35,365 nucleotides of DNA from positions 1-35,365 of the forward strand of contig JAPUER010000083.1 of assembly GCA_027492485.1 (NCBI GenBank), written 5' to 3'. Of the stretch, positions 1 to 35,365 are shown piece by piece. A program made the position numbers and the translations under genes. How positions within the stretch are numbered: the stretch's first letter is position 1; the number at the start of each line of letters is the position of its first letter. The notes beneath the pieces are model-generated. The model saw only the letters and a list, made by a program, of their open reading frames with translations, was not told the DNA's origin and made no database searches. The stretch comes from Betaproteobacteria bacterium (lineage in GTDB: Bacteria > Pseudomonadota > Gammaproteobacteria > Burkholderiales > Casimicrobiaceae).

Positions 1-842
1 TTGCCGTCCTTCCAGACCGACTGGTGAACGTGCATGCCCGAGCCGTTGTCGCCGACGATCGGCTTCGGCATGAAGGTGACCGTCTTGCCATAGAGCGCGG
101 CGGTGTTCCAGATCGCGTACTTGAGCACCTGCGTCCAGTCGGCGCGCTGCACCAGCGAGCTGAACTTGGTGCCGATTTCGCACTGGCCGGCGTTGGCGAC
201 TTCGTGGTGGAACACTTCCACCGGCACGCCCATTTCCTTGATCGCGAGCACCATCGCGTTGCGCAGGTCCTGCAACTGGTCGACCGGCGGCACCGGGAAG
301 TAGCCACCCTTGACGGTCGGGCGATGGCCCTTGTTGCCGCCTTCGTGCTTGGCGTCGGTTTCCCAGGCGGCTTCTTCCGAGAAGATCTTGCAGTAGGAGC
401 CGGACATGTCCACCTTCCACTCGACCGAGTCGAAGATGAAGAATTCGGGTTCCGGACCGAAGTAGGCGACGTCGCCGACGCCGGAAGATTTGAGGTAAGC
501 CTCGGCGCGCTTGGCCAGCGAGCGCGGGTCGCGGTCGTAGCCCTTGCCGGTCGACGGTTCGATCACGTCGCAGGTGATGTTGAGCGTGGTTTCTTCGACG
601 AAGGGATCGATCACGGCGGTGGCCGGATCGGGCATCAGCAGCATGTCGGAGGCTTCGATGCCCTTCCAGCCGGCGATCGAGGAGCCGTCGAAGGCATGGC
701 CTTCGGTGAATTTGTCGGCGTCGAACATGTCTTCCGGCACTTGCACGTGCTGCTCTTTGCCACGGAAGTCGGTGAAGCGGAGGTCGACGAACTTGACTTC
801 GTCGTCCCTGATTTTCTTGAGGACGTCGGCTCCAGTGGCCAT
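1..842 (-). CDS. glnA: Glutamine synthetase, type I (C-terminus outside the window)
   Basis: The protein joins ammonia to glutamate using ATP, in the cytoplasm, and is the central nitrogen-assimilation enzyme. About 280 N-terminal residues are present. Diagnostic segments are [10 protein letters not shown], the metal-binding PEPEFF, the [15 protein letters not shown] stretch and the ATP-site [10 protein letters not shown] just before the window edge. The ATG at 842 follows a clear AGGAG about 8 bases upstream. The gene is cut by the window border, so the adenylylation-site tyrosine cannot be checked. A 620-bp upstream region carries sigma-54/NtrC-type signals, which fits nitrogen control of this gene. 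Confidence 0.97.
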
Positions 843-967
843 GCGGGTTCTCCTAGCGCTGAAATAAAGTGGTGCGTTGGTACGGTGGGTTGCCTGCAGC
901 GTTGGCGCGGGCTCGCCGCCGTGGTGTCCACGCGGCGAGCGTCGGTCATGCTGATTCACACGCTCAA

Positions 968-983
968 TGCAGAAAACATGCCA
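968..983 (-). promoter_or_regulatory. Sigma-54 (-24/-12) promoter of glnA
   Basis: On the minus strand the sequence reads TGGCATGTTTTCTGCA. The -24 GG and -12 GC dinucleotides are exactly ten bases apart, and the match to the consensus TGGCACG-N4-TTGCA is close. Transcription would begin near 957, giving a leader of about 115 nt before the glnA ATG. NtrC-like sites lie about 200 bp upstream, a usual enhancer distance. The assignment comes from motif and context only. Confidence 0.65.
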
Positions 984-1155
984 TTGCCGCGCGACTCCAG
1001 ACACAATGCTAGCCGGTCGCCCGCGACGCTGCGCGAGCGCGGTCGTTGCCGGCGCCGCCGCTGTTCGCGCGGAAAATCGGTGGGCTCGAACGCGGAGAGT
1101 TGTACATCCGGGCCGCACAATAAAGGTGCATTACGGGCGTCGAATCGTGGCAAAT

Positions 1156-1199
1156 TGCCGCATTTTGGTGCGAACTTGTTTTCGCACCAAAAAAGAGCA
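1156..1199. promoter_or_regulatory. Two NtrC-like enhancer sites upstream of glnA
   Basis: Compared with the NtrC consensus TGCACC-N5-GGTGCA, site one (1156-1172) reads TGCCGC-ATTTT-GGTGCG and site two (1183-1199) reads CGCACC-AAAAA-AGAGCA. Together they create a perfect 12-base inverted repeat (TTTTGGTGCGAA at 1163-1174, complement at 1181-1192) with a 6-base centre. There is no U-tract on either strand after this hairpin, so it does not look like a terminator. Site centres are 27 bp apart. Confidence 0.55.
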
Positions 1200-1224
1200 T
1201 ATGTGGTATCAGCTTTTTGTTCAA
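1196..1224 (-). promoter_or_regulatory. Possible sigma-70 promoter overlapping the NtrC-like sites
   Basis: On the minus strand, TTGAAC (1219-1224) and TATGCT (1196-1201) are separated by 17 bases. The -10 overlaps the second NtrC-like site, which is the arrangement of the enteric glnAp1 promoter that NtrC represses. Each hexamer matches consensus at only 4 of 6 positions, and the -35 lies inside a dispersed repeat (1208-1285), so this is tentative. Confidence 0.33.
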
Positions 1225-1285
1225 AGCGCTTCTGATTAAGGTACAGAACGCCAATTTTCGCTAAGTCGACTTGAGGAAAAATACC
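1208..1285 (+). repeat. Dispersed 80-bp intergenic repeat, copy 1
   Basis: This copy shows ATCAGCTTTTT, then GCGCTT (1226-1231), 33 bases, then GTCGAC (1265-1270) and an A-rich end. The same anchors with the same 33-base spacing occur at four other intergenic sites in this window. It lies between the 3' end of ccmI and the glnA control region. Confidence 0.65.
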
Positions 1286-1462
1286 GTGCTATGCCCCATT
1301 GAAACGCGTGCCATGCCAAAAAGCTGAACAGCAGTCGAGCGTGGCGATCGCGACCGGTGTCGGCGAGCGTCTGGTCGCGCGTTCCGAGTCGCACGCACCG
1401 AGCTTTGCGGCTGCGCGTCGCCGCCGCGCCGCCCGACGCGCAGCCGGCCGGCGCCGCAAACC

Positions 1463-2722
1463 CTAGTTCACGCGCTGATCGATGCTGAGGGTGGTGGTTG
1501 CCGGCAGTTTGACGACCGCCTTCTGGCTCTGCCAGTCGCCCGCCTGCGCCATCGGCTGCCCGCCGATCGACAGCCGGGCCTGCAGCGTGACTTCGGCGCC
1601 GTCCTTGAGACCGGCGCCACCGATCATCGTGTCGGCGTTGCCGAGCAGCACCTGTTTGTCCAGCGCGGCGACGTCAAGTCGCTTCACCGCCAGTGGCGGC
1701 CCGCTATCGGCACCGGCGGCGCGCACGATCAGGAAAACGGCCGAGGAGGCGCCCACCGCCTTGCGGGCATCGGCGCCGAGTTGCAATTGCAGCGTCGCCA
1801 GTGGTGCGCTGGCGGTGCTGTTGCCGGCACCAGTGCCAGTGCCGCCGCCGGCGCCGCGCGACTTGATGTCGGCCAGTGCGTTGTCGGCGATCTGCGCGAA
1901 GCCTGAGTTGGGCTCCACCAGCGAGCGGGCGAGGGTGAAGGATTTTTCGGCGGCGGCCCACTGGTTCTGCTGAATCTCCCCGGTGCCCTTGAGCAGCAAC
2001 GCTTTCGGATTGCGTGGATCGATCGCCAGTGCCTTGTTGACCAGCGTCAGCGGTTTGCCGTCGATCTTGCCCTGCGCCTCGCCGGCCGCCGCATCGGCGT
2101 AGTCGGCCCAGACATCGGCATCGTCGGCCGCCAGTGCGGTGGCCTTTTCATACGCCTGCATCGCCTCGGCGAAACGGCCCACCGATGCCTTCGCCCGCGC
2201 CAGCAGCAGCCAGCCCTTGAGATCGCCCGGGTTGCTTTGCAAGCGCTCCTCGGCCATGCGGAACAATTGGTCCATCGATTGCCCGTCGTGCGGACTGCCC
2301 GCGCCAGCTCCTGCGGCTGCGGCCTGCGGCCGCACCACCTCGGGAATGGCAGCGGCGGGCGAGCCGATCAGCAGATAACCGGCAATCGCCAGCAGCGGCA
2401 CCATGATGCCCAGGGCGATGGCCGTTCGCGGGTAGCGACCGGCGGCGACGGCGCGTTCGCCCTCGGCTTCGGCCAGCACCCGCGACTCCAGTTCGCGCTC
2501 GGCTTCGGCGAGTCCGTCGGCCGAGAGCAGACCAAGCTGGCGATCGCGCCGTGCTTCGGCCAGTTCCACGCGCAGGGCGTCGACATTGCTGCTGCCGCTA
2601 TCCGGCACGCGGGACGGATCGGCGGCCGCGGTACGGCGCGCCAGCAGCGGGCGCAACAGCAGCCACAGCGCCACGATCGTGATGAAAAGTATGGCGGCAA
2701 CGAGTGCGATCGCAGGATTCAT
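1463..2722 (-). CDS. ccmI: Cytochrome c maturation protein CcmI (CycH-type TPR protein)
   Basis: CcmI is a membrane protein that captures apocytochrome c and presents it to the CcmF-CcmH haem lyase on the periplasmic side. This 419-residue protein has an N-terminal transmembrane helix (about residues 3-25), a cytoplasmic loop, and a second helix near residues 101-122. After that come TPR repeats (about 150-270, with NPGDLKGWLLLARAKASVG and DPRNPKALLLKG segments). The C-terminal domain (about 305-419) is typical of CycH. Its ATG overlaps the ccmH stop (ATGA at 2719-2722), indicating translational coupling. It is the last gene of the ccmF-ccmH-ccmI run. Confidence 0.92.
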   Translation of the reverse strand: MNPAIALVAAILFITIVALWLLLRPLLARRTAAADPSRVPDSGSSNVDALRVELAEARRDRQLGLLSADGLAEAERELESRVLAEAEGERAVAAGRYPRTAIALGIMVPLLAIAGYLLIGSPAAAIPEVVRPQAAAAGAGAGSPHDGQSMDQLFRMAEERLQSNPGDLKGWLLLARAKASVGRFAEAMQAYEKATALAADDADVWADYADAAAGEAQGKIDGKPLTLVNKALAIDPRNPKALLLKGTGEIQQNQWAAAEKSFTLARSLVEPNSGFAQIADNALADIKSRGAGGGTGTGAGNSTASAPLATLQLQLGADARKAVGASSAVFLIVRAAGADSGPPLAVKRLDVAALDKQVLLGNADTMIGGAGLKDGAEVTLQARLSIGGQPMAQAGDWQSQKAVVKLPATTTLSIDQRVN

Positions 2723-3279
2723 GGCTTGGCTCGCGATTGGGTTTCGGCACCGTTGCTGGCGGCGGCTGGCGCTAGTGGCGTTGGCGGGTCGTCAAGCAGC
2801 GCTCTGGCGCGGGCGCGGTCGGCCTCGGCCAAGGTGCCCTGCGCGCTGGCGGCGGTCTGCCGCAGGCGCCGCGCCAGCAGAAACGCCGCCAGCAGCAGCA
2901 CCGCAAACGGCCCCGCCCACAGCGCCACGGTGGTTGCCTTCAGCGGCGGTTTGTAAAGCACGAAGTCGCCGAAGCGATCGGTCATGTATTGCTTCACCTC
3001 GTCCTCGCTCTTGCCGGCGGCGAGCTGGGCCCGCACCTGATCGCGCAGGTCGCGCGCCACCGGCGCATCGCTGTCCGCCACGGTCTGGTTCTGGCAGACC
3101 AGGCAGCGCAGTTCGGTGGCGAGCGCCTTGACGCGCGCTTCGAGCGCGGGATCGGCAGCGGCCGACGACGGCGACTGCGCCGGCGTCACGGACGCGGTGA
3201 ACGTCAGGCCAATCGCGGCGAAGGTCGCGATTGCATGGCGGACGCTGTGGCGGCGGAGTGGCAGGGCGGACGTTGGCAT
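2719..3279 (-). CDS. ccmH: Cytochrome c maturation protein CcmH (CcmL/CycL-type thioredox protein)
   Basis: CcmH is a membrane-anchored periplasmic thiol protein that helps keep the apocytochrome CxxCH motif reduced for haem ligation. The 186-residue protein has an N-terminal signal sequence (cleavage near residue 34), the family signature LRCLVCQNQ at residues 57-65 with the redox pair Cys59/Cys62, the conserved YMTDRFGDFVLYKPP segment, and one C-terminal transmembrane helix (about 127-146). The start overlaps the ccmF stop (3279-3281) and the stop overlaps the ccmI start. It is the short form with no fused TPR domain, since CcmI is separate here. Confidence 0.95.
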   Translation of the reverse strand: MPTSALPLRRHSVRHAIATFAAIGLTFTASVTPAQSPSSAAADPALEARVKALATELRCLVCQNQTVADSDAPVARDLRDQVRAQLAAGKSEDEVKQYMTDRFGDFVLYKPPLKATTVALWAGPFAVLLLAAFLLARRLRQTAASAQGTLAEADRARARALLDDPPTPLAPAAASNGAETQSRAKP

Positions 3280-5270
3280 CAGCGCGCTCCCACTGCCGCC
3301 GCATTGCCCGCTGCGACGTCGCGTTGTGCACGCCGTGCCCGGCGGTAGCGCGGATCGAGGGCGCCAAGCAGGCCACCGAGCGCCATGATGACGCAGCCGA
3401 TCCAGATCCAGTTCACCAGCGGCTTGTAGTGCACACGCACCGTCCACGAACCGCCGCCGAGATCGTCGCCGAGCGACACGTAGAGATCGCGCAGCGGCGA
3501 GCGGTCGATCGCCGCCTCGGTCATCGGCATCGAACGCTGCGAGGCATAGAAGCGGCGCTCCGGCGACAGCGTGCCAATCACGCGGCCGTCGCGCGACAGC
3601 TCGAAGCGGCCCTGCTTGGCGTTGTAATTCGGCCCGATGCTGTCGGTGACGCCGAGGAACTTGACGTCGACACCGGCAACACTTTTGGTTTGCCCTACGG
3701 TCAGCGCGACATCGTGCTCTTTCTCGAAAGCTTTCACGGCGGTTACGCCAACAATGAAAGCCACCACGCCAAGATGCGCGAGCTGCATGCCGTGAAACGC
3801 AATCGGGATTTGCCGCCACTTGTTCGCCGTGCTCGCCATGCCGGAGGCGTGGCGCAGCCGCTCGCGGTAGCCGTCGACGATACCCCAGGCCAGCCAGGCC
3901 GCGAACGCCATGCCAACGCAGGCGAGCAGCGAGAAGCGGCTGCCAAGCAGCGCACAGGCGACAAAGGCGACGATTGCCGCGATGGCTGGCGCAATCATCC
4001 GCCGCAGCAGCGTTTTGCCGTCGTCGTCCTTCCAGCGCGCGCTCGGCCCCACGCCCATCAGCGCGATCAACGGCAGCATCAGCGGCACGAAGACGATTTC
4101 GAAGTACGGTGGCCCGACGCTGACTTTGCCGAGGCCGAAGGCGTCGGCCAGCAATGGGTACAACGTGCCGAGCAGCACGGCGCCGGCAGCGACCACCAGC
4201 AGCAGGTTGTTGCCGAGCAGGAAGGCCTCCCGCGACAGCAGGCCGAAGCGGCCACCGTCGTTCACCTTCGGTGCGCGCAGTGCATAGAGGGTCAGCGAGC
4301 CGCCGATGATGGCGACCAGGAAGGCGAGGATGAACACGCCGCGACGCGGGTCGGTGGCGAAGGCGTGCACGCTGGTCAGCACACCGGAGCGGACCAGGAA
4401 GGTGCCGAGCAACGACAGCGAGAACGCGGCGATGGCGAGCAATACCGTCCACGCCTTGAAGGCGCCGCGCTTCTCGGTCACGGCCAGCGAATGGATCAGC
4501 GCGGTGCCCACCAGCCAGGGCATGAAGGATGCGTTCTCTACCGGGTCCCAAAACCACCAGCCGCCCCAGCCTAGTTCGTAGTACGCCCAGAAACTGCCGA
4601 GCGCGATGCCGCAGGTGAGGAATATCCACGCGGCAACCGTCCACGGCCGGCTCCAGCGCGCCCAGGTGGCATCGAGCCGGCCGCCCCACAGTGCGGCGAT
4701 GGCGAAGGCAAACACCACCGACATGCCGACGTAGCCCATGTAGAGCAGCGGCGGATGGAAGATCATCCCCGGATCCTGTAGCAGCGGGTTCAGATCGCGC
4801 CCTTCCGGTGCCGCCGGAATCATGCGCTCGAACGGGTTCGAGGTGAGCAGCGTGAAGGCGAGAAACACGGCGGTGATCGCCGCCAGCACCACCAGCACTC
4901 GGGTCACCAGCACATCGGGCAGTTGCCTGGAAAACTGCGCGACGGCAGCGCTCCAGCCGGCGATCATCAGCACCCAGAGCAGCATCGAGCCCTCGTGCGA
5001 GCCCCAGGTCGCCGAGATGCGATAGTGCAGCGGCAGCAGCGAATTGGAATTGGTCGCCACGTTGAGCACGCTGAAGTCGCCGGCTGCGAACGACTGCATC
5101 AGACACAAAAAGGCGAACAGCACCAGCGCGAACAGCACCCAGGTCGCGTTGCGGACGAACGCCACCAGCGCCACGCCGCGGCGCACATTGGCGACGCCGG
5201 CCACACCGGCGCTGGTCAGGCAGACGAAGAAAGCCAGTACAAGGGCGAAGTGACCGAGCTCGGGGATCAT
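3279..5270 (-). CDS. ccmF: Haem lyase CcmF
   Basis: CcmF is the multi-pass inner-membrane subunit that attaches haem to apocytochrome c. The tryptophan-rich haem-handling motif WGGWWFWDP is at residues 235-243, followed by VENASFMPWL. Conserved segments GSHEGSMLLWV (90-100) and FHPPLLYMGY (171-180) are present, with many membrane segments and a C-terminal domain ending in a helix near 620. The ATG at 5270 (MIPELGHFA) matches the usual CcmF start; an upstream TTG at 5312 would add 14 atypical residues. Normally ccmG (dsbE) separates ccmF from ccmH, but here they overlap directly. Upstream is a divergent transporter rather than ccmABCDE. Confidence 0.97.
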   Translation of the reverse strand: MIPELGHFALVLAFFVCLTSAGVAGVANVRRGVALVAFVRNATWVLFALVLFAFLCLMQSFAAGDFSVLNVATNSNSLLPLHYRISATWGSHEGSMLLWVLMIAGWSAAVAQFSRQLPDVLVTRVLVVLAAITAVFLAFTLLTSNPFERMIPAAPEGRDLNPLLQDPGMIFHPPLLYMGYVGMSVVFAFAIAALWGGRLDATWARWSRPWTVAAWIFLTCGIALGSFWAYYELGWGGWWFWDPVENASFMPWLVGTALIHSLAVTEKRGAFKAWTVLLAIAAFSLSLLGTFLVRSGVLTSVHAFATDPRRGVFILAFLVAIIGGSLTLYALRAPKVNDGGRFGLLSREAFLLGNNLLLVVAAGAVLLGTLYPLLADAFGLGKVSVGPPYFEIVFVPLMLPLIALMGVGPSARWKDDDGKTLLRRMIAPAIAAIVAFVACALLGSRFSLLACVGMAFAAWLAWGIVDGYRERLRHASGMASTANKWRQIPIAFHGMQLAHLGVVAFIVGVTAVKAFEKEHDVALTVGQTKSVAGVDVKFLGVTDSIGPNYNAKQGRFELSRDGRVIGTLSPERRFYASQRSMPMTEAAIDRSPLRDLYVSLGDDLGGGSWTVRVHYKPLVNWIWIGCVIMALGGLLGALDPRYRRARRAQRDVAAGNAAAVGAR

Positions 5271-5403
5271 GCGGAAGGGGTCGCGTGCGACCGTGGACGT
5301 CAGAACCGGCAATTTTATGTTTGCGCCGGCAAGTGGGCCGCGCCGCGTGCACCCGGTTTGCGCCCGGTCATATGACGACGGAGCCGACCAGTAAACTCAA
5401 CGC

Positions 5404-6906
5404 ATGACTGATCCCGCTGTTCCCGGGTCGCTGGCGGCGCTTCAGGCCCGCTACGGCGAGCGTCACCGCTGGCTGTTGCTGCTGTCGCTGATGATCGGCA
5501 CCATGGCGTCGGTGATGTCGTCGACCATCGTCAACGTCGCCATTCCCGACCTGAGCCAGCACTTCGCGCTGGGACAGGACCGTGCGCACTGGGTGGGCTC
5601 CGGTTTCATGGCGGCGATGACGGTGTCGATGCTGACTACGCCGTGGTTGCTGTCGCGCTACGGTTACCGCAAAACCTATCTGATCTGCATGTGGCTGCTG
5701 CTGCTCGGCGGCATCGGCGGCGGTTTCGCCAACCATTTCGGGCTGGTGCTGGTCGCGCGGGCTTGCGAAGGGCTGGCTGCCGGCGTGGTGCAGCCGATTC
5801 CGGCCATCATCATCCTGCGCGCCTTTGCCCAGAACGAGCAAGGGCGTGCCAGCGGCATCTTCGGCATGGGGGTGGTGCTGGCGCCGGCCATCGGCCCGAG
5901 CATCGGCGGCGTGCTGGTCGACTGGTTCGGTTGGCGTTCGATATTTTTCATGGTGGCGCCGTTTTGCCTGGTGTCGATGTGGCTTGCGTACAAATTTGTG
6001 CCGACCACGGCGCCCGGCGGCGTCGCGCCCGACCGCGACGGGGCGCGGCTGGACTGGTCTGGTCTGCTGCTGGCCAGCGTCGGCACCCTGTGCCTGCTCA
6101 ACGGGCTGGTGCATTTGCACGATGGCACGCCACTGTTCGCGGGCGGGCTGCTGTTGCTGGCCATCGCGTCGTGCGTGGGGTTCGTCTGGTGGGAGCGCCG
6201 CGTCGCGCGGGCCGCTAGCACGACGGGGCGGGCGGGCGACACGGCGCCTTTGATGAACTTCGAGCTATTCGGCTATCGCCAGTTCGCGATGGGGGCCATC
6301 GTGGCCTTCATCTACGGTACGGCGCTGTTCGGGTCGACCTATCTGCTGCCGGTGTTCATGCAGCGCGCACTGGTGCTGTCGCCCTCGTATGTCGGCACCA
6401 TCCTGCTTCCGGCCGGACTCGTGCTGGCCGCCACCATTGCCGGCGTGGGGCGCCTCGCGGATCATCTGCCGGCGAACCGGTTGGTCAGCATCGGCCTGCT
6501 GTTGCTCGCCGGATCGTTTGCCCTGATGGTGACGGTGAACATCGGCACCAGTCTCTGGCTGCTGGTGAGCTGGGCCATTGTCGGCCGCGTCGGTCTCGGC
6601 TTCATCCTGCCCTCGCTCAATCTGGGCGCCATGCGCGGCGTCGACCGGGCGCTGATTGCGCAGGGTGCCAGCGTGATCAATTTCATGCGCATGCTGGGCG
6701 GCGCCATCGGCGTCAGCCTGTGCGGCATCCTGCTCGAATGGCGGCTGGCGGCGTATGGCGATTCGCTGGCCACGGTGGCGAGCAGTCCGGCACGGCTCGC
6801 CGCCTTCGACGAAGTGTTTTTGCTGGTGGCTGCGATCTGTGCGGTGGCGATCTTCGCCGCCTGGCAGATGCGCGAGTGTGCCGAGCCGCCACCGGCGCCC
6901 GAATGA
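5404..6906 (+). CDS. MFS multidrug efflux transporter, DHA2 (EmrB/QacA) family
   Basis: This is probably a proton-driven exporter in the inner membrane. The 500 residues contain about 14 hydrophobic segments, the expected number for DHA2. A motif A-like loop is at 82-90 (LLSRYGYRK) and the antiporter motif C is near 154-169 (GMGVVLAPAIGPSIGG). The early segment SSTIVNVAIPDL is typical of EmrB-like proteins. No EmrA-type membrane-fusion gene is adjacent, so a two-membrane pump cannot be inferred. The ATG at 5404 has no strong ribosome-binding site. It diverges from ccmF across 133 bp and ends 12 bp from the convergent hydrolase gene. The substrate is unknown. Confidence 0.9.
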   Translation: MTDPAVPGSLAALQARYGERHRWLLLLSLMIGTMASVMSSTIVNVAIPDLSQHFALGQDRAHWVGSGFMAAMTVSMLTTPWLLSRYGYRKTYLICMWLLLLGGIGGGFANHFGLVLVARACEGLAAGVVQPIPAIIILRAFAQNEQGRASGIFGMGVVLAPAIGPSIGGVLVDWFGWRSIFFMVAPFCLVSMWLAYKFVPTTAPGGVAPDRDGARLDWSGLLLASVGTLCLLNGLVHLHDGTPLFAGGLLLLAIASCVGFVWWERRVARAASTTGRAGDTAPLMNFELFGYRQFAMGAIVAFIYGTALFGSTYLLPVFMQRALVLSPSYVGTILLPAGLVLAATIAGVGRLADHLPANRLVSIGLLLLAGSFALMVTVNIGTSLWLLVSWAIVGRVGLGFILPSLNLGAMRGVDRALIAQGASVINFMRMLGGAIGVSLCGILLEWRLAAYGDSLATVASSPARLAAFDEVFLLVAAICAVAIFAAWQMRECAEPPPAPE

Positions 6907-6918
6907 AGCGAACTCCCC

Positions 6919-7797
6919 TCAGTTGGCGCTAGCCAGCCTGAGTACCAGTGCGGCGCAATCGGCCGGGGCGTCCAGCGGAATCAGGTGCCCGGTCGGCAGC
7001 GCATGGAAGTGCGGCGAAAACAGCCGTTCGTTCTGTGCGTAGCCGGCCATCCGCGTTTCTTCCGATTCGGTGCCGGCGATGAAGTGAACGACGATGCCCT
7101 TGCGGCGAAGGCGTTGCAAGGCCCGCAATGCCGAGCGGTGCGCGAGGTGAGCGTAGATGTCGCGCTCGGTGTCGCGCGGGATGCGCAGCGTGACGCCGCC
7201 GGGGGCGTCGACAATGGCGTGGGCGATGAAATCGTCGAGTACGCCCGGCGCCCAGCGCTGTACGAACGCCTTGCCGGCAAAGAAAGCGCGGGCTTCGTCG
7301 CGGTTTTGCCAGCGGTCGCGGCGGCGGGCCGCAATCGGCGCCGGGCCGGCGCGATAGGCGAGACCGGTGATTTGCGAAAAGCTCAGCAGGCCGCCGCGCC
7401 AGCCGGTCGGGATCGGGGAATCGAGCAGCACCACGTTGCGCACTGCCTCGGGATGCCGGGCCGCCGCCTGCAGGGCAAGGTAGCCGCCCATCGAATGCCC
7501 CACCAGCGTTTGCCGGTCGGACGTGTGACCCTGCGCTTTCGCCCGCGCATGCACCAGATCGAGCGCCTGGTCGAGCATGGCCGGCCAGCGCCGGTGCGCC
7601 GCGCAGGCGGGGTCGCTGTCGAGGATCGCCGGGACGTGAACGTGGGCGTGGCGCTTGAGCGCCTCGAAAAACTGTCGATAGACGCCGGACGGATAGCCGT
7701 TGGCGTGCAGGAAGGTCAGCGTCAGCGCGGTGCTCAAGGTTTTGGCAGGTGCAACAAATGGCGTGGCGCCGAGCTTAGGACGAGCTTCTGGAGTCAT
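6919..7797 (-). CDS. Alpha/beta-hydrolase fold protein
   Basis: This 292-residue cytoplasmic protein is probably a serine hydrolase. The nucleophile elbow GHSMGG (residues 100-105, Ser102) and an early oxyanion-type segment LTFLHANGYP (27-36) are visible. A late LPTGHLIPLD segment near the end likely holds the catalytic His. The ATG at 7797 is preferred; the frame stays open upstream but would run into the terminator of rplI. The substrate cannot be told from sequence. It lies downstream of rplI on the same strand, separated from it by a good terminator. Confidence 0.85.
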   Translation of the reverse strand: MTPEARPKLGATPFVAPAKTLSTALTLTFLHANGYPSGVYRQFFEALKRHAHVHVPAILDSDPACAAHRRWPAMLDQALDLVHARAKAQGHTSDRQTLVGHSMGGYLALQAAARHPEAVRNVVLLDSPIPTGWRGGLLSFSQITGLAYRAGPAPIAARRRDRWQNRDEARAFFAGKAFVQRWAPGVLDDFIAHAIVDAPGGVTLRIPRDTERDIYAHLAHRSALRALQRLRRKGIVVHFIAGTESEETRMAGYAQNERLFSPHFHALPTGHLIPLDAPADCAALVLRLASAN

Positions 7798-7861
7798 CCA
7801 TCCAATCGAGCTGCGCCGCAACCGGCGCCTGCGTGGCGGCAGGGCGTCCGCGACGGGCAAC

Positions 7862-7899
7862 AAAAAACCCGCCCGGGCTACCCCGAAAGCGGGTTTCTT
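7862..7899 (-). terminator. Rho-independent terminator of the rpsF-rpsR-rplI operon
   Basis: Read on the minus strand, AAACCCGC (7889-7896) pairs with GCGGGTTT (7865-7872) around a 16-base loop, and the transcript continues into a U-rich run. It begins about 18 bp after the rplI stop. Confidence 0.8.
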
Positions 7900-7914
7900 G
7901 ATGCGGAAGGAGGC

Positions 7915-8367
7915 TTACTCTTTTTCCGCGACTACGACGACCTTGATCTCGCTCGTCACATCGGTGTGCAACTGGAGCTTGACCGCGGTTTCGCCGATGG
8001 TCTTGATCGGGCCCGACGGCATTTGCACCATTGACTTGGTGACTTCGTAGCCCTGGGCGCGAAGCGCTTCGGCGACGTCGACGTTGGTGACCGAGCCGAA
8101 CAAACGGCCGTCGACGCCGGCTTTTTGCGACATCTTGAGCTCGACGCCGTTCAGCTTCTCGCCCAGCGCGGTTTGCACTGCGAGCTTGTCGGCGGCGACC
8201 TTTTCGAGGTCAGCACGACGGGCGGCGAGGTCGGCGATGTTCTTTTCGGTCGCGCGCTTGGCCTTGCCTTGCGGGATCAGGAAGTTGCGGGCGTAGCCGT
8301 CCTTGACCTTGACGATGTCGCCGAGCAGGCCGACGTTGAGGACTTTTTCAAGAAGGATGATTTGCAT
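7915..8367 (-). CDS. rplI: 50S ribosomal protein bL9
   Basis: bL9 binds 23S rRNA near the L1 stalk base and helps maintain reading frame. The 150-residue length is normal. The N-terminal RNA-binding domain carries the signature [20 protein letters not shown] (residues 16-35), followed by the long connecting helix and the C-terminal domain. A GGAAGGAA ribosome-binding site precedes the ATG at 8367. It is the last gene of its ribosomal operon, 21 bp after rpsR, and is followed by a terminator. Confidence 0.98.
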
Positions 8368-8388
8368 GATGAGGGTTCCTTCCGCCGA

Positions 8389-8664
8389 TTACTCGTGCTG
8401 ATCGCAATACGGCAGCAGCGCCAGGAAGCGGGCGCGCTTGATCGCGGTGGTGAGCTGACGCTGATAGCGGGCCTTGGTGCCCGTCACGCGGCCCGGCATG
8501 ATCTTGCCGTTTTCCTGGATGAAGTCCTTCAGCGTGTCGATGTCCTTGTAGTCGATCTCTTTCACGCCGGCCGCGGTGAAACGGCAGAACTTCTTGCGCT
8601 TGAAGAGGCTCGGTTGACGATCGCGCTTGGGGCGCTGGCCGAACTTGGGTTTGCCGAATGCCAT
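8389..8664 (-). CDS. rpsR: 30S ribosomal protein bS18
   Basis: bS18 forms a heterodimer with bS6 on the platform of the small ribosomal subunit. The 91-residue protein contains [13 protein letters not shown] and the core segment [13 protein letters not shown], then [20 protein letters not shown], all diagnostic. The N-terminal basic extension ([17 protein letters not shown]) is longer than in E. coli. Its AAGGAG ribosome-binding site overlaps the rpsF stop codon, so the two genes are only 11 bp apart and priB is absent between them. Confidence 0.98.
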
Positions 8665-8675
8665 GATCGCGCTCC

Positions 8676-9047
8676 TTAGGCGGCCGTCGCTGCTTCGGCA
8701 GCTTCAGCGGTGTTGAGGTTCTTGGCCTTTTCGCCGGCCATCATCGGCGACGGCGCCACTTCGGCACCGTCTTTCTGCACCGTCAGGTGGCGCAGCACGG
8801 CGTCGTTGAATTTGAACGCGGTTTCGAGCTCGACCAGCGTGTCGCGATCGCACTCGATGTTCATGCACACGTAGTGCGCCTTGTAAATCTTGTTGATCGG
8901 GTAAGCCAGTTGGCGGCGGCCCCAATCTTCGAGGCGGTGAATCTTGCCGCCCTTGCCGGTGACGAGGGAGCGATAACGCTCGACCATCGTGGGCACTTGT
9001 TCGCTTTGGTCCGGGTGGACGATAAAGACGATCTCGTAATGACGCAT
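8676..9047 (-). CDS. rpsF: 30S ribosomal protein bS6
   Basis: bS6 is the partner of bS18 in the small subunit. This 123-residue protein starts [19 protein letters not shown] and contains the conserved [15 protein letters not shown] and [10 protein letters not shown] segments. The C-terminal tail is rich in alanine and glutamate ([12 protein letters not shown]). Its start at 9047 is preceded by an AAGGG ribosome-binding site. It is the first gene of the operon, with a leader of roughly 170 nt if the TATAAT at 9224-9229 is the -10 element. Confidence 0.98.
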
Positions 9048-9223
9048 CGGTCATTTCCCTTTCAGTCTATGGACAGTGGATGGCGCTTGCTGCATTGCAG
9101 CCGGCGCCGTTCGAACTGACCCCCGGCGTTTGTTGTTGGCGCCTTGCTGACGGTCGGCTTTGGTGCTCTCGCACCGGCTGCCGGCCGCACACAAGGCGTG
9201 TTTGCCGTGGAGCAGAGCCAAAG

Positions 9224-9229
9224 ATTATA
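9224..9229 (-). promoter_or_regulatory. Candidate -10 element for rpsF
   Basis: A perfect TATAAT is read on the minus strand about 177 bp upstream of the rpsF start. No good -35 hexamer is found 16-18 bp further upstream, so only the -10 is convincing. The leader between here and rpsF includes a small palindrome (GCTGCAATGCAGC, minus strand) and could be the autoregulatory region, which was not tested. Confidence 0.45.
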
Positions 9230-9335
9230 TCCCGAGCTGCGACAGGGCGCCCGCGGCGTTCGTCGCTTCTGACCATGCCGCGGCGCATTTGCTGCAACGC
9301 AACATTGGGGCGGAAAATCGACGCTGACGCGCAAT

Positions 9336-9379
9336 AAATTGACCTGAGTCAATTTCGGCAGGCGGCAACCGGCAACAAT
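9336..9379 (+). promoter_or_regulatory. FNR/ANR-type box and -10 element upstream of the flavodiiron-like gene
   Basis: AAATTGAC-CTGA-GTCAATTT (9336-9355) is a perfect inverted repeat. Its core TTGAC-N4-GTCAA (9339-9352) has the spacing of FNR-family boxes (TTGAT-N4-ATCAA) with one changed base per half. A -10-like AACAAT at 9374-9379 is centred 31 bp downstream, which would place the box near -41.5, the class II activator position. The downstream gene encodes a flavodiiron-type protein, for which oxygen- or NO-responsive control makes sense. Confidence 0.55.
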
Positions 9380-9495
9380 CCGCCGGACGATTCTTAGTTA
9401 TCGACGCCAACCCGAATGTTCGGGCAAGCGCAGCAGTTGCGCCACCGCCGTCCGGCGAGCGCAGTCGACACGCGGCAAAGAAGTATGGAGTACGC

Positions 9496-10281
9496 ATGTT
9501 CGCCCCCACCGAGCTTTACAACGACGGTAAACACATCTGCATCTCGTTTTCCGATCTGGTCAGCGAAGCCGGCGACGCCGTCCAGGCCAACCAGTTTCTG
9601 GTCGTCGACAACGGCGACGACGCCCTGATCGATCCGGGCGGCAACATGACCTACCACGCGCTGTACATGACCATGTCGCGCTATGTGCCGCCGAAGAAGC
9701 TGCGCTACGTCTGCGCCTCGCACGCCGACCCGGACATCATCGCCTCGCTCGCGCGCTGGCTAGGCGGCACCGACTGCCAGCTGGTCATCTCCAGCATCTG
9801 GTCGCGTTTTGCGCCGCATTTCTGTACCGGCACCAGCACCGAGGGCCGCATCATGGCGATCAAGGACGAGGGCGCCATCCTGCCGCTGGGCAAAAGCAGT
9901 CTGCACGTGATTCCGGCGCACTTTCTGCACGCCGAGGGCAACTTCCAGTTCTACGATCCGGTGTCCAAGATCCTGTTCTCCGGCGATCTTGGCGCCTCGC
10001 TGATGCCGCCGAAGATCTGCGGTCAGGCAGTCCCCAATTTCGCCCGCCACATTCCGAACATGGAAGGCTTCCACCGCCGCTACATGGTGTCGAACAAGGT
10101 TTGCCGCCTGTGGGCGCGCATGGTGCGCCAGCTCGACATCGAGATGATCGTGCCGCAGCACGGCCCGTTCTTCAAGGGCCCCACCATGTGCAACCAGTTC
10201 ATCGACTGGGTCGAGAACCTCTCCTGCGGCGTCGACCTCGTTTCCGAGGCGAACTACATGCTGCCGCAGTCGCGACTGTGA
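9496..10281 (+). CDS. Stand-alone flavodiiron-type metallo-beta-lactamase domain protein (oxygen-binding di-iron protein-like)
   Basis: The 261-residue protein has only the di-iron beta-lactamase-fold domain of flavodiiron (FprA/ODP) proteins and lacks the C-terminal flavodoxin domain. Likely metal ligands are His76, Asp78 and Asp80 (motif HADPD, where classical flavodiiron proteins have HxExD), His145 in FLHAEGN, Asp164 in FSGDLG and His222 in PQHGPF. The HAEGNFQFYDP stretch is characteristic. Relatives reduce O2 or NO or act as oxygen sensors; which applies here is not known, and a redox partner would have to come from elsewhere. GGAG precedes the ATG at 9496. An FNR-type box lies upstream, suggesting low-oxygen induction. 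Confidence 0.85.
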   Translation: MFAPTELYNDGKHICISFSDLVSEAGDAVQANQFLVVDNGDDALIDPGGNMTYHALYMTMSRYVPPKKLRYVCASHADPDIIASLARWLGGTDCQLVISSIWSRFAPHFCTGTSTEGRIMAIKDEGAILPLGKSSLHVIPAHFLHAEGNFQFYDPVSKILFSGDLGASLMPPKICGQAVPNFARHIPNMEGFHRRYMVSNKVCRLWARMVRQLDIEMIVPQHGPFFKGPTMCNQFIDWVENLSCGVDLVSEANYMLPQSRL

Positions 10282-10306
10282 CGACCGGACACGGTAGCAG
10301 CCCGTT

Positions 10307-10386
10307 ATTGGCTTTTCGCTGGAAACGTTATGTAATAGGGCGGAGCAACCGGAAATACACGAAGTCGACAATCGTGTAAAACCGGC
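10307..10386 (+). repeat. Dispersed 80-bp intergenic repeat, copy 2
   Basis: ATTGGCTTTTCG is followed by a degenerate GCGCAT-like hexamer (10325-10330), 33 bases with GGG at the shared position, and GTCGAC (10364-10369). It lies between the flavodiiron-like gene and ssrA and points toward ssrA. Confidence 0.65.
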
Positions 10387-10474
10387 CGCCAGCGCCTATC
10401 TAAAGCCGTTGCCATTGAAAAGCCATTGCCGTCCGCGTTTGCCGCCGCAATTGACCGGTGGACCGGTGCCGACG

Positions 10475-10501
10475 TTGAAATCGGCGGCGAGGGACTAACA
10501 T
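10475..10501 (+). promoter_or_regulatory. Possible ssrA promoter
   Basis: TTGAAA (10475-10480) and TAACAT (10496-10501) are separated by only 15 bases. Transcription would start about 37 bases before the mature tmRNA 5' end, leaving a short leader for RNase P to remove. The short spacer makes this uncertain. Confidence 0.3.
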
Positions 10502-10544
10502 ACGTCTTCACTGAACGCGATTCACGTGCTCAACAACGATTTCC

Positions 10545-10934
10545 GGGCCCGACCTGGTTTCGACGGGAGTTCTGATATGCGCTTGGGGCATGTCGAGGGG
10601 TAGCTCCTCGTTAATCCGCTGCAAAGCAATTTAATTGCAAACGATAGCTTCTACGGCGAAAGCCGTCTCGCAGCCTAATTAAAAACTAGGTTCGAGTGTT
10701 GCAGCAGGGGACGTGGACCCTGCGCCGAGCCGGGTAACTGGTAAAGCCGCAACATCCTCTTGCCACGGGTAGGGTGCGCGACTGTCTGCGGCGCGCGTCC
10801 GAAATCAAGCGGGCTGGCTGGCGGCGAGGGTGCTCATGCTCGCGTCGACGGCAAGATCAAATCACTGAGCTAAGCATGTAGTCCCGACCATCGATGGCTT
10901 TCGGACGCGGGTTCAATTCCCGCCGGGTCCACCA
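10545..10934 (+). ncRNA. ssrA: Transfer-messenger RNA (tmRNA)
   Basis: tmRNA rescues stalled ribosomes and adds a degradation tag. The 5' acceptor strand GGGCCCG (10545-10551) pairs with CGGGTCC (10924-10930), followed by encoded ACCA (10931-10934). The conserved 5' block GACCTGGTTTCGACGGG and a T-arm GCGGG-TTCAATT-CCCGC are present. The resume codon is GCA at 10637, and the reading frame to TAA at 10676-10678 gives ANDSFYGESRLAA. The LAA end is the usual ClpXP signal, but the middle is longer and different from common proteobacterial tags. It is the one-piece form. Confidence 0.97.
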
Positions 10935-10940
10935 CCAAGT

Positions 10941-10977
10941 CAAAAGGCCTGCCCGATAGGGTGGGCCTTTTGTTTTG
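10941..10977 (+). terminator. Rho-independent terminator of ssrA
   Basis: CAAAAGGCC (10941-10949) pairs with GGCCTTTTG (10964-10972) around a GC-rich loop that can extend the stem. It is followed by TTTT. It starts seven bases after the tmRNA 3' end. Confidence 0.85.
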
Positions 10978-11184
10978 GGAGGTACGGAGCGAGTGGTAGC
11001 CCGTTCGCCTGAGCGACGGGGTTGGAACCCCATCCAGCCGCCAAACCCTCCAACCGTTCCGCGCGTGCGTCGGACGCTCCGTTCAGAGCCTGCGGGGATG
11101 GACGGCACTTGTTCGGCGCGTCCGTAGCTTGAAAGTGATAGGTACTCAGGTACGTTCTGGAAGGTACTGATTTCACGAAATGTC
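10978..11184 (+). other. Intergenic stretch downstream of ssrA, no gene seen
   Basis: No convincing coding sequence was found here. Three AGGTAC units (11140-11145, 11148-11153 and 11162-11167) lie just upstream of the MerR-type promoter and could be part of an operator. The 3' flank of ssrA is a common integration site in bacteria, but no integrase and no second copy of the tmRNA 3' end was found in this window. Confidence 0.4.
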
Positions 11185-11215
11185 TTGACATTAACGCTAA
11201 CTTGAGACTTAGAGT
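11185..11215 (+). promoter_or_regulatory. MerR-type promoter/operator 1 (upstream of the DJ-1/PfpI gene)
   Basis: TTGACA (11185-11190) and TAGAGT (11210-11215) are separated by 19 bases, the long spacer typical of MerR-activated promoters. The spacer holds the imperfect dyad CTAACTT-GA-GACTTAG. The first ten bases (TTGACATTAA) and the TTGA-centred core are shared with operator 2 at 12663-12693. A merR gene lies two positions downstream. Confidence 0.7.
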
Positions 11216-11248
11216 TCGGCTGTTGCAAACTCCAGTTCGGGATTCACC

Positions 11249-12055
11249 ATGTTCACGTTCTTGCTCAACCGCAGCGTTCCAGCGCTACTCGCTGTCCTGA
11301 TGTCGCAGGCTGCCAACGCACAAACGACCACGGCTGCTGACGCGGCCGCATCGCCGACACGGAAAGTGTTGATTGTCATGACCAACCATGCGGCGTATCC
11401 CTCCCGCAGCGACACCACCGGTCTGTGGTTGACTGAACTGACGCACTTCTATGACGTGATCTTGCAGGCGGGTTACCGCATGGACTTCGTCAGTCCGCTG
11501 GGCGGCAAGGTGCCGCTCGACGAGCGCAGCCTGGGCTGGTTGTACATGGACGACGCGGCGAGGGCGTATTTGCAGGATCAGGCTTTCATGGGGCGGTTGC
11601 AAGCAAGCAAAGCCGCGGCCAGCGTGAATCCTGCCGAGTATCTGGCCATCTACTACACCGGAGGGCACGGCACGATGTGGGATTTCAAGGGCAACAAGGA
11701 TTTGCAGCGCATCGCCGAAGCGATCTACCGACAGGGTGGCATCGTGTCGTCGGTGTGCCACGGTGCGGCCGGGCTTCTCGACCTGCAGACCGAGGGCGGT
11801 AGACCGTTGATCGAAGGACGGCTGGTCACCGGCTTCTCGAACACGGAAGAGACCCTGTCCGGCGTGAAGGACCAGGTTCCCTTTTTGCTGCAGGATGAAT
11901 TGCAAAGCCGTGGTGCCAAGTACGACAAGTCCATCATTCCCTTCCGGAGCTATGCGGTCACCGACGGCAGACTGGTCACCGGTCAAAACCCAAGCTCGGG
12001 TAAGGCGGTTGCGGAGGCCCTGCTTCAGGCGATCGAAGTGAACCGCGTTCGCTAA
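11249..12055 (+). CDS. Exported DJ-1/PfpI family protein (Hsp31-like)
   Basis: The protein of 268 residues has a signal peptide (cleavage after SQAANA, about residue 24) and a class I glutamine-amidotransferase-like fold. The nucleophile elbow is IVSSVCHGAAGL with Cys170 followed by His171. Glu63 (WLTELTHFY) occupies the acidic position seen in Hsp31/DJ-1 enzymes, and a YYTGGHGTMWDF loop (136-146) is also typical. Cytoplasmic relatives act as glyoxalase III, chaperones or amidases; an exported version is less common. It has a MerR-type promoter and is followed by merR after 31 bp, so the two are probably one transcript. The substrate is unknown. Confidence 0.87.
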   Translation: MFTFLLNRSVPALLAVLMSQAANAQTTTAADAAASPTRKVLIVMTNHAAYPSRSDTTGLWLTELTHFYDVILQAGYRMDFVSPLGGKVPLDERSLGWLYMDDAARAYLQDQAFMGRLQASKAAASVNPAEYLAIYYTGGHGTMWDFKGNKDLQRIAEAIYRQGGIVSSVCHGAAGLLDLQTEGGRPLIEGRLVTGFSNTEETLSGVKDQVPFLLQDELQSRGAKYDKSIIPFRSYAVTDGRLVTGQNPSSGKAVAEALLQAIEVNRVR

Positions 12056-12086
12056 CTTTTTTGCGAACACGACGGCAAGGAGTACC

Positions 12087-12521
12087 ATGAAAATCGGCGA
12101 ATTGGCCAAGCGCAGCGGCTTGGCACCCTCCACGATCCGCTTCTACGAAACCAAGGGACTGTTGAACGCGGTCAGCAGGCAGAGCAATGGCTACCGGGAA
12201 TACCCTCTGGGAGCCGTTGCGCTGCTGTCGATCATTGCCAATGCGCAGCAAACGGGCTTCACGCTGGACGAGATCAGACAAATTCTTCCCGAGGACATCG
12301 CGCGCTGGCAACATGACGAGCTACTGGCCGCACTGCGAAAGAAGATTCGGGACATTGAATCGATGGAGGTTCGGCTGGCGCAGAACAAGGCTCACCTTCA
12401 GAACTTGATTCAACTGATCGACACCAGGCCCGCGGACATGGATTGTTCGGACAACGCGGCGCGGGTGTTGGACAGCATGGGCATTGCCGGCACCCGGAAG
12501 TCCGATAGTCGTGTGAAGTAG
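12087..12521 (+). CDS. MerR family transcriptional regulator
   Basis: This short regulator (144 residues) has an N-terminal MerR winged helix-turn-helix (MKIGELAKRSGLAPSTIRFYETKGLL, then GYREYPL near 36-42). A long dimerisation helix covers about residues 75-115, and the C-terminal tail contains the only cysteine (DMDCSDN). It lacks the multi-cysteine pattern of classical metal sensors, so the inducer may be an organic or redox signal. An AAGGAG site precedes the ATG. Two promoters with 19-bp spacers and a shared dyad flank it, which suggests that it controls its own operon and the decarboxylase-like gene. Confidence 0.92.
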   Translation: MKIGELAKRSGLAPSTIRFYETKGLLNAVSRQSNGYREYPLGAVALLSIIANAQQTGFTLDEIRQILPEDIARWQHDELLAALRKKIRDIESMEVRLAQNKAHLQNLIQLIDTRPADMDCSDNAARVLDSMGIAGTRKSDSRVK

Positions 12522-12662
12522 CGCTTGGCCGTGAAAGCCGCTTGGCGAGGCTGCGAGCGCCAGCGCCTGCGACGACCGGTTGTTCGCCACACTCAAGAAG
12601 ACAACGCACAAGCCTTCGGGCTCCTGCCGAGGCAACTCGCACATCCCATTTCAAAAATACGC

Positions 12663-12693
12663 TTGACATTAAAGTTAAGTTGAAACTTAAGCT
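12663..12693 (+). promoter_or_regulatory. MerR-type promoter/operator 2 (upstream of the ADC-like gene)
   Basis: TTGACA (12663-12668) and a weak TAAGCT (12688-12693) are 19 bases apart. Between and over them is the perfect dyad TTAAGTT-GA-AACTTAA. The layout and sequence match operator 1 at 11185-11215. Confidence 0.7.
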
Positions 12694-12763
12694 ACGCAAA
12701 GACTTGCAGGAAATGCCTTCGGGAACTGTTTGCGATGGCGATGCAACAAGTCAAAACGAAAAC

Positions 12764-12781
12764 TTAACTTGAAACTCGAAT
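12764..12781 (+). promoter_or_regulatory. Third copy of the MerR operator core
   Basis: TTAACTTGAAACTCGAAT aligns with the operator cores of the two MerR-type promoters (core TAAsTTGAAACT) but has no TTGACA at the matching upstream position. It lies just before the ribosome-binding site of the ADC-like gene and could be a repressing or auxiliary site. An inverted TTGACATT (read on the minus strand) lies at 12779-12786. Confidence 0.45.
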
Positions 12782-12797
12782 GTCAAAGGGTATCGCA

Positions 12798-13787
12798 ATG
12801 AGTATCAAAAATCTCATCGTCGCAGCAGGACTGTCGCTGGGCGCCATAGCCCACCACGCGTGGGCGCAAAGTGCTCCGGATGTCCAACCGCGTGCAACCA
12901 CCATCATCGATCTCGGCGGCCACAAGGTTCCCGTGGCTGCCGGTGGCTTGTACGACCGCTTCCGCTCCAATCCACCACTGTCCGTCATTCGGGAGGAGGC
13001 GCCCGACATCGACCTGAGCTGGTTCAAGGGGCTCAGCAAAGTCAAAACCGATATGGGATTTGAGTCTTACTCGCCCAACTTTTATTACAAGAACCGGCGC
13101 GTAACGGCCATCTTTACCGCTGACCTGGAACGATTGACCGCACTGATTCCGGCTGCGGTGCTGAAAGAAGTGCAACCGTTGCAGGTATGGCCCGGGCGGG
13201 GCGTCGTCGCCATTACCGCATACGCCTACGACTATTGCGACAACGACAGCTACAACGAGATCGGCATCTCCGTCGTCACCAACAAACCGGGTGAGTCGAA
13301 TTGGGGGCCGTTTACCTTGCTTGGCCAGTCGCTGTCCAAGGACTTCTGGGGATATGTCGTCAAACTTCCGGTCAACACCGAACTGGCACGGGTTCGCGGC
13401 GTGGTGGGGTACAACCTGCCCAAATGGCGGACCGAGATCGACCTGAAAGACACACTCGACTCGTTGACCGTCGAAATTTACGACAACCAGACCGGCAAGG
13501 TCGACGTGACGTTTGCTGCGAAGAAGCTGGACAAGCTCTCGGACAAAGCGACTCTGGCCACCAGCAACTTCACCAACCTGGATCGCGCCGATCGTTTGAC
13601 GACGGGTTATGCCGTATCCCGCGACTTGAGCCACGCGTCCAGCACCGACGCGGATGCGTTCAAGTTGACGCTGGGTACGGGCGGCCTGTCCGATTTCATT
13701 CGTGCGCTGCAACTGGGCAAGATGCTGAGATACGAGTACGTGCCCGATTTTCAAAGTGCCTTGTATGCGCCAAAGCCGCTGCGCTGA
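12798..13787 (+). CDS. Exported acetoacetate decarboxylase (ADC) family protein
   Basis: The 329-residue protein has a signal peptide (cleavage near AWA-QS, residue 23) followed by an ADC-like fold. The segment GVVGYNLPKW (201-210) corresponds to the GxPKK catalytic loop of ADC, with Lys209 as the possible Schiff-base lysine. RRVTAIFTADLERLTALIPA is the usual N-terminal strand-helix segment. Known ADC enzymes are cytoplasmic, so an exported member probably acts on another substrate. The ATG at 12798 is chosen because AAAGGG precedes it; an in-frame ATG at 12780 would lie inside the operator copy. Base composition is less GC-rich than in the flanking genes. Confidence 0.82.
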   Translation: MSIKNLIVAAGLSLGAIAHHAWAQSAPDVQPRATTIIDLGGHKVPVAAGGLYDRFRSNPPLSVIREEAPDIDLSWFKGLSKVKTDMGFESYSPNFYYKNRRVTAIFTADLERLTALIPAAVLKEVQPLQVWPGRGVVAITAYAYDYCDNDSYNEIGISVVTNKPGESNWGPFTLLGQSLSKDFWGYVVKLPVNTELARVRGVVGYNLPKWRTEIDLKDTLDSLTVEIYDNQTGKVDVTFAAKKLDKLSDKATLATSNFTNLDRADRLTTGYAVSRDLSHASSTDADAFKLTLGTGGLSDFIRALQLGKMLRYEYVPDFQSALYAPKPLR

Positions 13788-13941
13788 AACATCGCATGCC
13801 GAAGGCGCCGTCTCTTCGTCGCCGCCCGGTTGCGGCTCGCCCATCGAAGCGCTGGAACATTATGTTTCGCAATCCGACGCTGCAGCAGGCACGCTACCTG
13901 CTGGCTTTGACCAGTAGCGCAACAATTTCCAGGAGCACGCC

Positions 13942-14472
13942 ATGACATCGACCACACTCGTTCGCTGCACGCACGAGCGGCACGCCACCGCCATTCTGGA
14001 CATCTTCAACGAGGCGATCCTGACCTCGACGGCGCTGTACGACTACCGGCCGCGCGCGCCGGAAAGCATGGCGCCTTGGTTCGAGACGAAGCGGAAGGGC
14101 AACTTTCCGGTGATCGGGATCGAGAGCCAGGACGGAACACTACTGGCATTCGGCAGTTACGGCAGCTTTCGGGCCTGGCCGGCGTACAAGTACACGGTCG
14201 AGCATTCGGTGTACGTGCACCAGGCGCATCGCGGTCGCGGCCTGGGCCTGCAGATCATGCAGGCCCTCATTGCCGCTGCCCGCGACAACGACGTGCACGC
14301 CATGATGGGCGGCATCGATGCCACCAATGCCGGCAGCATCGCATTGCACGAGCGTTTGCAGTTCCGCCACGTCGGCACGTTGCCGCAAGTGGGGTTCAAG
14401 TTCGGCCGCTGGCTGGATCTGGCCTTCTATCAACTGCTGCTGGACACCCCACACAACCCGGTGGATGGCTGA
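13942..14472 (+). CDS. GNAT family N-acetyltransferase (phosphinothricin acetyltransferase-like)
   Basis: The protein is 176 residues long. The acetyl-CoA-binding motif is HRGRGLG (96-102) after the SVYVHQ strand. IFNEAILTSTALYDYRPR near the N-terminus and GGIDATNAGSIALHERLQF near residues 123-141 are typical of the PAT/MddA group, which acetylates phosphinothricin-like compounds or methionine sulfone. AGGAG precedes the ATG. It is followed after 11 bp by a class V aminotransferase and probably shares its transcript. The actual substrate cannot be set from sequence. Confidence 0.88.
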   Translation: MTSTTLVRCTHERHATAILDIFNEAILTSTALYDYRPRAPESMAPWFETKRKGNFPVIGIESQDGTLLAFGSYGSFRAWPAYKYTVEHSVYVHQAHRGRGLGLQIMQALIAAARDNDVHAMMGGIDATNAGSIALHERLQFRHVGTLPQVGFKFGRWLDLAFYQLLLDTPHNPVDG

Positions 14473-14483
14473 GGATCGCACCC

Positions 14484-15638
14484 ATGCGCCGCCACTTCCT
14501 GCTCGACCCCGCCACTGTCTTTCTCAATCACGGCAGCTTTGGTGCCTGTCCGCGTGAGGTGTTTGACGCACAGCAGCGCTGGCAACTGGAGATGGAGAGG
14601 AATCCGGTGGCCTTTCTTGGCCGGCGCTCGGCGGGGTTGCTGCGCCATGCGCGCGAGCGGCTGGGCGCGCTGATAGGTGCCCGCGCCGACGATCTGGTGT
14701 TCATGCCGAACGCGACGACCGGCGTCAACACGGTGGCGCAGTCGTTGCCCCTGGCGCCGGGCGACGAAGTGCTGACCACCGACCTCGAATACGGCGCCTG
14801 CGACGCCACCTGGCTGCGCGTCTGCGAGCGCGCCGGGGCCGTGTACAAACGTGTCGAAATTCCACTGCCGTTTCGGCGCGACGAGTTCGTCGCCCGTGTC
14901 CTCGCCGGTGCCAGCGAGCGCACGCGGCTGATCTTCGTCAGTCACATCACCTCGACGACCGCGCTGATCCTGCCGATTGCCGAGCTTTGCGCGGCGGCGC
15001 GTGCCCGCGGCATTCTGACGCTGATCGACGGCGCCCATGCGCCGGGGCAGATCGCGCTCGACCTCGATACCATCGGCGCCGATTTCTACGTCGGCAATTG
15101 CCACAAATGGCTCTGCGCGCCGAAGGGCGCCGGTTTCCTGCGCGCGCGACCGGAGCATCATGCGCTGCTCGATGCGCTGGTGACCAGTTGGGGCTACGCC
15201 GCGGGCACCGGCGGCCACGCCGGGTTCGACGCGTATCTGGGCAGCACGCCGCTGGAGCGCCGCATGCAGTGGCAGGGTACGCGCGACATTGCGTCCTGGC
15301 TCGCGGTGCCGGCGGCGATCGATTTTCAGGCGCAACACGATTGGCCCGCCGTGCGCGCCCGCTCGCACGCGCTGGCGCGTCGCGCGCACGACACGCTGAT
15401 CGCTCGCCACGGCTTGTCACCGGTTGCACAGGACGACGACTGGGCGCAAATGGTGGCGATTCCGGTGCCCGCGCAGGACGCCGACGCACTGCGCCGCCGC
15501 CTCTACGACGAGAGCCGCATCGAAGTGCCGGTGACCACACATGCCGGCCAAACGTTCGTGCGCGTGTCGGTGCAGGGCTACAACACAGAAAGCGACATCG
15601 ATGCGTTGCTGGCGGCGCCGGCGCTGGCGCGCTCATGA
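14484..15638 (+). CDS. Class V aminotransferase (isopenicillin N epimerase-like), PLP-dependent
   Basis: This 384-residue enzyme has the fold type I arrangement of the class V group. The N-terminal FLNHGSFGACP (13-23) is characteristic of isopenicillin N epimerase-like proteins. The cofactor loop PNATTGVN is at 75-82, Asp182 in LIDGAHAPGQ contacts the PLP pyridine nitrogen, and Lys208 in GNCHKWLCAPKG forms the Schiff base. The frame is open further upstream, but the ATG at 14484 has a GAGG site and gives the normal N-terminus. Relatives include cysteine desulfurase-like and epimerase enzymes; the substrate is unknown. It lies 11 bp after the GNAT gene. Confidence 0.88.
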   Translation: MRRHFLLDPATVFLNHGSFGACPREVFDAQQRWQLEMERNPVAFLGRRSAGLLRHARERLGALIGARADDLVFMPNATTGVNTVAQSLPLAPGDEVLTTDLEYGACDATWLRVCERAGAVYKRVEIPLPFRRDEFVARVLAGASERTRLIFVSHITSTTALILPIAELCAAARARGILTLIDGAHAPGQIALDLDTIGADFYVGNCHKWLCAPKGAGFLRARPEHHALLDALVTSWGYAAGTGGHAGFDAYLGSTPLERRMQWQGTRDIASWLAVPAAIDFQAQHDWPAVRARSHALARRAHDTLIARHGLSPVAQDDDWAQMVAIPVPAQDADALRRRLYDESRIEVPVTTHAGQTFVRVSVQGYNTESDIDALLAAPALARS

Positions 15639-15730
15639 GCAGCAGAACACCGCCCTGGTGCAATCGGGGTGTACGGCCAGACTGAGCGCAGCGCGTTCGC
15701 GCGTTGGCTCCGCTCATTGGCGAATTCCAC

Positions 15731-15778
15731 ATGCCGGCGCATGAAACCGATTACCTGATCATCGGCGCTGGCGTCGCA
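15731..15778 (+). pseudogene. Remnant of a flavin/NAD(P)-binding protein N-terminus
   Basis: The sixteen codons from the ATG read MPAHETDYLIIGAGVA, a textbook start of an FAD- or NAD(P)-binding oxidoreductase (beta strand plus GxGxxA). After this the frame loses similarity, because it runs into the 3' end of the cupin gene on the other strand. This looks like a gene cut by a deletion or rearrangement. It is short, so chance resemblance is possible. Confidence 0.5.
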
Positions 15779-15779
15779 A

Positions 15780-16076
15780 TCAGTTCCGCCGCGCCACCCA
15801 ATAAGTCGCGCCTTCCGGCCCGTAACGTTCGCTGTGCGGCTCGTTGGCTTGCAGGTGGAAACGATCGCCGGGCAGCAGGCGCCGCGCGGGCTGGTCACCG
15901 ATGGCGAGCCACATTTCGCCCCGCACCACGATCGCGTTGGCCTCGAACGGATGCGCATGCGTGTCCACCACCGTGCCCGGCGCCCACGGGCGCTCCAGCA
16001 CTTCGTCGTAGCCAGCAGCGAGCACGTCGCTGCGGAACTGGTCGAAGGTGGGTAGCGGCGCGGACATCGTGGGCAT
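15780..16076 (-). CDS. Small single-domain cupin protein
   Basis: The protein has 98 residues and one cupin domain. Motif 1 is HAHPFEANAIVVRGEMWL (about residues 40-57), with His40, His42 and Glu45 as likely metal ligands. Motif 2 is PGDRFHLQANEPH (69-81), with a final His. Small cupins of this kind can be metal-dependent dioxygenases or sensors, and no function is assigned. The start may be the ATG at 16076 or 16067; neither has a strong ribosome-binding site. The stop lies directly against the flavoprotein remnant, so the junction may be a rearrangement scar. Confidence 0.85.
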   Translation of the reverse strand: MPTMSAPLPTFDQFRSDVLAAGYDEVLERPWAPGTVVDTHAHPFEANAIVVRGEMWLAIGDQPARRLLPGDRFHLQANEPHSERYGPEGATYWVARRN

Positions 16077-16156
16077 TCGTCTGGTAGCGGTCCGGGCAAC
16101 GCGCAGATTGCGTCGACGCGCCCAGACTAGGCGACGGGCGGAGCGCGGCTGGTCGG

Positions 16157-16255
16157 CTAACGCGCGTTGACTTTCTTGAGTCGGATGCCGTAAGCAACAG
16201 CCAGGCGGCGCTGTAGCCGGGCCGATTTTTTAAGGGCAGCCTTGAGTTCGTTCAT
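16157..16255 (-). CDS. Possible microprotein downstream of the zeta-toxin-like gene
   Basis: This 32-codon frame begins 8 bp after the stop of the P-loop kinase gene and is on the same strand. The peptide is strongly basic with leucine/lysine/arginine spacing suggestive of a helix (it begins MNELKAALKKSARL and ends KKVNAR). No strong ribosome-binding site is seen, so it may rely on translational coupling. An antitoxin or regulator role is speculation based only on position. Confidence 0.35.
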   Translation of the reverse strand: MNELKAALKKSARLQRRLAVAYGIRLKKVNAR

Positions 16256-16263
16256 CGGCGGCG

Positions 16264-16866
16264 TCAGAAGGGACTTCTTGCCCGATTTGGATGGCTGAAT
16301 GGAATCCATTGGCGCGAGTTTAATACAGTAATTGCACCCGAAATACCTTGCGCCACAACGGTCGCGGTATCGTCGGTCGAATTGTCAAACAACGTGAACT
16401 CGTCGGCGATTGGCATATACAGATCGACGAAATTCTGACGACTGCGTTCGAAGCGGCGGCGAATGTCGCCCTCGGGAATATCGTGACCTCCCATTGCCAC
16501 GCGACGTCGCACGCGAGCCACCGCAAGATCGGCGCTGATCAAGCTGAAGTAATAGATCGACGTCCGATACCCCTGCGCCTTTAGATCGCGAAGAAAACCC
16601 GCGAAACTGCGGCTTGACAACGTGCTCTCGAACCCGAAATCCGCCCGGTCTGCGGCCAGCTCACGCAATTGACGAAGCATGATCTTGCCGGCAGCAAACG
16701 CGGCGACTTGAGTGTTGTAGCCAACCAGACCGCGGGCGATCAGATCCGCATTGACAAAAATAGGAACATCGAGTGCTGCCAGGATAGCCGTCGCATGGGA
16801 CGATTTGCCGGCGCCGTTCGGGCCTGCGAATACGACGACGCGTGGCGCGGTGGATAGTTCGGACAT
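16264..16866 (-). CDS. Zeta-toxin-like P-loop kinase (COG4185 type)
   Basis: The protein has 200 residues. The Walker A motif is GPNGAGKS (15-22). VNADLIARGL follows (38-47), then the FEST segment (79-82) and the late RRVAMGGHDIPEGDIRRRF (121-139), all typical of the predicted ATPases related to zeta toxin and UDP-N-acetylglucosamine kinases. Some relatives are toxins of type II systems and others are housekeeping kinases; which applies is unclear. No standard epsilon-type antitoxin is adjacent, only a 32-codon frame downstream. It diverges from the CinA-type gene across 70 bp. Confidence 0.85.
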   Translation of the reverse strand: MSELSTAPRVVVFAGPNGAGKSSHATAILAALDVPIFVNADLIARGLVGYNTQVAAFAAGKIMLRQLRELAADRADFGFESTLSSRSFAGFLRDLKAQGYRTSIYYFSLISADLAVARVRRRVAMGGHDIPEGDIRRRFERSRQNFVDLYMPIADEFTLFDNSTDDTATVVAQGISGAITVLNSRQWIPFSHPNRARSPF

Positions 16867-16936
16867 TCTGTTTCAATTGTCGCTGGAAACTGCTCGTCGT
16901 GCTTGCCCCCAACATACGTTCGACATCTTTCAACTC

Positions 16937-17761
16937 ATGAAAAATGACATTCCCCCTGCGTTTAGTTTGATCATCGTCGGCGACGAAATCCTCTCCGGCA
17001 AACGGCAGGACAAACATCTCGCCAAAGTCATCGAACTGCTTGCTGCTCGTGGGTTGGTGCTGGCAGCGGCGGAATACGTTGGCGATGACCGACCGCGTAT
17101 CGAGGCGGTGTTGCATCGGGCGTTTGCGCGTTCGCGCGAGCAGGGCGAAATTGTGTTTTCCACCGGCGGCATCGGCGCTACGCCGGATGACCATACGCGG
17201 CAATGCGCTGCCGCCGCGCTTGGTGTGCCGCTGGCGCTGCACCCCGAGGCCGAGGTGTTGATCCGCGAGCGCATGCGGGATGTGGCGCGCGAGCAGGGCG
17301 TCGCCTATGAGCCGGAACGCGACGACAACGTGCACCGGCTCAACATGGGCATGTTCCCCGAGGGGGCGGCGATCATCGCGAATCCGTACAACAAGATTCC
17401 CGGTTTTTCGGTGGGCGACGTGCACTTCGTGCCGGGCTTTCCCGTGATGGCCTGGCCGATGATCGAGGGCCTGCTCGACAGCCGCTACGCGCATCTGCAC
17501 CGCCGCCATGCTTACGTCGAACAGTCGGTGATCGTGTTCGGCGCGATGGAAGCGACACTGACGCCGCTGATGGAAGCGGTGGAGCGCGAACATCCGGGCG
17601 TCAAGGTGTTCAGCCTGCCCAGCGTCGACCATCCGCAATACGGGCGGCACATCGATCTCGGCGTCAAGGGTGCGCCAGCGGCGGTGGCACCGGCCTATGC
17701 GCAGTTGCGTGCCGGGCTTGTTGCGCTTGCTGCGAGACTTGGCCCGGAACTGGTGCGTTAG
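16937..17761 (+). CDS. CinA/MoCF-type molybdopterin-binding domain protein
   Basis: The 274-residue protein is built on the MoaB/MogA-like fold found at the N-terminus of CinA. FSLIIVGDEILSGKRQDKH (9-27) and the FSTGGIGATPDDHT loop (about 74-87) are the signature segments, and the later NPYNKIPGFSV and FVPGFPVMAW match CinA. It lacks the C-terminal nicotinamide-nucleotide amidase domain. Possible roles are a nucleotide or pterin-related hydrolase; function is not established for this form. The ATG at 16937 is chosen because the MKNDIPPAF start matches homologues; the frame is open further upstream into the divergent gene. Confidence 0.9.
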   Translation: MKNDIPPAFSLIIVGDEILSGKRQDKHLAKVIELLAARGLVLAAAEYVGDDRPRIEAVLHRAFARSREQGEIVFSTGGIGATPDDHTRQCAAAALGVPLALHPEAEVLIRERMRDVAREQGVAYEPERDDNVHRLNMGMFPEGAAIIANPYNKIPGFSVGDVHFVPGFPVMAWPMIEGLLDSRYAHLHRRHAYVEQSVIVFGAMEATLTPLMEAVEREHPGVKVFSLPSVDHPQYGRHIDLGVKGAPAAVAPAYAQLRAGLVALAARLGPELVR

Positions 17762-17773
17762 CTGGTCATCGCG

Positions 17774-17809
17774 GCGTCATGGATGACGCGTGGGCAACAA
17801 GTTGCCCAC
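17774..17809. repeat. Two adjacent perfect palindromes between convergent genes (REP-like)
   Basis: GCGTCAT-GG-ATGACGC (17774-17789) is followed directly by GTGGGCAAC-AA-GTTGCCCAC (17790-17809) and CCTACGC. They lie between the convergent ends of the CinA-type gene and soxA. They resemble repetitive extragenic palindromes; lacking a T-tract, they are not classical terminators. Confidence 0.6.
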
Positions 17810-17839
17810 CCTACGCACGTACTGCGCTGACTGTTCCCG

Positions 17840-18610
17840 TCATGGACGAACAGCGGGCGACTCGACTGCCATGCCCGCGGCGCGCTTCATCAGGTAAGCC
17901 TCCAGGTCGGTCAGCTCGCTGGCGCCGTAGGGGTAAGGCTCGGCGCGCACCGCCGTCATGCAGCCGCGCAGCCGCCGTTGCAGGCTGCCGACGGCTTGCC
18001 ATTCGAGGCGGTAGATCGGGTAGCCGGTGGGATGCGCCTGCGGAATCGTGTTGCCGCCCAGCCGCTTGCCGGCGAGTCCGTCGTGACAATCGCGACAGCT
18101 CAGGTCGATCTGTCCGATGCGCTGGCGGAACAGCGCTTCGCCGCGTGCCTGGGCCTCGACGAGCAGCGGCTGTGCCGGCGGCGCCAGCGGCAGTCCGCGG
18201 CTCTCGAAGGCAATGGCGGTCTCCAGCGCCAGCAGCGAGGCATGTTCGGCGGGCCAGGCGCTGGCTTGTTGCCGGTCCACGCGGCACTGGTTGATCCGCT
18301 GCGCAAGATTGACGACGCGACCGGATGCCGTTGACTGCGCCGGGTAGCGCGGCGCGACGCCGCGCATTTTGGCCAGCGCGCCGTGGCAATCGGTGCAGGA
18401 TTTGCCGGTAGCGCCGCTGCGCTGGCTCCACAACGCCTGCCCGTCCTGCACCCACAGCATGCCGGGGTTCTGCGCGTCGTCTTTCTGCAGCGCTTGGGTG
18501 CTGGCCGACATGAAATCGAAGCCCGACTGGCGCGGCTCGGCCGCCGGTACGCCGGCGGCGACCGTTGCCGCCAGGGCTGCGGCCACCGCCGCTTTCGGCA
18601 GCGTCCTCAC
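17840..18610 (-). CDS. soxA: SoxA, dihaem c-type cytochrome of the thiosulfate-oxidising SoxAX complex
   Basis: With SoxX, SoxA couples thiosulfate oxidatively to the carrier cysteine of SoxY in the periplasm. The 256-residue precursor has a signal peptide (about 1-24), a first haem motif CTDCH near residue 70 and a second CRDCH near residue 172. The active-site cysteine region RRLRGCMTAVRAEPYPYGA follows, where the Cys is the known persulfide haem ligand. The start is a GTG at 18610 overlapping the soxZ stop. It is the last gene of the operon; soxB, which often follows, is absent. Confidence 0.93.
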   Translation of the reverse strand: MRTLPKAAVAAALAATVAAGVPAAEPRQSGFDFMSASTQALQKDDAQNPGMLWVQDGQALWSQRSGATGKSCTDCHGALAKMRGVAPRYPAQSTASGRVVNLAQRINQCRVDRQQASAWPAEHASLLALETAIAFESRGLPLAPPAQPLLVEAQARGEALFRQRIGQIDLSCRDCHDGLAGKRLGGNTIPQAHPTGYPIYRLEWQAVGSLQRRLRGCMTAVRAEPYPYGASELTDLEAYLMKRAAGMAVESPAVRP

Positions 18611-18987
18611 GTGACCCGCAGGTCCGCCTGCTCGCGGTGCGCGAAACCGTTGTCGCCGGTCCAGATGAAGATCAAGGTGCCGCTCTTTTCCGCGCGGAAG
18701 TGAAAGGCGATGTAGGGATTGGCGGCAATGGCCGCGTGCAGCGTGGCGGCGCACACCAGCCGCGCGCCGGGCGGCATCGCGGTGTCGGCAGCCGCCGTCT
18801 CCGGCGCGGCGCCTTCGATAAAACTGCACGTGAAACGCCGGATCAGATCGCGCGGCAGCAAGGCGCCTTCCGCCGAGCGGCGATAGCCGGTCTCCATCGC
18901 GTGCTGCACCAACGCGCGCACCTCGATCACTTCGCCGGCACGCGCGGTTTTGGGCAAGGTGAGCAGCGCACGGGCCATCGCTGTCAT
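18607..18987 (-). CDS. soxZ: SoxZ, subunit of the SoxYZ sulfur carrier
   Basis: SoxZ pairs with SoxY in the periplasm to carry sulfur intermediates and has no export signal of its own. The 126-residue protein contains PKTARAGEVIEVRALVQHAMETGYRR in its N-terminal half and FHFRAEKSGTLIFIWTGDNGF near the end, both diagnostic. The ATG at 18987 overlaps the soxY stop (ATGA), so translation is coupled. An internal ATG at 18978 is possible but less likely. The stop overlaps the soxA start. Confidence 0.95.
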   Translation of the reverse strand: MTAMARALLTLPKTARAGEVIEVRALVQHAMETGYRRSAEGALLPRDLIRRFTCSFIEGAAPETAAADTAMPPGARLVCAATLHAAIAANPYIAFHFRAEKSGTLIFIWTGDNGFAHREQADLRVT

Positions 18988-19451
18988 TCCTCCACACAGG
19001 AGGCGGTGGTGACGATCACCTCCACCGTGTGCGTCCAGCAACTGCCGTCGTTCATTCTGGCCACGGCGACCAACTGTTGCGTGGTGGCGAGCCGGATGCG
19101 GGTGGCGATGCGGGCGCGACCGGCGAGCGGCGACAGCGTGAACACGGCGACGTCGTGCTGCGGATTTTTCTCGTTGAAGAGGGCGATGGCGGTGACATGG
19201 TCCGCCGCCGTCATCGGGCTTGCCACGGTCACTTCGACCGGCACGCTGTTGCCGTTTTCCACCAGCGGCGTGATGTCGAACTGCACCCGTCCCTCGCGCA
19301 CGGTGGCGCCGCCGGCCCAAGCGCGGACCAGCTCGTCGAGGACGGGCGAGCGCGATGCGGCCGCCGCCACCGGGCGCAGCGCCAGCAGCAGCGAGGCGCC
19401 CGCCGTGGCGCGCAGCAGCGCCCGGCGGGTCAGCGCAGCGTTTGCAGCCAT
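18984..19451 (-). CDS. soxY: SoxY-type sulfur carrier with a non-canonical C-terminus
   Basis: SoxY holds the sulfur substrate on a C-terminal cysteine during thiosulfate oxidation. The 155-residue precursor starts with a Tat-like signal (TRRALLRATAGASLLLAL). The mature domain shows VENGNSVPVEVTVASPM and VAVFTLSPLAGRARIATRIRLA, typical of SoxY. Classical SoxY ends in GGCGG; here the end is TTASCVEE with Cys152 fourth from the terminus, plus Cys138. This may be a distinct SoxY subclass or a protein with changed chemistry. The start at 19451 lies 22 bases inside soxX, and the stop overlaps soxZ. Confidence 0.9.
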   Translation of the reverse strand: MAANAALTRRALLRATAGASLLLALRPVAAAASRSPVLDELVRAWAGGATVREGRVQFDITPLVENGNSVPVEVTVASPMTAADHVTAIALFNEKNPQHDVAVFTLSPLAGRARIATRIRLATTQQLVAVARMNDGSCWTHTVEVIVTTASCVEE

Positions 19452-19867
19452 GCGATCACGTCCTCGATCTGCTGCGCGTCGAGCAGCGTCTTGTCGCGCC
19501 AGGCGGCGCCGACGCGCGTGCGCGGCGCCGTTTCGAAGTAGGCCGGCATGACGGAGGCCGGATTCTCCAGCCGCGGATTCACCAGTCGCTGCCGCAACTG
19601 GGCCGCCGACCAGCGCGCGCCGGCACCGGCCAGATCGGTCGAGATATTGCCCTGAAACGGCACCTCCGCCAGCGGCACCCGATGGCAGAGTACGCACTGG
19701 CTCACCTGCCGCTGCGCGACCAGCGCACGACCGCGGTCGGCATCGCCCGGCGTGGCGGTCAGCGGCTGCGGCAGGCCATCGCCGGTGGCGGCGGCGGCCG
19801 CAGCCGGCATCACGAGCGCGGCGACAACGGCGAGGAGCGTTCCGCAGCGGTGCAGCACGGGCCTCAT
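19430..19867 (-). CDS. soxX: SoxX, monohaem c-type cytochrome of SoxAX
   Basis: SoxX is the electron-accepting partner of SoxA. The 145-residue precursor has a signal peptide (about 1-27), one haem site CVLCH near residue 59, and the methionine ligand region SVMPAYF about 47 residues later. FQGNISTDLAGAG between them and the terminal AQQIEDVIAWLQTLR are typical of SoxX. The ATG at 19867 gives a normal signal peptide; the in-frame ATG at 19897 would add ten residues. It begins 37 bp after the molybdenum hydroxylase gene, so it is likely co-transcribed with it. Confidence 0.93.
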   Translation of the reverse strand: MRPVLHRCGTLLAVVAALVMPAAAAAATGDGLPQPLTATPGDADRGRALVAQRQVSQCVLCHRVPLAEVPFQGNISTDLAGAGARWSAAQLRQRLVNPRLENPASVMPAYFETAPRTRVGAAWRDKTLLDAQQIEDVIAWLQTLR

Positions 19868-19903
19868 GGCGAACGACAGTCCACGACGCGGCGGCACTGT
19901 CCG

Positions 19904-22132
19904 CTACACCTTGCCGAGCTGGTCTTTCAGTGGCAGGTTACGCACGCGCACGCCGGTGGCCGCGAAAATCGCATTGAGCACGGCCGGCGCCGCCACCGCG
20001 ATGGTCGGCTCGCCGACACCGCCCCAGAAGTCGCCGGAGGGCACCACGACCGTCTCCACCTTGGGCATCTGCGCCATCTTGAGGCTTGGGTAGTTGTGGA
20101 AATTGCTCTGCTCGATGCGGCCGTCTTTCACCGTGCATTCCTGATAGAGCGCGGCGGACAGGCCGTATACGAACGAGCCTTCCACCTGTGCCTCGATCTG
20201 CTGCGGATTGACCGCGTTGCCGCAGTCGGTGCCGGCGACGATGCGGTGAATCTTCAGCGCGCCGCCCTTGCCGACCGACACCTCGGCAATCGCCGCGACG
20301 TAAGAGCCAAAGCCCATCGTCTGCGCGATGCCGCGGAACACGCCGGCGGCCGGTGGTTTGTCATAGCCGATCTTCGCCGCGACGGCATTGAGCACCGCCA
20401 GATGCTTCGGGCTCTTCGCCATCAGCTTGCGGCGCAGGGCCAGCGGGTCCTGCTGCGTCGCGTGCGCGATCTCGTCGATGAAGCATTCGAGATAAATCGT
20501 GTTCTGGTTGAGGTTCACGCCGCGCCAGAAACCGGCCGGCACGTGCGGGTTGCGCATCGCGTAGTCGATGCGCAGCGCCGGGATGCTGTAGCCGATCGAG
20601 GCCTCCGGCCCCGGCGGATTGAGTCCCTGAAACACCACCGGATCCTTGCCGTCGCGAATCATCTGCGGGTTGACCGTGGCCAGGATCGATTGCCCGGCAA
20701 TGCGCATCGACAGGCCCGCGATTTCGCCGCGATCGTCGAGCCCGGCCACCAGCTTGCAGTGGGTGACCGGATGGAAGCGGCCTTGCGCCATGTCTTCCTC
20801 GCGCGACCAGATCATCTTGATCGGCACGCCGGGCATTTCCTTGGCGATGAGCACCGCCTTGCGCACATAGTCGGTGGCGCCGCGACGGCCGAAACCGCCG
20901 CCGAGATGGATCTTGTAGACCTCGCATTGCGCCGGCTTCAGGCCCGCTGCCTCGGCCGTCGCCGCCAGCGCCGCCTCGCCGTTTTGCGTCGGCAGCCACA
21001 CCTCGCAGCGCTCCGCCGTCCATTTCACCGTGGCGTTCATCGTCTCCATGCAGGCATGGTTCTGGTGCGGATAGGTGTAGACCGCTTCGATGCGCCGCGC
21101 GGCGTTGTCGATGGCGCTGACGGCGTTGCCGACGTCGTTGCCGATCGCCGCGTCGGTGCTTTCCAGCGCGTCATTGAGCACCTCGGCGAACGCTTCGCTG
21201 CTGGCTTTGGCATTGGCGCCGGCGTCCCACTCCACCTTCAGCGCGTCGAGCGCCGTCTTGGCGCGCCACCAGGTGTCGGCAATCACGGCGACGCCGCTGT
21301 CGCCGACACGCACCACTTTCCTGACGCCGGGGCGCTTCATGGCCGCCGCTTCGTCGTAGCTTTTCACTTTGCCGCCGAACACCGGGCAATCGCTCATCGC
21401 CGCGTTGAGCATGCCCGGCAGCTTCAGATCCATGCCATAGACCTGTTTGCCGGTGGTCTTGTCCACCGTGTCGAGACGGGCCATGCGCTTGCCGGCGATC
21501 TTCCAGTCCTTGACCGGCTTCAGCGCGATGTCCTTCGGTGGCGGCAGTTTCGATGCCGCCACCGCCACCTTGCCGTAGGTGGTGCTGCGTTTGCTGGCGC
21601 CGTGCGTGATGACGCCCTTGCTGACGCTGCACTCGGCGGCCGGCACTTTCCAGCCGTCGGCCGCCGCCTGCACCAGCGCCATGCGGGCGGCGGCGCCGCC
21701 CTTGCGCACATAGTCGTGCGATTGCCGGATGCCGCGGCTGCCGCCGGTGGAGAAATCGCCCCACACGCGTTCGCGTTTCAGGTTCTGGCCCGGCGTCGGG
21801 TATTCGGTGCTGACGCGGGCCCAGTCGCATTCCAGCTCCTCGGCCACCAGTTGCGCGAGGCCGGTCAGCGTGCCTTGACCCATCTCGGAGCGTGCGATGC
21901 GGATTACCACACGCTCGTCGGGCTGGATCACGACCCAGGCGTTGATCTCGGGCGTCGTGGCCGCGTTGGCGGGCGCCTGCGCGAGCGCCGGCTGGCCGAT
22001 GAGCGGCAAGTGAAAACCGAGCACCAGTCCGCCGGTGGCGCCGGCACTCTGCTTCAGGAAGTTGCGGCGGCTGGCGCGGGCGGGCGCGCCGGTGCGTGTG
22101 GCGGAGCCGGATTTGCGGGTGGGCGCGTTCAT
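19904..22132 (-). CDS. Large (molybdopterin) subunit of an IorB-type xanthine oxidase family hydroxylase
   Basis: The 742-residue protein is the catalytic subunit of a periplasmic Mo hydroxylase resembling isoquinoline 1-oxidoreductase IorB. It opens with a Tat signal (SRRNFLK at 21-27). Cofactor-binding segments are [19 protein letters not shown] (92-110) and GGGFGRR (421-427). The catalytic glutamate is Glu708 in GVGEP (705-709). Substrates of this group are N-heterocycles or aldehydes, and which is used here is unknown. A cytochrome usually accepts electrons from IorAB-like enzymes. The start overlaps the 2Fe-2S subunit stop (ATGA). soxX follows after 36 bp. Confidence 0.93.
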
Positions 22133-22680
22133 GCCTTGACTCCTTCTGCCGCTTTGGCGTGCTCGATGTCGAGCGCGCTCTTGCCGAGTTCGGCCTTGTT
22201 GTGCATCTTGCCGCCGGTTCTGGCCGCCGCCATTTCGGTGGCGGCGACGTGAATCGCGGCGCGCACGCGGTTGTAAGTTCCGCAGCGGCAGATGTTGGTC
22301 ATCGCTTCATCGATGTCCTGATCGCTCGGGTTCGGCTTTTCCTTGAGCAGCGCGGTGGCCGCCATGATCATGCCGGACTGGCAGAAACCGCACTGCGGCA
22401 CGTCGAGCGCCTGCCACGCGCGCTGCACCGGATGCGAGCCGTCCTTCGACAAGCCCTCGACGGTGACGATTTTCTGGCCTGGCTTGACGGCGGCGGCCGG
22501 CATCACGCAGGCGCGCACGGCGACGCCATCGATATGCACGGTGCAGGCACCGCATTGCGCGATGCCGCAGCCGTACTTGGTGCCGGTCAACCCCAGTTGT
22601 TCTCGCAGCACCCACAAGAGCGGGGTTCCCTCGTCGGCCGCGTAGTCAAGCGGCTTGCCGTTCACGTTCAAGCGGGCCAT
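22129..22680 (-). CDS. 2Fe-2S small subunit of the IorA-type molybdenum hydroxylase
   Basis: This 183-residue subunit passes electrons out of the Mo centre. It carries the plant-type 2Fe-2S motif [17 protein letters not shown] (about 38-54, with a further Cys near 59) and the second four-helix 2Fe-2S motif CGFCQSGMI with CRCGTY. It has no export signal of its own and is probably exported with the Tat-bearing large subunit. The ATG at 22680 has an AAGGAG site; an upstream in-frame GTG is less likely. It is the first gene of the six-gene operon that ends with soxA. Confidence 0.95.
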
Positions 22681-22705
22681 GTGCACTCCTTGTAGTCCGG
22701 GCGCG

Positions 22706-22735
22706 ATATTGATCCGCCATGACCGTTGCCGTCAA
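22706..22735 (-). promoter_or_regulatory. Candidate promoter of the iorAB-type/soxXYZA operon
   Basis: On the minus strand TTGACG (22730-22735) and CAATAT (22706-22711) are 18 bases apart, giving a short leader before the ATG at 22680. The -35 is good and the -10 is weak. Confidence 0.38.
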
Positions 22736-23150
22736 GAGTCTTTCTGCATCGTTGCCCGTCGGCGGTTCCGGAAACGGGCGTCGTTTCGGCTCCAACGTGA
22801 ACGGCCGTGAACGGCCGATCCCGTGCGCGCACGACTTGGCACGAAACCGTCGGGGCATTAGTCATTGATCAGCTTTTCGACGTAATGCGCATGAAATAGG
22901 GGCTAGCAAGGACATTTGATCGATTGTCGACTTCTCATTAAATCGCGCTGTAGACGGCATTGAATGTGCGTTTGGATAAAAAAGATGATCGCCGGGCGTC
23001 GTCGCATCCAATTTCCCTCTGCCGATTGCGCAATGGAACCATGTGCGGCGCGGTCGAGATCGTCGCCGAAGCGCAAGCGATCTGGTCCGGCCGCGAGCGC
23101 CGACGTGGATCGGAAGTAGACTTTGCCATTCGTCCCGCAAGGAGCCCGGC
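22736..23150. other. Intergenic region between divergent operons
   Basis: No gene was recognised here. The stretch holds a short tandem duplication (GTGAACGGCC twice, about 22797-22816) and dispersed repeat copy 3 (22868-22946). The rest, up to the SRPBCC gene, shows open frames but no family resemblance. Confidence 0.5.
22868..22946 (+). repeat. Dispersed 80-bp intergenic repeat, copy 3
   Basis: ATCAGCTTTTCG is followed by GCGCAT (22887-22892), 33 bases, and GTCGAC (22926-22931), then an AT-rich end. It points toward the SRPBCC gene at 23151. Confidence 0.68.
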
Positions 23151-23642
23151 ATGTCCAACGACACTCAAAACTGCTTCACCGAAGCCAGCGGCTTGCACGA
23201 GCTTTCGATCACCCGGCTGTTCGAGGTGCCGGCCGCAAAACTCTGGCGTTGCTGGACCGAGCCGGCGCTGCTGGTGCAGTGGTTCACGCCGCCGCCGTGG
23301 CGGACGGTGCACGCCGAAACCGATGTGCGTCCCGGCGGCGCAAGCTACATCGTGATGCAGGGGCCGGACGGCACCCAGATGCCCAATCGCGGTGTGTACC
23401 TCGAAGTGATCCCGAACAAAAAACTCGTGTTCACCGACGCCTACACCTCGGCATGGGTGCCGTCCGGCAAACCGTTCTTCACCGGCATCATCACTTTTGA
23501 CGACGAGGGCGGCAAGACGCGCTACACCGCCCGGGCGCTGCACTGGACGGCCGCGGACAGCGCCGCCCACGAGGCGATGGGCTTCCACGAAGGCTGGGGC
23601 AAGGTCGCCGAACAGATGGCCGCGCTGGCCGCCACGCTGTAA
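23151..23642 (+). CDS. SRPBCC/AHSA1-type domain protein
   Basis: This is a 163-residue START-like ligand-binding domain of the Aha1/CalC group. The segments ITRLFEVPAAKLWRCWTEPALLVQWF (about 19-44), DVRPGGASYIVM and the C-terminal MGFHEGWGKVAEQM are typical of the family. Such proteins bind small hydrophobic ligands, but the ligand is unknown. The ATG at 23151 has an AAGGAG site; upstream in-frame codons show no conserved pattern. It is 16 bp ahead of a second SRPBCC gene. Confidence 0.88.
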   Translation: MSNDTQNCFTEASGLHELSITRLFEVPAAKLWRCWTEPALLVQWFTPPPWRTVHAETDVRPGGASYIVMQGPDGTQMPNRGVYLEVIPNKKLVFTDAYTSAWVPSGKPFFTGIITFDDEGGKTRYTARALHWTAADSAAHEAMGFHEGWGKVAEQMAALAATL

Positions 23643-23658
23643 ACCGCACGGAGCCACC

Positions 23659-24189
23659 ATGTTGCTGACGCCCTGGATCGTTGCCGCCTGCATGCTGCTG
23701 GTTGCGTTTCTGCTGTACGTGAATTCCAAGCCGGACCGCGGCCGTTTCGAGCGCTCGGTGTTGATCGGGGCGCCGGCCGAGCGCATCTTTCCGCTGATCA
23801 ACGACATGGCCGCGTCGCTGAGCTGGAATCCGTTCCTGAAAAAAGACCCGAACCTGCGCGGCGAGTTGAGCGGCCCGGCGACTGGGCCGGGCGCGCGCTA
23901 CGCCTTTGTCGGCAACAAGGATGTCGGCACTGGCTCGGTGGAAATCACCGACAGTCGCGCCAATGAATACGTCCACCTGCGTCTGCTGATGCAGGCACCG
24001 TTCGCTGCCGACAACGTGGTGGCGTTCACCCTGACGCCCGAAAGCGGCGGCACCCGCGTGAGCTGGGCGATGGAGGGCAACACGACCTACGTCATGAAGC
24101 TGATCGGCACCGTGCTCAACATGGACAAGATGATGGCGCGCGAATTCGACAGCGGACTCGCCGCGCTGAAAAAGCAGGCCGAGGCTTAG
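23659..24189 (+). CDS. Membrane-anchored SRPBCC (polyketide cyclase-like) protein
   Basis: The protein is 176 residues long. A single N-terminal membrane helix (about 5-22) leads into a START-like domain, with FERSVLIGAPAERIFPLINDM at 29-49 and SWNPFLKKDP, then VSWAMEGNTTYVMKL. The topology suggests a membrane-tethered ligand-binding domain. The function is unknown. It lies between another SRPBCC gene and a PhnB-like gene, all rightward, so the three probably form one transcription unit. Confidence 0.85.
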   Translation: MLLTPWIVAACMLLVAFLLYVNSKPDRGRFERSVLIGAPAERIFPLINDMAASLSWNPFLKKDPNLRGELSGPATGPGARYAFVGNKDVGTGSVEITDSRANEYVHLRLLMQAPFAADNVVAFTLTPESGGTRVSWAMEGNTTYVMKLIGTVLNMDKMMAREFDSGLAALKKQAEA

Positions 24190-24213
24190 CCACTACGCCA
24201 CCACGCCACCCCA

Positions 24214-24241
24214 CAACGACGCGCCCGCAACGACGCGCCCG
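24214..24241 (+). repeat. Short tandem duplication
   Basis: CAACGACGCGCCCG occurs twice in direct succession just before the ribosome-binding site of the PhnB-like gene. Confidence 0.8.
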
Positions 24242-24256
24242 CAAGGAGTACCGCCC

Positions 24257-24745
24257 ATGAACATCCAGCCTTCAAACAAGGTGACACCGTTTCTGTGGTT
24301 CGACTCGCAGGCAGAGGACGCCGCAAAGCGCTACGTTTCGCTGGTTCCCAATTCGCGCATCATCGACGTCAATCATTGGGGCAAGGGCTCGCCGTTTCCC
24401 GAAGGGTCGGTGATGAGCGTCATCTTCGAGCTCGACGGTCGCCAGTACATCGCCCTCAATGCGGGGCCGCACTACAAACTCAATCCCGCGTTCTCGCTGT
24501 TCGTCAGTTGCGACGATCAGGCCGAGGTGGATCGCTACTGGGAGGCGTTGCTGGCGGATGGCGGTGCACCCAGCCAATGCGGCTGGCTCAGCGACCGCTT
24601 CGGCGTGACTTGGCAGATCGTGCCGAAGGCGCTCGGCCGCCTGCTCGCCGACCCGGACCCGGTGCGAGCCGGCCGCGCCATGCAGGCGATGCTCGGTATG
24701 GTCAAGCTTGACATCGCGGCACTGGAGAAAGCCGCCGCCGGCTAA
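24257..24745 (+). CDS. VOC family protein, PhnB/YjdN-like
   Basis: The 162-residue protein has a glyoxalase-bleomycin-resistance type fold. It begins with VTPFLWFDSQAEDAAKRYVSL (9-29). GRQYIALNAGPHYKLNPAFSLFV and the late SDRFGVTWQIVPKAL segment mark the PhnB-like subgroup, often annotated 3-demethylubiquinone-9 3-methyltransferase-like. The real activity of this subgroup is unknown. AAGGAG precedes the ATG. Its TAA stop codon (24743-24745) is also the left target-site duplication of a small mobile element, so the gene end was preserved by the insertion. Confidence 0.88.
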   Translation: MNIQPSNKVTPFLWFDSQAEDAAKRYVSLVPNSRIIDVNHWGKGSPFPEGSVMSVIFELDGRQYIALNAGPHYKLNPAFSLFVSCDDQAEVDRYWEALLADGGAPSQCGWLSDRFGVTWQIVPKALGRLLADPDPVRAGRAMQAMLGMVKLDIAALEKAAAG

Positions 24746-24904
24746 GAACTTGTCCGTAAATAAACCGGGGCGGTCAACTGGTCATTTTTGTCGCACTCTT
24801 CGTTGCTTTTTCTCGCCATAGCCCCGCTATGTCTTCGAAAGCGCCTCGATTGCAACAAAACTTCCGGCGTTGACCATCCCCTCTTATTTACAGACAAGTT
24901 CTAA
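24743..24904. mobile_element. 156-bp MITE with terminal inverted repeats and TAA target duplication
   Basis: The element spans 24746-24901. Its left end GAACTTGTCCGTAAATAA and right end (complement GAACTTGTCTGTAAATAA) match at 17 of 18 bases. It is flanked by TAA on both sides (24743-24745 and 24902-24904). It is non-coding and contains a small hairpin ATAGC-CCC-GCTAT. A 3-bp TNA target duplication is known for some IS5-family (IS1031-type) elements, so that may be the mobilising family. No matching transposase is in the window. Confidence 0.82.
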
Positions 24905-24931
24905 GGCAGGGCGGACGGCGCCTGCACGCCG

Positions 24932-26338
24932 TCACGGATCGCGCAACTCGGTAATCAGATCCGGCCGCTTGCTGTCGAACAGTTCGACACGGTCGCGCCC
25001 GTCGCGCTTGGCGCGGTAGAGCGCGTCGTCGGCGCGGCGAACCATCACGTCGGCGTCGAAGTTGTCGAAATCGGGCTTAAAGGTGGCGACGCCGAGGCTG
25101 ATGGTGACGTGGCGATCGGCAGCCAGCGCGCCGGGGATCGCCAGCGCGGCAACGGCGCTGCGGATTGCCTCGGCGACATACATGGCGCCGGCGGTATCGG
25201 TGTCCGGCAATACCGCCACGAATTCCTCGCCGCCGTAGCGGGCCAGATAGTCGCCCGGACGCCGCAGCACGCGCTGCATGGCGTGCGCAATCGCGCGCAG
25301 GCAGTCGTCGCCTTTCTGATGGCCGTACATGTCGTTGTAGGCCTTGAAGTGATCGATGTCGACCATCAACACCGCCAGCGGCAAGCGGTCGCGCGCGGCA
25401 TGGCGCAGGTCGCGCGGGAACTGGTCGATGAAGTGGCCACGATTGTGAGCGCCGGTGAGCGCGTCGCGTACCGAGCGCTCGGTCAACACCTCGTGCGCGC
25501 GCACGAGTTGACGGTAGAGATTGGTGGTTTGCCATATCAGCAACCCGAGCAGCGCCGAGGACGACACCATGCTCAGGCAGCGCGCGACGTACCAGCCGGC
25601 GCTGTAGCGGGCGCCGGCGGCAAGCGTCAGCATCGCATCGGCGAGGCTGGCCAGCAGCACCACAGCGAGCCAGGCGCTGAGCAGATCACGCACGCGGGTG
25701 ATGGCGATGCAGGCGAACAGCGCGCCGACGTTCAGCGCCAGCACAATGGGCGCGGCCGGGGACTGCAGCAAACCAGTGTAGACAACGCCATCGATCAGCG
25801 GCGGCAGTACGCCGTCATCCATCACTGCGAGCAACGCGAGCACGATCGCGACGCCGGCAGCGAGCAACAACAGCGCGTGCGCCAGACCGGACTGCACCGT
25901 CGCGCGCAGACGTGCCACCCGCGGCGTCAACAACAGCAGCGCCAGCAGCACGAAAGCCGGGTAGCCGCCGTGCCAGAACGTCCAGACCCATACGGCGCTC
26001 TGCGGTCCGGCGCCCAGCAGCCCGGCATCGGCAAATACGCCGGGGAAGACCAGCAACTGTACCGTCGCCATGATGGCGACGAATAGCGACGCGCCGCTCA
26101 GTGCGGCCAGAAAAGCCCGACGCGATGAGCGAAAGTGCGCGTACAGCATGTACGTCGTCAGGCATTCGGTGATCACCACCGTGGTGCTGAACATCGGCAG
26201 GAACGGTTTCACCTCGCCGAGCGGCTGCTCGGCGACCGGCAACAACGACGCGGTGATCAGCGCGATCAGCAGCGCCGCGATGCCCGCAAGCAGGCGCGAG
26301 CCTTCGGGCGCGAGATCGCGGAGGATTCGGTTCGGCAT
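24932..26338 (-). CDS. Diguanylate cyclase with MASE4-like membrane sensor
   Basis: The enzyme makes cyclic di-GMP from two GTP. The 468-residue protein has about eight membrane segments in the first 275 residues (a MASE4-like sensor) and then a GGDEF domain (about 290-455). The active-site motif is GGEEF (369-373), and five residues before it lies an inhibitory RxxD site (RPGD, 360-363), so product inhibition is expected. MVDIDHFKAYNDMYGH holds the metal-binding aspartate. The ATG at 26338 is preferred; a longer frame reaches 26485 but without a membrane or family match. No phosphodiesterase is adjacent. Confidence 0.93.
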   Translation of the reverse strand: MPNRILRDLAPEGSRLLAGIAALLIALITASLLPVAEQPLGEVKPFLPMFSTTVVITECLTTYMLYAHFRSSRRAFLAALSGASLFVAIMATVQLLVFPGVFADAGLLGAGPQSAVWVWTFWHGGYPAFVLLALLLLTPRVARLRATVQSGLAHALLLLAAGVAIVLALLAVMDDGVLPPLIDGVVYTGLLQSPAAPIVLALNVGALFACIAITRVRDLLSAWLAVVLLASLADAMLTLAAGARYSAGWYVARCLSMVSSSALLGLLIWQTTNLYRQLVRAHEVLTERSVRDALTGAHNRGHFIDQFPRDLRHAARDRLPLAVLMVDIDHFKAYNDMYGHQKGDDCLRAIAHAMQRVLRRPGDYLARYGGEEFVAVLPDTDTAGAMYVAEAIRSAVAALAIPGALAADRHVTISLGVATFKPDFDNFDADVMVRRADDALYRAKRDGRDRVELFDSKRPDLITELRDP

Positions 26339-26481
26339 GTTTACCCGGGTCGGTCGCCGCCTGGGCGGCGATGCAGATTCGCGCCACCACTCGGCCAGCC
26401 AATGCACGGCGAGTTTAGCCCCGAGTCTCGTCGCCGTCACGGAATTTTCAGCGCCCGCGACGGCGTCACGCCGGCGCTCGC

Positions 26482-28536
26482 TCAATCGTCGGCGTCGTCG
26501 ACCGCCTTGTACTTGCTGGCCAGATCGTGCTGCACCGCGCCGGGCGCCTGCGCGTAATGCGAGAACGCAATGCTGTAGGCGCCCTTGCCGCCGGTCAGCG
26601 ATTTCAGCCGGCCCTGGTAACTCTCCAGCTCGGCCAGCGGCGCCAGCGCGCTGATCGATACCGTCCCGGCGAGCCTCGACTGGGTGCCGGTGACGTGGCC
26701 GCGGCGCCCGGCCAGATCGCCGGTCAGGTCGCCCATCGAGACGTCCGGTGCCACCACGTCGACCGTCACCATCGGCTCCAGCAAAATCGGATTAGCCTTA
26801 CGCACGGCGTCGATGGTGGCCTTGCGACCGGCGGTGACGAAGGCGATTTCCTTGCCGTCGACCGCATGCGTCTTGCCGTCGTACACCGTGACCCGGATGT
26901 CCTGCAGCGGGAAGCCGGCCACCACGCCGGTCGCCAGTGCCTGGCGCACGCCGCGCTCGACGGCGGGCATGAACACACTGGGGATGGCGCCGCCCTTGAC
27001 CACGTCGACAAACTCGAAGCCGCCGCCGCGCGGCAATGGTTCGATGCGCAACATCACCTCGCCGAACTGGCCGGCGCCGCCGCTCTGCTTCTTGTGCCGG
27101 CAGTGGCCCTCGGCGTTGCCGGTGATCGTTTCGCGATAGGCGATTTGTGGTGGGCTGGTGGCCAGTTCCAGCTTGTATTGCTGCTGCATGCGGGCGAGCT
27201 TGGAGCGCAGATGCATCTCGCCGATGCCGCGAATGACGACCTCGTTGGTGGTCGGGTGCCGCTCGGTGCGGAACGATGGGTCTTCCAGCTCCAGCTTGTG
27301 CAGGATGTCGAACAGCCGCTGCTCGTCGCCCTTGCGTTTGGTCTCTACCGCCAGGCCCTGCATCGGCGGCGGAAATTCGAGCGCCTGCAGATGGATGTGG
27401 TCCTCGTCGTGCGAGTCGTGCAGCACGCTGTCGAACTCGATCTCGTCGACTTTGGCGATGGCGCCGATGTCGCCCGGCACCAGTTGCGGCACCTCGATGT
27501 ATTCCTTGCCGTGCAGCCGGTACAGATGCGCCACCTTGAAGGCGCGCTTGCCGGAGCCGACGAACAGTTGCGAATCCTTGCGGATGGTGCCCTGATGCAC
27601 GCGGAACACGCCCAGCTTGCCCATGAAGGGGTCGGCGACCACCTGAAACACATGCGCCAGCACATGCCGGCTGTCGTCGGGCTGGGCGGCGAACGATTCG
27701 TGCGCCTCGCCCGGCTCGCCGCGATAGAACGGCGGCGGGTTGCCCTCGGCCGGATTCGGTGCCAGCTTGGCGATGGCATCGAGCAATTGCGGAACGCCGG
27801 CGCCGGTGCGCGCCGAGACGAACAGGATCGGAATCAGGTGGCCGGCACGCAGTGCGCGTTCAAACGGCTCATGCAGCGCGTCCGGACTCGGATCGGCGCC
27901 GTCCTCGAGATAGCGCGCCATCAGGTCTTCGTCTTCCTCGACGATCTGGTCGATCAGCGTGCGGTGCGCCGCTGCGATCGAGGCGAAATCGCTCTCGCCG
28001 CTGTCGTGGCCGAGCAGTTCGACCACTTCCTGTCCGTGATGGGTCGGCAGATCGAGCAGCAGGCATTGCTTGCCGAAGCGCTCGCGGATGTCGGCCACCA
28101 GCGCCGGCAGATCAATGTTGTCGGCGTCGATCTTGTTGATGACGATCATGCGGCAGACGCCGCGGTCGCCGGCCAGGTTGAACATGCGCTCGGTGGACAG
28201 TTCGACGCCGGTCTGCGCGTTGACCACGACCAGCGCGCAATCGACGGCGGCCAGCGCCCCGATGGCCTGCCCCATGAAGTCCGGGTAGCCCGGCGTGTCG
28301 GCCAGATGCACCTGGGCGCCGGCCCAGTTGAAACTGGCGAACGCCGTTTGCAGCGAATGCCCCCATTCCTTTTCCAGCGGGTCGAAATCGAGCAGCGTGT
28401 TGCCGCGCTCCACGGTGCCGCGACCGGTGATGGCGCCGCTGGCCGCGAGAAGGCTCTCGGCCAGCGTGGTTTTGCCGGCCGCACCGTGGCCCACCAGGGC
28501 CACAGTGCGGATCTTGCTGCTCGCTGCGCTGTTCAT
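26482..28536 (-). CDS. fusA2: Elongation factor G-like GTPase (FusA2 type)
   Basis: This 684-residue translational GTPase paralogue has the five-domain layout of EF-G. The P-loop is GHGAAGKT (16-23), G3 is DTPGYPDF (80-87) and G4 is NKID (134-137). In standard EF-G the G3 motif is DTPGHVDF; the histidine needed for GTP hydrolysis is Tyr84 here. GIGEMHLRSKL and GVVAGFPLQDIRVTVYDGKTH in domains III-V are typical of the EF-G2-like group, whose role is not well defined. GGGAG precedes the ATG. The leader contains a large imperfect hairpin (28570-28627). Confidence 0.93.
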   Translation of the reverse strand: MNSAASSKIRTVALVGHGAAGKTTLAESLLAASGAITGRGTVERGNTLLDFDPLEKEWGHSLQTAFASFNWAGAQVHLADTPGYPDFMGQAIGALAAVDCALVVVNAQTGVELSTERMFNLAGDRGVCRMIVINKIDADNIDLPALVADIRERFGKQCLLLDLPTHHGQEVVELLGHDSGESDFASIAAAHRTLIDQIVEEDEDLMARYLEDGADPSPDALHEPFERALRAGHLIPILFVSARTGAGVPQLLDAIAKLAPNPAEGNPPPFYRGEPGEAHESFAAQPDDSRHVLAHVFQVVADPFMGKLGVFRVHQGTIRKDSQLFVGSGKRAFKVAHLYRLHGKEYIEVPQLVPGDIGAIAKVDEIEFDSVLHDSHDEDHIHLQALEFPPPMQGLAVETKRKGDEQRLFDILHKLELEDPSFRTERHPTTNEVVIRGIGEMHLRSKLARMQQQYKLELATSPPQIAYRETITGNAEGHCRHKKQSGGAGQFGEVMLRIEPLPRGGGFEFVDVVKGGAIPSVFMPAVERGVRQALATGVVAGFPLQDIRVTVYDGKTHAVDGKEIAFVTAGRKATIDAVRKANPILLEPMVTVDVVAPDVSMGDLTGDLAGRRGHVTGTQSRLAGTVSISALAPLAELESYQGRLKSLTGGKGAYSIAFSHYAQAPGAVQHDLASKYKAVDDADD

Positions 28537-28569
28537 GACGACTCCCTCGTTCCTTGTCGTGTGCAACAC

Positions 28570-28642
28570 GGAAGCGTTGGGCAAGTCCTCGCAGCGCCAG
28601 GAACGCGGAGACTTGCTCAGTGCTTCCCTTTGGCCCATTGTA
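28570..28642 (-). promoter_or_regulatory. Candidate -10 and structured leader of the EF-G-like gene
   Basis: A TACAAT -10-like hexamer (28637-28642, minus strand) would start transcription near 28630. The RNA would open directly with a long stem: GGAAGC-N5-GCAAGTC-N22-GACTTGC-N5-GCTTCC (28570-28627), that is, 6 + 7 perfect pairs around a symmetric 5x5 internal loop. A second small hairpin CGTG-TTGCA-CACG follows. No known riboswitch class was recognised, and no good -35 was found. Confidence 0.5.
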
Positions 28643-28874
28643 GGGAGGCCCAATCGCGTTGTGTTTTGCGCTGCATCATGGCCGCATCTCAAGCGTCGCG
28701 AATGGGCCGCGGCGCGCCGAGTCCGCTGGCGCAATTTTCTGGCCGTTGCCGTCAGTGTCAGTGATTGCAGCGTCGCTATCCGGGGCGCCGAATCGGGCCG
28801 CCTTCCTAGAATGACGGCTTGCCTTTGGCGCCTCAATGTCCTGGGTGCGCCTGAACCAGTGGAGACCACGAATA

Positions 28875-31583
28875 ATGAAGCGAGCGCTGATTGCAGCGAC
28901 CTTGATCGGGATGATCGTACACAGCGGCGTTGCCGCCAGCGATGAGCTGCTGCAGACGCACTGGCGCGGACGCTGGGTGAACTACGTCGAGCGCGCCGGC
29001 TATGCCGTGATCGAGGGCGACATCATCATCGGCAGTGCCGAGCGGGTGCAGGCCGACACACGGGCGTTGCGCCAGCAACTGGGTGAGGACAATGCCGCGA
29101 CCGTCGCGGCCGACGGCGCCAAGGCGCTGACGGTCGATTCCGACCTGGGCCTCTGGCGCAAGGCGGCATCGGGGATCGTCGAGGTGCCCTACACCATCGA
29201 AGCCGGCGACAACGCGGCGATTGCGGCGGCGGTGACCGAGGCGAACCGCGCGTTGGCCGGGATCGTCCGCTGGGTGCCGCGCGCGGCCGAAATCGACTAC
29301 GTCGCGTTCAACCTGGCCACACCTGGCGCCGGATCGTGCGCCAGCTCGCTGGGCCGCGTCGGCGGCCGGCAAACGATCATTGGTGAGCCTGCCTGCCCGG
29401 CCGGCGTGCTGCTGCACGAGATGGGGCACGCGATGGGGCTGCTGCACGTGCAGCAGGACGTCGACCCGGCGCCCTTCATCGACACCCGCCTGAGCCGCAT
29501 CCCACCGACCTGGCGATCGCAGAGCGACCAGACGTTTTATTCGCGCACGCTGAACGGCTACGACTACGCATCGATCATGCATTACAGCCGCTTTGGCTTC
29601 AACGCCTATACCGACCTGATCACGATGGAGACCAAACCGCCCGGCATCGATGTCGGCAATCGCGTCAGTTACTCGACCGCCGACGTCGATGCGCTGGCCC
29701 GACTGTACGCGACGGCGCCGACGGCGACCACGGTGGTGACCCATCCGGCTGGCCTGGATGTCGTCGTCGATGGTGTGCGGGTGACCACACCGGCGACGTT
29801 CCAGTGGCCCATCGGTTCGGTGCATCGCCTGTGGGCCCCGGACGAATTGCAGACGCAGAATGACTTTGCGCTTGGCTTTGCCCGCTGGAGCCAGGACGCG
29901 AGCGCCGTGCCGTCGCGCCAGTTGACCTGGCAGGTGCTTGCCGGCGACGGCACGCTTGGTGCGCCGGTGGCGGCGCCACAGGCCACCGTGCTCACGGCCA
30001 ACTTCTCGCGGCTGACCAAAGTCGCAACCACGGCCGCGGCGCAGGCCGGCGGCACGGTGACGGTGACGCCGCGGGTGGCCGCGTGGCCGGGCAGCAGCGA
30101 CCTCTATCCGCAGTACAGCATCTTCGACATTACCGCGGTGGCGGCACCGGGCTACCGCAACTACTTCACCGCCAGCAACTCTGCCTATGCCTTCGGCGGC
30201 GGTACTGGCGTGCGGCCGAAGGCGTCGCTGCTGCTATTCCCGACACCGCAGAATACGATCGGCGCCGCGTTCCATTCCGGCAATTCGATTGCGCTGGATG
30301 TGCAGGCCGAGGGGCAACTGGAAGGCGTCGTGGCCAGCATCACCACACCTGCCGGCGCGACGAGCAGCAGCATTGCGCCGCGTTTGTTGCGCGATACCGC
30401 CGGCACCTGGCGGATCACGGCGGCGACTGCACAAACCCTGACGCTTGCCAGCCGCTACGTGGTTGATGGCATCGATGGCCTCGACAACGCGACGTCGGGG
30501 GAGGTTGCCATGCCGAGCGGTGGAACGCGCACGGTGACCATCCGCGCACACAAGGAGTGGGCGACTTATCGGCAGGCCATCCCGTCCTGTGCGGCAACCA
30601 TCACGCTGAGCGATAGCGCCAGCTACGTGCGTTACGGCGCGGTGGTCAACGCCGCCGTGGCACCGGTTGCCGGGCTGGCAAGCGGTAGCTTCCTTGGCTG
30701 GTCGGGGGTCGCGAGTGGCCGCGCACTGACCGGCAGCGCCACTATTGGCGATGTGATGCCGGAATTCGTCGCCACCTTCAACAGTGCGCCGGTGGCGCTC
30801 ACGCTCGGCAGCATCACGCCGTCGAACTTCGGCGACGATGCCGCCACCTCGACGCTGACGCTGAGCGGCACCGGATTCACATCCGAAACGCGGGTATCGG
30901 TGAACCGCGTGCTGATCACGCCGCAGTATGTGGACGGCAACACGCTCAGGATGACGCTGACCCGCGCCAGTCTGCCGTTTGTGGGTCGCTTGCCGGTTTA
31001 CGTGTACAACCCGCTGGCCGTCGGCTGTCCGGTCAACAGCAATTCGGTCGCGCTGGACGTGCTGCCGGCGGGGCAAAAGGTGGCGCGATCGCTGACCGAG
31101 TACTACCACGCCGGTCTCGACTACTACTTCCTCACCGGGCGGGACGGCGACAAGGCGGCGCTCGATCAGGTGCCGGCCTGGGCACGTACCGGCAAGGAAA
31201 TCAAGGTATTTGCCACACCGAATTTGCGCACGGCGCCACTGGAGCGCCACTACTTTGCCGAGGTCGCCCGTGGCGGCACGCGCGGTTCGCACTTCTTCAC
31301 CGCGCTGGCGAACGAGCAATTGATCCTGAGCGCGGCCAATCCGCTCAACCTCGAACAGGCGGCGAAGCCAAAGCTCGAAGGCGTGGAAGGCTATGCAGTG
31401 TTGCCGGATGCGGCGGGCAATTGTCCGGCCGGTACCGCCCCGATCTACCGCGCCTTCAAAGGCCCGCCGCGCTATGTCGACGACGGCAACCATCGCTTCA
31501 GCGCCAGTCTCGCGCAACATCAGGACATGGTGAGCCGGCTGGGCTGGAGCGACGAGGGCGTCGTGTTCTGCGCCATCGGTTAG
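28875..31583 (+). CDS. Exported astacin-family (M12A) metalloprotease with C-terminal DUF5648-like domain
   Basis: The protein has 902 residues. A signal peptide (about 1-21) is followed by a catalytic domain (about 100-275) with the zinc site HEMGHAMGLLH (181-191; His181, Glu182, His185, His191) and the astacin Met-turn SIMHY (233-237) with the tyrosine ligand. Several beta-rich repeats come next, including an IPT/TIG-like segment (about 638-720). The C-terminal domain (about 738-902, YYHAGLDYYFLTGR) resembles DUF5648, common in secreted bacterial enzymes. It is probably secreted and degrades proteins outside the cell. It is convergent with the DNA ligase gene, 19 bp away. Confidence 0.88.
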   Translation: MKRALIAATLIGMIVHSGVAASDELLQTHWRGRWVNYVERAGYAVIEGDIIIGSAERVQADTRALRQQLGEDNAATVAADGAKALTVDSDLGLWRKAASGIVEVPYTIEAGDNAAIAAAVTEANRALAGIVRWVPRAAEIDYVAFNLATPGAGSCASSLGRVGGRQTIIGEPACPAGVLLHEMGHAMGLLHVQQDVDPAPFIDTRLSRIPPTWRSQSDQTFYSRTLNGYDYASIMHYSRFGFNAYTDLITMETKPPGIDVGNRVSYSTADVDALARLYATAPTATTVVTHPAGLDVVVDGVRVTTPATFQWPIGSVHRLWAPDELQTQNDFALGFARWSQDASAVPSRQLTWQVLAGDGTLGAPVAAPQATVLTANFSRLTKVATTAAAQAGGTVTVTPRVAAWPGSSDLYPQYSIFDITAVAAPGYRNYFTASNSAYAFGGGTGVRPKASLLLFPTPQNTIGAAFHSGNSIALDVQAEGQLEGVVASITTPAGATSSSIAPRLLRDTAGTWRITAATAQTLTLASRYVVDGIDGLDNATSGEVAMPSGGTRTVTIRAHKEWATYRQAIPSCAATITLSDSASYVRYGAVVNAAVAPVAGLASGSFLGWSGVASGRALTGSATIGDVMPEFVATFNSAPVALTLGSITPSNFGDDAATSTLTLSGTGFTSETRVSVNRVLITPQYVDGNTLRMTLTRASLPFVGRLPVYVYNPLAVGCPVNSNSVALDVLPAGQKVARSLTEYYHAGLDYYFLTGRDGDKAALDQVPAWARTGKEIKVFATPNLRTAPLERHYFAEVARGGTRGSHFFTALANEQLILSAANPLNLEQAAKPKLEGVEGYAVLPDAAGNCPAGTAPIYRAFKGPPRYVDDGNHRFSASLAQHQDMVSRLGWSDEGVVFCAIG

Positions 31584-31602
31584 GCGTCTGTCGTGGCGCC
31601 GT

Positions 31603-32463
31603 TCAGGGGTCGTCGCGCACGCGCAGGAAGCTGGCGAAGCGCGGTTTGCCGGCCGGCGTGACGTCGCGATAGGTGTAGGTCACCACGCTGCCCACCGGCG
31701 GCGGGTGGTTGCGCTGGGCGTCGCTGAAGCCGGTGCCAAGGCGGAACACGACGCCGTCGCGCGTTTTCACTTCCAGCGCGCCGAGCCGGCCGCGATTGCG
31801 GCCCTTGCCTTCGATGTGGCGAAGCACCGTGGCTTCGGTGTCGAGCAGCGGTTTCAGCTTGAGCAGCACGTCGCTGCGGCCGGTCACGTAGGGCGCGTCG
31901 GCAAGATGCAGCATCAGGCCTTCGCCGCCGGCCTTGACCGCGCGGTCGAGCCGGCGTTTCAGTTCGGCGCGATCGGCCACGCGGGTCTGTTCGACGGCTT
32001 GCAGCGGCGGCCAGGCAGCGGCGGCGACCACGTCGCGGATGCGCGCGTAGCGTTGCTCGAACGTGCCCAGCGTGCCCGCTTCGTCCGGCAGCTCGAAGAT
32101 CATGTAGTTGACGCGCTGCCAGTCGGCAGCGACCGCCGGTGTGGTGCGCACGATGCCCGAAAGTTCGTCGAACTTGCCGCGCGCCAGCCACAGCTCGCCA
32201 TCGAGCGCCGTCGCCGGCAGCTTTGCCAGCCACCACGCCGGCGCCGGCACCTCGCGCCCGCTGCGGAAGCGCAGCGTCCTGCCGTCCCACAGCGCGCGCA
32301 CGCCGTCGTACTTTTCGCTGACCAGATAGTGCCTGACGTCGACGTTCGGCCCAAGCACGTTGGCGAGCAGCAGAGCGGGCTCTTTCGCCACGCTGCCGCG
32401 GGCAAGGCAGGCCAGCACGAGGCAGACGACAAGCAAGCAGCGGATGCGAAGCGACGCGGACAT
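31603..32463 (-). CDS. ligE: Exported ATP-dependent DNA ligase (Lig E type)
   Basis: The protein has 286 residues and a signal peptide (about 1-26), as in Lig E enzymes that are thought to act in the periplasm, perhaps on incoming or biofilm DNA. Nucleotidyltransferase motif I is EKYDGVRALW with the adenylated lysine Lys51. ALDGELWLARGKF, MIFELPDE, GGEGLMLH and LLKLKP correspond to the later motifs, and an OB-fold makes up the C-terminal 80 residues. It has only the minimal catalytic core. No strong ribosome-binding site precedes the ATG at 32463. Confidence 0.9.
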   Translation of the reverse strand: MSASLRIRCLLVVCLVLACLARGSVAKEPALLLANVLGPNVDVRHYLVSEKYDGVRALWDGRTLRFRSGREVPAPAWWLAKLPATALDGELWLARGKFDELSGIVRTTPAVAADWQRVNYMIFELPDEAGTLGTFEQRYARIRDVVAAAAWPPLQAVEQTRVADRAELKRRLDRAVKAGGEGLMLHLADAPYVTGRSDVLLKLKPLLDTEATVLRHIEGKGRNRGRLGALEVKTRDGVVFRLGTGFSDAQRNHPPPVGSVVTYTYRDVTPAGKPRFASFLRVRDDP

Positions 32464-32769
32464 CCGACAACTCTATCCGCACCGGTCGAGAACAATCAGC
32501 TTTTTAGTGAATGGCGCATCTGATATGGGCAAACAGCCATATTTACTACAAAGTCGACAAATGCACTTTTGCCCCTCTAGACCTTGATTGACGGTCATTG
32601 CATGAAAAAGATGATGGACGCCGAGCCTCCGACTGGCGAGCCCCGGGCCGCGTCGTTGGCAAGCAGGCGCACCGCATTTCTCTGTCAACCGCCGGTCGCG
32701 ACGCCTCGTTACCTGCGCGCCGCCGCACCTTTCCTGCGGCATCGATTTTTTTGCCGAAGGAGTCACGCC
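32464..32769. other. Intergenic region between ligE and the Tat-exported protein gene
   Basis: This stretch holds repeat copy 4 (32495-32573) and then a gene-free segment. TTGACG at about 32588 is -35-like, but no convincing -10 follows. Open frames crossing it show no family resemblance. Confidence 0.45.
32495..32573 (+). repeat. Dispersed 80-bp intergenic repeat, copy 4
   Basis: ATCAGCTTTTT is followed by GCGCAT (32514-32519), 33 bases containing GGGCAAA, GTCGAC (32553-32558) and a TTTGCCC that can pair with GGGCAAA. It is one of the best-preserved copies and points toward the Tat-exported protein gene. Confidence 0.72.
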
Positions 32770-33312
32770 ATGTCGTCCGTTCCGTCCTGCCTGCAGTCCC
32801 GCCGTGATTTCATGCTCAATGGTGCCCGCGCCGGCGCCACCGTCGCTGCCGTGACGGCGCTGGCCTCGGCGCCCGGCGCGATCGCCGCCGCATTCGGCGA
32901 CGACGAGGTTGCGCCAACCCCGAGCAGCGATCTGCTGCACGCGCTCGGCGGCCGCATCGGCCTCGAAGTGGCGAGCGTAATCGGCAGCGGCGGGCAGCCG
33001 TTGGCGATGGCCTACGTCGATGCCGCCGGCCCCTCGGTGGATGCGCTGCGCCTGGGCATGGCGCAGGGCCTTGAATGGCAGACGCGCTGCGCGGCGCAGT
33101 GCATCGAGACGCAAGCCTCGCCGTCCACCGTGATCGCCGTGGCGCACGTCAGCAACCCGGCGACCGGCCGCAGCGCCCGCGTCGAAATCGATGCCGTCGC
33201 CCTCAGCGTGATCGGCCTGATCGAATCGATCAACGTCCCCGGCAGCGCGCAAAAGAACGCGGTGCTGACGGCGAGTGCCGACAATCTCTACCGCATTCGC
33301 TACGACGCGTAG
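32770..33312 (+). CDS. Tat-exported protein of unknown function
   Basis: The 180-residue protein starts with a twin-arginine signal (SRRDFML at 10-16, hydrophobic stretch to about 40). The mature part is about 140 residues with alternating hydrophobic patterns and two cysteines close together (AAQCIE region). No family was recognised. AAGGAG lies 8 bp before the ATG at 32770, and the coding sequence has the codon use of its neighbours. The product is probably periplasmic and folded before export, so a cofactor is possible but not shown. Confidence 0.75.
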   Translation: MSSVPSCLQSRRDFMLNGARAGATVAAVTALASAPGAIAAAFGDDEVAPTPSSDLLHALGGRIGLEVASVIGSGGQPLAMAYVDAAGPSVDALRLGMAQGLEWQTRCAAQCIETQASPSTVIAVAHVSNPATGRSARVEIDAVALSVIGLIESINVPGSAQKNAVLTASADNLYRIRYDA

Positions 33313-33373
33313 CCGGTTGCGGCGATGGCCGCGGCGGCGCGGCCTCTTTGCCGGGTTAAAATGATTCGGTCAT

Positions 33374-33525
33374 TGGGGAGTAGCCGCCCGCCAGCGCCGC
33401 CATCGCGGCGCCGGGAGCGGGGCACGCGTCAACACACTTGACCATCCGGTCATGGCGCGTGCGGCGGTGGCGCACTGTGTTGCGCTGCGCCGTGTCTGGC
33501 AAGACCTTTGGCTGCACAGCCTCCG
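33374..33525 (+). ncRNA. Manganese riboswitch (yybP-ykoY family)
   Basis: The 5' block TTGGGGAGTAGCC (33374-33386) and the 3' block TGGCAAGACCTTTGG (about 33497-33511) are the two conserved parts of the yybP-ykoY aptamer, which binds Mn2+. The downstream gene is a GDT1-type manganese exporter, the usual partner. The exact 3' limit and the expression platform were not determined. It lies directly upstream of the exporter start at 33583. Confidence 0.85.
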
Positions 33526-33582
33526 CTCGCGCCGGGGATGCCGTGCAGTCATCGGTTCATCTTCCGGCGCCGGACTGCCCAC

Positions 33583-34167
33583 ATGGAAGCCTTCCTCATC
33601 TCCACCGGTATCGTCGCGCTCGCCGAAATCGGCGACAAGACGCAACTGCTCTCTTTCATCCTCGCCGCCAAGTACCGCAAGCCGTGGCCGATCGTGCTCG
33701 GCATTCTGGTGGCGACGCTGGTCAATCATGCGCTGGCCGGCGTGGTGGGCGCCTGGCTGATGCGGGCGATCGGGCCCGACGCCATGCGCTGGATCCTCGG
33801 CCTCGGCTTCATCGCGATGGCGGCGTGGATGCTGGTGCCGGACAAGATCGACGAGGACGAGGCGAACGCCGGCGCCGCGGCCCGCTTCGGCGTGTTTGGC
33901 ACCACCGTCGTCGCGTTCTTTCTCGCCGAGATGGGCGACAAGACGCAGATCGCCACCGTCGGGCTGGCCGCGAAATACGCATCGCTGACCGCCGTCGTCG
34001 CCGGCACCACGCTGGGCATGATGCTGGCCAACGCGCCGGCGGTGTTCATCGGGCATCGTCTCGCCGAGAAGCTGCCGGTGCGGCTGGTGCACGTGATCGC
34101 GGCGCTGATTTTTGCGCTGCTCGGCGCGGCGACGCTCGCCGGGTGGGGCGAGCGCATCGGGCTGTAA
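33583..34167 (+). CDS. GDT1/UPF0016 family manganese exporter
   Basis: This 194-residue inner-membrane protein has six predicted membrane segments in two homologous halves. Each half carries the cation-binding ExGDKT motif: EIGDKT (15-20) and EMGDKT (116-121). Relatives (TMEM165, Gdt1, bacterial MneA) export Mn2+ or exchange Ca2+/Mn2+ for protons. The Mn riboswitch in its leader supports a role in manganese detoxification. The ATG at 33583 is favoured because the protein then begins with MEAFLISTGIVALAEIGDKT, the usual start. Confidence 0.92.
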   Translation: MEAFLISTGIVALAEIGDKTQLLSFILAAKYRKPWPIVLGILVATLVNHALAGVVGAWLMRAIGPDAMRWILGLGFIAMAAWMLVPDKIDEDEANAGAAARFGVFGTTVVAFFLAEMGDKTQIATVGLAAKYASLTAVVAGTTLGMMLANAPAVFIGHRLAEKLPVRLVHVIAALIFALLGAATLAGWGERIGL

Positions 34168-34171
34168 CGCG

Positions 34172-34924
34172 CTACACCGACATGCCGCCCGACACTTCGA
34201 TCACCGCGCCGTTGATGTAGCTCGCTTCGTCGCTGGCAAGGAAGGCGTAGACGTTGGCGATTTCCTCCGCCGTGCCGAGGCGGTGCAGCGGCACGCGCGC
34301 TTTCATCTCGTCGAGCACCTTGTCGGGGATGGTGGCGAGGATCGGCGTGGCGATGAAGCCCGGCGCCACGGCGTTGACGCGCACGCCCTTGGGGCCAAGC
34401 TCGCGGCTCCATGTCTTGGTGAAGCCGATCACGCCGAATTTGCTGGCGGCGTAATTGGTCTGGCCGAAGTTGCCGTAGATGCCAACCACCGACGAGGCAT
34501 TGAGGATCACCCCCGCGCCCTGCGCGACCATGATGTCCGCCACTGCCTGCGCGCAATGGAACACGCCGCGCAGGTTGACGTCGATCACGCGGTCGAACTG
34601 CGCCAGCGTCATCTTCTGCAGCCGCGCGTCCTGCGTGATGCCGGCGTTGTTGACCAGCACGTCGATGCGGCCAAAGTCCGCCTTGACTTTGGCAACCACC
34701 AGATCGATCGCCGCGCGGTCGGTGACGTCGAGCACGTAGCCCGCCGCCTTGGCGCCGAGCGCCTGGCATTGCTGCACTGCGTCGTCGACGCCGGGCTGCT
34801 TGACGTCGCAGATGACAACGTCCGCCCCTTCGCGGGCGAACTTGAGAGCGGTGGCGAGCCCGATGCCTTGTGCGGCGCCGGTGATGAGGGAAACTTTGCC
34901 TGCGAGGCGTTGCGCTGGATTCAT
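34172..34924 (-). CDS. FabG-type short-chain dehydrogenase/reductase (3-oxoacyl-ACP reductase-like)
   Basis: The 250-residue SDR has a Rossmann cofactor site TGAAQGIG (15-22), NNAG (92-95), the catalytic serine in LNASSVVG (about Ser144) and YAASK (Tyr158, Lys162). The end [16 protein letters not shown] is typical of FabG. It probably reduces 3-oxoacyl-ACP or 3-oxoacyl-CoA with NAD(P)H. No other fatty acid synthesis genes are next to it, so it is likely an additional FabG paralogue. It is convergent with the exporter gene, 4 bp apart. Confidence 0.93.
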
Positions 34925-35060
34925 GATGGTTTGCGAAAGAGTCGAGCCGGCAGTGTAGCCAGCGGCGGGCTTTTCATGCTGCGCCGCGTCAAATGCGTGA
35001 GCTGCGGAGCAGCGCGAGTACAGCTTTCATGGAGAAAGCATTGTTTGTATTGGCCTGCAA

Positions 35061-35141
35061 GCCATTTTTATGTCAATGTCGACTTGTTGAAAAAACATGC
35101 GCTTTGCCCAGTAAATATGCGCGTTCCACGAAAAAGCCAAT
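35061..35141 (-). repeat. Dispersed 80-bp intergenic repeat, copy 5 (inverted)
   Basis: Read on the minus strand: ATTGGCTTTTTCG, GCGCAT (35117-35122), 33 bases with GGGCAAA, GTCGAC (35078-35083), then an A-rich end. It points toward the FabG-type gene. Confidence 0.7.
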
Positions 35142-35164
35142 GCCTTTCGCGTAAGCCGGCGCGG

Positions 35165-35201
35165 GCTCGACCGCGCTTGGTTGCGGGGTGAGCGGTCAAG
35201 C
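35165..35201. repeat. REP-like inverted repeat
   Basis: GCTCGACCGC (35165-35174) and the near complement GCGGTCAAGC (35192-35201) form a hairpin with a single mismatch, of the kind seen in repetitive extragenic palindromes of beta- and gammaproteobacteria. No gene is present from 34925 to the window end. Confidence 0.5.
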
Positions 35202-35255
35202 TCGCACCTACAGGTAAGCGAATATTGATCCGGCACAGTATTGTCTGAATTTTTG

Positions 35256-35365
35256 TGGGAGCGGGGGGGGGCCCGCCGGGGGGGGGGTTGGGGGGCCGCC
35301 CCCCGCCCCCCCGAACAACAAGAAATGGGCGAACCAAAATTATTTTGGAGGGCCCCGGTGGGGTT
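35256..35365. other. Low-quality contig end
   Basis: The sequence changes abruptly into long runs of G and C, then an odd AT-containing tail. This looks like sequencing or assembly error at a contig edge and should not be annotated. Confidence 0.75.

Follow-up and report, generated by a model that had tools for sequence, protein, structure and literature searches.

Intergenic elements and their gene context

The window, that is, the whole stretch of 35,365 nucleotides analysed here, carries five copies of an intergenic repeat. The initial annotation had described them as 80-bp segments, and their places, strands and sequence anchors were all correct. A profile of the repeat arm, built from 53 arms at 27 loci that all lie outside the window, recovers the five copies (5/5) in a search of 400 kb, whereas reversed sequence gives five matches with a best E of 0.23. 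A second, inverted arm is present in every copy and is weak in three of them. The elements and the features next to them are listed by position.

1208..1327, dyad element 1: arms 1208-1272 (+, E 5e-8) and 1263-1327 (-, E 5.1e-9), centre GTCGAC at 1265-1270
1463-2722 (-), CcmH/CycH-like gene (Pfam), its 3' end adjoined by element 1
9496-10281 (+), metallo-beta-lactamase-fold gene (Pfam), on one side of element 2
10307..10427, dyad element 2: arms 10307-10369 (+, E 3.9e-7) and 10362-10427 (-, E 3.7e-5), centre at 10364-10369
10545-10934 (+), tmRNA, on the other side of element 2
22129-22686 (-), 2Fe-2S gene (Pfam), divergent from the AHSA1 gene across element 3
22868..22982, dyad element 3: arms 22868-22933 (+, E 2.6e-8) and 22926-22982 (-, weak, E 0.057), centre at 22926-22931
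23151-23642 (+), AHSA1 gene (Pfam)
31603-32463 (-), DNA-ligase-like gene (Pfam), divergent from the next open reading frame across element 4
32495..32613, dyad element 4, the copy first annotated: arms 32495-32558 (+, E 3.8e-12) and 32551-32613 (-, weak, E 0.041), centre at 32553-32558
32758 or 32812-33312 (+), open reading frame without a Pfam match
34172-34924 (-), short-chain dehydrogenase gene (Pfam), with element 5 ~95 bp upstream
35020..35141, dyad element 5: arms 35077-35141 (-, E 1.8e-10) and 35020-35085 (+, E 0.0028), centre at 35078-35083

Several other features were seen in the same window. The tmRNA (10545-10934) has the predicted tag ANDSFYGESRLAA; usual tmRNA tags are shorter. 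Direct repeats of 42 bp (11170-11211 and 12648-12689, 76% alike) lie upstream of the genes that flank a regulator-like gene (12087-12521), presumably MerR-like. Just downstream of a gene there is an inverted repeat with 37-nt arms (24742-24778 and 24869-24905) that are 90 nt apart and 81% complementary, and a manganese (yybP-ykoY) riboswitch (33358-33528) is found upstream of a GDT1-family transporter gene (33508/33583-34167).

Architecture of the dyad

The unit is an imperfect palindrome of ~122 bp, in which two inverted arms of ~61 bp meet head to head at AAGTCGACTT. The 80-bp segment originally described is real, but it is only the left part of this dyad, and the inverted second arm had been missed. 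Examined by eye around the centre in 30 fetched loci, representing 27 distinct elements, the second half is the inverted first half; a clear exception is L014, where the right arm is replaced by other DNA. Consistent with the fixed internal spacing proposed at the outset, the own genome (G000) contains 103 exact matches to the strict pattern GCTTTT-N8..24-CAT-N25..40-AAGTCGAC, a count in which one element may score twice through its two arms, whereas the reversed-pattern control gives none. Nearly all of the matches listed are 59-60 bases long, and several form face-to-face pairs with one GTCGAC in common.

The majority letters of the arm are approximately CAGCTTTTnGCTGAAAGCGCCATTnnATATGGGCTCAnnGCnnnATTTnnnnnAAGTCGAC, many of them weak. 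Highly conserved anchors, namely AGCTTTT, AA, CAT, GGGC, a run of A or T and AAGTCGAC, stand out along the arm, and the central TCGA is nearly invariant across dyad elements, with the reservation that the centre letters are favoured by the way in which the centre was placed, namely where AAGTCGACTT fits best. Information is close to zero at distances of more than 62 bp from the dyad and totals 84 bits over 124 positions (54 elements, ungapped), whereas 14.4 bits would be needed to mark ~370 sites; this excess suggests several contacts per site. The elements are also poorer in G+C than their flanks (45% vs 66%). Both arms were detected in 54 of the 72 elements of an 800-kb set and a single arm in 18 (E 0.1), so strict symmetry is not maintained. 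By eye the conserved columns lack a 3-base pattern, and the idea that the arm is coding was dropped on this ground.

Some elements carry additional DNA. A GC-rich hairpin repeat of the CTCCCCCG..CGGGGAAGG type lies at or just beside the central GTCGAC in three dyad elements (L014; G000 C16:5169 onward, L040:5169; G000 C79:196124-196317, L153:16124-16317), where it replaces or displaces the right arm; the junction letters are common to two of the three. In the related genome G005, the arms of one element (C1:3806100-3807072; L174:16100-17072) are ~870 bp apart with an open frame in the insert, and the G000 orthologue is intact.

Abundance, placement and distribution

We counted 84 elements in 983,535 of the 4,123,058 bases of G000 and 108 in 1,316,000 of the 4,465,898 bases of G005, taking split elements as one. 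This corresponds to ~350 and ~370 elements per genome, respectively, densities that may be slightly high since the stretches were not a random sample: they were chosen because contigs were long, because synteny was present and, in part, because elements were already known there. With genes called by an in-house codon-score script instead of a standard gene finder, no element of the 800-kb set lies within a called gene, and overlap with gene ends is at most 14 bases. All elements of the larger set touch an intergenic gap apart from four, which lie at the ends of fragments and have no overlapping gene.

The 72 elements of the 800-kb set occupy 34 tandem, 21 divergent and 16 convergent gaps, with one unplaced, and the nearest gene ends are at a median of 40 bp (3') and 142 bp (5'). 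Four of the copies had been said to point toward gene starts; as the unit is a dyad, orientation toward a gene carries little meaning. These distributions bear as well on the suggestion of a regulator-binding cassette. Protein binding is the nearest of the three options initially offered, but no connection with promoters is evident in view of the convergent gaps and the nearer 3' ends. We regard as quite improbable a regulon in which a global transcription regulator binds the elements: among the five window copies, four do have a gene or tmRNA downstream on at least one side, and the protein-binding character would fit, whereas 16 of 72 elements in gaps where no promoter is expected, gene ends nearer than gene starts and the even spacing described below would not be predicted.

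The family is confined to one genus. A sequence-only profile, trained on 70 elements taken from four genomes, detects the family in 16 of the 17 genus genomes, counting the own one; 12 of these 16 had contributed nothing to the training. It is negative in G016 of the same genus as well as in 7/7 same-family and 16/16 same-order genomes, so that none of the 23 other genomes is positive. Since the search is limited to scoring up to 86 candidates per genome over the two strands, its figures are not copy numbers. The expectation of further copies above chance is clearly upheld. Since G016 is without the family, the dyads are not essential in the genus. The strict pattern alone matches in 15 of 60 genomes, own included; three genomes outside the genus, with 1, 1 and 2 matches, are at about the level of the reversed control and were taken as chance. 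In a strict-pattern scan of genome contigs, the 17 stretches found all belong to MAGs named 'Burkholderiales bacterium' or 'Proteobacteria bacterium', and viral contigs gave 0 matches to one strict pattern. Upstream of the tmRNA, the 16 genus loci with a full tmRNA have a clear element in five cases, a doubtful one in two (E 0.5-0.75) and none in nine, so the element has not been retained throughout the genus.

Other, more uniform many-copy intergenic repeats occur in G000 (C16:3127-3238, 121314-121380 and 122720-122823; C83:76395-76513 and 76855-76973); they are likely separate families of REP or MITE type.

Positional inheritance and constraint at the anchors

G000 and G005 are a distant pair for a comparison of filled and empty sites, with an amino-acid identity of 0.88 and 0.60 identity at 4-fold sites. 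Among 233 conserved neighbourhoods, obtained from 637 reciprocal best hits and requiring a gap of at least 100 bp, 39 have an element in both genomes, one in G000 only, one in G005 only and 192 in neither, which bears out conserved position relative to genes. Because only 2 of 41 sites are one-sided, detection bias must be small. None of the 272 conserved gaps shorter than 100 bp has an element. Earlier subsets of the same G005 data gave 10/0/0/41 and 27/1/1/123 (both/one/one/neither), and the neighbourhoods of G015 compared with G000 gave 2/0/0/19. Within the window, four of the five elements have a counterpart in G005 at one of the same gene edges; for element 1 the tested edge is empty, and an element adjoins the homologue of window 1-1032 instead.

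Orthologous arms (n=42) are 0.916 identical at the anchors and 0.443 at variable columns, compared with 0.863 and 0.340 for unrelated arms. Four of the 29 element-bearing neighbourhoods behind this set were dropped (two split elements, two one-sided), leaving 50 arms, of which the 42 with sufficiently few gaps were used. The annotation had called the family old or under selection for the anchors, and the anchors are indeed well above the 4-fold sites. Taken together, the orthologue identities and the shared positions indicate from sequence comparison that the sites are old, drifting between the anchors and held at them. A further claim, that arms evolve faster than flanks, was dropped, as alignment scores drop to a similar degree (0.239 per base for 50 orthologous arms and 0.297 for 50 flanks; unrelated pairs 0.080 and 0.055, respectively).

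Some arms contain a terminator-like hairpin (GGGCCCGCAGGCCC; GCCCGC..GCGGGC followed by T's), as at G000 C16:127092-127206 and C53:116889-117012. This hairpin is similar in G005 though the rest of the element has drifted; one of the orthologue comparisons behind this covered 10 pairs.

Search for copying or mobility

No recent near-identical copies were found among 122 arms of G000 (7381 pairs): the maximum identity at variable columns is 0.75, and the maximum over arm pairs in 20 shuffles is 0.68 on average and up to 0.77. Nor do these 122 arms cluster around a master sequence. RAYT-like Y1_Tnp transposases (PF01797) occur in 15 of the 17 genus genomes, with three matches in G000, and also in 5 of 14 control genomes. 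The genus maximum, up to seven matches, is in G011, which has no strict pattern; RAYT presence therefore does not track strict-pattern counts.

These data bear on whether the dyads are functionless remnants of a repeat that was once mobile (MITE-, ERIC- or REPIN-like) and expanded in the ancestor of the genus. Intergenic location, AT-richness, inverted repeats, an ERIC-like length of ~120 bp, a genus-specific burst and the frequency of PF01797 in the genus would all suit such an origin. By contrast, the absence of recent copies among the arms, the 39/1/1 retention of positions, the even spacing and the failure of RAYT to follow pattern counts do not, and a dead repeat should decay evenly, whereas the anchors here are conserved far above neutral. 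We consider the remnant reading unlikely. As a present-day description, the MITE/REP-like option of the annotation is likewise abandoned for want of recent copies and in view of near-perfect positional inheritance. Spread of a once-mobile repeat followed by retention for a host function is a possible origin even if the dyads are now docking sites. In its behaviour the family looks unlike a mobile repeat and nearer to a set of docking sites than to a jumping repeat.

Rearrangements at the elements

An inversion distinguishes G000 (C53:116.9-180.4 kb; 63 kb) from G005 (3.908-3.981 Mb; 73 kb), and all four junctions have an element. One G000 arm fits the G005 arm facing the same gene (0.40) but none of the other three arms compared with it (<=0.02); the remaining three arms at the inversion have no clear match (<=0.08). 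In C16:1-20000, elements are found in three of four breaks relative to G005. Over all data, an element is present at 5 of 9 rearranged, 16 of 41 indel and 40 of 188 conserved junctions. The idea that elements are general rearrangement hot spots was weakened by gap length: the pooled Fisher p is 0.0056, but 0.084 after gap-length matching. Exchange at element centres is possible.

Site-specific cleavage or recombination could account for such exchange, if an enzyme acted on the GTCGAC of the centre, made accessory contacts with the arms and, by exchange between two sites, produced inversions or deletions. The four element junctions of the inversion, its one matching arm, the breaks in C16 and the other DNA located in or close to the centres of three elements of G000 and one of G005 speak for it. 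However, the other three inversion arms are unmatched, the association is not significant once gaps are matched, and neither the even spacing nor the constraint on ~350 places would be explained; we judge recombination rather improbable as the function of the dyads.

RNA structure and DNA shape

Among 96 arms there is no stem covariation, and dependencies above shuffled levels occur only between positions at most 2 apart (e.g. AAA or TTT, CA or TG). Such AAA/TTT and CA/TG swaps resemble, in our interpretation, a DNA shape read by a putative protein. At variable columns, left and right arms of the same element resemble each other (0.370, 52 pairs) no more than unrelated arms do (0.352). Apart from the centre letters that both arms share, agreement above that of shuffled pairs is seen in one GGGC column (z 5.4), perhaps through joint decay of whole elements. 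Folding of native elements is not better than that of chimeras combining arms of different elements (-38.4 vs -37.9 kcal/mol, p 0.37, 54 elements), and the window elements have no Rfam match. The small RNA suggested earlier can be set aside on the covariation and chimera results. More broadly, single elements can fold through the anchors and a few arms have terminator-like hairpins, as a structured RNA, terminator or mRNA processing signal would require, but with neither covariation, arm likeness, folding advantage nor Rfam match behind it, we give an RNA function only a very slight chance.

The strongest A/T period is 7.5-8 bp, with no clean helical period. Phasing of G+C at 9.5-11.25 bp gives p 0.02 in G000 and 0.005 in G005 over the whole 1-62 bp from the dyad and is not significant over 17-62 bp (p 0.18 and 0.11, respectively); DNA wrapping based on A/T phasing was dropped after these tests. 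The same measurements bear on strong DNA gyrase sites spread for supercoil management. The limit of information at 62 bp from the dyad and the near-invariant TCGA resemble a 130-bp symmetric motif with a 4-base cut, and even spacing is compatible with supercoil control. Yet the outer-arm phasing is not significant, anchors such as GGGC are base-specific, and restriction to a genus would be odd for a universal enzyme, which makes gyrase sites improbable.

Even spacing and interpretation

The elements are ~12 kb apart and more evenly spaced than expected, the null being gaps of 100 bp or more that were drawn at random with the orientation mix kept. The coefficient of variation is 0.66 in G000 (simulated 0.90, p 0.001) and 0.65 in G005 (simulated 0.91; as low in 0/3000), and distances below 2.5 kb between elements are fewer than expected (2 vs 12.6 and 2 vs 15.4). 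As the two genomes share many sites, these tests are not independent.

We tentatively regard the dyads as inherited docking sites for a putative symmetric DNA-binding complex that organises the chromosome, an explanation to which we assign a little less than an even chance. From the dyad itself, restriction to the genus, inheritance, constraint at the anchors, the lack of recent copies and of covariation, and even spacing, we infer protein binding, multimeric binding and a chromosome-organising role. A dedicated symmetric complex would make contact with double-stranded DNA over the centre and at separated blocks within either arm and, placed at ~350 sites, would hold or insulate the chromosome at points ~12 kb apart. 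Constraint at inherited positions across the chromosome, which was found here, is a feature predicted for sites of a chromosome-organising protein. On the other side, the known chromosome-organising sites of which we are aware carry far fewer than 84 bits, which counts against docking, as do the lack of a clean helical period, the elements with a single detected arm (18 of 72), the absence of the family from G016 and the sites common to both genomes in the spacing tests. An extended form is more doubtful: ~350 unique, inherited 122-bp sites might constitute a lattice in which a putative multimer every ~12 kb sets domains, with occasional exchange at the centres leading to inversions. We know of no system of comparably long, highly specific, genome-wide dyads.

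If a protein does bind, hundreds of its sites are already mapped to the base, and the setting of domains of ~10 kb becomes testable. The 84-bit dyads would moreover be an extreme case of sites that far exceed the information needed for finding them.

Comparison with known repeats and sites

Large palindromic intergenic repeats of bacteria are usually interpreted as mobile or once-mobile DNA. The dyad family has the opposite traits, namely unlike copies, fixed places, anchor constraint and even spacing. Among the known families, ERIC/IRU repeats of enterobacteria are palindromic, and REPINs consist of two REPs in inverted arrangement that RAYT transposases move. Inference also led us to set aside integron attC sites, paired promoters and telomere-like sites. 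A literature search of open-licence papers found no published description of the dyad family; the comparisons that follow draw on parts of the papers cited.

ERIC/IRU elements are described as about 127 bp long, intergenic, present in many copies, mobile and MITE-like, and also found inside genes (PMC2229807). The dyads share the length, the palindrome, the intergenic location and the many copies, but they are without alike copies, fixed in place and absent from genes. REPINs consist of two inverted units and are extragenic, with hundreds of copies (PMC3116915), and in models of their populations the members differ little from a master sequence (PMC8049555); REP doublets are reported to be randomly distributed. 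The paired inverted units, extragenic location and hundreds of copies are thus alike, whereas the dyads lack master-like copies and are evenly spaced. Caulobacter CIRs, of about 110 bp, intergenic, conserved between species and only partly MITE-like (PMC2229807), resemble the dyads in size, location and conservation between species. However, CIRs carry GANTC methylation sites and the dyad anchors do not, and the parts of the CIR descriptions consulted mention neither dyad arms nor even spacing. The E. coli gyrase motif spans 130 bp, is symmetric around a 4-base staggered cut and has a degenerate sequence whose flanks show GC phasing of 10.75 bp (PMC6379681). Length (~130 bp), symmetry and the 4-base centre are similar; in contrast, the dyads have base-specific anchors and no significant outer-arm phasing. 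Intergenic palindromic repeats are therefore known as a class, and a family that combines even spacing with unlike copies at fixed places represents, to our knowledge, a new variant of it.
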